From positions 1,240,001 through 1,304,000 of the forward strand of contig JABUFD010000001.1 of NCBI GenBank assembly GCA_013314735.1: a stretch of DNA of 64,000 nt, in the 5' to 3' direction. Both the position numbers and the translations under genes were made by a program. The stretch is from Anaerolineae bacterium. Its GTDB lineage: Bacteria > Chloroflexota > Anaerolineae > Anaerolineales > Anaerolineaceae. Shown piece by piece: positions 1 through 64,000 of this stretch. Under the pieces are notes generated by a model that did no database searches, was not told the DNA's origin, and saw only the letters and a list, made by a program, of their open reading frames with translations. The first letter of the stretch is position 1. The number at the start of each line of letters is the position of its first letter.

Positions 1-1498
1 TGGATTGCCAGATTAAAAATACCAGCTGCGGTATCAGCAGTGTCCCGAACATGATCCAGAAGTAGACACCTTTGGTGAAGAACCCCAGGCTGGGAAGAAA
101 TCCACCTGCCTGTGAACCAAAGCCGGCATAGTAAGGAATATATAACAATACTGAAAGGATGCCCGCCAACAAACCTGTTTCCAGAAACTCAACCAGGCGT
201 CTTATTGACCAACCATACATCTGGTATTGCCGCAAGGTGACTGCCAACGCCAGCAGTCCAACATAAATTGGAAAGTCCCAGGTATTCATAAAGGCAATCC
301 CGCCGGTAACAAGCACTGCCATCCAGAAGACCGGCTCTCTCAACCAATGCCCGATAAACAACGATGGTTTCCCAGGCAGATCAGTGAGATTTCGAACAGG
401 AGTTAATTTCATCCGTGCCCATTCAAGGACACTGATCCGGTTCTCGGCACTATTCACGCCAGCCAGATAGATATTCAGGATCACTCCTACCGCCAGCAGG
501 ACAAACGGCATGGCCAGTACATGTGGGTGCATATCGGCGAGGATGTATGAAAAGTGCGGAAATTCATCAATAATTTCCACCCAATCCCCATTCATGCGAA
601 AATCCTGCACTACACGTGATGAGCGCCACCACCAATACCCATAACCGGCCCGATTGGGTACCCAACCGAACGGTGTTTTTGGGGGTTGAGACCATTCCGG
701 TATTGCCAGCCAGGTCCAAAAATGGCTGGCCAAAGAGCCATCGGGGACAGCTTTCCAACCAACCCCACGGGCGTGCAGCATTTCCATTAATCCCCCAAGG
801 TTACTGACCAGCAGCACAAAAATCGGTGCCAGCAAGGCTTGAAGATTGAAGCGTTTCCCAATGGGATCATCACTTTTTCGGTGCAGGTGCAGAAGGTTAT
901 TGAGAACGCCATATGCTGATACAGCTACCAATCCGAACAGTAGGGCTATCATGAGGTTGAAACCCACTGTAGAACTGACGCCTGTGACTCGAATCAGGAT
1001 CGAGACAATCACATATCCAAAATAATAGTAGGATATCGCATAACCCGATAACCATGGATCGCCAGGTGGGAATCCAGGCGATTTCAGGATCGAATTGATG
1101 AATGCCAATTCCATCGGTTTTTCCGTACCAATCAAAGCAGGATTTGCAGCCCGGACAATTGCCCAGAAAGCGAAGAAAACCAGGAATACCAGTTCAACAC
1201 CAGCAACCATCCGCCAATTTTGAATGAAATAAGTCCTGATGTCTTCCCATTGTCCTTTCAGGCTATATAAACTCGCCCCAAGCAACAGAGCAAATGCCAG
1301 AATCACACCGCCGAGGTCATTCTGGGCCACACCCAATACAGCCATCATCCAGAACAGGTAACCCCACACGAGTAAGGCAAAAACCCGTGCCAAAGCATAC
1401 CCGCGGTCAGGCAGATGGCGCAATAACCGGAATGTAATTGGGAAACCAATCAATCCTGCTGCTGTTACCCACAAATACCAGATAAGAAATGAACCCAT
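1..1498 (-). CDS. YYY-family (DUF2298) multi-spanning membrane protein, C-terminus beyond window
   Basis: Reading the minus strand from an ATG at 1498 gives about 499 codons without a stop up to the window edge, so the C-terminus is missing. The translation is almost all hydrophobic helices with short loops. It carries the family signature seen in the neighbouring giant gene: a 'NPALIGTEKPMELAF' loop followed by 'FPPGDPWLSGY' and the aromatic 'ISYYYFGY' run (about residues 155-190), then a lumenal 'FPHFSYILADMHPH' motif near residue 325. This matches the Chlor_Arch_YYY/DUF2298 family, which is of unproven biochemistry but is usually found beside GT39-like glycosyltransferases. It starts 21 bp after the stop of the fusion gene upstream, so it is probably the last or a late member of the envelope-glycan operon. 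Family assignment is by motif recall; function is inferred. Confidence 0.8.
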   Translation of the reverse strand, partial: MGSFLIWYLWVTAAGLIGFPITFRLLRHLPDRGYALARVFALLVWGYLFWMMAVLGVAQNDLGGVILAFALLLGASLYSLKGQWEDIRTYFIQNWRMVAGVELVFLVFFAFWAIVRAANPALIGTEKPMELAFINSILKSPGFPPGDPWLSGYAISYYYFGYVIVSILIRVTGVSSTVGFNLMIALLFGLVAVSAYGVLNNLLHLHRKSDDPIGKRFNLQALLAPIFVLLVSNLGGLMEMLHARGVGWKAVPDGSLASHFWTWLAIPEWSQPPKTPFGWVPNRAGYGYWWWRSSRVVQDFRMNGDWVEIIDEFPHFSYILADMHPHVLAMPFVLLAVGVILNIYLAGVNSAENRISVLEWARMKLTPVRNLTDLPGKPSLFIGHWLREPVFWMAVLVTGGIAFMNTWDFPIYVGLLALAVTLRQYQMYGWSIRRLVEFLETGLLAGILSVLLYIPYYAGFGSQAGGFLPSLGFFTKGVYFWIMFGTLLIPQLVFLIWQS

Positions 1499-1519
1499 CG
1501 TCTCTTTCAGCTCCTGGCC

Positions 1520-4500
1520 TTATTGTAGCACCTTGTAAATGGAAGTCTGCCCTTGCTGGAACACAACCTCCCAAAGATCTCCCTCCAGACGCTGGAACTT
1601 GCGTAATCCATCATCCATGTAATACACCTGTTCCATACGTCCCACTACGATATAACCTACATCATACTTTGCCAACAAATCCCGTGCGGTTTCGATATCG
1701 GTGGTGTTATAGAACAAGTTGATATCATCCACGCGGTCAGTTACCCATGTGGATGGGGTGACAGTCCTTTGCTGTCGTTGATGCCAATTCCAACCAACCA
1801 CAGATGGCAGTCCGGTATAAATGGTATAACGGTTGCCCCATCGATATTCCACAGTGTTCCCTTCCATAATCACAGGAGAACCCTGCACATTCTCTTGCAT
1901 CCATTGGATCGCCGCATAATCTTCAGCGAGTGAGTATACTTCCCCTTGATCGTTGTATTCCGCATACTGCATGTAGGCCATACCATCCAACACATGAGGA
2001 GCATCTTTGGCCATACGATCGGTGATTTTATCACGGCTGGCCATTATGGGATACAATGCGCCACAAAACAACAAGGCGATTAATACAGCCTGGAAAACTC
2101 GATACCACTCTTTTGGCATTTTCTCTGCCATTACCGGAATCATCCATCCCAATCCAGCAGCGGACGCGATTGCTAACAGCACCCAGGCTTGCAAATAAAA
2201 TTTGAAGACTGTATTCATCCTGCCGATATCGCCTTCCAGCACGATCACTTCTACCGCAAGGGTTAATACCAGTCCGGTGCCCATCAGGAACAAAACCAAC
2301 CGTTTCAAATCGGGCTGGTCCGGCCGGAGCAACAAAATCCCCGCCCAGGCTGCCATCAATAATGCAATCCAACCAATATGAACCTTTAACACAAATAACA
2401 CAATCAGGATAACCACAAGCACTGCAGCGCAAACCGCAAGCCAAGACTGGAATTTTTTCAGTTTCTTCAACGCAGAAACCGGTGTGACGGCCATCCAAAC
2501 ATAGCTCTCGTATCCGAGCCATATCAAAAGGATGAACAAGAAGATTCCCCAATGGGTGACATAAGAAGAAATGGGTGTTGTATCCTGCCCCCAATATTTG
2601 ATGGAGTTGTATCCCTGTCCATACCAATCCGCAAATGGCTGGTACATCGCGAATGCCAGAAAAACCAGTAATACCACGCTTCCGATGGCGATTGCCGCCG
2701 TCAGCAGTGCCTTCTTGTTCCCGCGGTTTTTGACCAGCTCAGCCAGTTCCAGGTGTTGAAACATGCTGTAAGCGACGACAATGACAGCCAGGATCAGATA
2801 AACCGGTAAATCCCACGTATTGGTCGGACGGAGTGCTCCTATAGCCAACGAGCCAAAAATCAGGCTGGAAACGAGACGTCCCCACACAACCCGGCCATTT
2901 TCCTTCCATTGCCCCCGTAAAAATGAAACGCACCACACCAGCACCAACAGTGTGATGGGAAGAGCCAGTAGATGGGCATGCAAATCTGCATATAAAAACG
3001 TGAAGTAAGGAAATTCTGTGATTGGTTCATTTGGTATCGTGCGGCTGGGAATCCAGTACCAATCTCCTGGATAAAAAGGAAAAACATTGCCACGAAATAA
3101 TTCAGGTATTCCCCGGAAAAAGGCTGCCAATAAGTCTGAAAAACTCGCATTCGCGGTGTCTACTACACCACCCAGCCGGATAAATCCATTCATAAACATT
3201 CGGATGGTCCCCAGGTTTCCGATCACCAATGTCAACACAGCGCCAAAAATACCGCCGATGATTGGAATGCGGGGACTCCATTTTTCCGAGTTCGGCTCAA
3301 TTTTCGAAGGAAGGAAGCGCAACAAGTGATACACCAGGCTGAAGGCGGCCAATGCAAACAGGCTAAACAGCGTGGGCAGCACCAGGTTGTAAGCCACAGA
3401 TGGCATAATCCCAAGAGCTTTCACTGGCATCCCGACAATGACAAATCCATAATAATAGTAATTGATGAACCCCCCGCTGAACCATGGATCATACGGCGGA
3501 AATGTGGTGCTTTTCAATACTGCATTCCAGTAGGAGAAATCCATTGGTTTTTCTCCACCTTTATACGGGTGCCACAAATCCGGGTTCCCCAGGCGCACCA
3601 GGAGAAAGGCAACGAAAAAAGCCACAGCAACCATTTCAATCGTTGCGATCAGGCGTGCGTTTTGCCTTACTTCTCCAACAATTTCCTCCCGGTTTCGAAC
3701 CAACAACCAGGCATTTATACCAACCATGACACCCAGTATGATCCAAACCGTCAGACGGGTAACAGGAATTTGCACAGAACCAGCCATCCAACTGACCCAG
3801 GCCAATACCAGCATCCCAACCAGGCGTGAGACTGCATATCCGCGGTCATACAACCCATTAAAAACCAACCTTGTGAAGGGATAAATAATCCAGCCTAAAA
3901 CTGTGATACTAAGGTACCAGACTAGCAATGCCAACCAGGGGTAACGGTTGAGCAAACTTTCAGGCGGAAACAGTTGTGACCAGGTACCACCGCTACGCTG
4001 ATCATTTAAACGGTCGGTGGGCAGCAGAAGGTTTGCAGGTTTCATGGGTACATCCGCCGGAACCTGGTGAATCACCCGATCCAGATCAACCTGCATAAAC
4101 ATGGCGCGTCCTTTCTCCGAATCAAACGCCGGGCTCTTCTTAAAAATCAGCACCTTGGGATGGTCATATACTGTAAAGGCTTCTTCAGCCAGTTGGTCAT
4201 TGATCTCAAACGATCCCAGGTTGGGGTTTGATTGGAATACCTTGATTAACTCGAATCCCAAATTTCCAGAGTACATTCCAGGTTTCGCATTCGCATAACA
4301 AACCAGGATATCCTCGTCCATTGGGCAGCCGATCAGTTCCCGGTAATAGAGGGTCGTCATCGGGTATCGCTCAGGTACGCGGGTGGTGGTACCCCATTGC
4401 CGGTTGGATGTGATCATGATGATATCAGCTTCGTCCAAAATCCGCAGGAACCGGTCACGCTTGCTTTCGTTATCATCCCAATACATCTCAAAGTTCAGGT

Positions 4501-6871
4501 CAGACCTAAAGACACCATCAAAATTATTGAATGGGTCATACCCATCCATCCGCTGTGGTACCACATCATCCCAGGAGCTTTCGTTGGCCTGAACATTGCC
4601 CCAAAAGGCCACCCCACCCTCACCTTCCAGCTGGAACTCAAGGGTATACACCTCACCCTCTTCGACCTTGACAGGTTCTGGAAACACCAATTCGAACCTG
4701 TCACCCCGTCCATCTGGCTCGGGCGGGAAGGCATTAACGATCATACTGGTCCCCAGCTTTGTCAGGCGGTAATCCCGGATGGTAAGCTGGAGCAATTTAT
4801 CATTATCCGAACCCGCCACATCGGAAATATGTGGAACCGTGATCCGGTCCAATGTTCCCGTCCACTTGGGTATCAGTGTGTAAGTTCTTGGCGACTGCTG
4901 AGTGATTTGCTCAACTGCTTCAGGCAGGTAGTGCCAACGTACTTGGCTGGTGATCTGTTCCCTGATTTCAAGTCCAATGGAACCGGTTACCTTCAGCATC
5001 GCATCAGCTGATTCTGAACGTATGACCAGGTAATACGTTTGCCCCGGGGTCACTTCAGCCTGTTGCAGCAAAGGAACCAGTTGGGCATCCCCCCTGCTGT
5101 CATTGATCGTTGTCATTTCTGAATATAACTCGCCAAAGCCAATGACATTGCTCCCACCAGGATCAGTACTGATTACAACTTTGATGGCATGCATACCACC
5201 AGTCATGCCTTCATAACGCACATGATCAAAACTGATTCTGGCTACTGCTCCGCTCACAGCAGGCTGCCATTGATAGACCAATGGCAATTCGCCAGTGATT
5301 ACTCGGCCAGGTTCATAAGGCAGGATTTGCTGCCTCTCACCGTTGTCAGTTTGAATTTTGACGTTGACTGGCCCTTCAATATTCTGGTAATACCAACGGG
5401 AGGCTTCCACGCGTGTTACCGAACGCGTATAAATGCGGGAAAAGGCAAAACCCCAGCCAGCAGTCGCCACGATCACTACAACGCCCAACACTGCGGCCAG
5501 AACCTGGTTCCAACGAATAATCCGGAGTTCCCGTTTCCCCTTAAGTTTCCACAGGTCAACCACCAACCAGGCCCCTATAATACATAAAGGACTATAGATT
5601 TGCATGAAGTAACGCATGCTGCTGGTGAAATTCGTCAATTGCCAGGTGAAATAGACCGCCGTCCACCCCCACAGTAGTAAATGTTCATACCATCTACCCT
5701 TTATCATCCGCCACAACATCAGGAGAAAACCAGCCCAGGCCAGAATCCCCAATGGAAGCCCCAGCCCCCAAATGGTGAGATTCGTAAATCCGAAGCTTAA
5801 AGGCCGGCGCGACCATTGCAGGGCTGGCGGAAAATCAACTTCTCCTTTGCTTTGCCCGCTCAGGCTGCGTAGATCATTAATCCACTCCTGGTTGGGAACA
5901 AAACCGAAAAACCCAGGTCCCTCAAATGCATACGGCTGGCAGATTCTGAAAACGATGATACTCACGACACCAGCAACAACGAGGTGCCGCATCATGATGC
6001 TCCCCTCAAGTCGACGGGTCTCACTCGGCAATTGCAGCCACCGGATCCCAGCCGCTGCCGCCACCAGCCCAGCAATTGGCAGGGCGCTGATCTTGCAGGC
6101 CATTGCCATCCCAAAGGCAATTCCGAATGCGACATACGGCAATACTCTATCCCAATATTTCACCGCAATACCCAGCCAAAAACCTTCATCAGGCGCATTT
6201 TGAGGTTGTTGGTCGGAAATATTGTCTTCCAGGTCTTTCTTATCTTTCATTGAAAGATCAATCCCTGGTTGTGTCATCACCAGTACAGCAAAGTAAAGTG
6301 CAGCCATACTGAAAAAATTCGCCTGGATATCTACTGTAAAGTAGTGGGATAATTGAATGGGGAGAACAGCGAAGGCATAAAAAGCAGCCGCCATGACGCC
6401 GATGGCGGTGAATTTAAACAACCGTTTACCGATGAGATATGTGATTAAGATTGTCAGGACATCAAAAAACGCCGACAAATACCGACCAACGATATAAATA
6501 TCCCAACCGCTTTCACCCAGCTGGCTGGCGACAAACCGCGTTATAAACAAAGGCAATGTGCCGTAAACATAAAATGTATAACCCACATTTTCCGGGTTCA
6601 TTGTTGAAACCTGGGTGTTGAAAAAATTTCCTGGTTCTTCATTCGGGCGAATGGAGGAAACCACAAACATCAAAAACCGTTCGTCAGGATGCAGATACTG
6701 GTCCTCATCCCATTTCATGCCGACGAAGCGAAGCGCTGCCCCACCGATCACAACCGCAGCCAATACGATCAACCATAACCATTGCAGCTTGTTGGTGTGT
6801 CTGTGCTGACTGTTTGTTTGGTTCGTCTCAGGATTATTTGTCATTTCCAAATCACTCATTTGCTGCACCAC
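1520..6871 (-). CDS. Giant GT39-like glycosyltransferase fused to a YYY (DUF2298) membrane domain
   Basis: This 1783-residue protein has two membrane halves. Residues about 30-500 resemble a GT39/PMT-type glycosyltransferase: an early acidic loop 'DEDQYLHPDERF' followed by many helices. Residues about 510-960 form a soluble, beta-rich extracytoplasmic stretch. Residues about 985-1640 are a second membrane block with the YYY signature (a 'GGEKPMDFSYWNAV' loop, then 'FINYYYYGF', and 'FPYFTFLYADLHAH' further on), followed by a soluble tail. Proteins of this kind are expected to move a sugar from a polyprenyl-phosphate donor on the outer face; the acceptor is unknown. The start is ambiguous: GTG codons at 6871 and 6868 and an ATG at 6859 follow an AAGGA motif, and the 6868 GTG has the best spacing. 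It lies 15 bp after the GT39-like gene upstream and 21 bp before the separate YYY gene downstream. Confidence 0.82.
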   Translation of the reverse strand: MVQQMSDLEMTNNPETNQTNSQHRHTNKLQWLWLIVLAAVVIGGAALRFVGMKWDEDQYLHPDERFLMFVVSSIRPNEEPGNFFNTQVSTMNPENVGYTFYVYGTLPLFITRFVASQLGESGWDIYIVGRYLSAFFDVLTILITYLIGKRLFKFTAIGVMAAAFYAFAVLPIQLSHYFTVDIQANFFSMAALYFAVLVMTQPGIDLSMKDKKDLEDNISDQQPQNAPDEGFWLGIAVKYWDRVLPYVAFGIAFGMAMACKISALPIAGLVAAAAGIRWLQLPSETRRLEGSIMMRHLVVAGVVSIIVFRICQPYAFEGPGFFGFVPNQEWINDLRSLSGQSKGEVDFPPALQWSRRPLSFGFTNLTIWGLGLPLGILAWAGFLLMLWRMIKGRWYEHLLLWGWTAVYFTWQLTNFTSSMRYFMQIYSPLCIIGAWLVVDLWKLKGKRELRIIRWNQVLAAVLGVVVIVATAGWGFAFSRIYTRSVTRVEASRWYYQNIEGPVNVKIQTDNGERQQILPYEPGRVITGELPLVYQWQPAVSGAVARISFDHVRYEGMTGGMHAIKVVISTDPGGSNVIGFGELYSEMTTINDSRGDAQLVPLLQQAEVTPGQTYYLVIRSESADAMLKVTGSIGLEIREQITSQVRWHYLPEAVEQITQQSPRTYTLIPKWTGTLDRITVPHISDVAGSDNDKLLQLTIRDYRLTKLGTSMIVNAFPPEPDGRGDRFELVFPEPVKVEEGEVYTLEFQLEGEGGVAFWGNVQANESSWDDVVPQRMDGYDPFNNFDGVFRSDLNFEMYWDDNESKRDRFLRILDEADIIMITSNRQWGTTTRVPERYPMTTLYYRELIGCPMDEDILVCYANAKPGMYSGNLGFELIKVFQSNPNLGSFEINDQLAEEAFTVYDHPKVLIFKKSPAFDSEKGRAMFMQVDLDRVIHQVPADVPMKPANLLLPTDRLNDQRSGGTWSQLFPPESLLNRYPWLALLVWYLSITVLGWIIYPFTRLVFNGLYDRGYAVSRLVGMLVLAWVSWMAGSVQIPVTRLTVWIILGVMVGINAWLLVRNREEIVGEVRQNARLIATIEMVAVAFFVAFLLVRLGNPDLWHPYKGGEKPMDFSYWNAVLKSTTFPPYDPWFSGGFINYYYYGFVIVGMPVKALGIMPSVAYNLVLPTLFSLFALAAFSLVYHLLRFLPSKIEPNSEKWSPRIPIIGGIFGAVLTLVIGNLGTIRMFMNGFIRLGGVVDTANASFSDLLAAFFRGIPELFRGNVFPFYPGDWYWIPSRTIPNEPITEFPYFTFLYADLHAHLLALPITLLVLVWCVSFLRGQWKENGRVVWGRLVSSLIFGSLAIGALRPTNTWDLPVYLILAVIVVAYSMFQHLELAELVKNRGNKKALLTAAIAIGSVVLLVFLAFAMYQPFADWYGQGYNSIKYWGQDTTPISSYVTHWGIFLFILLIWLGYESYVWMAVTPVSALKKLKKFQSWLAVCAAVLVVILIVLFVLKVHIGWIALLMAAWAGILLLRPDQPDLKRLVLFLMGTGLVLTLAVEVIVLEGDIGRMNTVFKFYLQAWVLLAIASAAGLGWMIPVMAEKMPKEWYRVFQAVLIALLFCGALYPIMASRDKITDRMAKDAPHVLDGMAYMQYAEYNDQGEVYSLAEDYAAIQWMQENVQGSPVIMEGNTVEYRWGNRYTIYTGLPSVVGWNWHQRQQRTVTPSTWVTDRVDDINLFYNTTDIETARDLLAKYDVGYIVVGRMEQVYYMDDGLRKFQRLEGDLWEVVFQQGQTSIYKVLQ

Positions 6872-6886
6872 TTTTCCTTGGATGAA

Positions 6887-9175
6887 CTATTCCTGACTGT
6901 ACGCCAGATAAATGTAGAAATCTTTGCCTTCGATAGAATCCAAATGGCGTTTCAACACGCCATCAGGATACGTGGCTTGTAATGTCGCCATCGCTTCCGC
7001 ATCATTGGTATTGAAGATAAACAACTTGGGTCCGGTAATTGCCGTGGTTGTCGGAATATCCTGAACCCATAACGCATAATCCTTACGCGGGTATCCAGCA
7101 TTGATCCCTACCAGCCTGGTGTCGACCCAATACGGGTATGGGATAACAAAAGCATGATCAGGTTCGCCAAACGAATTCGAAAATCCTTCGATGACTTCTC
7201 CCATGTCACTGGTATTCCACGCACCTTTTAAAAATCGTTCCTGATATTGATGAAAGACAAGGTCATAATTGGCATTCGCTGAAACGAACATCAGGCCCAG
7301 CACCAGGGCGACAACAAAAACTGATAAATTATTTTTTGCAAGTCGATCATTAATTGCTCGCATCACACCCTCAACACCCACCCCGACCACGAGAAATACC
7401 GGCACCATCGCTGCAGATGTCCGGTTCAAGCATGGATTTTCAAGTGGAAAGGCGATGGAAAGGATGGATGGCATCAGCAGTAATGGAATGGATACCAACA
7501 GGAACAAATCCGTCCAGCTTTTATGCCGTATGTAGCGTACCACGACCAGGATCAACCCGAAAAAGTAAAAAACTGCTGAAACAGCATCCAAAGCCGGGCG
7601 GTCTGGAATGGAATGAACCCAAACACTGCCATTGTTGTCGAAAAACATCAGGTTTGCTTTTACAAAGTTATCCAAAAAGATCAGAACAGGGTTGCCCGGA
7701 TAATCAGCCTCAGCAGTTCCTAACCGGGTAGCCATCCGGTAAGAGAACATGTCCGGATAACTGATCCAATAGCGAAGCAAAGGTAAAAATATTGCCAAAG
7801 AAACAATCGCAATGACCAATAGTGCGATCCATGCATTTCGACGGATTTGCCTGGTGCGAATGTGATGGAGCCAGTAGATACCAGCACCAACCACCACAAC
7901 AATCGGAACAAACCGGAACGAGCTATACCCGTGCAAGCCGATTCCCAGGAAAATCCCGCTTAAAACAAAATCATTCCGTTGTGAATTCCGCAGCCCACGA
8001 ACCAGATAAAACAACGTTGGCGCAGCAAATGCCGCATACAAAATATACCTTAAGCCAACACGCGAGATCACATTCGGCCAATAGGCAATCCCGATAAAAA
8101 ATACCGCGAAAAGCCCCACCCATCGGTTTCCAATCTCTTTACCCAGCAAATACACATAGGGCAGCATTAAAAGGCCGCAGAGAACTGTGCCAATTTTTAA
8201 ACTCAGAAAAGAAAATCCTGTCCCGAACAGCTTCACCACGGTCGCAGTCAGGTACATCTGAAATGCTTCCCTTCCTGTATTACGCGGGAAAAATGTATTG
8301 AATTGGCCTTCGATCACATCCTGCACATCGAGTAGTTTTTCTGCGTGGTCAGAGAACATTTCTCCTGGCACGACATCAAGCAGGTAGGTTCGGTAGAAAA
8401 CCACAATCAACGCCACAAGGATCATTAATATTTGCCAGCGGGTAACATGTATAGGATGCACAGGTCTGGTTATCGTTTGCCATGCTTGTTTCACTTGAAT
8501 CTTCAGCCTGCCAGCTTCAGGAAGATTCCATAAACCTGCCACCATCAAAGCAACACCCCCCAGCCACAGGAACAAATTCAATGCCGTAAATCGCTGCCCA
8601 CCGAACGCAACCAGTGCGCCAAGAAGCATCGGGATGCTGATTAGAAACGGCACCTCCCGCATTCGGACAGAAAGGACGGTAGCACCAGGCTCCGGATTCT
8701 GAAAAACTGGAAGTTCACGGTTAAGCAAAGCCCAGAGGGTTAGAATGGCTGATGTTCCATATAAAAAGAGAGAGACGAATAGGTTCTCTTTTGTTGCTTC
8801 GAACATCACCTGCCCGCTGAGAGCCAGAACGATTCCTACCAATAACTTCCAGGGAAATTGCCTCTGGATTTTTTCCTCGCCTCGTTTCTGCCCGGTTGTT
8901 GTTGTTTGGCTGGTTACTTCAACATCATTGATACCAGATACAGAATCTGGGACCTGGATTTCCACCTCACTGCGGATTGATTGGCTTACACCTGATTGTA
9001 TCGACTGGTTGATGATCGTTTCGATCTGAACATCAGACACTACTTCTGGCAAGTCACCTGTGGTGACTTGCCGTTCATCGCCAAGATACTGGGAGAAATC
9101 CATGCTGCTCTTCTTCCAGAACTGGATTTTCGATAAGAAGAAATCCAGGACACTGGGTTCTTGTTGATCAGACAT
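6887..9175 (-). CDS. GT39/ArnT-like membrane glycosyltransferase
   Basis: The start chosen is the ATG at 9175 (762 residues), preceded by GAAAGG; an in-frame start at 9235 would add 20 residues without obvious support. The first ~115 residues are polar and probably cytoplasmic. Paired helices follow, then from about residue 245 a GT39/PMT_2-type membrane domain with an acidic first loop ('GEMFSDHAEK') and a following 'FFPRNTGREAF' segment, about ten hydrophobic helices, and a soluble C-terminal part of about 130 residues. The family transfers sugars from polyprenyl-phosphate carriers to lipids or proteins at the outer membrane face. It sits between a methyltransferase and the giant GT39-YYY gene on the same strand, which supports a joint role in envelope glycan assembly. 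The substrate cannot be told from sequence. Confidence 0.78.
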   Translation of the reverse strand: MSDQQEPSVLDFFLSKIQFWKKSSMDFSQYLGDERQVTTGDLPEVVSDVQIETIINQSIQSGVSQSIRSEVEIQVPDSVSGINDVEVTSQTTTTGQKRGEEKIQRQFPWKLLVGIVLALSGQVMFEATKENLFVSLFLYGTSAILTLWALLNRELPVFQNPEPGATVLSVRMREVPFLISIPMLLGALVAFGGQRFTALNLFLWLGGVALMVAGLWNLPEAGRLKIQVKQAWQTITRPVHPIHVTRWQILMILVALIVVFYRTYLLDVVPGEMFSDHAEKLLDVQDVIEGQFNTFFPRNTGREAFQMYLTATVVKLFGTGFSFLSLKIGTVLCGLLMLPYVYLLGKEIGNRWVGLFAVFFIGIAYWPNVISRVGLRYILYAAFAAPTLFYLVRGLRNSQRNDFVLSGIFLGIGLHGYSSFRFVPIVVVVGAGIYWLHHIRTRQIRRNAWIALLVIAIVSLAIFLPLLRYWISYPDMFSYRMATRLGTAEADYPGNPVLIFLDNFVKANLMFFDNNGSVWVHSIPDRPALDAVSAVFYFFGLILVVVRYIRHKSWTDLFLLVSIPLLLMPSILSIAFPLENPCLNRTSAAMVPVFLVVGVGVEGVMRAINDRLAKNNLSVFVVALVLGLMFVSANANYDLVFHQYQERFLKGAWNTSDMGEVIEGFSNSFGEPDHAFVIPYPYWVDTRLVGINAGYPRKDYALWVQDIPTTTAITGPKLFIFNTNDAEAMATLQATYPDGVLKRHLDSIEGKDFYIYLAYSQE

Positions 9176-9261
9176 TCCTGTACCTTTCTGCTTGTGTACT
9201 TCATCCTTGAGGTCAACAATACTATATTTTCGCATAAGTCAAAGGCAATTACCAAAAGATC

Positions 9262-10059
9262 TTACGCCTTCGTTTTACGGGCAACGTAGAATGTATAGGA
9301 ACCATTCGGCTGGTGATAGGAATCCTCATCATAATAAGGCTGAACCAATCTCTTTGTTAAGGCAAGGTTCCAGGGTTGTTTAACCAAAATCCAATTTCCG
9401 GTGATGGCATGAATTATCCATGATGGAATACCAAAGTAATGTCCCCACTCGAGTATGTGCAGCGCTCTCGGTGAAAAGTAATGCCACCAACGGATTACCT
9501 GGAAACCAGAAGTCGCCAACCGTTCCTGCCAAACCTCGGGCGAATCGCAGTGGTGATGACGTGATATGGCATTGAAAAATTTTCGATATGCATCCGCAAT
9601 GCGCCGAAGGTGAAGCCGGTCGAACATCGTTGAGATACTTAAATTACCCAAAAATTGATGGTTGGGAACACAAAACAGGAACATGCCATCTTCCTTGACC
9701 ACCCGGTGGATTTCATTGATCACCGGATCAAGGTCTGGTATGTGTTCCAAAACAGAATTGCTGAACACATTGGCGAAATAGCCATCCGCTACCGGGATGT
9801 GTGCGCCATCCCCCTGGATGACAAGATGATAGCCTCCCCGTTCTTGTGCTTCTCGAACCGGCGCTGCCCAGGGATCAATGCCTATATCAATTTTTTTATC
9901 AAAAGTGACCGTAACGAATTGCCCATCACCGCAGCCCATATCCAGAACCGGGGAGTCCAGTTCAAATTCCTGGTAAAACCGCGACTCAATCGCTCGCAAG
10001 AAACCGCGAAAATAGGGCAAATCACGCAAATTGCGCAAAAGGAAATCAACAGGCATCAA
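9262..10059 (-). CDS. Class I SAM-dependent methyltransferase
   Basis: The 265-residue protein has a Methyltransf_11-type core. Motif I is 'VLDMGCGDGQF' near residue 38, the acidic ribose-binding end of strand 2 is 'IGIDPW', and 'NSVLEHIPDLDPV' plus 'EIHRVVKEDG' mark the post-motif region typical of small-molecule or sugar/lipid methyltransferases. The C-terminal ~110 residues are aromatic-rich and have no motif I recognise. Its start overlaps the stop of the GT4 gene by 4 bp (ATGA), so the two are probably translationally coupled and the enzyme likely methylates a glycan or lipid made by this operon. The class is certain, the substrate is not. Confidence 0.85.
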   Translation of the reverse strand: MMPVDFLLRNLRDLPYFRGFLRAIESRFYQEFELDSPVLDMGCGDGQFVTVTFDKKIDIGIDPWAAPVREAQERGGYHLVIQGDGAHIPVADGYFANVFSNSVLEHIPDLDPVINEIHRVVKEDGMFLFCVPNHQFLGNLSISTMFDRLHLRRIADAYRKFFNAISRHHHCDSPEVWQERLATSGFQVIRWWHYFSPRALHILEWGHYFGIPSWIIHAITGNWILVKQPWNLALTKRLVQPYYDEDSYHQPNGSYTFYVARKTKA

Positions 10060-11228
10060 TGCTTTCTCCCAATCTGTTCATTTATCCGCTGAAATAATGC
10101 CTCATATTGTTCTGCCACCTGATCTGGCCTGTAGAAATCCCGGATCGGTTCAGCGGGTTGAATGTATGAAGCTTTGTTCTCTGCGATCTCAACAACTGCA
10201 GCGGCAAGTGCTTTGGCATCACCAATGGGAACTACCTTTCCCATTCCATGGCGCAGTACAGGTTGCCTCACCCCAGGCAGTGCAGAAGCGATACAGGGCG
10301 TTCCATTGATCATTGCCTCAATCTGAACCAGACCAAAGGATTCTGTGGAATTCAAACTGGGAACCACCAGAATATCAAGGTTCTGGTAGAAGGAAACCAT
10401 ATCTGCAGGCGACAGGTTGCCCAGAAATGTCCACTGACCAAGAGACTGGTAATGCTGAATCACAGGCAGTAACTTTTGAAAATAAGCCTCCTCGCCCATG
10501 ACGTTCTGGTAGGTACCGGCATATAGCACCTTGCATTGGGGAAATTGTGAAATTACATCTGGAAGCGCATCCAGCAGGATCTCAACGCCTTTTTCAGACG
10601 CGAAACGTGTCGCCATGCCGATCACCGGGTAATGTTCCCGGACATGATGTTGTACACCAAACCCGGTCACAGCAACAGGATCGGCCTCTGGCATGACTAC
10701 CGGTGGTTGGATCACGGTAACTTTGCTCAAATTTGCCTTTAAAAAAGGAGAATTATTTGCGAAATCGTCAGTATACGCAACAAACCCATGCGTAAAAAAA
10801 GCGGCCAGCCGGTTCATCACGTAAATCGCCAGGTTCGCCAATCGGCTGAGAAAACCTGGGGGCATATCCAGATCACAATGATAGGTGATCACCGTCGGTT
10901 TCCGCCATAATCGGCCCCGTAAGGCAACACCTGCTGCATCAAATTGGGGAAGATGTAACTGGATCACATCATGCGTTCGCACCAACCTGGTGGCAACGCG
11001 GCCAAAAGAAGGCATAATGACCCCTTTGCTGACACGGAATGCCACAGGTACGCGGATGATATGGACGCCATCCACCATTTCTTCTGCGGGTGTTGCGGGA
11101 TCAAACTGCGACGTGAGAACTGTAACCTGATGTCCCCGGTTGGCGAGTGCTTTGCATAACCGTTCGGCATATATGGTCAACCCGCTTGTATGCGGTCGAT
11201 AGTATGTGAGGACAACCAGTATCCGCAT
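10056..11228 (-). CDS. Glycosyltransferase family 4
   Basis: The start at 11228 is chosen because the translation then begins 'MRILVVLTYYRPHTSG', the usual GT-B N-terminus; a longer reading frame upstream only overlaps the epimerase gene. The 390-residue protein has an N-terminal Rossmann half (glycine-containing acceptor loop, then 'ALANRGHQVTVLTS') and a C-terminal donor-binding half with the retaining-GT E-x7-E motif in 'ESFGLVQIEAM' near residue 310. Family 4 enzymes are cytoplasmic and use NDP-sugars. The gene begins one base after the epimerase stop codon and ends in a 4-bp overlap with the methyltransferase, so all three are co-transcribed. The sugar specificity is unknown. Confidence 0.9.
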   Translation of the reverse strand: MRILVVLTYYRPHTSGLTIYAERLCKALANRGHQVTVLTSQFDPATPAEEMVDGVHIIRVPVAFRVSKGVIMPSFGRVATRLVRTHDVIQLHLPQFDAAGVALRGRLWRKPTVITYHCDLDMPPGFLSRLANLAIYVMNRLAAFFTHGFVAYTDDFANNSPFLKANLSKVTVIQPPVVMPEADPVAVTGFGVQHHVREHYPVIGMATRFASEKGVEILLDALPDVISQFPQCKVLYAGTYQNVMGEEAYFQKLLPVIQHYQSLGQWTFLGNLSPADMVSFYQNLDILVVPSLNSTESFGLVQIEAMINGTPCIASALPGVRQPVLRHGMGKVVPIGDAKALAAAVVEIAENKASYIQPAEPIRDFYRPDQVAEQYEALFQRINEQIGRKH

Positions 11229-11229
11229 T

Positions 11230-12267
11230 TCAATTCTCCGCAGAGAATAAATATTGATGTTCGGTTGCCCATTGGAACAACCGCAAGAGACCATTTTTAA
11301 CATCAATGTGTGGTGTCCAGCCCAACACCGCGTTTGCTTTGCGGATATCGGATACGTAAATCTTCTGGTCTCCCGGCCGCCATGGATGGTAGCTGACAGG
11401 AATTGGCCGACCTGCCAGATCCGAAAGAAACTGGCTGAACTCAACCCATATCGACATGGTGTTTTTTGGACCACCGCCCACATTGAACACTTCACCCGCA
11501 CTGGTATTGATATTGTTAATGGCGGCGTCATAGGCGTTCAACAAGTCATCAACAAACAACACATCCCTGACTTGTTTTCCATTTCCATAGATCGAAATCG
11601 GTTTTCCCGTCAAGGCTGCGATCACGAACCATGCCACCCATCCCTGGTCCTCGATCCCAAATTGCCGGGTACCATAGATGCAACTTTGGCGCATAACAAC
11701 TGTTGGCAGTTGGTAAATGCGTGCGTAATCGCGAACATATTGGTCACCAGCCCCTTTGGAACAACCATAGGGCGAATGAAAGTCCAGGGGATGCGTTTCG
11801 GCTATCCCCAAAGGATAATCTTGATAATAATAAGCCGCATCACCTTCGGCTACGCGAACTTGTTCCATGCCGCCATACACTTTATTGGTGGAAGCATAAA
11901 TCACGACAGGCTGCTGACCTGTTTTTCGGGCAGCTTCGAGAACATTGAACGTCCCCAACGCGTTAATTTCGAAATCTTCCCGAGGATTAATCACTGAAGT
12001 CGTCACGGCCACCTGACCCGCCAGGTGGACGATCACATCCTTATTTTTTGCTGCCATTTCCAGCGTGTTGGCATCCCGGATATCACTCTGAAAGAATTGG
12101 AATGAGTCGTTACCATATTCTGATCTCAACCATTCCAGGTTTCTGATGGTCCCTGTGCGGGAAAGATTATCGTACACTGTAACAATCTCACCGCGCTCAA
12201 TTAACCGCGCTGCATAATTGGAGCCTATGAATCCTGCCCCCCCTGTAATCAGGTACTTTTTTGCCAT
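11230..12267 (-). CDS. NAD-dependent SDR epimerase, CDP-paratose 2-epimerase-like
   Basis: This 345-residue extended SDR has the N-terminal cofactor motif 'GGAGFIGSN' (residues 8-16), the catalytic Y-x3-K in 'YGCSKGAGDQY' (about residues 168-178), and 'SCIYGTRQFGIEDQGW' followed by 'KQVRDVLFVDD'. The 'RQFG..DQGW' pattern is characteristic of CDP-paratose/tyvelose 2-epimerase-like proteins, so it may epimerise a CDP-linked deoxyhexose, but related SDRs act on UDP-sugars. It lies 15 bp downstream of the flippase-like gene and one base upstream of the GT4 gene, so it probably supplies the activated sugar for that transferase. Confidence 0.83.
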   Translation of the reverse strand: MAKKYLITGGAGFIGSNYAARLIERGEIVTVYDNLSRTGTIRNLEWLRSEYGNDSFQFFQSDIRDANTLEMAAKNKDVIVHLAGQVAVTTSVINPREDFEINALGTFNVLEAARKTGQQPVVIYASTNKVYGGMEQVRVAEGDAAYYYQDYPLGIAETHPLDFHSPYGCSKGAGDQYVRDYARIYQLPTVVMRQSCIYGTRQFGIEDQGWVAWFVIAALTGKPISIYGNGKQVRDVLFVDDLLNAYDAAINNINTSAGEVFNVGGGPKNTMSIWVEFSQFLSDLAGRPIPVSYHPWRPGDQKIYVSDIRKANAVLGWTPHIDVKNGLLRLFQWATEHQYLFSAEN

Positions 12268-12282
12268 ATGATCTGCCTCTCC

Positions 12283-13305
12283 TTACCCATTTGTCTCAAT
12301 TTCTTTTTTGCGAAAAGACAGCTCCCGGAAGATCGCTGAAAAGGAACTGCCAAACCTGGCCAGGCCGATCAAACCCAGCACCCCTGTTAGCAGGTAATTC
12401 ATCAGGTGGAGTACCACCGCGGCAGCAATTCCATGGCCTTCGTTAATTCCGAACAATGCCAATCCTGCCACAAAACTGGCTTCCCAAACGCCTATACTTC
12501 CCGGCGCTGAAGGGATCGCAATTCCCAGTGAAACAATTCCATTCACCACCAACGCCCACCAGAAAGGCGCTTCAGGGGCGATGGTACGAATCACGATATA
12601 GAAATTCAAGTAATATCCCAGCCAGGCCAGCATTAAGTAGGTTGTGGTGAGTAAAAGCACCCGCCCTCTCGCAAACACAGTTGTTCCCTGCACCAGCGAA
12701 ACCATTAAGGGGTAAAGTGTTTTTGAAAACCATGGCTTTGTGGCTGTAAAACGACCCAACCAGGCCTCAACCTGCACCTGCTTCCTGGATATGATGTAGA
12801 TCGTTCCCAACACAACAGAAACAACCGCAATCGTGTAGACGGGTGTCAGCGATGACCATCCCACATTGCTGAGTAAGGGAAGCGAAATCAGAAGCGTTAA
12901 TGCAGCAAAACCCATATCCATTGTGCGTTCAATCCCCACCGATGACAGGGTATACATTGTTCCCCGCCTGGTCTGCTGGCCCATCAAGATCGAACGGCCT
13001 AATTCTCCCAACCGCAAGGGCAAAAAATTATTCAGTAAGTATCCAACACTTTCCAACAGGTAACAATCGATTAATTTCACTTCTCTGTTTAACAACATCT
13101 GCCATGCAAGCGAACGGAACAACATAGCCACCATCGCCACCAGAAACAGTATCAGGATGGATGTTATACGAAACATCGCCAACGCTTCCCCAAAGCTGAC
13201 CCAATCTACCCAGAATAGAAGGAATACTATTGCACCAAGCGATATCACCACCCCTGGAAGCCATCGCAGCAGGTTGTCTGTAAAAAGGTTTTGTTGTTGT
13301 CTCAC
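12283..13305 (-). CDS. Lysylphosphatidylglycerol synthase TM / UPF0104-type flippase-like protein
   Basis: This 340-residue integral membrane protein has about eight predicted helices and the family features '[14 protein letters not shown]' (about residues 97-110) and '[15 protein letters not shown]' (about 265-280). The UPF0104/LPG_synthase_TM family includes the flippase half of MprF and AglD-related proteins and is often encoded in glycan loci. The start is a GTG at 13305 that overlaps the lepA stop by 4 bp (GTGA), implying coupling of its translation to LepA. In this operon it may move a lipid-linked sugar or lipid across the membrane; that role is inferred from context. Confidence 0.82.
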
Positions 13306-15101
13306 TTGTCCTCCAACTTGAGGACCGCCATGAACGCTTCCTGGGGTATCTCTACATTCCCCACCATTTTCATTCGCTTTTTGCCTTTTTTCTGCTTTTC
13401 CAGCAGTTTTTTCTTGCGGGTAATGTCACCACCATAACATTTTGCTAAAACGTCTTTGCGAAGCGCTTTCACATTCGCTCGGGAGATAACCCGACCGGTA
13501 GAGTAAGCCTGAATGGCAACATCAAACAACTGCCGAGGAATTAATTCTTTAAGTTTACTGACGAGAGCCTGACCGCGATGATAGGCATCTTCGCGGTGAA
13601 CAATCGTCGCCAGCGCATCCACGGGATCTCCGCCAACCAGGATTTCCAGCTTAACAAGATCGCCGGGACGATATTCACCAAAGGAATAATCCATGGAGGC
13701 ATACCCACGGGTACGTGTCTTTAAGTCATCGAAGAAATCTACAATCAATTCAGAGAGCGGAATTTCATACACCAACTGAACCCGGTTTGGCGCTGGATAT
13801 TCCTGTTCAACAAAAATTCCACGACGTTTGGTTGCGAGTTCCATAACCGTTCCGTAGAAATCAGTGGGTGTGAAAATTTGCAGCCGCATCCATGGTTCAC
13901 GGATTTCAACAATATCGCCCTCCTCAGGCAAATCTGCGGGTGAATCCACTAATATGGTTTCACCCGTACGCAGCACTACCTCATATTCGACCGAGGGGGC
14001 GGTGATGACGATATCCAGATCATATTCCCGTTCAATACGTTCCTGGATAATTTCCATGTGGAATAATCCCAGGAAACCACATCGAAAACCGAAATTTAAT
14101 GCCTGCGATGTTTCCGGTTCGTACACCAGGGATGCATCATTCATCTGAAGCTTGCCAAGGGCATCCTTCAGATCAAGGTAATCTTCCCCTTCCACCGGGT
14201 AGATGCCGGCGTAGACCATCGGCTTTGCCTGCTGATATCCGGGTAATTTCTCCGCAGCCGGATTTTTCACCGAGGTGATCGTATCACCAACCCGGCATTC
14301 AGAAACTGACTTCAGGCCAGTGGCAATATAACCTACTTCGGCATTATCAAGCAAGTCTGTGGGTTTCATCACCGGGGAGAAATATCCGATTTCTACCGGT
14401 CTGATGACTATATTGGTTGACATTGCGAGGAGTGTGTCCTGTGCATTGAGTTGCCCTTCCACAACACGCACATATGCAACAGTGCCCTTGTATGAATCAT
14501 AATGAGAATCAAAGACCAATGCCTTCAGTGGCTCATCCTGCCGTCCATGCGGCGGGGGAACCTGGGTGACAATTGCTTCCAGTACTTGGTCCACATGTAA
14601 GCCTTCTTTGGCAGAAATCCGCAAAACGGTGTCCGGATCACAGCCCAGCAGATTGCTGATTTCTTCAGCAACCTCATCTGGCCTTGCAGAAATCAGGTCA
14701 ATCTTATTGATAACCGGGATGATCGTCAGATCGGCTTCTAAAGCAAGGTACAAATTTGCCAGCGTTTGCGCTTCGATCCCCTGGGATGCGTCCACGATCA
14801 ATAATGCGCCTTCACAGGCTGCCAAAGCTCGACTGACCTCATAACTGAAATCAACATGCCCTGGTGTATCGATCAAATTGAGGTGATATTCATTGCCGTC
14901 TTTCGCGGTGTATACCATCCGCACAGCAGAGGCTTTTATCGTTACCCCTTTCTCACGCTCCAGGTCCATGCTATCGAGCACCTGCTCCTTCATCTCACGG
15001 TCAGAAATGGTGCCTGTGAGTTGCAAAAGCCGGTCTGCCAGGGTTGATTTTCCGTGATCAATGTGGGCAATAATGCAAAAATTACGAATATGGGTTGTCA
15101 T
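13302..15101 (-). CDS. lepA: Elongation factor 4 (LepA)
   Basis: The full-length 599-residue ribosomal GTPase has a P-loop 'AHIDHGKST' (12-20), switch II 'DTPGHVDF' (78-85), 'NKID' (about 134), EF-Tu domain 2, the EF-G-like domains III and V, and the LepA-specific basic C-terminal region ending with '[17 protein letters not shown]' and '[14 protein letters not shown]'. EF4 acts on translating ribosomes under stress and during initiation or assembly. tlyA lies 125 bp upstream on the same strand, and the gene runs directly into the flippase-like gene through a 4-bp overlap, so it heads the envelope-glycan operon, an unusual placement. Confidence 0.98.
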
Positions 15102-15226
15102 TCTGAATGCCTTATCAGTACCTGTAAAACAGGTATTTCCGTCTTATTATCCTGCTAATTTTACCCTGATTATCGAACCTGACATAGACGCAGAATCAAA
15201 AACCTGTGCCATCAGGCATTCATCAT

Positions 15227-16024
15227 CTACAGACATGGGAAAAGCATCTCGATCTGTTGTTGTATATCGATCGAAGCCAACCCTGGCGCTGAGTGCAGAA
15301 GAATAAGGAATTCGATGTTCCCTTTTGGGCCTTTGACCGGTGACTGCAGTAATCCCCCAATGGAAAACCCAATTTCTTCCACAAATACGGCCAGCTCCCG
15401 AAGAACCCGGACATGTACAGCAGCATCACGGATTACGCCATCGTTCCTGGCGGCGTCTTTTTTTCCCGCTTCAAATTGGGGTTTAATCAACGCGATCACA
15501 GATCCACCGTCTGCTCCAAACCATCCTTTAACGACCGGAAGCAAGATGCGCAGTGAGATGAAGGAAGCATCGATGGTTACCAATGTTACAGGTTGCGGTA
15601 ATACCTCTACATAACGTGCGTTGGTGCGCTCCATCACAATCACACGAGGGTCGGTGCGCAGTTTCCAATGCAGGATGCCATAACCGACATCAATGGCAAA
15701 CACCTGGCTTGCGCCGTATTGTAAAAGACAATCCGTAAATCCTCCTGTCGACGCCCCCACGTCAGCACAGATTACACCCTGTAAGTTGGTGCAGTTAAAA
15801 GCAAGCAAGGCGGGTTCCAATTTGTCTCCGCCTCTTGATACAAACCGCGGAGCCGCATCAATATGAACCTCCACGTCCTTGGCTACGCGCACCCCAGGCT
15901 TGATTTGTACCTGGCCGTTCACCCGCACCTCGCCAGCCATTACCAACCGCTGGGCAAGGCTGCGGCTTTCCACCAAACCCTTTTCCACCATCAGTATATC
16001 CAACCGCACGGTTTGATTCGCCAT
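15227..16024 (-). CDS. tlyA: TlyA-family rRNA 2'-O-methyltransferase
   Basis: The 265-residue protein begins with an S4 RNA-binding domain ('RLDILMVEKGLVESR', about 7-21, to about residue 65), then 'RFVSRGGDKLEPAL' and an FtsJ/RrmJ-like methyltransferase fold with SAM motif 'ADVGASTGGFTDCLL' (about 90-104), 'IDASFISLR', 'LIKPQFE' and 'SPVKGPKGNIE'. TlyA enzymes methylate 16S and/or 23S rRNA cytidines at the 2'-O. On the minus strand a TATGAT element (plus coordinates 16059-16064) could serve as -10, and AAGG precedes the ATG. It is divergent from the ubiA-type gene and lies upstream of lepA. Confidence 0.95.
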   Translation of the reverse strand: MANQTVRLDILMVEKGLVESRSLAQRLVMAGEVRVNGQVQIKPGVRVAKDVEVHIDAAPRFVSRGGDKLEPALLAFNCTNLQGVICADVGASTGGFTDCLLQYGASQVFAIDVGYGILHWKLRTDPRVIVMERTNARYVEVLPQPVTLVTIDASFISLRILLPVVKGWFGADGGSVIALIKPQFEAGKKDAARNDGVIRDAAVHVRVLRELAVFVEEIGFSIGGLLQSPVKGPKGNIEFLILLHSAPGLASIDIQQQIEMLFPCL

Positions 16025-16110
16025 TACCTTGTCGTCCTTAATATCTTAATCAACCCATATCATACCAGCGATTCGCCTTTTTTTACGCCATTCTCCGCCG
16101 CATTCCATGA

Positions 16111-16116
16111 TAAGAT
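16111..16116 (+). promoter_or_regulatory. Candidate -10 element for a leaderless transcript
   Basis: TAAGAT lies exactly 6 bases (ATTGCC) before the ATG at 16123. No Shine-Dalgarno sequence is present between the divergent tlyA start and this ATG, and no -35 match is seen at the right distance. Transcription starting 7 bases after the hexamer would begin at the A of the ATG. The same arrangement occurs at 45790. Confidence 0.45.
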
Positions 16117-16122
16117 ATTGCC

Positions 16123-17004
16123 ATGGTCAAAGCTTGGCTCCTTTCCCTCCGCCCTTCCCAATGGATCAAAAACCTGTTGATCCTTGCGGCCCTTGTTTTT
16201 GACCGGCAATTGTTCCAGGTCCAATCACTGCTTCATTCCCTGATTGGCGTGGTTTTATTTTGCCTAGTATCAAGCTCAATCTACCAGATCAACGACCTGG
16301 TTGATCGTGAGGCTGATCGCAATCATCCGAAGAAGAAATTCCGTCCAATCGCCTCAGGCGCACTGCCGATACCCGTGGCCATCACCTCAGCAATATTCCT
16401 TGGGCTGATCAGCCTCATTGGTGCATTCGTTCTATCTCCGGGTTTTGGGCAAATTTCGCTGCTTTACTTCATTTTACAGATCGCCTACTCCTTCTTCCTG
16501 AAGCGGCAACCCATCATTGATGTAATGGTGATCGCTTTCGGTTTCCTGGTCCGGGTAGCTGCCGGTGTAACGTTGATTACAGTGGAACGCTTCTCGCCAT
16601 GGTTGTATGTGTGCACCGGGCTGCTCTCGTTGTATATCGGTTTTGGTAAACGCCGTTCTGAATTGGTCACTCTCGAAGAAAGTGCCGGGATACACCGCAT
16701 CTCTTTGCGAGGTTATAATCTGCCCTTATTGGACCAGCTCATCACTGTCGTTTCGGCAACGACATTAATGGCTTACAGCCTGTATACTTTTTCTGCACCG
16801 AACCTGCCTGAAAATAATTCAATGATGCTCACCATCCCTTTTGTCGCCTATGGGATTTTCCGCTATCATTACTTAATCCAGGTCGAAGGATCAGGTGGTG
16901 CCCCTGAGGATATTATTTTAAAAGACAGACCGTTACAGGTTACTGTTGGCTTGTGGGGCATTTCAGTCATTGTCATTTTTTACCTGTTGAACATTGTGAA
17001 ATGA
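16123..17004 (+). CDS. UbiA-family prenyltransferase, decaprenyl-phosphate phosphoribosyltransferase-like
   Basis: The 293-residue membrane protein has about eight helices. The first Asp-rich motif is 'INDLVDREADRNHP' (about 56-69), followed by 'KKFRPIASG', and the N-terminus has 'LRPSQWIKNLLI'. The 'RP.QWIKN' and 'ND..D.EADR.HP.K.FRPIA.G' pattern is that of decaprenyl-phosphate 5-phosphoribosyltransferase (Rv3806c-like), a UbiA subgroup that makes polyprenyl-phosphoryl-ribose; quinone- or lipid-prenylating members are the alternative. The ATG has no ribosome-binding site and sits 6 bases after a -10-like TAAGAT. The stop overlaps the mevalonate kinase start by 4 bp, tying a prenyl-phosphate-using enzyme to isoprenoid synthesis. 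Confidence 0.85.
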   Translation: MVKAWLLSLRPSQWIKNLLILAALVFDRQLFQVQSLLHSLIGVVLFCLVSSSIYQINDLVDREADRNHPKKKFRPIASGALPIPVAITSAIFLGLISLIGAFVLSPGFGQISLLYFILQIAYSFFLKRQPIIDVMVIAFGFLVRVAAGVTLITVERFSPWLYVCTGLLSLYIGFGKRRSELVTLEESAGIHRISLRGYNLPLLDQLITVVSATTLMAYSLYTFSAPNLPENNSMMLTIPFVAYGIFRYHYLIQVEGSGGAPEDIILKDRPLQVTVGLWGISVIVIFYLLNIVK

Positions 17005-17963
17005 TCCTTGCTTCTGCCAGTGCATCAGCCAAAACCATCCTCTTTGGTGAACATGCCGTGGTGTATGACATGCCTGCCATTGCCATTCCCCTGAGTACGC
17101 TTCGTGCCTATGCCCGTATTGAGCAAGATCTGGATGCGGCAGGTTTGATTATCGAGGCACCCGACATTTTCTTCTCAATGCCTTTTTCAGAAATGGAAGA
17201 GATCCATCCGATAGGTGCTGCCATCTCCCTTTTTTACAAGACCTTCGGGCGGAACCTTCCGGCAAACCACAGGCTTTCTATTCACTCAGACATCCCCATC
17301 GCCAGCGGACTCGGCTCCGGCGCGGCAGTGTCCATCTCAATTTTCCGCGCCTTTTCCATGTTGGAATCAATCGAACTCTCTGCTTCTCAATTAAGTCGTT
17401 TGGCTTTTGAAATTGAAAAAATTCACCACGGAACCCCCTCCGGTATTGATAATACTGTCATTGCTTATGAAAAACCGATCTGGTTCATCCGGGAAAGAGA
17501 GTGTACACAACTGCAATGTCGCTATCCTTTCCATTTTCTCATCGCCAACAGCGGCATTCCATCGTCTACCGCCATCCCCGTTCGTGATGTCAGAGCGTTG
17601 TGGATGCAGAACCCCAAAAGCATTCAAGCCCTGTTTGAAGCCATCGGCGCTATAACGCACCAGGGGATCGGCGCACTGGACCAGGGTAACGCTTCCGAAC
17701 TGGGTAAACTGATGACATTGAACCACGAGATATTGCGCGAGTTGACAGTATCATCTGAACGCCTGGATGAAATGGTGTGTCGTGCCATCGCTGCCGGTGC
17801 TTACGGTGCAAAAATGACCGGCGGTGGCAGGGGTGGCAATGTACTGATCCTGGCTGAACCTGACCAGATGCCAACAATCATTTCGAACCTGAAGGAGATG
17901 GGTGTCAATCAATATTTTCAGACAGCGCTGGTGCCTCAAACATCAAACGAATCAGGGACTTAA
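17001..17963 (+). CDS. mvk: Mevalonate kinase (GHMP kinase)
   Basis: The ATG at 17001 is preferred over an in-frame codon 48 bp upstream because it gives the typical N-terminus 'MILASASASAKTILFGEHAVVY' region and overlaps the ubiA-type stop by 4 bp. The 320-residue protein has the GHMP ATP-binding motif 'PIASGLGSGAAVS' (about 99-111), 'HHGTPSGIDN' with the catalytic Asp (about 142-151), and a C-terminal glycine loop 'KMTGGGRGGN', in which the usual G-A-G-G-G core reads G-G-G-R-G. It phosphorylates mevalonate to mevalonate 5-phosphate. The partner IPK gene follows 20 bp later, which suggests the alternate mevalonate pathway. Confidence 0.9.
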   Translation: MILASASASAKTILFGEHAVVYDMPAIAIPLSTLRAYARIEQDLDAAGLIIEAPDIFFSMPFSEMEEIHPIGAAISLFYKTFGRNLPANHRLSIHSDIPIASGLGSGAAVSISIFRAFSMLESIELSASQLSRLAFEIEKIHHGTPSGIDNTVIAYEKPIWFIRERECTQLQCRYPFHFLIANSGIPSSTAIPVRDVRALWMQNPKSIQALFEAIGAITHQGIGALDQGNASELGKLMTLNHEILRELTVSSERLDEMVCRAIAAGAYGAKMTGGGRGGNVLILAEPDQMPTIISNLKEMGVNQYFQTALVPQTSNESGT

Positions 17964-17969
17964 ATCAAG

Positions 17970-17975
17970 TACAAT
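17970..17975 (+). promoter_or_regulatory. Candidate internal -10 element ahead of the IPK gene
   Basis: TACAAT ends 5 bases before the GTG at 17981 and 8 bases before the ATG at 17984, in the 17-base gap between the mevalonate kinase and IPK genes. No good Shine-Dalgarno sequence precedes either codon. It could drive a nearly leaderless IPK-dgt-greA transcript within the operon. No convincing -35 is seen. Confidence 0.3.
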
Positions 17976-17983
17976 AAGCAGTG

Positions 17984-18826
17984 ATGTCTACCGCATTCAA
18001 CGCTCCTATCTTCTTGAAACTCGGTGGTTCTTTGATCACCGAAAAAATGCATCCGCATACCCCGCGCCGCGAGAAAATTTGGGACTTATTGCGCCAAATC
18101 GATATTTTCCGCCAGGAACAACCCGACACGCCCATTATTCTTGGGCATGGTTCGGGTTCATATGGCCATGTACCAGCCCACAGATACCAGACCAGGAGCG
18201 GCGTGTCATCACCAGATCAATGGCTGGGGTTTGCGGAAGTGTGGGCAGAAGCCAGGGCATTAAATCACCTGGTTATAGAATGTTGCCGTGAATATCCTTC
18301 ACTGGGTGCCATCTCCTTTCCAGTGTCTTCTGCTGCACTTACCAGGAACGGAAGAATCATTCAGTGGAACCTCAAACCCATGCAATCAGCACTGGCACAG
18401 GGATTAATGCCAGTTGTACATGGTGATGTTGCTTTCGATGAACGCCTGGGGGGGACAATCGTTTCGACTGAAGAAATCTTTTCCAGTCTGGCTTCCACGT
18501 TTCCACCCCGGGCAGTACTGATTGCTGGTATCGAGGAGGGCGTGTATCAAGATTACCCCGAAAATACCACGCTGATTCCTGTAATTACTCCGACATCCTT
18601 CTTCCAGAGCAAGGGTCAAATCAAAGGATCCAGTGTAATGGATGTGACCGGCGGTATGCTTGATAAAGTGACCAGAATGGTTTCTATCGTTGAACAACAC
18701 CCGCGGGTATTTGGACAAATATTTTCCGGGGAATTACCAGACTCAATTTTGCGAGTTCTCCGCGGTGAGGTGATCGGGACTGTGATAAGGGGGGGATCCA
18801 TGGAAGAACTTCGAGATATCGCATGA
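17984..18826 (+). CDS. ipk: Isopentenyl phosphate kinase
   Basis: The amino-acid-kinase-fold protein (280 residues from the ATG at 17984; a GTG at 17981 is the alternative) has 'FLKLGGSLIT' with the P-loop-like lysine, 'ILGHGSGSYGHVPA' with the histidine that marks IPK substrate binding, 'VVHGDVAFD', and 'DVTGGMLDKV' near the C-terminus. IPK phosphorylates isopentenyl phosphate to isopentenyl diphosphate, the last step of the alternate mevalonate pathway described in archaea and in Roseiflexus. A fosfomycin-kinase-like paralogue is the main alternative, but the His in 'GSGSYGH' and the adjacent mevalonate kinase favour IPK. Its stop overlaps the dGTPase start (ATGA). Confidence 0.88.
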   Translation: MSTAFNAPIFLKLGGSLITEKMHPHTPRREKIWDLLRQIDIFRQEQPDTPIILGHGSGSYGHVPAHRYQTRSGVSSPDQWLGFAEVWAEARALNHLVIECCREYPSLGAISFPVSSAALTRNGRIIQWNLKPMQSALAQGLMPVVHGDVAFDERLGGTIVSTEEIFSSLASTFPPRAVLIAGIEEGVYQDYPENTTLIPVITPTSFFQSKGQIKGSSVMDVTGGMLDKVTRMVSIVEQHPRVFGQIFSGELPDSILRVLRGEVIGTVIRGGSMEELRDIA

Positions 18827-19974
18827 TCTATACCAGGCAACAACTCGAATCCCTCGAAAAATTTAACCTGGCTTCGTATGCATGTTTCAGCGCAGAATCC
18901 AGGGGGCGTGCCTTTCCTGAGGAAGAAGCCCAGCATCGAACCTGCTTTCAGCGTGACCGTGACCGAATTTTACATTCTACTGCTTTTCGAAGGTTGGAGT
19001 ATAAAACCCAGGTTTTTATCAATTATGAGGGCGATCATTATCGGACTCGGTTGACACACACCCTCGAGGTGGCACAAATTGCTCGTTCGATTGCCACCGC
19101 CCTGGGTGTAAATGTAGATTTAACTGAAGCCATATGCCTGGTTCATGACATCGGCCACCCTCCATTTGGGCATGCAGGTGAGAGGGTTCTTAATGAATTA
19201 ATGGCGGAATATGGCGGATTTGAACACAACCGCCAATCGTATCGCGTGGTAACACTGTTGGAGAAACGCTACCCGCAGTTTGCAGGACTGAATTTGACCC
19301 ACGAAACACTGGAGGGAATCATCAGCCACAAGACATCCCAGGAGCAGGTCACCACAGGTACAGAAGGCAGCCCGAATGGGCACCTGGAAGCGCAAATTGC
19401 TGACATAGCAGATGCCCTGGCATATACAGCGCATGACCTTGATGATGGCTTGCGCTCAGGGATGCTTACTCCCCAAATGCTCGCTGGCCTGACGCTTTGG
19501 CAGATTGCCACAAACGGAGTGGTTGCTGACAGTTGCAGTCAACTCACCGATTTACAGCGCCATCAAGTAGTCAGGACATTGATCGGAACAGAAATCCAGC
19601 AGCTCATCACTCACACTGATACTTTGTTAAAAAAGAATGACATTCGTACGATAGACGATGTCCGCAGGCTGCCGTATAATTTGGTCAGTCTCGACGAACA
19701 TTACCTCGCGTATCATCATGAACTGAAATCATTTTTATACCAGTTTCTATATTACCAGTACAGGGTAATGCGAATGACGTTTAAAGCAGAAAAAGTAATC
19801 AACGAGCTGTTCTATAGCTATTGCGATCATCCTGAGATCCTCCCGCCGCACATTTTCGATCGAATTCGGGATACGGAAAAAGAACGCACCATCTGTGACT
19901 ATATCGCAGGTATGACAGATCGTTTTGCTATAGAGGAACATCAGAAAATTTATAACCCAACAGTAATGCCATAA
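18823..19974 (+). CDS. dgt: Deoxyguanosinetriphosphate triphosphohydrolase-like HD protein
   Basis: This 383-residue protein has the dGTPase signature: 'CFQRDRDRILHSTAFRRLEYKTQVF' region (about 41-66), the HD-domain histidine in 'TRLTHTLEVAQIARSIA', 'CLVHDIGHPPFGHAGE' (about 104-119) with the His-Asp metal ligands, and 'AYTAHDLDDGL' with the final ligand. Such enzymes cleave dGTP to deoxyguanosine and tripolyphosphate and help control dNTP pools. It starts in a 4-bp overlap with IPK and ends 39 bp before greA. The two adjoining functions (isoprenoid and dNTP metabolism) show no obvious biochemical link. Confidence 0.93.
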   Translation: MIYTRQQLESLEKFNLASYACFSAESRGRAFPEEEAQHRTCFQRDRDRILHSTAFRRLEYKTQVFINYEGDHYRTRLTHTLEVAQIARSIATALGVNVDLTEAICLVHDIGHPPFGHAGERVLNELMAEYGGFEHNRQSYRVVTLLEKRYPQFAGLNLTHETLEGIISHKTSQEQVTTGTEGSPNGHLEAQIADIADALAYTAHDLDDGLRSGMLTPQMLAGLTLWQIATNGVVADSCSQLTDLQRHQVVRTLIGTEIQQLITHTDTLLKKNDIRTIDDVRRLPYNLVSLDEHYLAYHHELKSFLYQFLYYQYRVMRMTFKAEKVINELFYSYCDHPEILPPHIFDRIRDTEKERTICDYIAGMTDRFAIEEHQKIYNPTVMP

Positions 19975-20013
19975 TTTATCGGTGAAGAACATAGAAAAAA
20001 GTAGAGGTGAAGA

Positions 20014-20481
20014 ATGACAGACACATCATACCTGACAGCCGAAGGGGCCAAACAATTACGATCTGAGTTGGATCATTTGAAAGGAACCGCCCGGGAAGAG
20101 CTGGCAGCACGCCTCCGTGCCGCGATCCAGATGGGAGATCTGTCAGAAAATGCAGATTACATATCAGCCAAAGAAGAACAGGCATTTTTGGAAGGCCGTA
20201 TTAAAGAACTGGAGGCAGCACTGGTCAACGTTGTGATCATTGATAACCTGGAGAAGAAAACGGACAGCATTTCCATCGGGAATAAGGTTACATTTCAGGA
20301 AGATGATTTTGACCCCGAAGTATATATGCTTGTCGGACCCAAAGAAGCTGACCCAATGAAAGGCCGCATATCCCACGAATCGCCGATCGGACGCGCGATG
20401 TTGGGAAAGAAGGTTGGTGATCATGTCGTTGCCAAGACCCCCACTGGTACATTCAGGTTTCGCATACTGAAGATTGAATAA
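20014..20481 (+). CDS. greA: Transcription elongation factor GreA
   Basis: This 155-residue protein has the standard layout: an N-terminal antiparallel coiled coil ('LTAEGAKQLRSELDHLKG', 'LRAAIQMGDLSENADYISAK' region with the acidic tip) and a C-terminal FKBP-like domain from about residue 85 ('ISIGNKVTF', 'SHESPIGRAMLGKKVGD'). It rescues backtracked RNA polymerase by stimulating transcript cleavage. A clear GAGGTGAAGA ribosome-binding site precedes the ATG. It is the last gene of the operon, followed by a strong terminator. Confidence 0.97.
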   Translation: MTDTSYLTAEGAKQLRSELDHLKGTAREELAARLRAAIQMGDLSENADYISAKEEQAFLEGRIKELEAALVNVVIIDNLEKKTDSISIGNKVTFQEDDFDPEVYMLVGPKEADPMKGRISHESPIGRAMLGKKVGDHVVAKTPTGTFRFRILKIE

Positions 20482-20538
20482 ACAGCACCCATGGGAGTAG
20501 AAGATCATTGTCATGTTTTCTAACATCCATCATGGATA

Positions 20539-20570
20539 AATAAAACGGCTCCGCTGGGAGCCGTTTTATT
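20539..20570. terminator. Strong bidirectional rho-independent terminator
   Basis: A perfect 14-bp inverted repeat (arms 20539-20552 and 20557-20570) with a 4-base GCTG loop has an A-rich left end and T-rich right end, so it can terminate transcripts from both greA (plus) and the facing gene at 20591 (minus). Confidence 0.93.
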
Positions 20571-20590
20571 ATCAACCTTCGTTGGAGCTA

Positions 20591-21748
20591 TCAACCCAAC
20601 ATTTCACGTGATGTAATGGTCAATTCCACCTGCATCTGTTGAATAAAACTGCGGTCATCTTGCCCACCGTGACCATAAGTCACATCCAGGATACGGGCCT
20701 CTAATTTTAATGTTGCAGTTTCCAACTCGATAATCGTATCAGGACGAATTTGAACGGGTTCTCCTTTGACTTCCAACCGCTGGAGAATACCCGGATTGTT
20801 CATGGCATATTCAGTCATAAGCACTTTTGTCACTGTTTGAACATCGTTCTTGTCAAACAACCACACCTCAAAGGCGGTAACATTTTTCGGTTCTCCACTG
20901 CCCAGGGTATCAGATATGCCGACACCGCACTCACCCAGGAATTCACCCGATGCCGCATCGATACTGAATGTATCATCATAAAGGTCATTGCCATAAACAT
21001 ATTCTGTTACAAATTGGCGTAGATGCTGGCCAGAAGAGGACACAAAGGAGTCATCATCATACACAATGCCATCCGTGGTTTCGAATGTATCAAACTCTTC
21101 ATCAGTTTCCATTTCACCAGCAGCGCGGGGTTGTGAAACCTGTGAGGCCCCGGCACGTTGTCGCGCAGGTGCTTGCGGCTTTCTTCCTCGAAAGAAAAAG
21201 AAGTATGCCAATGCAGCTGCTCCAGCAAGAAAAACCACCAACAAAACGCCCAATAAAAGACCCAACAGCGATGTCGATTTCTTAACGGCCGGTTCTTCGG
21301 TTGGCAGCACAATCGCTTCTTCTTCACCACTTGTAACTTCTTCTTCGGTGATGTCGTCCTGCCCGGTTTCACCACCTTCAGTTATGCCGGATTCCACCGT
21401 TGGGAATGGCAAATTCTGGGCGGTCAACAGTTGCTCAAAATAAGCGGTGTTCTCTTCGGGGATTTCTCCAGATGTTTTTACCCGCTCATACACTTCAATC
21501 GCCTGGTCACCAAAGCCCGCCCAGCTTGTGATGGCATCCTCTGCGTCGCCATTCATGGCATATGCATCGATCACCTGGCGCATGGTGCGCTCCTGTAAAT
21601 CTTCCCGCAAATGGCCAAGATCGGCATCTGCCCATTGAACAGGCCAGAGTCCCCAACCGATCACCAACCATCCAAATAAGATCCCGATCACCAGAGCTGC
21701 TATGCCGACAATCTTTGGATCTTTCAGATATTCACGAAGTTTGTCCAT
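20591..21748 (-). CDS. Two-helix membrane protein of unknown function
   Basis: I do not recognise this 385-residue protein. A first transmembrane helix lies at about 13-33. About 130 polar residues follow, beginning 'WPVQWADADLGHLREDL' and containing a helical region with 'QVIDAYAMNGD', then an acidic Glu/Thr-rich linker, a second helix at about 162-183, and a basic linker ('FFRGRKPQAPARQ'). The last ~165 residues look like an alpha/beta domain: 'FVTEYVYGNDLYDDTFSID', 'GECGVGISD', 'EVWLFDKNDVQTVTKVL'. With both termini cytoplasmic, the first domain would be outside. A good AGGAG precedes the ATG. The pattern resembles conserved Anaerolineae hypotheticals; no function can be assigned. Confidence 0.85.
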   Translation of the reverse strand: MDKLREYLKDPKIVGIAALVIGILFGWLVIGWGLWPVQWADADLGHLREDLQERTMRQVIDAYAMNGDAEDAITSWAGFGDQAIEVYERVKTSGEIPEENTAYFEQLLTAQNLPFPTVESGITEGGETGQDDITEEEVTSGEEEAIVLPTEEPAVKKSTSLLGLLLGVLLVVFLAGAAALAYFFFFRGRKPQAPARQRAGASQVSQPRAAGEMETDEEFDTFETTDGIVYDDDSFVSSSGQHLRQFVTEYVYGNDLYDDTFSIDAASGEFLGECGVGISDTLGSGEPKNVTAFEVWLFDKNDVQTVTKVLMTEYAMNNPGILQRLEVKGEPVQIRPDTIIELETATLKLEARILDVTYGHGGQDDRSFIQQMQVELTITSREMLG

Positions 21749-21826
21749 GATGTGTCTCCTGATTCTTTTCGACTAACCTACACTATCCTTAATTTTAATT
21801 TCTTCTTATTTATCGCCTTATGCATT

Positions 21827-21855
21827 ATTGTAGACGCATTAGTTTAAAAATGCAA
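21827..21855 (-). promoter_or_regulatory. Candidate sigma-70 promoter for the two-helix protein
   Basis: On the minus strand, TTGCAT (21850-21855) and TACAAT (21827-21832) are separated by 17 bp. They lie about 80 bp upstream of the ATG at 21748 in the spacer after topA. Confidence 0.42.
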
Positions 21856-21950
21856 AATGGTAAGAAATGCGAAATTTAAGGCAACAAGGCGCCCCGGAAG
21901 TTGGGTACGCCCTGTTAATAGCAAGATTCATACCAATTGAAAGATATTTT

Positions 21951-24269
21951 TTACTCTTGATCCAAGCTGGGAAATTGGGCCGCTGGGAAAATTTCTTCGC
22001 ACTTGATGCAGGTCACAGTCTGCTTATTGGCGATAACCAGAGTCCCTTCGCATTGAGGGCATTTTTCAGGGATCGGCTTCTTCCATGAATTAAACTGGCA
22101 TGTTGGATAATTTGAGCATCCATAAAAAATGCGGCCTTTGCGCGTTTTTCTCAAAACGATATCACCATCCTCACAGTCTGGACAATGCACGCCTATCTTC
22201 TCCAACCACGGCTCGGTATAGCGGCAAGTGGGAAAATCACCGCAACTGATGAATTTTCCATATCGCCCGAAACGTATGACCAATTCATGGCCACATTCAG
22301 GGCAGTTCCGTCCAACTTTTTCTGGTTCAGCCTTATTGACAGGGATTTCCACCTGCGCATGGCGCAGGTCGGGTTCAAACTTCTGGTAAAACTCATCGAT
22401 GACAGAATGCCACTCACGGCTGCCTTCTGCAACCTCATCCAGGTCTTCTTCCATATGGGCGGTAAAATCATATTCAAACAAATCTGAAAAATAATCTACC
22501 ATCAGATCATTGACCAGTATGCCGGTTTCCGTCGGAATCAGACGCTTATCATCACGGAACACATATCCTCTCGCCTGGATGGTGGACAGTGTGGGCGCAT
22601 ACGTAGAGGGCCGTCCAATCCCATACTCTTCCAGGGTGCGGACCAATGTCGCTTCAGTGTAACGAGGCGGCGGTTGGGTAAAATGCTGTTCAGGGTTCAG
22701 GCGTAGCAAATCCAATGCCTGCCCTTCAGCAATCGATGCTGGGATCGGTTGGTTCTCACCATTCTCAACACTGTCTTCATCTTTCGACTCTTCATACAAT
22801 TTAAGAAATCCATAAAAGCGGATGGTTGAACCCGAAACACGCAATAAATACTCGTGGTTGTTCGTTCTGCCCACAATCTCCACCGTCAGGGTATCATATA
22901 CCGCCGGCGCCATCTGGGAGGCAACAAAACGCTGCCAGATTAACTGGTATAGGCGGTACTGGTCGCGGGAGAGGTGTTCTTTCATATGCTTGGGCGATCG
23001 AAAAACACTGGTTGGGCGGATAGCCTCATGCGCTTCCTGCGCAGATTTCGCACGCGTTGCATATTTTGGCGCTTCATCAGGCAGAAAGTCACCACCGTAT
23101 TTTTTTTCTATATACGTTCGTGCTTCCTGTTGGGCTACCACCGACACTGTCGGCGAATCTGTTCGCATATAAGTAATCAAACCGGTCTGTCCGCCTTCAC
23201 CGATGTCGATCCCCTCGTATAATTCCTGGGCGATCCGCATGGTTTTCTTGGCAGTAAAACCAATCCGACGGGATGCTTCCTGCTGCAGGGTGCTGGTTGT
23301 GAACGGTGCCGCCGGTTTTCTGCGGCGTTCACCTCGTTTAACCTTGTCCACGGTATATATGGCGGTCTGCATATCATTAATGACACGGCCAACGGTTACC
23401 TCGTCTGGCAATGAGAGTTCTTCATTATCAATCCGGGCCAGACGGGCAACAAAACTGGCAGCATCGTCAACGTTCTTTTGGAGAAACTCCGCTTCAATCG
23501 TCCAGTACTCAACTGGCGTGAAAGCATCAATATCACGCTCGCGTTCAACGATCATCCGTAACGCAACGGTCTGTACACGGCCGGCAGATAAACGGCTGCG
23601 CACTTTTTCCCATAGCAGTGGGCTCAGGCTGTAACCAACAATCCGATCCAGAACCCGCCGCGCTTGCTGGGCATTGACCAGGTCCATGTCAAGCACACGT
23701 GGTTTGGAAAACGCTTCCTCAACAGCGTCCTTGGTTATTTCATGAAAGACAACCCGGTGAATGCGTTCGGGCTCTATCCTGGCGGCTTCCATCAGGTGCC
23801 AGGCAATCGCTTCACCCTCACGGTCGGGGTCGGTTGCCAGGTATATATCTTCCGCTTTTCCGGCGGCTGATGTGATTTCTTTGACAATATCCCGTTTATC
23901 GTTGGGTACACGATACTTGGGTTGATAATTGTTTTCAATGTCCACAGATAACTGCGAACGAAGTAAGTCGCGAACATGCCCAACAGATGCCTTGACTGTG
24001 AACCCTTTACCCAGGTAGCGCCCCACCGTTTTGGCCTTGGTCGGTGATTCAACAATCACCAATTTCCCGGATCGATGGTTCTTCGGTTTTCGCGTTTCCT
24101 TTTCCGGTGGTGTTAATCCCTCATGTGCAGGTGTCCGGCCCATACGGTTCATTTTCGTTCCACAAGTACTGCAAACACCTTTCGTGACGGGAGCACCTAC
24201 TGAATTAAAGCCAGCCTCAGGATCCGCCATTTCACGCTTTTCACGACATTTAACACAATATGCTTCCAA
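21951..24269 (-). CDS. topA: DNA topoisomerase I with N-terminal zinc ribbon
   Basis: A TTG at 24269, 9 bases after AAGGAG, is the best start (772 residues); a longer frame runs back into the guanylyltransferase gene. Residues 4-50 form a separate zinc ribbon (Cys-Val-Lys-Cys, then Cys-Ser-Thr-Cys) resembling DUF5679. The Toprim domain follows ('KLVIVESPTKAKTV', 'DPDREGEAIAWHL'), then the type IA core with the catalytic Tyr in 'GLITYMRTDSPTVS' (about residue 320), and three C-terminal zinc ribbons ('CPECGHEL', 'CPDCEDGDI', 'CPQCEGTL'). It relaxes negative supercoils by single-strand passage. The guanylyltransferase stop lies 14 bp upstream. The ribbon-TopA fusion appears to be a lineage trait, but I cannot confirm its distribution. 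Confidence 0.96.
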   Translation of the reverse strand: MEAYCVKCREKREMADPEAGFNSVGAPVTKGVCSTCGTKMNRMGRTPAHEGLTPPEKETRKPKNHRSGKLVIVESPTKAKTVGRYLGKGFTVKASVGHVRDLLRSQLSVDIENNYQPKYRVPNDKRDIVKEITSAAGKAEDIYLATDPDREGEAIAWHLMEAARIEPERIHRVVFHEITKDAVEEAFSKPRVLDMDLVNAQQARRVLDRIVGYSLSPLLWEKVRSRLSAGRVQTVALRMIVERERDIDAFTPVEYWTIEAEFLQKNVDDAASFVARLARIDNEELSLPDEVTVGRVINDMQTAIYTVDKVKRGERRRKPAAPFTTSTLQQEASRRIGFTAKKTMRIAQELYEGIDIGEGGQTGLITYMRTDSPTVSVVAQQEARTYIEKKYGGDFLPDEAPKYATRAKSAQEAHEAIRPTSVFRSPKHMKEHLSRDQYRLYQLIWQRFVASQMAPAVYDTLTVEIVGRTNNHEYLLRVSGSTIRFYGFLKLYEESKDEDSVENGENQPIPASIAEGQALDLLRLNPEQHFTQPPPRYTEATLVRTLEEYGIGRPSTYAPTLSTIQARGYVFRDDKRLIPTETGILVNDLMVDYFSDLFEYDFTAHMEEDLDEVAEGSREWHSVIDEFYQKFEPDLRHAQVEIPVNKAEPEKVGRNCPECGHELVIRFGRYGKFISCGDFPTCRYTEPWLEKIGVHCPDCEDGDIVLRKTRKGRIFYGCSNYPTCQFNSWKKPIPEKCPQCEGTLVIANKQTVTCIKCEEIFPAAQFPSLDQE

Positions 24270-24283
24270 GAAATAAAACTCCT

Positions 24284-25381
24284 TTATAGATACTGTTCCA
24301 GCCCTATCCGCTTCAAATGTGCAACCATCTCTTTCACTTGCTGCGCATTCTCTTTGCGGCATATCAGCAAAACATCACGGGTATCAATCACAATGACGTC
24401 CTGCATACCGATGGTAACAATCAGACGATCAGTTTTATCGCTGCAAATCACCATCCCGTGTGTATTGATTCCAATATGCTGGGCAGAAACGAGAATGTTG
24501 TTATCTTCATCTTTGGGCAGAACTTCATCCAATGCATCCCAACTGCCTACATCATTCCACCCCATTCCACGTGCTGTCAGCATCGCAACCCGATTCGCTT
24601 TTTCCATGATTCCATAATCAATCGAATCAGGCTTGATGGTATGCCAGAGGCTGTGGAGGATGACCGTTTCTTCCTCCTCACCAAGGACCTCATAAATCCA
24701 TTGGATCACACGGAATAACTGCGGCATCCGATTTTTAATTTCCTGCCAGATCATTTCAGCACGCCATATAAACATGCCGGAATTCCAGTAAAAACCGCCT
24801 TCTGCCAAAAACCTTTCTGCCGTTTCAAGGTCTGGTTTTTCGCGGAAGGATTGTACCTGATATGTGCTGTTTTTGTCAAAGCCCATTGGCAACGCTTCGC
24901 CTTGCTGCAAATAACCATATCCCGTCGCGGCATACAACGGCTCAATGCCCAGTGTAACCAGGTAATCTTGCTGGGCGACTTCATATGCCTGTTCGAGGAG
25001 GAGGCGAAAATATTTTTCGTTCTTGATAAAATGGTCTGCGGTAAGTACAGCCATGGTAGCCAGGGGGTCTCGCTTCCGTAACACTGCGGCCGCCAAACCC
25101 ACCACTGAGGCAGTTCCCCTTGGTAGAGGCTCAAGAATAAAATTGGCTGAAGGAATTTGTGGGCATTGGCGCTGCAATAACGCCGCCTGCTCCTCGATAG
25201 TTACAACATAAATATGATCAGGATCAAAAAGTCCATCCAATCGATCCACCGCCAATTGAAACAGACTGCGGTCACCATCGAGACTAAGAAATTGTTTGGG
25301 TGTTTTTTTTCGCGATAATGGCCATAATCGCGTCCCCCCCCCGCCCGCCATAATGACCGCATAATAATGTGTACGATCCAT
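24284..25381 (-). CDS. manC: Mannose-1-phosphate guanylyltransferase
   Basis: Two adjacent ATGs occur at 25384 and 25381; the second is better spaced from AAAGGAG. The ~365-residue nucleotidyltransferase has 'VIMAGGGGTRLWPLSRKKTPKQF' region (about 10-32, the GTRLWP..R..PKQ signature), 'ILEPLPRGTA', 'TADHFI', 'REKPDLETAERFL' and 'FYWNSGMFIW', typical of GDP-mannose pyrophosphorylases. It lacks the C-terminal cupin isomerase domain of bifunctional ManC/AlgA. It makes GDP-mannose from GTP and mannose-1-phosphate, feeding glycan assembly. It sits between dprA and topA, close on both sides, in a housekeeping operon. Confidence 0.92.
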   Translation of the reverse strand: MDRTHYYAVIMAGGGGTRLWPLSRKKTPKQFLSLDGDRSLFQLAVDRLDGLFDPDHIYVVTIEEQAALLQRQCPQIPSANFILEPLPRGTASVVGLAAAVLRKRDPLATMAVLTADHFIKNEKYFRLLLEQAYEVAQQDYLVTLGIEPLYAATGYGYLQQGEALPMGFDKNSTYQVQSFREKPDLETAERFLAEGGFYWNSGMFIWRAEMIWQEIKNRMPQLFRVIQWIYEVLGEEEETVILHSLWHTIKPDSIDYGIMEKANRVAMLTARGMGWNDVGSWDALDEVLPKDEDNNILVSAQHIGINTHGMVICSDKTDRLIVTIGMQDVIVIDTRDVLLICRKENAQQVKEMVAHLKRIGLEQYL

Positions 25382-25393
25382 CATTGCTCCTTT

Positions 25394-26500
25394 CTAGAGG
25401 CGATAATGACCTTTTCTTTCCAATACAGCCTGGTACTTCATTTCAGATGCCTGTCGTACCATTCCTTTGAGTTCCATGATTGTTAATGTAGAGGTTACTT
25501 TTTCAACCGGCTCCTCACAAAGCAGGCAGAGCTCATCCACGTGGAGCGGTTCATCACGGATAAATGAGAGGATTTCCAATTCGAACGGTTCCGCAATCAG
25601 GTCATTTCGCGCGGTTTTCTGTTCGTCGACCATCTCCAGATTCAATAATTCAAGCAGTTCTTCTGGTGATAAAAAAGGTTGCGCCCCTTGTTGAATCAAC
25701 CCATTTGTTCCCCTGCTTTGCGGAGCATATATTGGTCCTGGGACCGCAAATACCTCACGTCCCTGTTCTGCCGCAAAAGAAGCAGTAATCAAAGCACCGC
25801 TACGTTCTCCTGCCTCAACCACTACAGTGGCCAATCCCAATCCTGAGATAATACGGTTCCGGGGTGGGAAATTTTTCGCGTCAGGAGGAACCCCCGGCGC
25901 ATAATCACTGATCAAGGCACCCTGCCTGATCATCCGCTCGCCAATCTGCCGGTTTTCCGGGGGATAAATAGTGTCGACACCGCACCCCAATATGGCAAGA
26001 CTTCTTCCGCCAGCTTCAATCGCAGTTTCATGTGCAATGGCATCAACACCGCGCGCCATACCACTGATTACCGTGATCCCATTCCGTGCCAGGAATGACG
26101 CCAAATCACGTGTAACTTGTTTGCCATATGATGTAACACGCCGTGTGCCAACGATCGAAACAGCCCATTCATCTTCCAGTGTATACGTGCCGCGGATATA
26201 CAATACAGGGGGAGGCTTGGGAATCTCTCGCAGACGCCTGGGATAGGCATCATCGACTTCTGTTACTACCTGAATGCCGGCATTGACAATCTTCTCCCAA
26301 TATGCCTCCAGATTCAATGTCGCCCGGCGATGCAGGATGCTTTCGATAACCTTTCCTGGAATGCCTGCCTCTTTGTATCCTTCACCTGGTGCATTCCAGG
26401 CGGTTTCAAGATCACCAAAATAATCCAGCAGCAAACGCAGCCGCACTGCCCCAACACCGCGGACAGAATTGAAAGCAACCCAGTATGCTTGCGACTCCAT
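25394..26500 (-). CDS. dprA: DNA-processing protein DprA
   Basis: The ATG at 26500 (368 residues) is preferred; a TTG at 26524 would add 8 residues. An N-terminal helical (SAM/HhH-like) region precedes the Rossmann-like DprA fold with 'IVGTRRVTSYGKQV' (about 120-133), 'ISGMARGVDAIAH', 'GCGVDTIYPPENR', 'FPPRNRIISGL' and 'VVVEAGERSGALIT', and a C-terminal winged-helix domain of about 65 residues ('PLHVDELCLL'). DprA loads RecA onto incoming single-stranded DNA, so this suggests natural transformation ability. It lies 33 bp downstream of rimM. Confidence 0.95.
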   Translation of the reverse strand: MESQAYWVAFNSVRGVGAVRLRLLLDYFGDLETAWNAPGEGYKEAGIPGKVIESILHRRATLNLEAYWEKIVNAGIQVVTEVDDAYPRRLREIPKPPPVLYIRGTYTLEDEWAVSIVGTRRVTSYGKQVTRDLASFLARNGITVISGMARGVDAIAHETAIEAGGRSLAILGCGVDTIYPPENRQIGERMIRQGALISDYAPGVPPDAKNFPPRNRIISGLGLATVVVEAGERSGALITASFAAEQGREVFAVPGPIYAPQSRGTNGLIQQGAQPFLSPEELLELLNLEMVDEQKTARNDLIAEPFELEILSFIRDEPLHVDELCLLCEEPVEKVTSTLTIMELKGMVRQASEMKYQAVLERKGHYRL

Positions 26501-26533
26501 TTGCCCCTTCCACTCCGTGGTCAATACCCCGGA

Positions 26534-27100
26534 TTAAAACCACTCTGGTAAACGGACTACCATTTCTCGTGTGTCAAAATTCACATCCAGAATAACAGAT
26601 TCAATCGCGGGAAGCAACAATTCATCATCATTGTGTTCCGACTTTACCAGGTACACATCATTTGCTCCGGTTTCCAGTATCTCAACAAGGAACCCAAGCA
26701 AAATTTTTCTTTCATCAACCACTTTGAATCCAATAATCTGGTGGAGGTAAAACTCTCCATCGGGAAGCACAGGCAATTCGCTGGTTTTGACATAAACCAT
26801 GGCGTTGCGAAGTTCACCCGCCTTCTCAGGGTCTTCATATCCCTCCATGCGAACCAGCATGCCTGCGGCATGGTTTCTGGTGGATTGAATCGTATGCAAT
26901 TGATATGTAGCGCCTACATAAACAATTTTCCCTCTGGTCAAACGTTCGGGGAAGTCTGTCAAGACCTCCATCAACATTTCACCTTTAACACCATGTGGAC
27001 GGCGGATTTTCCCAACAGCGATATAAGCAGGCTCACCCAAGGGTGAGCCTGCTTCTACATGTCGATCGTGTGGCTGATTTTTTTCCAAAAGTTTATCCAT
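26534..27100 (-). CDS. rimM: Ribosome maturation factor RimM
   Basis: The ATG at 27100, 13 bp after the KH gene stop, gives 188 residues; the frame is open further upstream but overlaps the KH gene. After about 22 poorly conserved residues comes 'YIAVGKIRRPHGVKGEM', the RimM N-domain signature, then 'RMEGYEDPEKAGELRNA', and the C-terminal PRC-barrel ('FYLHQIIGFKVVDE', 'LLLPAIESVI'). RimM binds S19 and assists 30S head assembly. The N-terminal extension contains a perfect 14-bp palindrome in the DNA (27025-27054). It lies in the conserved ffh-rpsP-KH-rimM order. Confidence 0.95.
   Translation of the reverse strand: MDKLLEKNQPHDRHVEAGSPLGEPAYIAVGKIRRPHGVKGEMLMEVLTDFPERLTRGKIVYVGATYQLHTIQSTRNHAAGMLVRMEGYEDPEKAGELRNAMVYVKTSELPVLPDGEFYLHQIIGFKVVDERKILLGFLVEILETGANDVYLVKSEHNDDELLLPAIESVILDVNFDTREMVVRLPEWF
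27025..27054 (-). repeat. Perfect 14-bp inverted repeat inside the rimM 5' coding region
   Basis: Arms 27025-27038 and 27041-27054 are exact reverse complements separated by two bases, giving a very stable GC-rich hairpin in the rimM mRNA about 50 nt after the start codon. There is no T-run after it in the minus direction, so it is not a classical terminator. It encodes the residues just before the conserved RimM core. Confidence 0.85.
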
Positions 27101-27113
27101 CCTGCTCTGACGC

Positions 27114-27350
27114 TCAGGGTTCGATAACATACAGGGTAACTTGTTTGCCTTCACGTGCAGCAGCCACGCGCAGCAGGATACGCATTGAATTGGCAACGCG
27201 GCCACTTTTACCAATTACTCGGCCCATATCATCTTTATCTACACGCAGTTCAAGGCGAATTCGGTTGCCATTTCGTTGCTGTTTCACATCAACTTTATCA
27301 GGCTGATCAACCAATGAACATGCTATGTACTCAATTAACGATTTCACCAT
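27114..27350 (-). CDS. khpA: KH-domain RNA-binding protein (KhpA/YlqC type)
   Basis: The 78-residue protein is a single type II KH domain with the GxxG-type loop in 'MGRVIGKSGRVANSMR' (about 42-57), preceded by 'LIEYIACSLVDQPDKVDV'. KhpA proteins bind structured and small RNAs, often with KhpB. Its position between rpsP and rimM is the usual one in many bacterial phyla. It starts about 70 bp after the rpsP stop. Confidence 0.95.
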   Translation of the reverse strand: MVKSLIEYIACSLVDQPDKVDVKQQRNGNRIRLELRVDKDDMGRVIGKSGRVANSMRILLRVAAAREGKQVTLYVIEP

Positions 27351-27418
27351 ATGCCTCTTTCGTTCTTATTCGCCCCATGACGCAACCAAACACAACCCCC
27401 TGTCTGCACCATTCTCGG

Positions 27419-27760
27419 TTAGAGCCGGGTTTTGGGTGAAACTTCACGTTTGGAATAAAAGTCTTCAGCTTCTTTCAGAACGATTTCCTTGGCCTCTCCG
27501 CCTTTGTAACGGGCAAATCGGTCCATTAATCCAACGCTTTTGAATAATTTTTCTACAGACTCAGAGGGCTGGGCGCCATTCATCATCCAGTCATACACAC
27601 GCTCTTCATTAACTTCAAATGTGAAGGGTTCTGTGCGGGGATTGTACGATCCCAAAATCTCCAGGAATTTACCATCACGGGCACGTTCTTTGTCTGCTGC
27701 CACAATTCGGTAGCTGGGTTGATGGGTTGAGCCAATACGTCGTAATCGAATTCGAACCAT
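27419..27760 (-). CDS. rpsP: 30S ribosomal protein bS16
   Basis: The 113-residue protein begins 'MVRIRLRRIGSTHQPSYRIV', the bS16 signature, with 'RDGKFLEILGSYNPRT' and 'DWMMNGAQPSESVEKLF' following. The last ~30 residues extend beyond the length of the E. coli protein (82 residues), which is common outside Proteobacteria. AGGAG lies 8-9 bases before the ATG. bS16 binds 16S rRNA early in 30S assembly. Confidence 0.97.
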   Translation of the reverse strand: MVRIRLRRIGSTHQPSYRIVAADKERARDGKFLEILGSYNPRTEPFTFEVNEERVYDWMMNGAQPSESVEKLFKSVGLMDRFARYKGGEAKEIVLKEAEDFYSKREVSPKTRL

Positions 27761-27889
27761 TAGAAAATCTCCTATATTGTTTTATACAGATTGATTGTAT
27801 CATTTTGCATCTTGTTCTGTTGCAAGTCCCACAGGTTAAAAAAGGCGCTGGGAAGGTTCGCGTAAACCTGTCTGACTTTTAACAAACAA

Positions 27890-29218
27890 TCAGCGGAACA
27901 GGTCTGTCGGAAGACCTCCCTTCATTCCTGTTTTTTTTAGTCGTTTTAACATTTTTTGCGATTCACGGAATTGCTTGATCAGCCGGTTGACATCCTGCAC
28001 ATCCGTCCCCGAGCCAGAAGCTATTCGCCGCCGGCGGCTGGCATTTAACAAGTCAGGATTGCGGCGTTCTTTTTTTGTCATCGAATTGATGATCGCCTCG
28101 GTGCGAATCATTTCACGTTCAGCTTGTTGTGAATCCACATTTTGCGCTGCCTTGTTTAGCCCGCCGGGAAGCATCTCCAGTATCTGTGAGAATGGTCCCA
28201 TCTTCCGAACCTGCTTCAATTGTTGTGCGAAATCCTCAAGGGTAAATTCACCCTTCAGCATCCGTTCGGCCTGTTTCTCAGCCAGATCCTGATCAACTGT
28301 GGCTTCCGCACGTTCGATCAACCCCATCACATCGCCCATTCCTAAAATACGGGATGCCAACCGGTTGGGGTCATATATTTCAATCCCATTAATGCCTTCA
28401 CCAGTACCCAGGAATTTGATCGGCACACCGGTTACACTACGGATGGAAATGGCGGCCCCACCCCGCGCGTCCCCATCCATTTTGGTTAACACCAACCCGG
28501 TCAGGTTAATTGAATCACGGAAACCTTCAGCAATTGGTAGCGCCTCCTGCCCGATCATGGAATCGAGCACCAGGAGGGTTTCATTGGCTGTCACTTTTTT
28601 ATTGATTTCGGCCAATTCATTCATTAACTGGTCATCTAATTGTGAACGGCCAGCGGTATCAACGATCATGACTGATGTGCCATTTTTTTTTGCCAGGTCA
28701 TAGGCATCAGCCACGACGGCTGGTGGCTTCTTTCCATCTTCAGTAAATACAGGAACAGAGATTTGCTCACCAAGCGTTTGTAATTGTTTGATCGCAGCCG
28801 GGCGGTAAGGGTCCGCGGCAACCAACATCACCCGCTCCCCGGTGCTGCGCAGCTTTGCGCCAATTTTCGCAGCTGCTGTTGTTTTACCAGAACCCTGCAA
28901 CCCCACCAACAGGAGCACGTGCGGCTTGGCACCGTTGAGGTTAAGCGAAGCGGGTTCGCCCAATATCGCAACCAATTCCTCGTGCACTATCTTAAAAATT
29001 TGTTGAGCCGGATTCAACGCTTTTGATACTACCTGCCCTACCGCACGCTCTTTAATCTGCGATGTGAATTTTTTTACTACACTATAGTGTACATCAGCCT
29101 CGAGCAGTGCCAACCGGATTTCACGCAGCACAAAATCCACATCCTGCTCAGAGAGCTTGGCTCTGCGACGCAGATTGGAAAATACTTCATCTAACCGGTT
29201 GGACAAATTTTCGAACAA
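27890..29218 (-). CDS. ffh: Signal recognition particle protein Ffh
   Basis: A TTG at 29218 preceded by GAGAG gives the standard N-terminus 'MFENLSNRLDEVF' and 442 residues. The N and G domains show the P-loop 'GLQGSGKTTAAAKI' (about 107-120), 'DTAGRSQLDDQL' and 'LTKMDGDARGGAAIS'; the C-terminal M domain has 'RIASGSGTDVQDVNRLIKQF', which contacts the SRP RNA. Ffh binds signal sequences of membrane and secreted proteins. No SRP RNA gene was recognised nearby. It is the first gene of the minus-strand cluster running to topA. Confidence 0.97.
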   Translation of the reverse strand: MFENLSNRLDEVFSNLRRRAKLSEQDVDFVLREIRLALLEADVHYSVVKKFTSQIKERAVGQVVSKALNPAQQIFKIVHEELVAILGEPASLNLNGAKPHVLLLVGLQGSGKTTAAAKIGAKLRSTGERVMLVAADPYRPAAIKQLQTLGEQISVPVFTEDGKKPPAVVADAYDLAKKNGTSVMIVDTAGRSQLDDQLMNELAEINKKVTANETLLVLDSMIGQEALPIAEGFRDSINLTGLVLTKMDGDARGGAAISIRSVTGVPIKFLGTGEGINGIEIYDPNRLASRILGMGDVMGLIERAEATVDQDLAEKQAERMLKGEFTLEDFAQQLKQVRKMGPFSQILEMLPGGLNKAAQNVDSQQAEREMIRTEAIINSMTKKERRNPDLLNASRRRRIASGSGTDVQDVNRLIKQFRESQKMLKRLKKTGMKGGLPTDLFR

Positions 29219-29591
29219 TGGTTGCTCTCTTTCTGGCAACAAAAATGCGCTGTTTTGAAACAGCAATAGCAGCACGATTTTATGATGGAAACATCAAAAG
29301 GTCAAGGTAAATACTATACGGACGCTGACTTCAGCGAAACATGCTTGGCGGACGATGATACATAGCAGGTCTGAATGGTAGATTGTAACACCTTTCGCCA
29401 TTGTCACCTATCCCCGGTCGCATGCCCAACTCAAAATGCTTATCGTAAAACATCACCATACCGCCATCGCCGAAAGCACACCCGACCTTGCAGAAACCAT
29501 GGGACAACCACCATTCATGCCTCTTGTACAAGATGTGAACAGGTTATAATTATGAACATATTATTGATTCGAAAGTCAGAAAGAGGGTGCC
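29219..29591. other. Divergent intergenic region between ffh and the DUF1015 gene
   Basis: These 373 bases hold no gene I can support. A TATAAT at 29545-29550 with TTGTAC 15 bp upstream (29524-29529) may serve the DUF1015 gene. A 66-codon minus frame (29331-29531) and a 37-codon plus frame (29436-29549) are open but have no recognisable product or convincing ribosome-binding site. Confidence 0.5.
29524..29550 (+). promoter_or_regulatory. Candidate promoter of the DUF1015 gene
   Basis: TTGTAC (29524-29529) and a consensus TATAAT (29545-29550) are separated by 15 bp, slightly short. Transcription would start about 35 bases upstream of the ATG at 29592, which has GAGG before it. Confidence 0.38.
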
Positions 29592-30935
29592 ATGGAAAAT
29601 TTTCCCCGTATTGCTGCTCAAATTCCAACAATCCTTTTACCAAAACCCGCCATTAACTACCATACATGGGCTGTGATTGCCTGCGATCAATACACATCTG
29701 AACCCTGGTACTGGGAAATGTTGAACACCGTTGTGGGTGAGAACCCATCCACCCTGCGTATGATCCTGCCAGAAGTCTATCTGGGGAAACCAGGAGAGGC
29801 TGAACGCATCGCTTTAACCCGGGATTTTATGCGCCGATATCTAGATGAAGACATCCTGACGGAGCATGAAGGTTTAATTCTCGTGGAAAGGAACTGCCCC
29901 CACCCCCACAGAACTGGTGAAACCATTTCACGCCATGGAATCATGCTAGCCCTCGATTTGGAGCAATATGATTACAAAATCGGGAGCCAATCGCTGATCC
30001 GTGCCACAGAAGGAACCATCATTGAACGCCTGCCCCCACGGATAAAAATCCGCAAAGGTGCCCCCCTGGAACTCCCTCATATTCTGGTATTGATCGATGA
30101 CCCTGAACAAACAGTCATCGAACCGCTCCTGCGCCATCGGAACATCCTGCCAAAACTATATGATTTCGACCTGTATCAGGACAGCGGTCATTTGGTTGGT
30201 TATCATGTCAATGATCCTGCATTGGAGAAACAATGCGTTGCAGCGCTGGAACATCTCGCGCAACCGGAAACCTTTTACCCCAAATACGGCGTAGAGCCAG
30301 ATGTACATGGTGTCCTGTTGTATGCCATGGGAGATGGAAACCACTCACTGGCTACAGCCAAAGCAATCTGGGAAGAAATGAAACCTTCCGTCGGCATGGA
30401 GCATCCATCTCGTTACGCCCTGGTGGAGGTCGTAAATATCCATGATCCGGGTCTAATGTTTGAACCGATTCACAGGGTTTTAACTAACGTGAACCCAGGA
30501 TATAAGGAGGAAATGAGCAATTTTTTCCCTGGAGGGGTGTCCTTCGAACAGCAGCCTGATTTCGAACAAATGATGAATCATGTCAATCATTTTCATGAGA
30601 AAAACCGTCATTGCTTTGGCCTGATCACAGCTGGTAAATGTGAACTGGTCATCATCAATGACCCTTCATCAAATCTGCCGGTTGGGTCTGTACAACAATT
30701 CCTCGATGATTGGAAACAACGACATGGGTACGATGAGATCGACTATATCCATGGCGCTGAAGTGGTGCAGCAGCTGGGTGAGGGATCATCAAACCTGGGA
30801 ATTTACCTGCCAGCCATGGATAAATATGAGTTGTTCCGGACAGTGATCCTGGACGGCGCATTACCCAGAAAAACATTCTCCATGGGTGAGGCACGCGAAA
30901 AACGGTTCTATATGGAGTGCAGAAAAATTAGTTAA
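29592..30935 (+). CDS. DUF1015 family protein
   Basis: The 447-residue soluble protein matches DUF1015 (COG4198): 'PKPAINYHTWAVIACDQYTSEPWYW' region at about 17-41, 'LILVERNCPHPHRTGETISRHG' region, 'LIRATEGTIIERLPPRIKIRKGAPLELPHILVLIDDPE' region at about 132-170, 'YAMGDGNHSLATAK' near 250, and 'YIHGAEVVQQLG' near 390. The 'R.TEGTI..RLPPR..IR' segment recalls the ParB/sulfiredoxin-like fold, in which some members are serine kinases (SerK/SbnI), so a small-molecule kinase role is conceivable but unproven. Other strains often carry it near serine-metabolism genes; here its neighbours give no hint. Confidence 0.88.
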   Translation: MENFPRIAAQIPTILLPKPAINYHTWAVIACDQYTSEPWYWEMLNTVVGENPSTLRMILPEVYLGKPGEAERIALTRDFMRRYLDEDILTEHEGLILVERNCPHPHRTGETISRHGIMLALDLEQYDYKIGSQSLIRATEGTIIERLPPRIKIRKGAPLELPHILVLIDDPEQTVIEPLLRHRNILPKLYDFDLYQDSGHLVGYHVNDPALEKQCVAALEHLAQPETFYPKYGVEPDVHGVLLYAMGDGNHSLATAKAIWEEMKPSVGMEHPSRYALVEVVNIHDPGLMFEPIHRVLTNVNPGYKEEMSNFFPGGVSFEQQPDFEQMMNHVNHFHEKNRHCFGLITAGKCELVIINDPSSNLPVGSVQQFLDDWKQRHGYDEIDYIHGAEVVQQLGEGSSNLGIYLPAMDKYELFRTVILDGALPRKTFSMGEAREKRFYMECRKIS

Positions 30936-31169
30936 GCGATTGCTTGGATGAGACTCGATAACCATGTTCCCGGGCATCCGTCCCTTCTGCCGTAACAACA
31001 AACAAACCACATAAGGTTGTCATTGTTTGTGAAAACCCTAACCCGTTTTGAAATATGCCATTTCACCGGTCTTCACCTATAATGTTAGGATGAGTTTGTT
31101 TGCATTCAATCTCAATTATGAATTTATCATGGCACTCGGCACAATACGAATGACCACAAGGTCGGTACA

Positions 31170-33020
31170 ATGATCAAACTTGCACCAAAAACCCGTGATT
31201 GGTTATTGGTTACCTTTATCGTCTTATTCATTGTGGCGGCAGTTCTTCTGCTTGTTCTATTAACAGGGCAGGAAAGTCATAGGGATCGCTTAACTTCGCT
31301 GGAACGTACGCAGACGCAAGAGAATGAACAGCCAACTGCACAGACGAAGAGCGAGGATACACCCCAGGCTGCCACCCAGACCTCGCCCACACCGATTTTT
31401 CAACCGGTTGATCTGCAAATTGGCGACATTTCCACCGATTACAACCAGATGGGGGTCATCATATTCTCAATGACAGATGGGATATACCAGCACCTGTTCG
31501 CGTACCACCCACAATTTTTACCGATTACCCGATTAACCAACAACCTCTGGAATGATTGCCAGCCTGCATTCTCAGCAGATAGCACACAGCTAGCTTACGC
31601 ATCAACACAGGGTGGGTACTGGGACATATATGTTCTTGATCTTTCAACCTATCAACAAATCCAGGTGACTAACACACCCGGATACGATGGTGCCCCTTCA
31701 TGGTCTCCCGATGGAAAGTGGTTGGTGTATGAAAGCGACAGTTCAGGAAATCTTGACATTTTCATCAAATCTACCGAAGACCTGGATCAACCGCCGATCC
31801 AATTAACGACCAATCCGGAAGCAGATTTCGCTCCGCAATGGTCACCAGATGGGCGAAAAATCCTCTTCACCAGCCTGCAAAGTGGCAACGAGGAAATTTG
31901 GATGGCAAACCTCGACGAAGTGGATGATCGTTTTGAGAATCTGACCAACCGAGCATCCACCATCGATGGCGCTGGCTGGTGGTCTCCGGATGGTGAAACC
32001 GTTTTATTTCAAACCACAGTAGAGCTCACATCCTCGCTTTATCTCATTTCACAAAATGAAAAAGGAGGAACCTCCATCAACCTGTTCGCCGGCGGTAACC
32101 TTGCTGCCTGGCATCCGGAAGGCAGCCAGTTGGCCGCAGTTTTTCACAACGAAAGCAATTCATCCCTTGCCATTATTGATACAGAAACAAGAACATCCAC
32201 CACACCATACCATACCCTGGCAGGTCGAGTAAATGGCATCACCTGGGGTTACCGTAATCTTGACCTCCTTCTACCTTTATTGGACCGCGGTGAAGAGGCA
32301 TCTGCACCGGCTTCCTGGCCAATGGAAATCGATTCTGAACCCAACATTCCGGGGGACCGTTATGGGCTGGATAGGCTCGCAGATACAAACGCCCCATACC
32401 CCTACCTGCATGATGCGGTTGATGAAGCATTTACTGCCTTGCGGACTACTATATCGGAGAAAACCGGTTGGGATTTCCTGGCTCAACTAAAAAATGCCTA
32501 CATACCCATCACCAGCCCGACATCCCCGGACATATTGGAAAATTGGCTCTATACAGGACGTGCCATCCAGCTGGATGACTTGCCATCCGCCAACCATTGG
32601 ATGGTCACTGTGCGGGAAGATATAAACGGAAAAACCTTCTGGCGCATCTATTTGCGCGCCATTGATCAAAGCGGTATGCACGGCGCTCCCCTGCGGCAAA
32701 GGATATGGTTGTTTGAACAACGCACCCAGGGAAGCCCTCTGGCATATGAACAGGGTGGTAATCTCAGCCAGGATATCCCCCATGGCTACTGGATCGACTT
32801 CACTGATCTGGCCGCCCAGTTCGGCTGGTACCGGATACCCGCTTTGCTCAATTGGCGGACCTATTTTCCAGGGACACAACACATGATCTATGTCCATCAA
32901 TCTGGAATGGATCTAGAACAAGCACTGCTGGAACTTTATCCAGCCGAAGCTCTCCTTCCACCAGCCACGAATTCGGTTGTTCCGATCAAAACAACACCGA
33001 CTCCTGAGCCCGAGACATGA
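31170..33020 (+). CDS. Membrane-anchored TolB-like beta-propeller protein
   Basis: The 616-residue protein has an N-terminal signal-anchor helix (about 11-33), a Gln/Thr-rich linker, and PD40/WD40-like propeller repeats between about 90 and 370, each with an 'SWSPDGKWLVY'-type motif ('PAFSADSTQLAY', 'PQWSPDGRKILF', 'WWSPDGETVLF', 'AAWHPEGSQLAA'). The last ~200 residues form a different domain ('KTGWDFLAQLKNAYIP', 'DDLPSANHWMVTVRED', 'QRIWLFEQRTQGSP', 'GYWIDFTDLAAQFGWYRIP') that I do not recognise. It is probably on the outer face of the membrane. A lone TATAAT at 31078 could be its promoter. Its stop overlaps the M23 gene start by 4 bp, so the two are likely co-translated. Confidence 0.85.
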   Translation: MIKLAPKTRDWLLVTFIVLFIVAAVLLLVLLTGQESHRDRLTSLERTQTQENEQPTAQTKSEDTPQAATQTSPTPIFQPVDLQIGDISTDYNQMGVIIFSMTDGIYQHLFAYHPQFLPITRLTNNLWNDCQPAFSADSTQLAYASTQGGYWDIYVLDLSTYQQIQVTNTPGYDGAPSWSPDGKWLVYESDSSGNLDIFIKSTEDLDQPPIQLTTNPEADFAPQWSPDGRKILFTSLQSGNEEIWMANLDEVDDRFENLTNRASTIDGAGWWSPDGETVLFQTTVELTSSLYLISQNEKGGTSINLFAGGNLAAWHPEGSQLAAVFHNESNSSLAIIDTETRTSTTPYHTLAGRVNGITWGYRNLDLLLPLLDRGEEASAPASWPMEIDSEPNIPGDRYGLDRLADTNAPYPYLHDAVDEAFTALRTTISEKTGWDFLAQLKNAYIPITSPTSPDILENWLYTGRAIQLDDLPSANHWMVTVREDINGKTFWRIYLRAIDQSGMHGAPLRQRIWLFEQRTQGSPLAYEQGGNLSQDIPHGYWIDFTDLAAQFGWYRIPALLNWRTYFPGTQHMIYVHQSGMDLEQALLELYPAEALLPPATNSVVPIKTTPTPEPET

Positions 33021-34177
33021 AAGCATCAATCCGGATTCCAACATACCTGCTGCTAGTTTCGTTCCTGGTGTTTGCCATCATAACGGCCTGTAAACCGGCT
33101 TCTTTCCCAGGAGAAATTGGTTTGCAGCTGGCATCAACAACGATAGCTACCATGACACCCACCACAGCCAGTACTGTAAATCCGGTAACGCCTACCCCCC
33201 CAATATTCACAGTTGAGGAAATCATTGAAACATTGCCTGATCTTAAACAAGAGCCTACGGCCATGCCAGGCGAGCCGGTAGTTCTGAATTTCCCAACACC
33301 ACTTCCCACAGATGCTGTCGATTGGCGTCCCCCGTTGTACGAAATTCCGTGGGCACCAGGCCCCAATGACCATTTTTACTTTATGCGTCCAATTGGTGTG
33401 AATGAAGTGAATTGGCCACAGCCTGACTACCGGTATGGAGGCACCTTCTTCGCACCCGATATCGTGCATACAGGCATCGATATTGTTGCCAAACGCGGAA
33501 CACCGGTTTTGGCAGCGGCATCTGGGCGTGTCGTCTGGGCAGGAACCGGGTTATATTTTGGCAAATACAACCCTGATGACCCTTACGGCAAATCGGTCGT
33601 GATTGAGCACGAATTTGGTTACCAGAATCAGAAGCTTTTCACAGTATATGCCCATCTCGATGGCATTTCGGTACAGCTGGGGGATGAGGTTGAACTCAGT
33701 GATGTCATCGGAATTGTGGGCGATACCGGTTTCACCACCGGCCCGCATCTGCATTTTGAGGTACGCACTGGGAATAACAATTTTTACCGCACCCGGAATC
33801 CCGAATTGTGGATTGCACCGCCGCAAGGTTGGGGAATTGCAGTTGCCCGTATTCTGAATGCCGCCAATGGCCCGATTGAGAAACTTGATATTTTTGTCAC
33901 CAACCTGGCTACCAAAAGAACCTACCAGGTACGCACCTACACGATGAGCGGAATCAACAGCGATGATTATTACCAGGAGAACATGGTATTAAGTGACCTG
34001 CCTCCCGGAATATATGAGATTTCGTTTGATTATAACGATACCAATTATGTACACCAAATAGAAATTCACCCTGGCGTGGTCACCTATTTCAGTTTTAAAC
34101 CGCAGACAGGTTTCTCAGATGAATTGCCCAATACAGGCAGTTCCGGTTGGAATCCAATCGAAGCGGTTCAACCCTGA
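33017..34177 (+). CDS. M23 (LytM-type) peptidase lipoprotein
   Basis: The 386-residue protein has a lipoprotein signal ending 'AIITAC' (Cys about 25), a Thr/Pro linker, and an M23 domain: 'DIVHTGIDIVAKRGTPV' holds the first His and Asp zinc ligands (about 150-160), 'FTVYAHLDGI' and 'GPHLHFEVRTG' (about 245) hold the remaining histidines. All ligands are present, so it should be an active zinc endopeptidase acting on peptidoglycan or related peptide bonds. A C-terminal ~90-residue beta-rich domain follows. It lies in a run of three exported-protein genes, overlapping the propeller gene by 4 bp. Confidence 0.9.
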   Translation: MKASIRIPTYLLLVSFLVFAIITACKPASFPGEIGLQLASTTIATMTPTTASTVNPVTPTPPIFTVEEIIETLPDLKQEPTAMPGEPVVLNFPTPLPTDAVDWRPPLYEIPWAPGPNDHFYFMRPIGVNEVNWPQPDYRYGGTFFAPDIVHTGIDIVAKRGTPVLAAASGRVVWAGTGLYFGKYNPDDPYGKSVVIEHEFGYQNQKLFTVYAHLDGISVQLGDEVELSDVIGIVGDTGFTTGPHLHFEVRTGNNNFYRTRNPELWIAPPQGWGIAVARILNAANGPIEKLDIFVTNLATKRTYQVRTYTMSGINSDDYYQENMVLSDLPPGIYEISFDYNDTNYVHQIEIHPGVVTYFSFKPQTGFSDELPNTGSSGWNPIEAVQP

Positions 34178-34251
34178 TCGATTCCGACTCCGAGATGTTT
34201 GAACACTACGGTATAATAACCCCGTCACGAAACAGGATTGGAGGTTTTTTC

Positions 34252-34938
34252 ATGATTAATCGTTTCATTGGAGTCGTTTTTGGTGTTGTTTTACTTTTCC
34301 AGGCGGTTTCCTGCGCCACACCAGAATCCGTGCCCACCCTGGATCCAGCCGTGATTTACACTGAAGCCGCACAGACTGTTGCGGCCCAACTTACTGCGGA
34401 TGCTCCGCCAACCGCAACTCCTAAACCCACACCGATACCAACCAATACGCTCGTTTTGCCAACCAGCACACTCTTGGTGGAACGCCCAACAGAAACCACA
34501 GGCGGATTGGACGCCACCCCGACCAGCACGCCCACTCAACTTCCGACAGCAACCAAAACCAACAGCGGTGATCTGATTGACGAAGCGGAGCTAATTGTCC
34601 TGTACCCGCCTGATGACCAGGTCATATTTGCAGGTAGTCCATTTTCAGCTCAAATCGGCTTCAGGAACACCGGACCCAATACCTGGACCGAGAATTATAC
34701 ATTTCGGTACTTGAGCGGTCACACCTTTGGTGCTGCCACAAAATTCCTGATGGATGATTACGGCAACCAGGATACGGTTGCGCCCGGTGGTGAAGTCGTT
34801 TTTACCATCCCCGGGATGACCGCGCCTTCAGAACCTGGTCGATACCTAAGCAATTGGTGTTTCTATAATAATCGCGAAGATCAAGGTTTACCGCCACAGT
34901 GCTTTTACCTGATCACTTTCCAGATCATTGTTGAATAA
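34252..34938 (+). CDS. Lipoprotein with NBR1-type Ig-like domain
   Basis: The ATG at 34252, 7 bases after TTGGAGG, starts a 228-residue protein; an open frame further upstream overlaps the M23 gene and is not supported. A signal peptide with lipobox 'AVSCAT' (Cys about 21), then 'DPAVIYTEAAQTVAAQLTA', a repeat-like segment common in Anaerolineae lipoproteins, and a Thr/Pro linker lead to a domain (about 115-228) with 'FRNTGPNTWTENYTFRYLSG', 'VAPGGEVVFTI' and 'GRYLSNWCFYNN', matching the NBR1 Ig-like fold. Such domains bind proteins or surface ligands. Its -10-like TATAAT is at 34212. Confidence 0.8.
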   Translation: MINRFIGVVFGVVLLFQAVSCATPESVPTLDPAVIYTEAAQTVAAQLTADAPPTATPKPTPIPTNTLVLPTSTLLVERPTETTGGLDATPTSTPTQLPTATKTNSGDLIDEAELIVLYPPDDQVIFAGSPFSAQIGFRNTGPNTWTENYTFRYLSGHTFGAATKFLMDDYGNQDTVAPGGEVVFTIPGMTAPSEPGRYLSNWCFYNNREDQGLPPQCFYLITFQIIVE

Positions 34939-34945
34939 TTCCATC

Positions 34946-36004
34946 ATGATTGATCCCACTGCCGTAAAAGAAACCATCAAAACCGAGGCAAAGTCACTCG
35001 GTTTTATTTTATGCGGATTTACCGACCTCGAACCGCCCCAGAGTTTTCCATTTTTCCTGACCTGGCTGGAGCAAACACAAACCGGCAGCATGACATATTT
35101 ACAACGAACCGACACAATCGCGAAAAGGGCAAACCCTGTGTTGTTAATGCCACAAGCAAAAACAATTGCCTGCCTGGCATATCCCTGCCCCGCCTTGGAA
35201 AATCAGGCCACCACACATTCAGAAATATCTGTGGCTGCATATGCAAAACTGCCTGACTACCATTCATTTCTGCCAAACTTGGTGGCAACCTTAATGGAGA
35301 AAGTGGCCGATTCCATTGATGGCAATATTGGTTGGAAGACATTTACAGACAGCGCCCCAATCCTGGAGCGCGACCTTGCCCGAAGGGCAGGACTGGGCTG
35401 GATTGGAAAAAATTCCATGTTGATCAGCCCAAAATATGGCTCCAATTTTCTATTATTGGAACTTTTCCTCGATATTACCCTTCCCCCCGACCCGCCATTT
35501 GATGCTGACCGATGCGGCAAGTGCCGCCGGTGTATTGATTCCTGCCCCACTCAAGCAATCCAGGAAAATCGTACGTTGAATCCTGCATCCTGTCTCTCTT
35601 ACCTCACAATCGAGCATAAAGGGGAAATCGCACTCGATGATCGGATTGAGATGGGGGCACATTTTTTTGGTTGTGATATTTGTCAACAGGTATGCCCATG
35701 GAACCACTTGGAGTTCGAAGCGATCTTGCCGGCTATTATAAAACCCATCAACGCACCATCCACCTACCAGGAGATAGCAAATTTACTCACCCTGGACCAG
35801 GCATCAATCAACGCCCATTTTATCAGGACATCTTTTTACCGCATGAAGCGTAGCATGGTGTTCCGTAATGCCTGTCTCATTCTTGGGAACGCCAATCAAC
35901 CTGCATTTATCCCGATCCTCGAAACGGTCATGCGTAAAGAGAAAGATCCCGTGATCGTTGAAACCGCACAATGGGCACTTCAACAACTCCGGTCAGGGGA
36001 ATAG
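34946..36004 (+). CDS. queG: Epoxyqueuosine reductase QueG
   Basis: The ATG at 34946 gives 352 residues; a TTG at 34928 would overlap the preceding gene. It has the cobalamin-binding N-terminal half with the catalytic Asp in 'DSAPILERDLARRAGLGWIGKN' region (about 135-156), then two [4Fe-4S] motifs ('CGKCRRCIDSCP' at about 190-201, and 'CDICQQVCPWN' at about 245-255), and a C-terminal HEAT-like tail. QueG reduces epoxyqueuosine to queuosine at tRNA position 34. It lies 7 bases after the NBR1-lipoprotein stop but has no functional link to it. Confidence 0.94.
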   Translation: MIDPTAVKETIKTEAKSLGFILCGFTDLEPPQSFPFFLTWLEQTQTGSMTYLQRTDTIAKRANPVLLMPQAKTIACLAYPCPALENQATTHSEISVAAYAKLPDYHSFLPNLVATLMEKVADSIDGNIGWKTFTDSAPILERDLARRAGLGWIGKNSMLISPKYGSNFLLLELFLDITLPPDPPFDADRCGKCRRCIDSCPTQAIQENRTLNPASCLSYLTIEHKGEIALDDRIEMGAHFFGCDICQQVCPWNHLEFEAILPAIIKPINAPSTYQEIANLLTLDQASINAHFIRTSFYRMKRSMVFRNACLILGNANQPAFIPILETVMRKEKDPVIVETAQWALQQLRSGE

Positions 36005-36052
36005 AGGTAACGGCACCAGGTATGTTGCAACACCGGAGGTTATTGATTCATA

Positions 36053-36715
36053 TCAAGGCCGAGGTGTAGGCAGATTCACCCGGATCAGCAATACCTGTCC
36101 TGCAAAGATATCGTTGGCATCCTCCAACTCATTAATCTCAATGATATCATCCACAAGGCTATTAAATTTCACCGCAATTTCCGATAGTGAGTCACCAGCT
36201 TTGACTGTGTATTCAATTTGTGTACCGGAAGGCAAATCATCTGGAATGGGGGTTTCTGTTGGCAATTGGGTATCCGGCGCCGGTATCAGGATCGTATCCC
36301 CCGGATTAATTGGGCATCCGCCGCCGAAATCATTGATCGCCAGGAGCACAGCCAGATCGACCTCATACGTCAGAGCAATATCATAACAATTATCACCTTC
36401 CTGAACCACGTACTCAAATGGACCGGATGCCGTTGGCGCAACCGTTGGTGAAGGGGTCTCTGTCAAAGTCGGCGTCATTGTCGCTGTCGATGTAGGGGGC
36501 ACATCAGTGGCTGTTGGGGTAATACTGGGTGTCAGGGTCTTCGTGGCAAACAAAGCAATCCCACCTCCACTGCCCAGATCGGTCAGCGATAAGATAAGGA
36601 TCGTTGCGCCTCCCAGGATCAACAATGCTGAGAGAATTCCTATCATCATCGGAACTCGGCGCTGCCGTTTCTTATAAGAATCAATGATACTCTGGGGTGA
36701 TTTGTACTTATTCAT
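36053..36715 (-). CDS. Membrane-anchored protein with two LysM domains
   Basis: The 220-residue protein has a short basic N-terminus, one transmembrane helix (about 23-46), a Thr/Pro-rich linker (about 58-97), and two LysM domains: 'YVVQEGDNCYDIALTYEV' (about 100-142) and 'YTVKAGDSLSEIAVKFN' (about 168-212). The first has two cysteines (in 'GDNCYD' and 'GGGCPINP') that could form a disulfide. LysM binds N-acetylglucosamine-containing glycans such as peptidoglycan. It is convergent with queG and separate from the DUF4405 gene. Confidence 0.87.
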   Translation of the reverse strand: MNKYKSPQSIIDSYKKRQRRVPMMIGILSALLILGGATILILSLTDLGSGGGIALFATKTLTPSITPTATDVPPTSTATMTPTLTETPSPTVAPTASGPFEYVVQEGDNCYDIALTYEVDLAVLLAINDFGGGCPINPGDTILIPAPDTQLPTETPIPDDLPSGTQIEYTVKAGDSLSEIAVKFNSLVDDIIEINELEDANDIFAGQVLLIRVNLPTPRP

Positions 36716-36941
36716 GGATTACAGCCTGACCTTCCTCATTGGATAGTGATTGGTGCCTCCAGTGGCCTACACTTGCAGGAACACCATCACCTATGATTCA
36801 GGATTAATCATACCGCAAAGTAACGAAAACGTCATTTCGTTCTATCTACGTTCACCCAACCCAACAACGATGAACAATTCCTTCCATGATATGCAGATCA
36901 TCAGAATGACACTCAAGCAGGTATGAAAACCGTAGGAATAT

Positions 36942-37832
36942 TTACCAGATTGCCTCACCAAGATCACATTGATTGTTCTTCGTCACAGTATCCTGGTATC
37001 GCCGGCATCGACCAGGATAGGAGCAGGCTTTATTACAACGCACTACCCCGGTCTCAGGTATCACAACTTCGGTTGTATCCGCCTCCTCCGTTGGTGTGAT
37101 GGTTAACGCAGGTTCTGACGATGTTGGAGAAAGCGTTTCGGCGGTCAGAATTGATACGACCTGATCTTCATTGGTATCTTCGTCTGCCGATACCAGACTG
37201 GCTGTCAGTTCTTGAGAAACCACCCGAGGATCGTCAACCACACTCGATTCATCATGGTCGGAGTCATTATCCTCACTCTGATCAGTCAATGTTGAATATT
37301 TCGTAGACCACTCCCTGAATTCACCAACTGCGAATATGGCGGCCAGACCGGTTATACAACAGGTTCGCAGAAATTTTCGGCGGTCCATATTTATACCTCC
37401 ATTCGACGCTACCGGTTTGAAGAAACGTCCCATTGTTTTTATCAGCCAATCCCAATGAGTAGCAATCTTATATCCCAACACCACGATGGTTATATACGAA
37501 AAACTGACATGTGCAGTCCGCCATGCATCGTACTGATTGAGTGGCAGCATCAGTATGGAGGAAATGATGAATCCAGTGACCAGAATCCCGCTAAAACCGA
37601 TACCCAGTAACACATCAACCAGGAACTTTGCCCGTACAATTCGCTTTAGATGCACGAATGAACGGATGACCGAAAAAACCCATGATCGATGTTGTAGTAA
37701 GTGCACCAGCAATACAGCGCCAATAATAAGGCCAAACCACTCATGTATGGGCAATCCAGTCAGATCTGGCATCAGAAGAATAAAGAACCCCACGAAAGAA
37801 ACAATATCAATGATGAATGTACTTTTTTTCAT
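36942..37832 (-). CDS. DUF4405-like four-helix membrane protein with internal Tat-like segment and Cys-rich tail
   Basis: Residues 1-130 have four helices with histidines typical of DUF4405/cytochrome-b-like bundles (His30, His44, His48, His108, His126), candidates for haem ligands. A cytoplasmic loop then contains 'MDRRKFLRTCC' (149-159) and a hydrophobic stretch (to about 171), looking exactly like a twin-arginine signal anchor, but inside the protein. A long acidic Thr/Ser linker leads to a C-terminal tail with Cys266, Cys270, Cys276 and Cys289 ('CNKACSYPGRC', 'CDLGE'). The topology would place this Cys cluster outside the membrane. A redox role is inferred. An excellent GGAGG precedes the ATG at 37832. 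Confidence 0.75.
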   Translation of the reverse strand: MKKSTFIIDIVSFVGFFILLMPDLTGLPIHEWFGLIIGAVLLVHLLQHRSWVFSVIRSFVHLKRIVRAKFLVDVLLGIGFSGILVTGFIISSILMLPLNQYDAWRTAHVSFSYITIVVLGYKIATHWDWLIKTMGRFFKPVASNGGINMDRRKFLRTCCITGLAAIFAVGEFREWSTKYSTLTDQSEDNDSDHDESSVVDDPRVVSQELTASLVSADEDTNEDQVVSILTAETLSPTSSEPALTITPTEEADTTEVVIPETGVVRCNKACSYPGRCRRYQDTVTKNNQCDLGEAIW

Positions 37833-38014
37833 ACGACCTCCGATGAACTACCCAGTAATTTCATCATCCCAATGTCAAGCTGACAACAAGAAGATGTGAA
37901 GATTCTGTAAATATTCCAGAGGCTGGTCTTGATCTCGCCAAACAGTTGATCACGAAATATACTCATATCAACGACCCGATGAGTAGACTCACCGGTCGCC
38001 AATCGTACGACCAT
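37829..38014 (-). CDS. Possible small protein coupled to the DUF4405 gene
   Basis: A 61-codon frame starts at an ATG with AGG 5 bases upstream and ends in a 4-bp overlap (ATGA) with the DUF4405-like gene, 18 bp after the radical SAM gene stop. The product has no motif I recognise; it contains a Cys-Cys pair and an Ile/Phe/Trp-rich middle. The overlap geometry is the main support, and it may be noncoding. Confidence 0.3.
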   Translation of the reverse strand: MVVRLATGESTHRVVDMSIFRDQLFGEIKTSLWNIYRIFTSSCCQLDIGMMKLLGSSSEVV

Positions 38015-38031
38015 GAAAACCTGGTTGGGGG

Positions 38032-39315
38032 CTAATGCCGCCGCCTGTTCGATTTTGGCTGCCGTGACTGACTTTCTCCCGGCAGAAGCACTTCTCGTTC
38101 ATTACTTCGAATGATTGACATGATTTCCGCAGGTGCTTTTTTATCCCGAATCAGGTTGGCCATGATTCGCATTGGTTTATCTACGAAGGCAAAGAATTCC
38201 TGGTATGCCCGGCAAAGATAATTCTGCCCTTCCTCGCCATCGGGAGATCGGCGAATTCGGTTTTTCGGGCACCCACCATTGCAGGCAAACAACCACGGGC
38301 ATTCCCGGCAATACCGGGTTAATGATTCACGCTTATCCATCCCGAACCGGTACTGCTGCCGGTTGAATACCAGATTCGCCAGTCCATCTTCCATAAAGTT
38401 TCCCAGCCGATGGCGGGGCTCTACATAATGATCACAGGAAAAAACATCTCCATTGTGCTCAACCACCAAACCCAACCCACAGGTCGGTTCAAAAACGCAC
38501 AAGCCCGGGCGTTCGCCAACCCATGATGCCAGTGTCGTATCAAAAATTTGAACGAAAACCCGGCCGACATCATTCCGAACCCATTCTGTAAAAACATCGA
38601 TCAGGAAACCTGCATATTGCTGTGGGGTAATTGTCCGGCTTGTAACAGCACCGCCTTCTTGATAACCGGTATTGTTATCTCGCTCAACAATCGGGATGAA
38701 TTGCATGTAACGGATACCCAATTCATCGCGAAAATAACGATAAACATCTCGGCCACGGTCAGCGTTATTCACACTGACGCAAGTTAATACATTGTGCTCA
38801 ACCTGGTGCTCCTGCAAACAGCGTAAACCGCGGATCACATCGTCAAAACTCGGATTTCCCATCTTGTCCACCCGGTAACGATTATGGATTTCTGCGGGGC
38901 CATCGATACTGATACCTACCAAAAAGTTATTCTGATGGAAAAAACGTGCCCATTCGGGTGTTACCAGGGTGCCATTGGTCTGAAAACTATTGACAACGTG
39001 CACGCCAGGGCGTGCATATTTTTTTTGCAGCGCTACAGCCTTCTGGAAAAATGCCAACCCCATCAAAATTGGTTCGCCGCCCTGCCACACAAAATTCACT
39101 TCGGGTACTGCCTGTGCCTCCAGGTATTGCCGCGTGAAATCCTCCAGAACGTCGTCCGTCATCCTGAAAGAGCTTCCAAGGAACAGGTTTTCTTTTGAAA
39201 GGTAATAACAATGGGAACAGTTTAGATTGCAAACCGGCCCACGGGGTTTGACCATCACAGTAAAACCTGGCGGCTGCCAGGCCCTCTCGCTGGGTTTCAA
39301 TAAGAGATCAACCAT
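38032..39315 (-). CDS. Anaerobic sulfatase-maturating-type radical SAM/SPASM enzyme
   Basis: The 427-residue protein has the radical-SAM cluster motif C-x3-C-x2-C in 'CNLNCSHCYYLSK' (about 31-43), 'WQGGEPILMG', 'FQTNGTLV', 'GISIDGP', and a SPASM C-terminal domain with seven or more cysteines ('CVFEPTCG', 'GDVFSCDHYVEP', 'LGNFMEDG', 'CRECPWLFACNGGCPKNR'). This is the anSME pattern: oxidation of a sulfatase Cys or Ser to formylglycine without oxygen. A Cys-type sulfatase lies 3.3 kb away, supporting this role. A TATAAT (plus 39324-39329) ends 8 bases before the ATG, so the mRNA is probably almost leaderless. Peptide maturases of the same superfamily are the alternative. Confidence 0.9.
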   Translation of the reverse strand: MVDLLLKPSERAWQPPGFTVMVKPRGPVCNLNCSHCYYLSKENLFLGSSFRMTDDVLEDFTRQYLEAQAVPEVNFVWQGGEPILMGLAFFQKAVALQKKYARPGVHVVNSFQTNGTLVTPEWARFFHQNNFLVGISIDGPAEIHNRYRVDKMGNPSFDDVIRGLRCLQEHQVEHNVLTCVSVNNADRGRDVYRYFRDELGIRYMQFIPIVERDNNTGYQEGGAVTSRTITPQQYAGFLIDVFTEWVRNDVGRVFVQIFDTTLASWVGERPGLCVFEPTCGLGLVVEHNGDVFSCDHYVEPRHRLGNFMEDGLANLVFNRQQYRFGMDKRESLTRYCRECPWLFACNGGCPKNRIRRSPDGEEGQNYLCRAYQEFFAFVDKPMRIMANLIRDKKAPAEIMSIIRSNEREVLLPGESQSRQPKSNRRRH

Positions 39316-39323
39316 ACCTATTC

Positions 39324-39329
39324 ATTATA
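39324..39329 (-). promoter_or_regulatory. -10 element next to the anSME start codon
   Basis: TATAAT on the minus strand ends 8 bases before the ATG at 39315. Transcription would start one or two bases before the start codon. No -35 match is seen at 16-18 bp. Confidence 0.45.
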
Positions 39330-39441
39330 ACCCAGAGTGTGATGTTATCTATTTTTTTATCATCGGGCCACTATCCATTTAATCATTTTTAAATATATTT
39401 TATATTCTCAGAAATTAAATTCATTATTATTAACTTATTCA

Positions 39442-39469
39442 TTGACATTTTTTATATTTCGCATATAAT
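39442..39469 (+). promoter_or_regulatory. Perfect-consensus sigma-70 promoter for the MFS pair
   Basis: TTGACA (39442-39447) and TATAAT (39464-39469) match the consensus exactly with a 16-bp spacer. They lie in a markedly AT-rich stretch (about 39350-39480), 34 bp upstream of the first MFS gene, whose ATG is preceded by AAAGGA. Confidence 0.85.
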
Positions 39470-39503
39470 CCAATAAAGGAAGAAAATACGAAAGGAAAAG
39501 AAA

Positions 39504-40808
39504 ATGGCATCTCAATTCTCTGAAACTGAAAACCCTCACTGGAGGAGAACATTCTTTCCAATCTGGTCAGGCCAGGCAATCAGCCTGATTGGCAGCCGCC
39601 TGGTCGGTTTTGCGCTGGTCTGGTATCTGACAACCGCAACCGGCTCTGCCACCATTTTGGCAACTGTGTCGTTGATCGGGCTCCTGCCCGAAATGATATT
39701 GGCACCCTTCGCCGGTGCTATGGTGGACCGGTTGAACCGCAAAAAAGTTATGCTCATCGCCGACTCACTCATCGCCCTGATCACCTTGTTTCTCGCCGTT
39801 TTATTCATTTTTGACCTGGTAGAGATCTGGCATATTTATGTTTTGATGTTTATGAGGTCGATTGGCGGTTCATTTCACTACACCGCCATGAGCGCATCGA
39901 CTTCCCTGATGGTGCCTAAAGAAAAGTTCACCAAAATCCAGGGATTAAACCAGGTACTCCACAGTATCCTGACGATCATTGCCGCTCCATTAGGCGCATT
40001 GGCGTTGGAAGTTCTGGAAGTTGGTCACGTCCTGTTCATTGACGTTGTCACAGCTTCTGTTGCCATTCTTCCCTTGATTTTCGTTGCCATTCCCCAACCG
40101 GATGTGACCACCACAGAGGAGGAAAAATCCAATCCAATTCGCACACTGTTCCGCGACGTAGCAGATGGCTTCCGTTACATCTACCATTGGAAAGGCCTCT
40201 TCTATCTGATACTACTGGCTACATTGTTAAATGCGTTGATCAATCCTGCATTCAGCTTGCTCCCCCTATTGGTTAATAAAACATTCGGCCTCGGTGCCCC
40301 TGAACTCGCCACCCTCGAGACAGCACTGGGGATCGGCATGTTGTGCGGTAGTTTGCTGCTTTCGGTTTGGGGTGGTTTTCGGAAGAAAATTATCACCTCC
40401 ACCCTGGGCTTGTTTCTCAATTCGATCGGGATTTTTCTGCTGGGATTGGCGCCATCATCGCAATTCTGGATGGTGATCGCCGGCATCGCATTCTTTGGTT
40501 TGACCAATCCCATCGTGAACGGGCCAATCAATGCGCTATTCCAGGAAACAGTCGATCCAAAAATGCAGGGCCGTGTTTTCGCATTGATCGGGACATTAGC
40601 TTCTGCCATTTCACCGGTTGGTTTAATGATTGCCGGTCCACTAGCTGACCGGTTTGGTGTTCAAGCGTGGTTCCTTGTTGGTGGAATATACATCCTCATC
40701 ATGGTTGGGATTATCCTGGCTTCCCCTGTGATCATGGCAATCGATCAGGGAAGCAATCACCAATCTGCCTTAACAGCATCTCCAGCAGCCACCGTGCCGG
40801 AAAATTAA
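39504..40808 (+). CDS. MFS transporter (first of a tandem pair)
   Basis: The 434-residue protein has about twelve helices. It contains 'FFPIWSGQAISLIGSRLVGFALVWYLTTATGSA' region at the N-terminus, the MFS loop 2-3 motif as 'GAMVDRLNRKKVML' (about 72-85), and 'ETVDPKMQGRVFALIG' in the second half, typical of the MFS_3 / EntS-like multidrug or siderophore exporter group. The substrate is unknown. It is preceded by a very strong promoter and followed 45 bp later by a close paralogue. It lies between the sulfatase maturase and sulfatase genes, so it may move their substrate or product, but an unrelated efflux role is equally possible. Confidence 0.9.
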   Translation: MASQFSETENPHWRRTFFPIWSGQAISLIGSRLVGFALVWYLTTATGSATILATVSLIGLLPEMILAPFAGAMVDRLNRKKVMLIADSLIALITLFLAVLFIFDLVEIWHIYVLMFMRSIGGSFHYTAMSASTSLMVPKEKFTKIQGLNQVLHSILTIIAAPLGALALEVLEVGHVLFIDVVTASVAILPLIFVAIPQPDVTTTEEEKSNPIRTLFRDVADGFRYIYHWKGLFYLILLATLLNALINPAFSLLPLLVNKTFGLGAPELATLETALGIGMLCGSLLLSVWGGFRKKIITSTLGLFLNSIGIFLLGLAPSSQFWMVIAGIAFFGLTNPIVNGPINALFQETVDPKMQGRVFALIGTLASAISPVGLMIAGPLADRFGVQAWFLVGGIYILIMVGIILASPVIMAIDQGSNHQSALTASPAATVPEN

Positions 40809-40853
40809 ATACGGATCTGCAATCTAAACAACAAAGAAAAGGAAAAATTACCA

Positions 40854-42152
40854 ATGGCTACACAATTCTCGGAATCCGAAAATCCACGCTGGCGTAACAC
40901 TTTCTTCCCTGTATGGATCGGCCAGGCCATCAGCCTGGTTGGCAGCCGCCTGGTGGGTTTTTCCCTCGTATGGTACCTGACCACAACCACCGGCTCAGCA
41001 ACCATATTGACCACCATCTCGCTCATCGGCTTATTGCCAGAGATGCTGCTGGCGCCGTTTGCTGGCGCTCTGGTTGACCGCTGGAATCGCAAAAAGGTAA
41101 TGGTTATAGCTGACTCAGCCATCGCCCTGCTCACGCTTGTTCTTGCCGGCTTGTTCCTGTTTGACCTGGTGGAAATCTGGCATATCTATGTTCTGATGTT
41201 TATGCGTTCCATTGGCGGTGCGTTCCACTACCCGGCAATGAGCGCTTCGACCTCATTGATGGTGCCACGGGAAAAATTAACAAAGGTACAGGGAATGAAC
41301 CAGGTACTCCACAGCATCCTTACCATTGTAGCAGCGCCGATGGGCGCTCTCGTTTTGGGCTGGCTGGATGTCGGCCAGGTGATGATGATTGATGTCGTCA
41401 CAGCTGCAATCGCGATATTCATCATTGCCGTGGCGGCCATTCCCCAACCTGCAATCATCACTACCCAGGAGCAGAAGTCCAACCCGGTAAAAACCATGCT
41501 TCTCGATGTCAAGCAGGGATTGCACTATGTAGTCGGCTGGAAAGGATTATTGTATGTACTCATTTTTGCGACCTTTCTCAATGCCATTCTCAACCCGGCG
41601 TTCAGCCTGCTGCCCCTGTTGGTGAAAGGCCATTTTCAACTGGATGTGGGGGCACTGGCCACCATGGAAACAGCCATGGGCATTGGCATGCTGATCGGCA
41701 GTGTGCTGCTTTCAGCCTGGGGAGGATTTAAGAAGAAAATGTACACCTCCTTGATGGGATTGTTTGGTTTGGGAATGGCAGCGTTGTTAATGGGCCTGGC
41801 CCCATCCAACACTTTCTGGATGGCTGTGGTCGGCACCTTCATGTTCGGCCTGGCAAACCCGATCACCAATGGGCCGCTGTTTGCCATTTTCCAGGAAACA
41901 ATCGACCCTGGAATGCAAGGGCGTGTGTTCTCACTGATCAACACCACTGCCATGGCTGCCTCCCCCATCGGCCTGGCAATCGCCGGCCCTCTATCAGACT
42001 CACTTGGCGTGCAAAGCTGGTTCCTCGTAGGTGGCATCTTTTGTGTAACCATGCCGATCCTGCTCTTCTCCAACGCAAAAGTTCGCGATCTGGAAAAAGG
42101 AAATCCCAATGCTGAACAATTCCGTCAGGATGTGGTTGCTGACCCTACATAA
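40854..42152 (+). CDS. MFS transporter (second of a tandem pair)
   Basis: The 432-residue paralogue of the preceding gene matches it over its full length: 'FFPVWIGQAISLVGSRLVGF', 'GALVDRWNRKKVMV', 'ETIDPGMQGRVFSLI' occur at the same places, and the DNA is also visibly similar. It has AAAGGA before the ATG. Tandem MFS pairs sometimes work as heterodimers or differ in substrate. A rho-independent terminator follows at 42185. The direct nucleotide similarity points to a local duplication. Confidence 0.9.
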   Translation: MATQFSESENPRWRNTFFPVWIGQAISLVGSRLVGFSLVWYLTTTTGSATILTTISLIGLLPEMLLAPFAGALVDRWNRKKVMVIADSAIALLTLVLAGLFLFDLVEIWHIYVLMFMRSIGGAFHYPAMSASTSLMVPREKLTKVQGMNQVLHSILTIVAAPMGALVLGWLDVGQVMMIDVVTAAIAIFIIAVAAIPQPAIITTQEQKSNPVKTMLLDVKQGLHYVVGWKGLLYVLIFATFLNAILNPAFSLLPLLVKGHFQLDVGALATMETAMGIGMLIGSVLLSAWGGFKKKMYTSLMGLFGLGMAALLMGLAPSNTFWMAVVGTFMFGLANPITNGPLFAIFQETIDPGMQGRVFSLINTTAMAASPIGLAIAGPLSDSLGVQSWFLVGGIFCVTMPILLFSNAKVRDLEKGNPNAEQFRQDVVADPT

Positions 42153-42184
42153 GGTTCTCATCCATTCAGTGGGTTGGTTTATCG

Positions 42185-42221
42185 AAAGAATGCAAAACCG
42201 GAATCTTTGCATTCTTTTTTT
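42185..42221 (+). terminator. Rho-independent terminator after the MFS pair
   Basis: A perfect 12-bp stem (42185-42196 with 42206-42217), a 9-base loop, and a run of seven T residues ending at 42221 follow the second MFS stop by about 30 bp. Confidence 0.9.
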
Positions 42222-42267
42222 ATAACGCAAGTAGGAATGGTAATCTTAAGCCCCAAGCAACATAGGC

Positions 42268-42642
42268 CTATGGTAAGCTCTCTCCCGACACCAGGTGAAA
42301 ATGAAGTTGTGGAATGTCCTGGTATTGGCCGGTGTTTGTGATTAACCGGTAGCCCCGCCCTTCCAGATGAAATTGTTGGACGAGTTGCGAAACCACCCCC
42401 GGTAATGAAAGCCAATATTGTGAATCCGGTTGCACTTCTGAGAAATCGCGGATTACCTGGCGTGGCAGGATCAGCAGGTGAAATTCATACGATGGATCAG
42501 GATGTTCCAGCACCAACAGTTCATTGGTTTCCATAATTTTTTTCAACGGTAATACCCTCACGATGACCCACCAGAAATACTTGACCAGCAGTCCAAACAT
42601 TCGCAAATGCAATAGATGCCTCACAGCTTGCTTAATGATCAC
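42268..42642 (-). CDS. HIT-family (histidine triad) protein with Gln in the first triad position
   Basis: The 124-residue frame begins at a GTG immediately after the sulfatase stop, with later ATGs at codons 15 and 37 as alternatives. Residues 37-124 match HIT proteins: 'EHPDPSYEFHLLILPR' (about 46-61) and the active-site segment 'QLHFHLVSG' near the C-terminus, in which the H-x-H-x-H triad reads Q-x-H-x-H; the nucleophilic middle His and the last His are kept. The N-terminal ~36 residues are hydrophobic ('FGLLVKYFWWVIVRVL') and may attach it to the membrane. HIT enzymes cleave nucleotidyl phosphoramidates, dinucleotides or adenylyl sulfate; which applies here is unknown. Confidence 0.72.
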   Translation of the reverse strand: MIIKQAVRHLLHLRMFGLLVKYFWWVIVRVLPLKKIMETNELLVLEHPDPSYEFHLLILPRQVIRDFSEVQPDSQYWLSLPGVVSQLVQQFHLEGRGYRLITNTGQYQDIPQLHFHLVSGESLP

Positions 42643-44040
42643 TTAATTCTCCAGAATTGTTCGGCGATCAGCTTCAACACTAGCAAACCATTGTTCCAGG
42701 TGCGCAGTCAATGTGCTGACAACGTTCGGAAACCGCATCGCCAGGTTTGTTGTTTCCAAAGGATCCTCCCGCAGGTTGTACAACTCTGGTTGTGGAGGCG
42801 TTGGAACCGTTCGGTCAGGATCTGTTCGGAAAATGTCGTTTTCAAGGAAATATTCGTACTGATACATGGAAACCCTCAGCCACTCGATATCAGGAACCTG
42901 CATTGCCTCCTGAATCGCTGGCCGTACCAGTTTCCAATCTCCATCACGTACTGCCGCATTACACTCAACCAACGGTGTATATCGATTCCATTGCCAGAAC
43001 CGCCGCGGATTCTCTGCAGATTTCTGACCGGAGATCGCAGGAAACAAATTGATCCCATCAATCATTCGACCGTCCAGGTAATCGGGCATCGGCACATTCG
43101 CCATTGCAAGCAATGTCGGAAACCAATCTGTAAAATGCGCGTTCTCATTAAAGGTGGTACCACCCCCCAACCCACCCGCCAGCCACGACAATAAAAGCGG
43201 AACACGAATCCCCCCTTCATAAACGGTTCCCTTTGCGCCATGGAATTGGCAATTGAAGCGGTCTTTTGACCACTCCCCGTCGCTGCTTAAGTCCGGCCCA
43301 TTGTCACTGGTGAAGATCAGGATCGTGTTCTCACGGAATCCGCTCTTTTCCAATGACTCAATGATCCGTTGAATTCCACGGTCCATTCGTTCTATCATTG
43401 CATACACATGGGCGGCGCCGTTGGACAGTCCTGGTATCGCGAGGTACGGTTGAAGCATCTCTTCGGGTACCTGCAAGGGAGTATGCGGTGCATTATAAGT
43501 CACATGCAGGAAGAAAGGCTGTTCCTGACTTTGCCGTTCGATAAAAGAAACCGCCTCCTCTGTCCAGACATCAGTCAGGTATCGGCCATCACCACGGACT
43601 GGGCGGTCATTGTACTCGATTCGCCAATCATAATAATCATGCATCCCACCGCGAAAACAAACAGCTTCATCAAATCCACGCCGGGTTGGCGAATAGCGTG
43701 GGTCAAAACTGCCCAAATGCCATTTTCCGACCAACCCCGTTCGATATCCTGCCTGCTGGAGAACATCAGCCAGGGTGACCTCACGCAAAGCCAGCCGTTC
43801 CAGCCCGTGCCATTCGAGGGTGTCAATGGAACCGGTTCGGTGTGGGTACCGACCAGTCAATAATGCCGCTCGTGATGGATTGCACACGGGCGAAGCAGTG
43901 TATTGGTGGGTAAAACAAATACTTTCACCAGCCAGATTGTCCAGTGCAGGGGTGCAATGAATGTTGGGGTGAAACATACCAAAATCACCGTACCCCATGT
44001 CATCCGCAAGGATGAAAACGATATTTGGTTTATGCGGCAT
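42643..44040 (-). CDS. Cys-type sulfatase without signal peptide
   Basis: The 465-residue protein begins directly with the catalytic fold: 'NIVFILADDMGYGD' (6-19, the Asp13-Asp14 metal ligands), then the modification motif 'CNPSRAALLTGR' at 53-64 (C-x-P-S-R, where Cys53 would become formylglycine), 'GLVGKWHLG' (about 107-115) and 'FTSDNGPD' near 245. It belongs to the arylsulfatase/alkaline phosphatase superfamily. No signal peptide or lipobox is present, so it should be cytoplasmic, unlike most polysaccharide sulfatases. It lies between a histidine phosphatase and a HIT gene on the same strand, and the likely maturase is 3.3 kb away. The substrate is unknown. Confidence 0.92.
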   Translation of the reverse strand: MPHKPNIVFILADDMGYGDFGMFHPNIHCTPALDNLAGESICFTHQYTASPVCNPSRAALLTGRYPHRTGSIDTLEWHGLERLALREVTLADVLQQAGYRTGLVGKWHLGSFDPRYSPTRRGFDEAVCFRGGMHDYYDWRIEYNDRPVRGDGRYLTDVWTEEAVSFIERQSQEQPFFLHVTYNAPHTPLQVPEEMLQPYLAIPGLSNGAAHVYAMIERMDRGIQRIIESLEKSGFRENTILIFTSDNGPDLSSDGEWSKDRFNCQFHGAKGTVYEGGIRVPLLLSWLAGGLGGGTTFNENAHFTDWFPTLLAMANVPMPDYLDGRMIDGINLFPAISGQKSAENPRRFWQWNRYTPLVECNAAVRDGDWKLVRPAIQEAMQVPDIEWLRVSMYQYEYFLENDIFRTDPDRTVPTPPQPELYNLREDPLETTNLAMRFPNVVSTLTAHLEQWFASVEADRRTILEN

Positions 44041-44065
44041 ACGGTTTAACAGGATCCATTTGGGT

Positions 44066-44656
44066 TTAAAACAACCGGTTCATCGAGACCAGAACACCAA
44101 TCTCATCACCCACAATCCTGAGGACACTTACAGAACCGGGATAAATTTTTAATCGGTTGGCATTGCCCGGTTCCATTCCCAAAAAATGGGCGATGGCGAA
44201 ACGGATCACGCTACCATGGCTGACTGCAATCACCATCTGATCTCCCGGATGTTGGGCAGCAATTTGCATCAAACCAGATGAAACACGCTGGACAACATCG
44301 GATACCTTCTCACCGCCCGGGATCTGACCACCAGGCTCGTTAACGTAGCGCCGCCATTCAGGGTCCTGTTGCAATTCCCAAAACGGTTTTTTTTCCCAAT
44401 CACCATAATCGACCTGGATTAATTCCGGCATCGACCTCACAGTTAACCGTAATCGATCCGCGAGGGGTTCAGCTGTCTGCATCGTTCGCAACAAAGGAGA
44501 TGAATACACCCCCTTGATCGGTTGTCCCGACAAGGTGACAGCCAGCTCCTGGGCGCGTTGCCGTCCTTTCTCATTTAGCGGTGTGTCAATCCGTCCTGCC
44601 AGCTGATTATCCACATCATTGGTTGTACTATGCCGCATTAATAAAATTTCTGTCAT
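44066..44656 (-). CDS. Histidine phosphatase superfamily protein
   Basis: The 196-residue protein has the phosphohistidine motif at the N-terminus as 'LMRHSTTND' (His9; RHS-T rather than RHG-T), 'LNEKGRQRAQELA', 'SSPLLRTMQTAEPLA', and the second catalytic His in 'VIAVSHGSVIR' (about 153). It is like cobalamin-phosphatase/phosphoglycerate-mutase-type proteins (GpmB/CobC group). The Glu usually before the 'GDWE' segment is replaced by Gln ('LIQVDYGDWE'), which may alter catalysis. It lies 25 bp upstream of the sulfatase and probably heads that transcript. Confidence 0.87.
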   Translation of the reverse strand: MTEILLMRHSTTNDVDNQLAGRIDTPLNEKGRQRAQELAVTLSGQPIKGVYSSPLLRTMQTAEPLADRLRLTVRSMPELIQVDYGDWEKKPFWELQQDPEWRRYVNEPGGQIPGGEKVSDVVQRVSSGLMQIAAQHPGDQMVIAVSHGSVIRFAIAHFLGMEPGNANRLKIYPGSVSVLRIVGDEIGVLVSMNRLF

Positions 44657-44783
44657 AATGTTCTCTTAGTTAACTTTCCCGGTTTTAAATCAATGTGGTT
44701 TATTTCCTGACCATCTTCTGTCTTCCTAATTGTACGCCATTCCCATGTTGAAAATTTGAAAATAGGAGTAATAAATGAAGCAA

Positions 44784-45689
44784 TTACGAAATGATCTCAT
44801 CCAAAAATTCACCAATCTGGTGATCATACTCGTCGGGATGACTTGGAGCAGATTCCGCATGACCCGCGTCCGGAACAATCCATAACTTTCGGAAACCGGT
44901 TTGTTTGACCTCGTACATTTCCCTGGCATGGGTTGGGGTAATATAGTCATCTTTCTCACCGTGAATAAAGAAAACAGGTGATTTGATGTTCTGAACATCA
45001 TTGATGGGTCTGATCTGTAAGAATGAACATCCCGTCAGCAACTTCGCCCATATGCTGGCGATGGGCAGTAAAACCCAACCCGGCAGGTGATAATCTTGTC
45101 GTACACGGTAATGGAACAACTTCATCAGATTGCTGTATCCACAGTCTTCGATCACAAAAGCGGGACGCGGGTCTATTGCTGCATGCTGAAGCACTGTAGC
45201 CGCGCCCATCGATTCACCATGTGTCCCGACCAGAGTGCCCATGCCCACCTTCTCTTCCACCCAATCCAGCACAGCCTTTAAATCAAACTTCTCATAAAAA
45301 CCGAAAGTGGTGACTGTTCCCCCGCTTTTCCCATGGTTGCGATGATCATAGATCAGCACATTGAAGCGGCGCTTGCGGAATGGCATTACGTATTTCAATG
45401 AGGCAAAAATATTTACCGTGATGCCGTGAACCAGCACTACCGTCCCCAATGCATCAGGCACTGGCAGCCAATAGCCATGCAAACGATAACCATACGGAGA
45501 ATCGATCCAGATTTCCTCCTTCACCCAACTTTCCCATAATGTTGGTGAAAATTCACCGGCCTCCAATTTGGACTGGTAGACATTTTCATAGCTTCTTGTT
45601 TTTGGATATAGCGCTATCCGTGCAAAGTAAAAACCCGCTGTGACCAACATCAAAAAGAATGCTGCTATTGCAATCAAGGCGAATTGCAT
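44784..45689 (-). CDS. Membrane-anchored alpha/beta hydrolase
   Basis: The 301-residue protein has one N-terminal helix (about 3-25), then an alpha/beta hydrolase fold: 'VVLVHGITVNIF' (oxyanion region), 'YDHRNHGKSGG', the nucleophile elbow 'THGESMGAAT' (Ser about 161), a late Asp in 'HGEKDDYITP', and His in 'DAGHAES'. The catalytic triad is complete. It resembles the Hydrolase_4 / YfhR-like group; substrates may be esters or peptides. A strong AAAGGAG precedes the ATG. It is divergent from the metalloprotease gene. Confidence 0.9.
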   Translation of the reverse strand: MQFALIAIAAFFLMLVTAGFYFARIALYPKTRSYENVYQSKLEAGEFSPTLWESWVKEEIWIDSPYGYRLHGYWLPVPDALGTVVLVHGITVNIFASLKYVMPFRKRRFNVLIYDHRNHGKSGGTVTTFGFYEKFDLKAVLDWVEEKVGMGTLVGTHGESMGAATVLQHAAIDPRPAFVIEDCGYSNLMKLFHYRVRQDYHLPGWVLLPIASIWAKLLTGCSFLQIRPINDVQNIKSPVFFIHGEKDDYITPTHAREMYEVKQTGFRKLWIVPDAGHAESAPSHPDEYDHQIGEFLDEIIS

Positions 45690-45789
45690 CAGTTCTCCTT
45701 TCCAATCTGCTGTTCTGTGAATGAAAAAATTATAACCTTGAATCGGGTATCGAAACCGAATAGTTAATCATTCACCTACCAAGCAATAC

Positions 45790-45795
45790 TATAAT
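45790..45795 (+). promoter_or_regulatory. -10 element for a leaderless transcript
   Basis: A consensus TATAAT ends exactly 6 bases (CTAACC) before the ATG at 45802. There is no Shine-Dalgarno sequence and no clear -35. The spacing equals that at 16111. Confidence 0.5.
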
Positions 45796-45801
45796 CTAAC
45801 C

Positions 45802-47085
45802 ATGAACATCAAGCATGCATTGCGCCAACTTGGAATTATCCTTTTCCTGGCAATTACACTGGCAACAACTGTCACGCAGAGCGCGGTCGATATGAATTCC
45901 GCACTCGAGCAGGTTCGGGCATTTTCACGCCCTTTTGAATTCGACTTTTGGGGTTGGACATTTGAGGCAGTATGGCACAAATTCCAGCAGGAATCGGTCA
46001 ACCTTCCGGCATATCTCGCTCCTGAAAACCAGAAGCAGGTTATCCTTGCTTACCTTGACCAGACCCGACAAGTACAAACCCTCGAATCAGCAATCCAATT
46101 GATCTTCTCCAATCCGGATATCCCAGACCCGGAACGGGAAAGCGCACCGCTGCAACGCCAGTTGAGAGAGATAAACACCAACGTAGAGAATCTACAACCC
46201 ATCGCAGAAAGCATACTGCAGCGGCAAGTATCTCAAATATTAGCGGATGAGAATCTGTCGGTACTTGGGCAGGTGCTTCCGCCGGTACTTTTCCAGTCTT
46301 CACCACTTCCGAAAGCGCTTATTGTTTCACCGCGGGATGTTATCCGCCAGGATGCAAACCTCAGCCTGAACCCCGAGTTACAACTGGATGAAATCATCAC
46401 AACAGAACTGGTAATAGCTGACAACCTGAATGTATCCACACTGATTACCAACATCGGCGGAGTGGGTACGTATCCGACTATGATCAACCGCACATCCGAC
46501 ATCACATGGTTGACTGGTGTTGTCAGCCACGAATGGACGCACAATTTTCTCACCTTGCGGCCACTGGGATGGAATTACAATACCAATAATGATCTGCGCA
46601 CAATGAATGAAACTGCAGCATCCATCATTGAAGAAGAATTGAAATGGAAAATTATTGAGCGTTATTATCCGCAATTCCTCCCACAACCTTCTTCAGGCCA
46701 GGTTTCTACAGAAAATGAACAGCCAGACATACCAGTCTTTAATTTTGATTTCGAGATGTATGTTACCCGCACCCGGACCGATGAATTGCTGGCAGCTGGC
46801 GATATTGCCCAGGCAGAAGCCTACATGGAAGAGAGGCGTACTTTTTTCTACCAGAACGGTTATGTTATTCGAAGGTTGAACCAGGCCTGGTTTGCTTTTC
46901 ATTCTGCCTATGTCAATGCACCCAGTACAGGCAATGAAGGCCAGACCGGAGCCGCAGGAACAGATCCCGTCGGTCCTGCTGTCTGGCAGTTGTATGAACG
47001 ATCTGCCACCCTTGCCAATTTCCTGAATAGGATCTCCTGGATGACCTCCTTCGCATCTTTGCAGGAAGCTCTTAAAAACGAATAA
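45802..47085 (+). CDS. Putative zinc metalloprotease (gluzincin-like), exported
   Basis: I know no named family for this 427-residue protein. An N-terminal hydrophobic helix (about 8-28) is probably a signal peptide or anchor. The middle contains 'VVSHEWTHNFL' (HExxH, about 249), and 'MNETAASIIEEEL' follows about 30 residues later, giving a His-Glu-x-x-His...Glu set like gluzincins. Upstream are helical segments with 'QILADENLSVLGQVLPPVLFQ'. A zinc peptidase outside the cytoplasm is the likeliest reading. The gene has a -10 element 6 bases before the ATG and no ribosome-binding site. glpK follows 60 bp later but has its own -10-like TATAAT (47104). Confidence 0.78.
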   Translation: MNIKHALRQLGIILFLAITLATTVTQSAVDMNSALEQVRAFSRPFEFDFWGWTFEAVWHKFQQESVNLPAYLAPENQKQVILAYLDQTRQVQTLESAIQLIFSNPDIPDPERESAPLQRQLREINTNVENLQPIAESILQRQVSQILADENLSVLGQVLPPVLFQSSPLPKALIVSPRDVIRQDANLSLNPELQLDEIITTELVIADNLNVSTLITNIGGVGTYPTMINRTSDITWLTGVVSHEWTHNFLTLRPLGWNYNTNNDLRTMNETAASIIEEELKWKIIERYYPQFLPQPSSGQVSTENEQPDIPVFNFDFEMYVTRTRTDELLAAGDIAQAEAYMEERRTFFYQNGYVIRRLNQAWFAFHSAYVNAPSTGNEGQTGAAGTDPVGPAVWQLYERSATLANFLNRISWMTSFASLQEALKNE

Positions 47086-47145
47086 GTCAGAAGCAGATGT
47101 GGGTATAATGAAAACCAACATCGGATTCATCACCAGGAGTACCCC

Positions 47146-48645
47146 ATGAAACAGTATATCGCCGCCATAGACCAGGGAACAACCTCATCACGCTGCATCA
47201 TTTTTGACCAGAACGGTGTCATTGTCAGTGTTGACCAGCAGGAACACAAACAAATCTACCCGCAGTCTGGCTGGGTGGAACATAACCCGACTGAGATCTG
47301 GCAGCGTGTCCGTGAAGTCGTTGAAAATGCATTATTGAAAGCCAAACTGACCTCCCGCGACATCGCGGCGGTAGGCATAACCAACCAGCGGGAAACCACA
47401 GTGGTTTGGGATCGGACAACTGGTCTTGCCTATCATAATGCCATTGTCTGGCAGGATACACGTTCTGCCTCGATATGTAATGACCTTGCCAGGGGATATG
47501 GCAACGACCGCTTCCGGGAAAAATGTGGTCTCCCACTGAATCCCTACTTTTCCGGTACCAAAGTTAAGTGGCTGTTGGAAAATGTGCCGGGCTTACGGGA
47601 TGCTGCAGAACGAGGCGATGCGGTAATTGGAACAATTGACACCTGGTTGATCTGGAAACTGACCGGTGGTGTGGACGGCGGGAAACACCTGACCGATGTG
47701 ACCAATGCCTCACGAACCATGTTGATGAACCTGCAAACACTGGATTGGGATGATGAGATTCTGGATATATTTGGGATTCCTCGCCAGATGTTGCCGCAAA
47801 TACAGTCATCATCCGGAATTTTTGGTACAGTGACCGATGATGTTCTCGAAGGTGTGCCGGTTGCTGGTGTGCTGGGAGACCAACAAGCAGCTCTCTTCGG
47901 CCAGACTTGCTTCAGTAAAGGTGAAGCCAAAAACACCTATGGCACAGGATGCTTCATGCTTCTAAATACCGGTGAAAAGATTGTTCCCTCAAAAAGTGGG
48001 CTGTTGACCACTCTGGGATATAAAATCGGCAAAAAACCAGCTGTTTACTGCCTGGAAGGTTCAATCGCAATCGCCGGCTCGCTGGTACAATGGCTTCGTG
48101 ACAACTTGAAGGTAATAGATTCATCCCAGGAGATTGAGAGCCTCGCGAACACCGTGACAGACAATGGTGGTGTGTATTTTGTACCAGCATTTTCAGGATT
48201 GTTCGCCCCGCATTGGCGCGCGGACGCACGCGGAGTTTTGGTGGGCTTGACGGGATACGTCGACCGCGGGCATATCGCACGTGCCGCCCTCGAAGCAACC
48301 GCCTACCAGACCCGCGAAGTGCTGGAAGCGATGGAAAAAGATTCAGGGGTTACCCTCACCACCTTGAAAGTTGACGGAGGTATGACCGTTAATGAAACCC
48401 TGATGCAATTTCAGGCCGATATTCTGAATGTCCCGGTAGTTCGGCCCATTGTAAAGGAGACAACCGCGTTGGGTGCAGCATACGCCGCCGGTCTTGCGGT
48501 GGGTTACTGGCAGGATCTCGATGCACTGCGAGCCAACTGGGGCCAGGATCGGGTGTGGCAGCCAACGATGGCAGCCGAAAAGCGCGCTATCTTATTCCAG
48601 AATTGGAAGAAAGCCGTTTCACGTACCCTAAACTGGGTCGAGTAA
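47146..48645 (+). CDS. glpK: Glycerol kinase
   Basis: The full-length 499-residue FGGY kinase begins '[21 protein letters not shown]', with '[11 protein letters not shown]' (about 43-53), '[11 protein letters not shown]', '[13 protein letters not shown]' and the ATP-binding '[15 protein letters not shown]' (about 264-278), then '[20 protein letters not shown]'. It makes glycerol 3-phosphate, feeding glycolysis and, with PlsX here, phospholipid synthesis. AGGAG precedes the ATG. It shows no facilitator or dehydrogenase beside it and is convergent with the Nudix genes. Confidence 0.97.
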
Positions 48646-48681
48646 CTTTGTCAGTCACCCAAAATTGCAGGGGTATTTCCC

Positions 48682-49176
48682 TTATCTTCGCAGGACACGA
48701 TTCCTGAAATTTCGGAATGCCAGAGCAACTGTGCGCAATAGTACTTCTCCAGGAGATAAATGCTTAATGACTTCCACTGGTGATTCACGCCAACAGAAGG
48801 CATCATGCACAGCATCACGGACGTGAAAATTCAACCGCCTGGGCAAGTCACCTGGCGAAAACCATCTGGCATCTACTGTTTCAGCAGTCTTCCGAACCAA
48901 TACCCCATCGTACACGTGACCGCGATAGATAGATACAATCACATGCTTTTGTGGGTAACGATATATGGCAATGTGGCGGTCCAATGCCACTTTGAAACCT
49001 GTCTCCTCAAATGCCTCCCGGATGGCAGTGGTTTCCAGATCCTCACCTTCCTCAGCCAGACCGCCTGGCAAGTCCCATATCCGGAAATCTTCGCGCTTTT
49101 GCAAAAGCACTTCCTGCCTGTCGTTCACCAGCACAACAGCCGCACCTTTACGCATTTCTATGATAGGAACAATCAT
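48682..49176 (-). CDS. Nudix hydrolase
   Basis: The ATG at 49176 overlaps the stop of the next Nudix gene by 4 bp and gives 164 residues. The Nudix box is complete: 'GGLAEEGEDLETTAIREAFEETGF' region (about 40-63, G-x5-E-x7-REUxEExGU). The upstream strand 'AAVVLVNDRQEVLLQKRED' and 'WDLPGG' are typical of MutT-like members. Substrates may include NDP-sugars or damaged nucleotides; the specificity is not readable. Confidence 0.88.
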   Translation of the reverse strand: MIVPIIEMRKGAAVVLVNDRQEVLLQKREDFRIWDLPGGLAEEGEDLETTAIREAFEETGFKVALDRHIAIYRYPQKHVIVSIYRGHVYDGVLVRKTAETVDARWFSPGDLPRRLNFHVRDAVHDAFCWRESPVEVIKHLSPGEVLLRTVALAFRNFRNRVLRR

Positions 49177-49775
49177 ACCGCCTTCACAATATCCATGAAA
49201 TCTCTGGTGATCCAACCGGTGAAACCCCACACCAATTCGCCATCATACGGTTCATAAAAAATTACTTTCTCCCGCCGCTCCCAGGGAGTCTCCACGGTAC
49301 GGTATTGCAGGTGTCCATCGGTGAGAAACCAGGTCAATGGAACAGAAAACACCCGTGCAACCTCATCTTCTGATGGCACAACTTGAAATGGTGTGTGAAT
49401 CCAGCCCACGACCGGCGTGACAGAAAAACCACTGTTGGCTTCAAAGGGGTGCATGTACCCCAATATTTTCACATGGCTATCAGGCAGAGCAATCTCTTCG
49501 TGTGCTTCCCGCAGGGCAGTAGCTGCAGGATTCAGGTCGGTCTCATCCGACGAACCTCCAGGAAAAGCCACCTGCCCGCTGTGTTTCCGCAACCGATTGG
49601 ACCGGCGGGTAAACAGTAAACACCATTCGCCGTTAAAAAATAGGATCGGTACCAAAACAGCTGCCGATTTCAGGTGATACAGGCCTTGTTTTTCTTCCTC
49701 AGGTTCTACCATCAGGTGAGGAATGAGGCGCTTTGGATCAAAACCGTCAAGACTCGCCAAACAGCTATTCCTCAT
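49173..49775 (-). CDS. Nudix hydrolase, CoA pyrophosphatase (NudL) type
   Basis: The ATG at 49775, overlapping the trmI stop, gives 200 residues. The protein has 'AAVLVPILFFNGEWCLLFTRRS', the NuCoA-like pattern 'LRKHSGQVAFPGG' (about 60-72), and a Nudix box variant 'GGSSDETDLNPAATALREAHEEI'-type with the REAHEE core, as in NudL/NUDT7-8 enzymes that cleave CoA to 4'-phosphopantetheine and ADP. Both adjacent Nudix genes and trmI form one minus-strand run. Confidence 0.86.
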   Translation of the reverse strand: MRNSCLASLDGFDPKRLIPHLMVEPEEEKQGLYHLKSAAVLVPILFFNGEWCLLFTRRSNRLRKHSGQVAFPGGSSDETDLNPAATALREAHEEIALPDSHVKILGYMHPFEANSGFSVTPVVGWIHTPFQVVPSEDEVARVFSVPLTWFLTDGHLQYRTVETPWERREKVIFYEPYDGELVWGFTGWITRDFMDIVKAV

Positions 49776-50613
49776 CCTGTAACATATTGCCACCCAGCAC
49801 ATCAGGATTCATTCCCGCTTTCTCGGTAAGAATCATCGGGCGCGCAAAGATTAAAAAGCCGGTATGAGCCACCATCCTGTCCACCGGGCGCAAGCGATCT
49901 GGTTCGGGTTTATAAAATCGGTAGAATATTTCCACCACCTGAATGTACAGGAAGCCTTCATCACGCAGCACCCGCACCAGCCTCGAAACCTGGTTCGTGG
50001 TTGGCACCAGGCTGCCGAAAAAGCCACCACTTTTCAAGCTTGCTTTCACCTGGCGGATATAATCATAAGGATTGGGAACATCCAGGAATAAAGCATCAAC
50101 TCCATTTTCTGCGAACCCATCACCAATATCACCAACATGGGCAACAACCCGATCTGCCAGGCCTAATTTGTTCAGGTTTTTTAATGCCAGCCGTTGATGT
50201 TCCTCTTTGGCTTCATAGGTATAAACACGGCCTTCTGACCCTACGTAATAAGCGAACACACTGGTTAACCCGCCTGATCCAGTTCCAGCTTCGAGCACAT
50301 GCGAACCGGGACCAATTCCCATTGTCATCAATAAGAACCCGACATCCTTGGGGTACATAATTTGTGTGCAACGCGGCATCTCACTGAGCAAGTCAGCAAT
50401 GGATGGCTGAAGGATAAAAAAAGGATGGCCATTATGGGAATATACCTGGGTTCCCCATTCCACCCCGATCAGATCATCATGCGCGACCACCCCACGGTGA
50501 CTCTGCATTTTCTCTCCCCCTTTCAATATCACCAGGAAATGTTTATGGCTCAAACCCACCAGCTGAACAAGGTCGCCTTCTTTTGTCTGAGTACCGTGCA
50601 TTGACCAGGTCAT
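49765..50613 (-). CDS. trmI: tRNA (adenine-58-N1)-methyltransferase TrmI
   Basis: The 282-residue protein has an N-terminal small beta domain ('EGDLVQLVG'), then 'QIMYPKDVGFLLMTMGIGPGSHVLEAGTGSGGLT' region (about 82-116) with the SAM motif, 'DVPNPYDYIRQVKASLKSGG' region (about 178-197), and 'EIFYRFYKPEPDRLRP' near the end, all typical of TrmI. It makes m1A58 in the T-loop. The ATG overlaps the stop of the small membrane protein gene (TGATG), so the two are coupled. Confidence 0.93.
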   Translation of the reverse strand: MTWSMHGTQTKEGDLVQLVGLSHKHFLVILKGGEKMQSHRGVVAHDDLIGVEWGTQVYSHNGHPFFILQPSIADLLSEMPRCTQIMYPKDVGFLLMTMGIGPGSHVLEAGTGSGGLTSVFAYYVGSEGRVYTYEAKEEHQRLALKNLNKLGLADRVVAHVGDIGDGFAENGVDALFLDVPNPYDYIRQVKASLKSGGFFGSLVPTTNQVSRLVRVLRDEGFLYIQVVEIFYRFYKPEPDRLRPVDRMVAHTGFLIFARPMILTEKAGMNPDVLGGNMLQDEE

Positions 50614-50909
50614 CAGTTGATCCCTTTCTCTTTTGATTTTTCACCTTTGACAAACCAGATCACAGCCCCCAAAAGCAGGAGATCAGCAATCAAGCCAAAT
50701 CCCAGGTTGACAGGCCCAATTTTCAAGAATCTCCAACCCAGGGCGGTTGCCACAAAATGACCAACCCAAAAACCAAGCCAGCTGGCAGTGATAAAAAGCA
50801 GTAGAAATTTCCAATTACCCCCCTGCCAGAAATGCACCAGCGCTCCCAAAAACAACGACAGCAGACTCCCAAATAAAAAGGCAGGAATCGTAAGCCCGAG
50901 AAAGATCAT
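50613..50909 (-). CDS. Small three-helix membrane protein of unknown function
   Basis: This 98-residue protein has three hydrophobic helices (about 4-27, 34-57, 67-86), a His in each of the first two segments ('ALVHFW', 'VGHFVA'), and a basic tail. It overlaps mnmA by 4 bp upstream and trmI by one base downstream, so it is cotranslated with two tRNA-modification genes. I do not recognise it. The extreme packing suggests it is real. Confidence 0.8.
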   Translation of the reverse strand: MIFLGLTIPAFLFGSLLSLFLGALVHFWQGGNWKFLLLFITASWLGFWVGHFVATALGWRFLKIGPVNLGFGLIADLLLLGAVIWFVKGEKSKEKGIN

Positions 50910-52012
50910 TCAGAACCTCCAAGTGTTTCGAATGGCTCTATGATACCAGAACCAAGCACTTCTGTTCCCTTGAAAAACACCGCTGCCTGCCCGGGCGTGA
51001 CATCACGCACTGGCTGAGAAAATTGAACATTCAGGCGTTCTGTATCCAAAGGGACAAGAATTCCCGGAAACGCACGGCTGTGGTAGCGGACCTCAATCTC
51101 CGCCGACAGGGGAAAAGACGGTTCCTGGTGAATCCAATTCACCTCGCGGACAGCCATGTTGGTACGCCCCAAAGCCTCAGCTTGACCGATCACCAACTGA
51201 TTTTTTGCGACATTCTTATCAAGGACATACCGGGGTTCTTTTGCATATACTCCCAGACCTTTCCGCTGCCCTATGGTGTAAAAAGCAAGGCCTGCATGCC
51301 GGCCAACAACATTGCCTGTTTCTATGTCGATGATATCACCCTCACGCACAACTGAGGGTTTCCGGCTGCGGATGAAATCATCATATCCCCCTGCGGGCAG
51401 GAAACAGATGTCCTGGCTCTCATCAGATCCAGCGATGATCAACTGATGTTCTGCTGCGATCTTGCGGACTTCATCTTTGGTAAAAGCCCCCAATGGCAGC
51501 ATGATTCGTCTTAATTGATCCTGGGTTAATCCGGCAAGCACATAACTTTGATCTTTCTTCGGGTCGACTCCTCGGTGCAAATGGGCAACCCCGCCTGGGT
51601 CCAGCACAACGCTTGCATAATGGCCGCTTGCAGAAAAATCTGCCCCGATCTCGTCGGCTACACGTAATAGCTCTGTCCATTTCAAATGCCGGTTGCAGAA
51701 AAAACAGGGGTTGGGTGTCACCCCTCTGGTATATCCTTTCACGAAATATTCCACCACTCGATCGCGGAATGATTCCCTTGCATCCACCACGCAAAAATCT
51801 ACATCAATCTGCTGCGCGGCCTGCTTCAATCGGTTGATGTGGCGCACAAAACCAGCTTCTTCAGATTCCAGATCCTCATTCCGCCAGAGGCGCAAATATA
51901 CACCCACTACATGGCACCCTTGCTCTTTCAATTTCAAGGCTGCAATGGTGCTGTCAATCCCTCCGCTCATGCCGACAACAACCTTTAACAAATTCTTTAC
52001 CTCAACCTTCAT
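50906..52012 (-). CDS. mnmA: tRNA-specific 2-thiouridylase MnmA
   Basis: The 368-residue protein has the PP-loop 'VVVGMSGGIDSTIAAL' (about 11-26), the first catalytic Cys in 'TPNPCFFCNRHLKW' (about 99), the second in 'ESQDICFLPAGGYDDF' (about 197), and 'GQRKGLGVYAKEPRYV'. It adds sulfur to U34 of tRNAs for Lys, Glu and Gln. It is divergent from the hexomutase gene with 130 bp between. Confidence 0.95.
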   Translation of the reverse strand: MKVEVKNLLKVVVGMSGGIDSTIAALKLKEQGCHVVGVYLRLWRNEDLESEEAGFVRHINRLKQAAQQIDVDFCVVDARESFRDRVVEYFVKGYTRGVTPNPCFFCNRHLKWTELLRVADEIGADFSASGHYASVVLDPGGVAHLHRGVDPKKDQSYVLAGLTQDQLRRIMLPLGAFTKDEVRKIAAEHQLIIAGSDESQDICFLPAGGYDDFIRSRKPSVVREGDIIDIETGNVVGRHAGLAFYTIGQRKGLGVYAKEPRYVLDKNVAKNQLVIGQAEALGRTNMAVREVNWIHQEPSFPLSAEIEVRYHSRAFPGILVPLDTERLNVQFSQPVRDVTPGQAAVFFKGTEVLGSGIIEPFETLGGSE

Positions 52013-52023
52013 TGATGGATTTT

Positions 52024-52052
52024 TTGTAACGGGCGATTTCTTGTAATATACT
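52024..52052 (+). promoter_or_regulatory. Candidate sigma-70 promoter of the hexomutase gene
   Basis: TTGTAA (52024-52029) and TATACT (52047-52052) are separated by exactly 17 bp. A leader of about 85 nt would follow, ending with GGAGG 6 bases before the ATG at 52143. Confidence 0.55.
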
Positions 52053-52142
52053 TGATGTAATGATTTATTTCAAATCACTTACCGTGTGTGGACACTCCAC
52101 CTGAGGGTACACCAATCGGCTAGATATCACCTGGAGGAAACA

Positions 52143-53564
52143 ATGACTACGAAGATCAAGTTTGGCACGGATGGTTGGCGGGCAGCCATTGCCCACGACT
52201 ACACAATCGAAAACTTGAGCCGCTGTGCTCAAGGATTCGCCAGTTACATGAAGGAGATCGGAAAAGCAGGTTCCTGGATTGTGGTCGGTTATGACCGACG
52301 CTTTCTCTCCGATGATTTCGCCAGGACCGTTGCCGAGGTCCTGGCCGGAAATGGTTTTCGTGTGCACTTGACCAAGGAAGCCACGCCCACACCGGTGATA
52401 TCTTTTGCCGTGAAGAACACTGGTTCCGCCGGCGGAGTCAATATCACGGCCTCCCACAACCCGCCCACCGACAACGGTTTTAAAGTGCGTGATCATACAG
52501 GCGGAGCCATTGACCCGGAAGGTTTGCTTCGCATCGAAGCCCTGATCCCCGATGAAGCCGTTGAAGTTGTAAGTATGCCCTATGCCAAAGCCATTGAGAG
52601 CGGCGCAATTGAAATATTCGATGCCTCCGTTGAATACATTAAGAACATTGAATCCCTGATTGACCTCCAACCTCTGCGTGACGCCGGCCTGAAAATCCTG
52701 GTCGATCCCATGTGGGGGAATGGCGCGGGTTGGTTCCCAAAACTGCTGGGGGGCGGTAAAACAGAGATCATCGAAATCCACAGCGACCGCAACCCTCTCT
52801 TTCCTGATATGAAACGACCGGAGCCGATCCCCCCGAATGTCGATCCTGCCCTCGCAGCAGTCGTTCGCCATGGCGCGGATGTTGCCATCATCAACGATGG
52901 CGATGCTGACCGCATTGGGATGGGAGATGAGAACGGGACATTTATCAACCAGCTACAGGCCTATGCCCTGCTGGCATATTACCTGCTCGAGGTGCGCGGC
53001 CAACGAGGCGCGATCGTTAAAACATTGTCAACCACGAACATGCTCTTCAAATTGGCAAAATTGTATAATGTACCGATTTATGAAACCGGAGTTGGTTTTA
53101 AGTATGTAGCCCCCAAATTCACCGAAACGGATGCTATTATCGGGGGTGAGGAATCCGGTGGATATGCATTTCGCGGTAACGTTCCCGAACGCGATGGCAT
53201 CCTGGCTGGCTTGTATTTCCTCGATTTGATGGTAAAAACAGGGTTGAAACCTTCCCAGTTGCTCAAGAAGGTTTACAGTCTGGTGGGACCGCACTTTTAT
53301 GATCGGATTGATACCCGATTCCTGGGAGATTCCATGGAGAAACAAGAACGGATCCGCAAAGCCAATCCCGAATCGATCGGTGGGTTGCGGGTTATCGACC
53401 TTGATACCACGGATGGTTTCAAATTCAACCTGGAAGATGGGGGTTGGCTGTTAATCCGCTTTTCAGGCACAGAGCCGATCATCCGGGTATATACTGAAAC
53501 CACACAGGAAGACAAAGTCCAGGCAATTCTGCGTGATGGCTTAAAAATCGCCGGCATCGAATAA
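52143..53564 (+). CDS. Phosphoglucomutase/phosphomannomutase family protein
   Basis: The ATG at 52143, after CTGGAGGAAACA, gives 473 residues. All four family motifs are present: 'FGTDGWRA' at the N-terminus, the phosphoserine loop '[14 protein letters not shown]' (Ser about 102), the metal loop '[11 protein letters not shown]' (about 247-257), the sugar loop '[12 protein letters not shown]', and '[12 protein letters not shown]' near the end. It interconverts hexose 6- and 1-phosphates; glucose or mannose preference is not readable. With the guanylyltransferase gene it could support GDP-mannose supply. Confidence 0.93.
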
Positions 53565-53587
53565 TCCATTTCGGACCATAACGCCTC

Positions 53588-53620
53588 AGGGCTGCCCAAA
53601 TGTATGGGCAGCCCTTTCTT
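53588..53620 (+). terminator. Rho-independent terminator after the hexomutase gene
   Basis: A perfect 11-bp GC-rich stem (53588-53598 with 53605-53615), a 6-base loop and a T-rich tail (TTTCTT) follow the stop by about 25 bp. The tatD start is just 15 bases beyond, so tatD is probably read by read-through or by a weak promoter inside this region. Confidence 0.85.
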
Positions 53621-53634
53621 TGGAAAGCACTACT

Positions 53635-54426
53635 ATGTATGTTGATACACATTGCCATCTGAATTACCATGAATTCCAGGTTGATTTGCCGGAAGTCCTC
53701 GATCGGGCACGTAAAGCAGCAGTATCGAAAATCATGGTCCCTGGATTTACACTCCAGTCCAGCCAGGATGCCGTCCGGCTGGCGATAACAGAGCCGGATT
53801 GCTGGGCCGCGGCGGGAATACATCCCAATGATGCCCTCGAATGGAACATTGACACGGAAAATCTGCTCCGCCATTTATTACAGCAGTCCCGTGTGCTGGC
53901 CGTGGGCGAAATCGGTTTGGATTATTACCGCGATCACGCCGCACATGATATTCAGCAGGTTGCCCTTAAAGAACAGCTGGCACTGGCTGCAGAATTTGGA
54001 AAACCGGTAATCATCCATATCCGTGAATCAATCGATGATACTTTTTCGATCTTGTTTGAGTGGCAGCAGGAGCTTGCACGGGTGGGTTCGCCATTGGCGC
54101 AACATCCTGGCATTTTTCATTCCTTTCCGGGTACCATGGAAGAAGCGCAACACGCAGTGCGTCACCATTTTAAAATCGGTGTAGGTGGACCGGTCACTTT
54201 TAAGAATGCACACCAAAAACACAAATTGGTGGAATCATTGCCATTTGAAGCAATTGTGCTGGAAACAGATGCACCATTCCTGACCCCACATCCGCATCGT
54301 GGCCGCCGGAACGAGCCTTCTTATATCCCATGGATAGGTGAAAAAGTTTCTGAACTGAAAGGTGTCACATTGGAACAGGTGGCTGCACAAACATCTGTTA
54401 ACGCACATGTCGTTTTCGGCTGGTAA
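53635..54426 (+). CDS. tatD: TatD-family metal-dependent hydrolase
   Basis: The ATG at 53635 gives 263 residues starting 'MYVDTHCHLN' (H-x-H metal ligands); a TTG 15 bp upstream is less likely. Other family motifs are 'VGEIGLDYYRD' (about 90-100), 'VIIHIRES', 'GIFHSFPGTMEEA' and 'VLETDAPFLTPHPHRG' (about 203-218). TatD proteins are 3'-5' DNases or deacylases. It is convergent with the CAP-LysM gene, the stops being 8 bp apart. Confidence 0.94.
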   Translation: MYVDTHCHLNYHEFQVDLPEVLDRARKAAVSKIMVPGFTLQSSQDAVRLAITEPDCWAAAGIHPNDALEWNIDTENLLRHLLQQSRVLAVGEIGLDYYRDHAAHDIQQVALKEQLALAAEFGKPVIIHIRESIDDTFSILFEWQQELARVGSPLAQHPGIFHSFPGTMEEAQHAVRHHFKIGVGGPVTFKNAHQKHKLVESLPFEAIVLETDAPFLTPHPHRGRRNEPSYIPWIGEKVSELKGVTLEQVAAQTSVNAHVVFGW

Positions 54427-54433
54427 ATCAGGC

Positions 54434-55456
54434 TCACCGTTTGATGCTGAACCAGCCTTTGTGGTAACCAAACACTCCTGCGCCAACCAGCAGCAGGATA
54501 AGTAATACCAAAATCCAGGTTTGCTTTGGCATCTCCTGGGCGTTCCCAGTTTGCACTGTTGTTACAACCAGAGTTTCTGTGACGGCGATTTTCGTCGCAC
54601 GCAAGGTGGGTGTCACGCTCCTGGTCGGCAACGGCGTTGGCGACCCTGTAACGGTTGGTGCGGGTGTTGCAGTCGCAACGGGAGGATCAACAATATCGAC
54701 CAGCAATTTCTCCCCCGCATAAATCACCGGGTTGTTTGCATTCAGGTTATTTAAGCCGATCACGCGTTCTTCACTGACCCCGTATGCGGTCGCAATGGCC
54801 CATAATGTCTGCCCGTTCTTCACTTCGTGCCAGACGTATCCATCGGCATCGGGAGTCGACTGTACCACTTCAAAAATAAACTGGTTGATCCCCGGAATGG
54901 CAGTGCGGGTTGGCTCACCTGGTGCCAGGGTGGGCAGGTTCGGATCTTCTGTGGCGATCGGAGGATAAGGGTCAAATATTTGCTTGTAGACGGCATCAGG
55001 CATACGAATCATATCAAAACTGATATACACATAACCATTTTCACTGAGCGCAATCCCAGCGCCTGCCCAACCTTTGGACCAGGCCAGGATGGTATCTTTG
55101 TGCGGTTGGTCGTCCATCCACGTGTTAACTGCAATCTGGATCGGCCCCAAGGAAACATTCTCGGCAGTTACATTCGGCTGGGAACCATCTTCCCGGGTAT
55201 GGGTCAGTGACTGGATTTCAGCCATATACTCGGCATGCGATTGTGCCAGCTGCATCAAATCATCCCGCATCACATACGGTTCCAGACCAAATACTGCGCG
55301 GATGTCATTCATTGCGAAGAAGACATCTGCAGCCGAGTAATCCTGCGCATTCACAGTAAGCCGGCCATTTATGAAACCGAGTACCATTACAGTCAACAGT
55401 ACTATGCCACAAATGAAATTTTTTCGAGAGATGATATTTTTCATATATCGTTGCAT
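54434..55456 (-). CDS. Exported CAP-domain protein with LysM and C-terminal helix
   Basis: The 340-residue protein has an N-terminal signal helix (about 15-36), a CAP/SCP domain (about 40-165, 'YSAADVFFAMNDIRAVFG', 'DLMQLAQSHAEYMAE', 'LTHTREDGS', 'AENVSLG'), a LysM domain (about 203-250, 'VKNGQTLWAIATAYGV'), a Thr/Pro-rich linker, and a C-terminal transmembrane helix (about 312-331) with basic end. This places both domains outside and anchors the protein at its C-terminus. CAP proteins in bacteria are linked to cell-wall or lipid binding. A second ATG at codon 5 is possible as start. Confidence 0.86.
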   Translation of the reverse strand: MQRYMKNIISRKNFICGIVLLTVMVLGFINGRLTVNAQDYSAADVFFAMNDIRAVFGLEPYVMRDDLMQLAQSHAEYMAEIQSLTHTREDGSQPNVTAENVSLGPIQIAVNTWMDDQPHKDTILAWSKGWAGAGIALSENGYVYISFDMIRMPDAVYKQIFDPYPPIATEDPNLPTLAPGEPTRTAIPGINQFIFEVVQSTPDADGYVWHEVKNGQTLWAIATAYGVSEERVIGLNNLNANNPVIYAGEKLLVDIVDPPVATATPAPTVTGSPTPLPTRSVTPTLRATKIAVTETLVVTTVQTGNAQEMPKQTWILVLLILLLVGAGVFGYHKGWFSIKR

Positions 55457-55509
55457 CGCCTACAAACAACATTGGTACGATGCTTCGCACGAATTATAGG
55501 AGGTTAATC

Positions 55510-56676
55510 TTACCTGTGCAACCTTTCATATTCACGGAATACTTCAATTCCAAGCGGTTCCTCTACATCAATCCCACTGACATCCGACAATATTTTTGCG
55601 AATCCATCCTGCCTGATACAGGCCTGTAGTTCACCAGCAATTGGGTCATCTTCTGGATCGAAACAGTATCCAGCAGCAATTGCTTTTGCCAGCATCCGCG
55701 GCACGCCACCTGCTTGTTCCACCAGCCGTGCCGCACCTACCAGGCGATCATTTGGCGCTAATTTGCGGATAGGGTCACGCCCCAGCCGAAAGATCGTGTC
55801 ACCCAGGGCGCGATTGCGAAACCGTTCCAACAGGTCATCAACCATCGCTGCCAGGATGGCGCGTTCCTCTCCGTAGATCGCACTGATGGCAGTCATCGAT
55901 TCGTCCATTACCCCGCGGACAACAGAAAAAATGGTTGCATCACTCAATGCCTCGTACCCGAAGGTGTAGCCAGCCAGATAACCGAGATAACTCAAAGCCG
56001 CATGCCCGCAGTTATGTATGAACAGCTTCATTGCGGTATATGCTTCGAAGTGAATTTTTGGTTCCATGCTGGAAATGGCTGGTATCTCACCCTTGAACAT
56101 CGCACGAGCGACCGGTAGGTGTTTGTATGGCTCAACCAAAATCAATGTCGGGTCCTGTTCCCGCATATAAGGGCTCAAAGGAGGCACCATCCTTCCGATT
56201 ACGGTATCCACCATGCCGATAAAAGCATTGAAATAATCCCTGTCTTCGGTCTCAAGCTGTTGTTCGACCAAATCGTGAAAATGTGCTGCCGCACCATTCA
56301 AGTTTTCACAGATGATCAGGTTCAATGGCGTGTCGATTCCGCTTTGCTTTCTCGCCCGGACCCCCAGAGCGACCAGTGGTGCTATCATAGGAAGAACGCG
56401 TGCACCCACAGCAGTCGCGCCAATGGCTGACTCACAAAATATTCGCGCTACGGCATCCCTGTCAGAGGAATGGATAGCGGACACCGGGCCAACCGTGATA
56501 TTGGTTTCACCATTGTTATCAACCTCGCGAAGTATATAACTGTGTTCATGGTTGAGTTGATCAATCACTCGCTGATCGATATCGATAAAAATGACTTCAT
56601 AATCCGATTCAGACAACAACTGTCCAATAAAACCGCGGCCAATGTTCCCCGCGCCAAACATGATTGCCTTTTTCAT
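55510..56676 (-). CDS. mtlD: Mannitol-1-phosphate 5-dehydrogenase
   Basis: The ATG at 56676 is chosen because the protein then begins 'MKKAIMFGAGNIGRGFIG', the NAD-binding start of MtlD, giving 388 residues. Other hallmarks are 'LIICENLNGAA', 'FIGMVDTVIGRMVPP' (about 145-159) and 'KLFIHNCGHAALSYLGYLAG' with the catalytic Lys/Asn/His set (about 213-230). It oxidises mannitol 1-phosphate to fructose 6-phosphate. No mannitol PTS genes are adjacent. It is on the minus strand, just below the tRNA terminator. Confidence 0.92.
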   Translation of the reverse strand: MKKAIMFGAGNIGRGFIGQLLSESDYEVIFIDIDQRVIDQLNHEHSYILREVDNNGETNITVGPVSAIHSSDRDAVARIFCESAIGATAVGARVLPMIAPLVALGVRARKQSGIDTPLNLIICENLNGAAAHFHDLVEQQLETEDRDYFNAFIGMVDTVIGRMVPPLSPYMREQDPTLILVEPYKHLPVARAMFKGEIPAISSMEPKIHFEAYTAMKLFIHNCGHAALSYLGYLAGYTFGYEALSDATIFSVVRGVMDESMTAISAIYGEERAILAAMVDDLLERFRNRALGDTIFRLGRDPIRKLAPNDRLVGAARLVEQAGGVPRMLAKAIAAGYCFDPEDDPIAGELQACIRQDGFAKILSDVSGIDVEEPLGIEVFREYERLHR

Positions 56677-56745
56677 TGCATGCCATCCTTCATTCTGGGT
56701 TGACACCCATTATACGGGAGTTTCCGGTTTTTCTGGCAAAACAAA

Positions 56746-56772
56746 AAAAAGGACCATATCATGATCCTTTTT
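56746..56772 (-). terminator. Terminator of the tRNA-Leu gene
   Basis: An 8-bp stem (56746-56753 with 56765-56772) and an 8-base run of A on the plus strand (56743-56750), read as U on the minus strand, follow the tRNA 3' end by a few bases. Confidence 0.75.
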
Positions 56773-56775
56773 CGA

Positions 56776-56857
56776 TGCGCTTGGTGGGAGTCGAACCCAC
56801 ACGCCTCTCGGCACATGGCCCTCAACCATGCCTGTCTGCCAGTTCCAGCACAAGCGC
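56776..56857 (-). tRNA. tRNA-Leu (anticodon GAG)
   Basis: An 82-nt class II tRNA reads from 56857 to 56776 on the minus strand: acceptor stem GCGCTTG/CAAGCGC with discriminator A, anticodon stem CATGG/CCATG enclosing the loop TTGAGGG (anticodon GAG, for CUC/CUU), a long variable arm GCC-GAGA-GGC, and T arm GTGGG-TTCGACT-CCCAC. The 3' CCA is not encoded. It is transcribed from a consensus promoter 14 bp or so upstream and closed by a small terminator. Confidence 0.96.
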
Positions 56858-56878
56858 GTGGTGCTGATTGCAGAGCTT

Positions 56879-56906
56879 ATTATAAACGCCGCGGCCATGT
56901 TGTCAA
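56879..56906 (-). promoter_or_regulatory. Perfect-consensus sigma-70 promoter of tRNA-Leu
   Basis: On the minus strand TTGACA (plus 56901-56906) and TATAAT (plus 56879-56884) have a 16-bp spacer. The tRNA 5' end is about 22 bases downstream of the -10, leaving a leader of about 14-15 nt. Confidence 0.88.
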
Positions 56907-57024
56907 GTGCCCCCCTCATTTACCATCATTGGATATACCATTGGCAGGATGACCATTTGGACGGTTTCTCCCATGAAAATAAGGTAAAATCGTGATTAGG
57001 TTAATCAATATGGAGATGGCTAAT

Positions 57025-58017
57025 ATGAATATCATACTGGATGCGATGGGCACCGATACCTACCCTGAGCCAGAGATTCTGGGCGCACTCGCTTTTACCC
57101 GTGAAACTGGAATTAAGGTTACACTGGTTGGACAGGAGCAGTTGCTGCAACCGAAACTCGATCAATATCGAACAGGCTCCCCCCCGATCGAGATCGTTGA
57201 TGCCCCGGATGTGCTCGAGATGACCGACAAACCCGTGGAAGCTACCCGTAAAAAACCGGCAAACTCTATGGCAGTGGGTTTGAAACTGCTGGCGGACGGA
57301 AAGGGAGAAGCTTTTGTCACCATGGGGAATTCGGGAGCAGCTATGTTTAATGCGACACGCCTCCTCCGCGCAAGAGGTATCCGACCTGCGTTGGCAGTTC
57401 CACTGCCTTCCAAAACCGGCCGCTTTATTCTGATTGATAATGGGGCAAACGTAGAGTGTCGTCCCGAACATCTGGTTCATTTCGCCATTATGGGCAGCCT
57501 GTACGCTGAGAAGAACTTCGGGATTGCACAGCCGCGGGTTGGTTTACTGGCCAATGGTGAAGAAGAAGGCAAGGGAAATGATCTGGTCAAAGAAACGTTC
57601 CCGTTGCTTAAAAAAGAATCACGTATTCATTTTATTGGCAATATCGAACCAAAAGAAGCGTTCGCTGGTGAAGTGGACGTATTGGTTACAGATGGTTTCA
57701 CAGGCAATATCATCCTGAAGACCACGGAAGCTGTGGGGTTGACCATCTACGCCACCCTGAAAGAAGCGATGACATCAACAATCATTTCAACCCTGGGTGC
57801 TGCATTGGTCAAACCTTCCTTAAAACCACTTAAAACAATGCTGGATCCCAACGCGATTGGGGCAGCACCGCTTTTGGGCGTCAACGGCCTGGTTTTCATT
57901 GGTCACGGGCGCTCGGATGAATTTGCGGTTGCTGGCGCATTGGTGAATGCAAAGAAAATGGTAGAATCCGGCATACTCGATGCCATGCAGAAAACAATCT
58001 CAGAAATCATTCAATAA
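57025..58017 (+). CDS. plsX: Phosphate acyltransferase PlsX
   Basis: The ATG at 57025 (330 residues) gives the usual N-terminus 'MNIILDAMGTDTYPEPE'; ATGs 9 and 15 bases upstream and a GTG at 56992 are alternatives, but GGAG is best spaced for 57025. Other motifs are 'KPANSMAVGLKLLADGKGEAFVTMGNSGA' region (about 82-110), 'LANGEEEGKGNDLVKE' and 'VTDGFTGNIILKT' (about 224-236). PlsX turns acyl-ACP into acyl-phosphate for PlsY, the start of phospholipid synthesis. TTGGAC-17-TAAGGT upstream (56957-56985) may be its promoter. Confidence 0.93.
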   Translation: MNIILDAMGTDTYPEPEILGALAFTRETGIKVTLVGQEQLLQPKLDQYRTGSPPIEIVDAPDVLEMTDKPVEATRKKPANSMAVGLKLLADGKGEAFVTMGNSGAAMFNATRLLRARGIRPALAVPLPSKTGRFILIDNGANVECRPEHLVHFAIMGSLYAEKNFGIAQPRVGLLANGEEEGKGNDLVKETFPLLKKESRIHFIGNIEPKEAFAGEVDVLVTDGFTGNIILKTTEAVGLTIYATLKEAMTSTIISTLGAALVKPSLKPLKTMLDPNAIGAAPLLGVNGLVFIGHGRSDEFAVAGALVNAKKMVESGILDAMQKTISEIIQ

Positions 58018-58032
58018 GACAGGAAAATTACC

Positions 58033-58746
58033 GTGAATATTGTCAGCAATAAGAAAATGATCCGCAGTCGCAGCCTCATTGGACAGATAACCACCTTTGG
58101 CAGCCTTGCTGTTTTAGGTCTGGGGCTGTATCTATCATTTCAAGAGAACATGCTCAGCTGGGCTTTGCTCTCCCTCATCATCGGTTTCATCCTCTCGCAG
58201 GTGGGCATTTTCATTGGTGGCCGTTTTGGCCGATCTCCCCGCCCGGATGAGATCGTCACATCATCCTTGAAAGGCCTGGATGGTAAATACACACTCTACC
58301 ACTATGTTACAGCCACACCGCACTTGTTGGTTGGACCATCTGGCGTTTGGAATGTGTTTACCTACCACCAGGGCGGCACAATCAAGTACGATCCAAAAAA
58401 GGGACGCTGGGTGCAAAAGGGGGGCAATCTTTATTTGAAACTGTTTGCCCAGGAAAATCTGGGGCGTCCAGACCTGGATATCCAATCTTACAATAACGAC
58501 CTGCAGAAATTTCTCAAAAAGGTACTGCCGGACCAGTATGATAAGGTTGAGGTAAAGCCATTGTTATTATTCACCAATCCCAAGGTAAAGCTGGAAATTG
58601 AGAACTGCCCAGTCCCTTCACTCAAGCCGGATAAAGTTAAGGATTTTATGCGGCGCAATGCCAAAACAGATGCAGCTGATGTAGCAGTGATCAAGGCATT
58701 ACAGGCGGTCCTGCCTGCGGAAGATATCTTGCCAAAGAAAAAGTAG
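58033..58746 (+). CDS. Two-helix protein with a degenerate NERD-like domain
   Basis: The 237-residue protein has two transmembrane helices (about 17-36 and 41-62) and a soluble part that lines up with NERD (nuclease-related) domains: 'PDEIVTSSLKGLDGKYTLYH' region, then 'PHLLVGPSGVWNVFTYHQGGTI' region (about 95-116), and 'GNLYLKLFAQENLGRPDLDIQSYNNDL' region. At the places where active NERD proteins have Asp and Glu-x-Lys the residues are Pro, Phe and Tyr, so nuclease activity is unlikely. It follows plsX by 15 bp and is closed by a terminator. The function is unknown. Confidence 0.75.
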   Translation: MNIVSNKKMIRSRSLIGQITTFGSLAVLGLGLYLSFQENMLSWALLSLIIGFILSQVGIFIGGRFGRSPRPDEIVTSSLKGLDGKYTLYHYVTATPHLLVGPSGVWNVFTYHQGGTIKYDPKKGRWVQKGGNLYLKLFAQENLGRPDLDIQSYNNDLQKFLKKVLPDQYDKVEVKPLLLFTNPKVKLEIENCPVPSLKPDKVKDFMRRNAKTDAADVAVIKALQAVLPAEDILPKKK

Positions 58747-58763
58747 ATTCACCGGATAAAATG

Positions 58764-58797
58764 ATGGTGCTGACCGTATGCGGTCAGCACCATTTTT
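58764..58797 (+). terminator. Rho-independent terminator after the NERD-like gene
   Basis: A perfect 13-bp stem (58764-58776 with 58781-58793), a TATG loop and a run of T (58793-58797) lie about 18 bp beyond the stop and end the plsX operon. Confidence 0.92.
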
Positions 58798-58887
58798 ATG
58801 CGGGTATTGATCATCCGCGAATGGAAGGAGATTCTCCTTCCGACGGTATGATTATATCGCAAATCCTGTGCCTCCCGACGATTAAAC

Positions 58888-59403
58888 CTATCTGGCTACC
58901 CAATCTGGCAAATCGAATTCGGCTATGCGCAGCAGCTGCCTGTTGTCAAACCAACAGTGCCATCGTTTTGGTGGCTTTTCCACCACCAGTTCTGGCAGAA
59001 AATGGTGGATGTTAGCCACCACCTGGGATGAAGTCACCACCCGTTCCAACGGAAACCATGCCAGTTTGCCTTCGCTCGATGCCATTACCTTGCAATCCAA
59101 TCCAACCTGAGCAGTGTACAGGTAAAGCCCCCCAGGTGGAAAATACCAGCTTTCCCAACTCAACAACCCACCAAAACGGAATGTCTCAATCACCAAACCA
59201 CTTTCCTCCATGACTTCCCTTCGGCAGGCATCCAATGGTGTTTCACCAGGCTCGATATGCCCCCCCAGACCGTTCCACATTCCCAGGTTAGGTTCTTTTT
59301 CCCGCAAGAGCATTAATATATCATTCGCCCGTTGAACAAAACACAGGGTAAACCCGTACGCTGATGATGCCATGTCAACAGGAATCCGGCGTGGTTCACT
59401 CAT
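58888..59403 (-). CDS. Nudix hydrolase, MutT/8-oxo-dGTP-type
   Basis: The 171-residue protein has a complete Nudix box 'GGHIEPGETPLDACRREVMEESGL'-type (about 47-70) preceded by 'LMLLREKEPNLGMWNGLGG', and an insert with 'LLSWESWYFPPGGLYLYTA'. The pattern is close to MutT/YtkD-like and 'GHIEPGE' mutators acting on oxidised nucleotides. No ribosome-binding site is obvious before the ATG. It is the third Nudix gene in the window. Confidence 0.88.
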   Translation of the reverse strand: MSEPRRIPVDMASSAYGFTLCFVQRANDILMLLREKEPNLGMWNGLGGHIEPGETPLDACRREVMEESGLVIETFRFGGLLSWESWYFPPGGLYLYTAQVGLDCKVMASSEGKLAWFPLERVVTSSQVVANIHHFLPELVVEKPPKRWHCWFDNRQLLRIAEFDLPDWVAR

Positions 59404-59414
59404 AAAACTGACTC

Positions 59415-60116
59415 TTACTCAAAGAAAAATGGCGAATGAAGCGCCCGATTCATCCTGCTTTGCCGTCGCTTATCGTAAGCTACGGCGTGACGCTGAATCA
59501 CAAGGCGGTCAGGCAAAGACGTTAACAGGGTAAACCGGGCAAAATGGTCTTTTACCTCGCGTACGAAGGAATCGACTGAAGCTACATTGATCAACAATTT
59601 CTCGTTGAAAGACATCACATGTTCACGATGGTAATGGCCATAGGCAATCACTTCGGCCTCAATCGGGCCAAACACACGAATGAGGTCAGCACCATCAGGA
59701 TCTTGGCCATTGACCATGTCCCATAGATCTGCTGGATTGGAATGAAACAGGCACAACCGCCTGCCATCTTCCAAACGGACCGTTTCCATGATTGGGGCCT
59801 TGGCCAAAAGCTCCAGGTTTGCCGGAGAGACATTCGCTTTCATCCAGTCGTGTACCCGTAGAATTAATCCCGCTTTATCTTCCCCCAACACTTCCACCGG
59901 GACCAGGTCATCATCATGATTACCACGAATGATTTGAACATGGTGACGGTCAAGCAGATTCATAACTGCATCACCTCCGGAGTGCCCAAACAGGACATCT
60001 CCGAGGCAATAGATGTAGTCGATCAATGATTCACCAGAAAGGCGCTGAATCTCCAACATCACAGCTTCCAGGGCAACCAAATTTCCATGCACATCTGAAA
60101 ATAATGCAATCCGCAC
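59415..60116 (-). CDS. Metallophosphoesterase (calcineurin-like, YfcE-type)
   Basis: The start is a GTG at 60116, 6 bases after AGGAG. The 233-residue protein has the binuclear metal motifs 'FSDVHGN' (about 6-12), 'CLGDVLFG' (about 37-44), 'RGNHDDD' (about 64-70) and 'VIAYGHYHREHV' (about 158-169). It is a cytoplasmic phosphodiesterase or phosphatase of the YfcE/MJ0936 group. It ends 11 bp before the Nudix start and begins 15 bp after the PAP2 stop, so the three are probably one transcript. Confidence 0.9.
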   Translation of the reverse strand: MRIALFSDVHGNLVALEAVMLEIQRLSGESLIDYIYCLGDVLFGHSGGDAVMNLLDRHHVQIIRGNHDDDLVPVEVLGEDKAGLILRVHDWMKANVSPANLELLAKAPIMETVRLEDGRRLCLFHSNPADLWDMVNGQDPDGADLIRVFGPIEAEVIAYGHYHREHVMSFNEKLLINVASVDSFVREVKDHFARFTLLTSLPDRLVIQRHAVAYDKRRQSRMNRALHSPFFFE

Positions 60117-60131
60117 CCGTTGCTCCTCTCC

Positions 60132-60704
60132 CTAAAACGCGAATGGGATGTACGAATTCACCAATGGAATCAGAGTTGGCAGCCAAACAACCATGACGCC
60201 CCCCGAAATCAGCCCAATGACAACACCCGCGATTACATCAGACAGGTAATGTACACCAGTAATCACACGTGCCACGCATACCAGCGGTGCCCATAACAAT
60301 AACAGCAAGCTGAACCATAATGGAGCCACCGCCCAACTCACCACAGCGATGAGGACCATACGTGCGGCATGCCCCGACGGGAATGAGTGTGGGTCAGTGC
60401 TGCGGTAAATTTCACCCCAATCCCCATCCGGCCTTTTCCTGCGAATTAAGAACTTGATAGCCAGGACAATCACAGCTTCCAGCAACAGGCTGAAGGCAAG
60501 GACTCCACTCGCGCGATGCCAGGTTGGTGACAGCCAGATTCCTGCCAACCAGATCGGAAACAGAGCAGCCAGCCACCACCATGAATCACCGCTGTGTGCC
60601 AGAAAAACTGCCACATTCCACCATCGGCCTTGGCCAGGCTCTAGTCGCAAAGCGGCGCTTTTATCTACATCCCAATCAAGAATCTTCTTTACCCACGACT
60701 TCAA
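60132..60704 (-). CDS. PAP2-family membrane phosphatase
   Basis: A TTG at 60704 preceded by GAGGTG at suitable spacing starts a 190-residue protein with about five helices. The three PAP2 motifs are present: 'KFLIRRKRP' (about 88-96), 'FPSGHAARM' (about 112-120) and 'RVITGVHYLSDVIAGV' (about 150-165). It could dephosphorylate undecaprenyl diphosphate or phosphatidate on the outer face, consistent with an envelope role. Confidence 0.92.
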   Translation of the reverse strand: MKSWVKKILDWDVDKSAALRLEPGQGRWWNVAVFLAHSGDSWWWLAALFPIWLAGIWLSPTWHRASGVLAFSLLLEAVIVLAIKFLIRRKRPDGDWGEIYRSTDPHSFPSGHAARMVLIAVVSWAVAPLWFSLLLLLWAPLVCVARVITGVHYLSDVIAGVVIGLISGGVMVVWLPTLIPLVNSYIPFAF

Positions 60705-60782
60705 AAGTATTCACCTCGACAACTCGCCAAGTTGAAAGTATATCACAGCCCAGGCGGTTACAATTTTCAAATTCATCTCTGC

Positions 60783-60788
60783 TATAAT
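60783..60788 (+). promoter_or_regulatory. Candidate -10 element for the macroglobulin-like gene
   Basis: A consensus TATAAT lies about 35 bases before the ATG at 60824, with GGGGAG at 60806-60811. A weak TTACAA (60758-60763) is 19 bp upstream. Confidence 0.35.
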
Positions 60789-60823
60789 CATCACAATTGG
60801 TTTCCGGGGAGTTATGCTCCAGA

Positions 60824-63800
60824 ATGGCAGGCAAACCCAAAAAAAAAATGTACAATCGCATCATTGAAATGAACTATCTATCAACCAACAAGAAACCGGG
60901 ATTTCGTCAGCTTCTGCCAGAATGCTTCCCCCTGTGGATTCTGTTTCTCTCTCTTTTCATCATCACGGGGTGCATTGGTCAGCCACAGCTGGAATCAACC
61001 CCGGAGGTAGTCAATACAGCAAGCCCAACGGCTACAACGCTCCCACCAACACCAACCCTGCCGCCCTTTGCCCCCACTGTGTTAAGCATTACGCCCCGGC
61101 AAGACAGTACGGTTCCCTTGAATTCCCCTTTTCTATTACGGTTCAATCAGCCTATGGATGTTGACAGTGTGGAACAAGGGTTCAGCTTCGCACCGGATGT
61201 CGGTGGAACAATCACCTGGCTGGATGATTCCACAATGGAATTTGTACCTGACATTCCACTTCAAATGTCAGGTCATTACACCATAACGCTTGCCAATAGT
61301 ATAAAAAGCAAGCTGGGTACCTCCGCTGGTGCAGGGCAATCGTTTAACTTTTCAACAGTAGGTCCCCTTGAAATCACCCAGTTTTCACCAGATAACAATG
61401 CTATCGATGTCGATACCTCAGCAGCCATTTGGGTAGCCTTCAACCAACCCATTGTTGACCTATCGCATGAAAACAACCCAGAGGCATTTGCCATTTCACC
61501 CGAAGTACCTGGCATCGGCCGTTGGGCAGGAGAGAGCATTTACATTTTTTATCCTGCCTCACCCATGCTGGGATCCACGCAATATACTGTTCAGGTGAAT
61601 CAATCACTGACTGCATCCTCCGGGGCATTTTTCATACAGCAACCCAAAAATTTCGAATTCAGCACCACATCACCGCAGTTGATTGGCATCAATCCGCCCC
61701 AGGCATCGGAGCTGGAAGGGCAACCCACCATCTCTATCCAATTTAACCAGGCAATGTCGCCAGAGTCTGTGGAGAGCGCCTTGAGCTTGGTGGATTCACA
61801 TGGGACAGCAACAGCAGTAAACACGGACTGGTCGCAGGAGGACACCCTGTTGCTGGTAACCCCAGTGGATGATTTGACTCGAGGAAGCACATATACCCTT
61901 GCCATTAATACATCAGCGAAAAGTAAAGGCGGCATATCGATCAATGATGAGATACTGGTCTATTACGCCACAGTTCCACTGTTGACCGTAGATGAGTTAC
62001 CCAATCCTTCACTCGAAATCCGCCACGATGGTTATGCTGAACTTACCTTTCAATTTAACCTTTCCCTGGAACCGGGGCAGGATTTTAACGGCCTGATCGA
62101 CATCCGGCCTTACACGCCAGATAACCTCCAGGCTGAGCTCTCTGAAGATGGTAAGAAACTGACGTATAGCGGTTACTTCCGACCGGCAACCTTTTTTTCA
62201 TACGCCATTTCCCCCGATCTTAAAGATGCCTGGGGAAAAACATTGGGAAGCGGGATATTCAAACGATTCGCAACCACCACGCCTCCCACAACCCTGAAAA
62301 TCGATGCCCTGGAAAATGACTTCCCGTTTCTATTTATTCCGATTCAAGATATCAGCATTCCGGCGGAAACCACAAATATCCGACGTGTCGATTTTCAATC
62401 AGCACCCATTTCTGTCGAAGAGTTTTCCATGCTGGCTGATGCGGATCAGGCGACCCGCAGTGCGTGGCAGCCAACGTTTGATCGCACCTGGCACAGGATC
62501 ATTTCTCCGTACCTCATTAATGCCGCCCTCCCAACGGAACTTTCACTGGCACCTGCAAACCAGTCACTAGATCCGGGTTTGTATTATTTCACCATCAATT
62601 CAACAGAATTTAAAGACGATCGCCCCCCGATCGTACTGCTGGCAGCCGTGGCTCAAAGCCACCTGGCCATTAAGTATAATGCAGGAGAAATGTTGATCTG
62701 GGCCGTGGATATGGTGAATAATGAAACCATATCCAATGCTCCCATCGTCCTGTATGACAGCAATGGTCAAATCATCAATGGCGGATCAACAGATGCGCGT
62801 GGTATTCTGAAGCTGGACAAACCTCAAGCCTATTCCGAACAATCTCGCTTTTACATAATGATGCACCAACCCGGGCACCCATTGTTTGGTTTTGCCATGA
62901 CGGATGATCAGAAAATGGTTGTCAACGAATCCGCCCAACTCATGGTGCCGCCTGCAACCGGGATGCTTCTGACCGATAAACCGGTTTATTTGCCTGGCGA
63001 AAATATCAAATTTGAAGTTCTTTTTTCTCCCGACACAATATCCTCTCTGCCAGAATTGATCGAAGTTCAATTGGCACTGGAGTCTCAGGAGGGCTTGCTT
63101 CCCATCCAGAGTGTTTATCTCGAAGATATCGAATCCGCTTCTGTACGCAGCAACCTGCAAATTCCCGAAGGTCTACCGCCTGGCAATTACCATCTTGGGG
63201 TTGTCACATTACCGATCTCTCGGACAATTCCCATCGGAACCGCATTCGACACATCGGCTTTGTTATCTGTGGAGATGGATACCTCTGAATCCCTGACCTT
63301 TGCAAACCCACTCACAGGAGCAGTGTTCTTGCGCTACCCGTTTGGCGCCCCGATTGCGGATATACCTATTTCATGGCAGGCTTCTGCATCTCTTTCAAAT
63401 TCGGGTGATACGCCTGGCAGAACAGCCGAGGCAGGCTTGCAGAATTTCGATCCAAATGCCACCCCAAAGGGAGGTGAATTTTTCCTCGCCGCTGGAACTT
63501 GTTTCTCTGACCAATATGGCAAGTGTGATATCGATCTGCCAAGCCTGCTTGCTGATTCGAGATTTAACTCTTCCTACACCTATTCATTGATCCTGTCAGC
63601 CACGGCTGAAATCGACAGCGCCGATGCAATGATCACTACCACCAGAACCATAGAAATTCATCCGGATAATTTTTTGATCGAAATAATACAGGAAGAATGG
63701 GGTGGAGAGGCTGGCGTGGAACAGGGTTTTGAAATCCGAACTTTCGATTATGCCGGAAACATACTTACGAACATTGCACTGGAGGCTTCCTTTCAGCATG

Positions 63801-64000
63801 TCAGTTCCCGCCCGGAACCAGTTTCAGTGGGTGGCTCGTTGGAAACTCTGGAAGTGTTTGATTATTTGCAGGTATCGTCATCCAGCTTCAGCACAGATAA
63901 CAACGGATATGCAAGGCTGTTATTCACCCCCCAACAACCGGGAGTATATCGAGTGCTGGTTAATGGCAGTGTTGCCGCCAGCGATCTGTGGCTTTGGGTT
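60824..64000 (+). CDS. Alpha-2-macroglobulin-like lipoprotein, C-terminus beyond window
   Basis: The frame is open from 60824 to the window edge (1059 codons). ATGs at 60848 and 60869 are alternatives; the first fits best with GGGGAG upstream, though 12 bases away. A hydrophobic helix ends with lipobox 'IITGC' (Cys50 from the first ATG). Next come a Thr/Pro linker and SbsA/Big_5-type Ig-like repeats with 'LLRFNQPMDVDSV', 'WVAFNQPI' and 'SIQFNQAMSPESVESAL'. Near residue 716 'LTDKPVYLPGENIKFEV' matches the MG2 start of bacterial alpha-2-macroglobulins, which trap peptidases in the periplasm or on the surface. The thioester region, if any, lies past the edge. Confidence 0.82.
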   Translation, partial: MAGKPKKKMYNRIIEMNYLSTNKKPGFRQLLPECFPLWILFLSLFIITGCIGQPQLESTPEVVNTASPTATTLPPTPTLPPFAPTVLSITPRQDSTVPLNSPFLLRFNQPMDVDSVEQGFSFAPDVGGTITWLDDSTMEFVPDIPLQMSGHYTITLANSIKSKLGTSAGAGQSFNFSTVGPLEITQFSPDNNAIDVDTSAAIWVAFNQPIVDLSHENNPEAFAISPEVPGIGRWAGESIYIFYPASPMLGSTQYTVQVNQSLTASSGAFFIQQPKNFEFSTTSPQLIGINPPQASELEGQPTISIQFNQAMSPESVESALSLVDSHGTATAVNTDWSQEDTLLLVTPVDDLTRGSTYTLAINTSAKSKGGISINDEILVYYATVPLLTVDELPNPSLEIRHDGYAELTFQFNLSLEPGQDFNGLIDIRPYTPDNLQAELSEDGKKLTYSGYFRPATFFSYAISPDLKDAWGKTLGSGIFKRFATTTPPTTLKIDALENDFPFLFIPIQDISIPAETTNIRRVDFQSAPISVEEFSMLADADQATRSAWQPTFDRTWHRIISPYLINAALPTELSLAPANQSLDPGLYYFTINSTEFKDDRPPIVLLAAVAQSHLAIKYNAGEMLIWAVDMVNNETISNAPIVLYDSNGQIINGGSTDARGILKLDKPQAYSEQSRFYIMMHQPGHPLFGFAMTDDQKMVVNESAQLMVPPATGMLLTDKPVYLPGENIKFEVLFSPDTISSLPELIEVQLALESQEGLLPIQSVYLEDIESASVRSNLQIPEGLPPGNYHLGVVTLPISRTIPIGTAFDTSALLSVEMDTSESLTFANPLTGAVFLRYPFGAPIADIPISWQASASLSNSGDTPGRTAEAGLQNFDPNATPKGGEFFLAAGTCFSDQYGKCDIDLPSLLADSRFNSSYTYSLILSATAEIDSADAMITTTRTIEIHPDNFLIEIIQEEWGGEAGVEQGFEIRTFDYAGNILTNIALEASFQHVSSRPEPVSVGGSLETLEVFDYLQVSSSSFSTDNNGYARLLFTPQQPGVYRVLVNGSVAASDLWLWV

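Follow-up and report, generated by a model that had tools for sequence, protein, structure and literature searches.

A leaderless Cys-type S1 sulfatase of an Anaerolineae bacterium: probable horizontal acquisition into a pre-existing gene neighbourhood

The window analysed in this work, a stretch of 64,000 nucleotides from an Anaerolineae bacterium, encodes a Cys-type S1 sulfatase without a signal peptide, and the genes surrounding it probably do not form a functional module. The explanation which we favour, and in which we place considerable confidence, is that a cytosolic carbohydrate sulfatase was acquired horizontally into a pre-existing neighbourhood, where it is activated by a shared anaerobic sulfatase maturase (anSME). 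The gene lies between those for a histidine phosphatase (HisP) and a HIT-domain protein, and is probably read together with these two genes as one transcript. Cys53 of its product would be converted to formylglycine (FGly) by the single anSME detected in the genome, which is encoded 3.3 kb away, and the mature enzyme would then act in the cytosol on a small imported compound and hydrolyse its sulfate ester; this compound is most likely a mono- or oligosaccharide carrying sulfate, possibly one of the fucose type. The two MFS genes of the locus would represent a duplicated Mef-like antiporter of the exporter type with no demonstrated link to the sulfatase. An earlier note on this DNA had instead taken six of these genes as a candidate module, one reading of which was uptake of a small sulfated compound, desulfation and export of the product. 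In the form in which this module is weighed here, transport of the compound or of what is made from it falls to the MFS proteins and activation of the sulfatase to the anSME, and the HIT protein and HisP work on the desulfated product.

All six genes are located where the earlier note had placed them, and their identities hold. The anSME gene (38032-39315, minus strand) encodes a radical SAM/SPASM anaerobic sulfatase maturase of 427 aa, which scores 481.9 bits against TIGR03942 (cut-off 349.45). On the plus strand, a sigma-70 consensus TTGACA-16-TATAAT (39442-39469; 12/12 positions, a consensus match only) lies 5' of MFS1 (39504-40808), a Mef-like H+ antiporter, and this is followed by its tandem paralogue MFS2 (40854-42152), the proteins both matching MFS_1. 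The remaining three genes are on the minus strand, viz. the HIT-domain protein with a GTG start (42268-42642; PF01230, 44.6 bits), the leaderless sulfatase of 465 aa (42643-44040; PF00884, 210.7 bits), and HisP, a CobC/GpmB-like histidine phosphatase of branch 1 (44066-44656; PF00300, 166.9 bits), which is the first gene of the HisP-sulfatase-HIT run. The six genes are not a single operon and make up at least three transcription units, consisting of anSME (minus), MFS1-MFS2 (plus) and HisP-sulfatase-HIT (minus), with the MFS pair convergent to the last of these and divergent from anSME. Because the stop codon of the sulfatase abuts the GTG of HIT (TAAGTG in the sequence) and HisP is only 25 bp upstream of the sulfatase, it is plausible that these three genes share one transcript. 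In the HIT protein and in its relatives at the loci L192, L193 and L201, the sequences QLHFH, LLHLH or QLHWH are found in place of the HIT triad HxHxH, so that the first His is gone; another relative (L194) reads HLHFH at this position.

The signature, the residues and the fold of the sulfatase all identify it as a genuine FGly-type S1 enzyme, as had been proposed. Its Cys53 is located within the sequence CNPSR, and in an alignment of 55 orthologues Cys53, Pro55 and Arg57 are invariant, as are all ten canonical catalytic and metal positions (D13, D14, C53, R57, K106, H108, H186, D246, N247 and K270). In S1 sulfatases generally, this set of D, D, R, K, H, H, D, N and K residues has metal- and sulfate-binding roles. 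In the structures 6b0j and 6b0k, the position aligning with Cys53 is Ser. The AF2 model (pLDDT 94.0) has the alkaline-phosphatase-type sulfatase fold, and the nearest solved structures, both by sequence and by fold, are the S1_19 and S1_16 carrageenan sulfatases, which are the best Foldseek matches (E ~1e-38 to S1_19). These enzymes (PDB 6prm, 6bia, 9hh3 and 9fo1) share with the window protein the fold (TM ~0.8), the CxPSR signature and the catalytic residues. However, the identity to them in the Foldseek alignments is 29-32%, and the window enzyme lacks a signal peptide and was given no subfamily number; no close solved relative of its subfamily was found. Choline sulfatase (BetC, S1_12) and the arylsulfatase of P. 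aeruginosa (PAS), which are cytosolic, resemble what is proposed here in being leaderless FGly sulfatases that act on an imported small molecule. However, the score of the window protein against the choline sulfatase model is just 129.5 bits (cut-off 433), and other structures are closer to it. The earlier note had stated that its reading would fall if the protein were a phosphonate monoester hydrolase or phosphatase. Enzymes of the S1_0 type have the FGly signature too (PMC5066984), and if the window protein were a phosphonate monoester hydrolase or phosphodiesterase of this type, and no sulfatase, then both this signature and a weak match to PehA would be accounted for. However, similarity at the PehA/PMH level was not found, as the PehA match of 77 bits (cut-off 900) ranks under those to arylsulfatase and choline sulfatase, and among solved structures those of carbohydrate or aryl sulfatases are closest. 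Further, the invariance among the 55 orthologues of all ten catalytic and metal positions, including K106 and H108 of GKWH, H186 and K270, argues against this alternative, which we regard as extremely unlikely.

The absence of a signal peptide from the sulfatase is confirmed, and the leaderless state is common to the orthologous subfamily. The N-terminus of the protein reads MPHKPNIVF, and the start is thus 4 residues before the conserved PNI, leaving no room for a signal peptide. To the 80 loci from a scan of genome contigs, a class-wide scan added more, and 86 loci, in which some genomes are counted twice, encode relatives at 44-64% identity over at least 400 aligned columns. In 63 of these 86 orthologues no in-frame start lies at least 15 codons upstream of the one used, and among the other 23 only five reach a hydropathy >2 that could suggest a signal, viz. 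that at L140 and those at four acidobacterial loci, nearly identical to one another, in which the extension is 116 codons long. Because the subfamily as a whole is leaderless, it is sound to infer that the enzyme is cytosolic, and the intracellular target envisaged earlier is supported in the same manner by the missing leader in the window protein and its subfamily. However, the contrast that had been drawn with typical sulfated-polysaccharide systems is weaker than claimed; the enzyme is indeed leaderless, but the genome's remaining 14 S1 sulfatases likewise begin near the first strand (in two of them the called start is longer, but an internal Met immediately precedes that strand). For Kiritimatiellales, the combination of a single anSME with numerous sulfatases predicted to be cytoplasmic has already been described (PMC6388578).

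The sole same-genus genome available (G001, 69% complete) contains an empty site for the sulfatase gene. Its contig C186 (L192) shares synteny with the window and carries p8, ABH, HisP and HIT followed by a convergent MFS gene, with no sulfatase: the HisP stop is at 2389, the HIT reading frame extends from 2393 to 2809, and nothing lies between. The window differs from this locus by the sulfatase between HisP and HIT and by a second MFS copy; the relative has a single syntenic MFS homologue before the contig ends, 128 bp past this gene and before the place expected for anSME. Since HisP, HIT and MFS occur here in the same order without the sulfatase, they are most likely pre-existing neighbours among which the sulfatase was inserted. 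A single genome shows the empty site, and a loss of the sulfatase in the lineage of G001 could also give rise to it; however, a gain by the window lineage is the simpler reading of the direction of change. Acquisition from outside is also consistent with the distribution of the relatives. Across the searched genomes of the family, the best match to the sulfatase besides the enzyme itself is 44% over part of its length, and closer relatives come from different families of the class and from different phyla. In a quick tree, the window sulfatase joins that of a Chloroflexi MAG (SH-aLRT 91, not starred), and the two are nested in a starred set of 13, which are mainly from Verrucomicrobiota. Judged from these sequences, the subfamily is patchily distributed across many phyla, and the window gene was most likely acquired horizontally. 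One of the syntenic genes is p8 (45802-47085, plus strand), the product of which contains the motif HEWTH and gave no match to Pfam or NCBIfam. Its homologues in L192 and L199 show 44-46% identity, the one in L199 being ~2.4 kb from an anSME gene, and p8 possibly represents an undescribed metalloprotease-like family.

The reading of the six genes as a module draws on their adjacency, on the leaderless state of the sulfatase, on the strong promoter-like site before the MFS genes, and on a relative (G008) where three sulfatase genes, an anSME gene and an MFS-like gene stand in one run, although that locus has no match to the window MFS proteins. However, when conservation as a unit was checked, the partners were found at none of the ~92 orthologue loci. 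In tblastn searches of the window anSME, MFS, HIT, HisP and ABH proteins, no match at E 1e-8 was obtained at these loci or at six more distant ones, the flanks searched extending up to 10 kb on each side and often less, as some contigs are short. The earlier note had itself stated that the module would fall if the genes did not co-occur elsewhere, and within these flanks they do not. Further, the same-genus relative keeps HisP-HIT-MFS without the sulfatase, the MFS family is Mef-like, and homologues of HisP (38/41 relatives) and MFS (32/41, most without this sulfatase) are widespread in relatives lacking it. The neighbours of the orthologues, as grouped by clustering and a Pfam scan, are mostly other sulfatases (14/74) and scattered metabolic genes, and no common theme was found among the neighbours of the genome's other sulfatases. 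The module is thus strongly disfavoured and appears very unlikely; the window would contain an ordinary enzyme that has come to lie among its neighbours by chance, with no new pathway. This removes a tempting operon reading and puts in its place one that can be tested, that of a patchily spread subfamily of cytosolic sulfatases.

The MFS proteins lend no support to uptake of the compound by them. Both score best against TIGR00900 and the Mef macrolide exporters, so that their nearest group is that of the Mef/2A0121 H+ antiporters, an exporter-type family. However, they remain under every curated cut-off (for MFS1, 272 bits against 319.6 for TIGR00900 and 270.6 against 675 for MefA), and they are therefore Mef-like and should not be called Mef. 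MFS1 and MFS2, which are 66% identical and 45 bp apart, constitute a tandem duplicate. Each of them had been described as having a strong promoter; the perfect consensus is present before MFS1, but none was found before MFS2, and with the two genes so close together the one upstream of MFS1 presumably serves both. Over the region, the number of promoter-like sites is not above that in shuffles. We judge the MFS genes to be old neighbours that are no part of a sulfatase system.

The best clue to the substrate of the subfamily comes from outside the window, from an operon in Devosia sp. 67-54 (L154). Here, the sulfatase orthologue is preceded by genes for a GntR regulator, a binding protein of the sugar type and two permeases, and is followed by one for a member of the enolase superfamily, which matches structures of L-fuconate dehydratase (E ~1e-171; no NCBIfam model named it above cut-off), while a GH29 fucosidase gene adjoins the operon on the opposite strand. 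An orthologue from a spirochaete (L105) is likewise found after ABC importer genes and before an AraC-type regulator, and ABC parts are also near the orthologues at L084 and L155. However, a GH29 match is nearby in only 3 of roughly 90 orthologue loci, and fucose genes were accordingly rejected as a general companion of the orthologues. The genome studied here has about eight GH29 fucosidase genes of its own, and no fucose or importer genes adjoin the sulfatase in the window. The window enzyme is ~51% identical to that of Devosia, a protein that the tree places uncertainly owing to its long branch, and the clue may carry over to the window enzyme; its substrate is probably an imported sulfated sugar, a sugar of the fucose type being a guess. 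We also propose, tentatively and with more doubt than confidence, that this many-phylum leaderless S1 subfamily is dedicated to the cytosolic desulfation of an imported monosaccharide sulfate (e.g. fucose sulfate), feeding non-phosphorylative sugar-acid pathways. In the literature, no paper was found that connects fucose with a leaderless S1 sulfatase from Chloroflexi. If the substrate is an ABC-imported sulfated sugar, then the way in which Chloroflexota and other phyla use sulfated glycans would gain a cytosolic desulfation step.

The claim that the maturase is a genuine anSME holds: besides scoring above the cut-off of the TIGR03942 equivalog, it contains radical SAM and SPASM domains (PF04055 and PF13186) and matches the anSME of PDB 4k36 (E=2e-68), likewise a TIGR03942 equivalog, over nearly its full length. 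The genome has one anSME match and 15 S1 sulfatases (PF00884), a sixteenth match being left out of this count as weak (26.9 bits); hence, the single anSME detected most likely acts in trans on every Cys-type sulfatase that the genome encodes. Most of the sulfatases on which it is likely to act are encoded elsewhere, a situation also found in Kiritimatiellales, where hundreds of sulfatases are accompanied by one anSME (PMC6388578). About ten proteins with FGE domains are also encoded, e.g. at L055-L062, mostly in open frames of 600-980 aa, and they are probably fusions to other domains. A regular expression for the FGE active-site cysteine motif found none in the eight of these loci checked, and an O2-dependent FGE as a second maturase is thus disfavoured, though conceivable. 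If the sulfatase and anSME alone were a functional pair, the latter a dedicated maturase and the intervening genes incidental, then it could be understood why anSME adjoins sulfatases in three relatives (L052, L198 and L200) and why the five of 41 genomes with an anSME above cut-off all have sulfatase matches. However, one anSME faces 15 sulfatases here, no orthologue of the window sulfatase has an anSME in the flanks searched, and the 18 kb read around the anSME of a fourth relative (G031, L199) contains no homologue of this sulfatase. A dedicated pair is therefore disfavoured and seems unlikely, and we retain the shared anSME; because of the arrangement in the three relatives, its nearness to the sulfatase may not be pure accident. 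In one of them, G008 (L052, 8154-15504), the genes are, in order, an MFS-like gene, a sulfatase, the anSME, a second sulfatase and a third with a Tat-like leader (RRNFLKS), and this run, situated downstream of ABC sugar importer-like genes, is a more convincing sulfatase cluster than that of the window.
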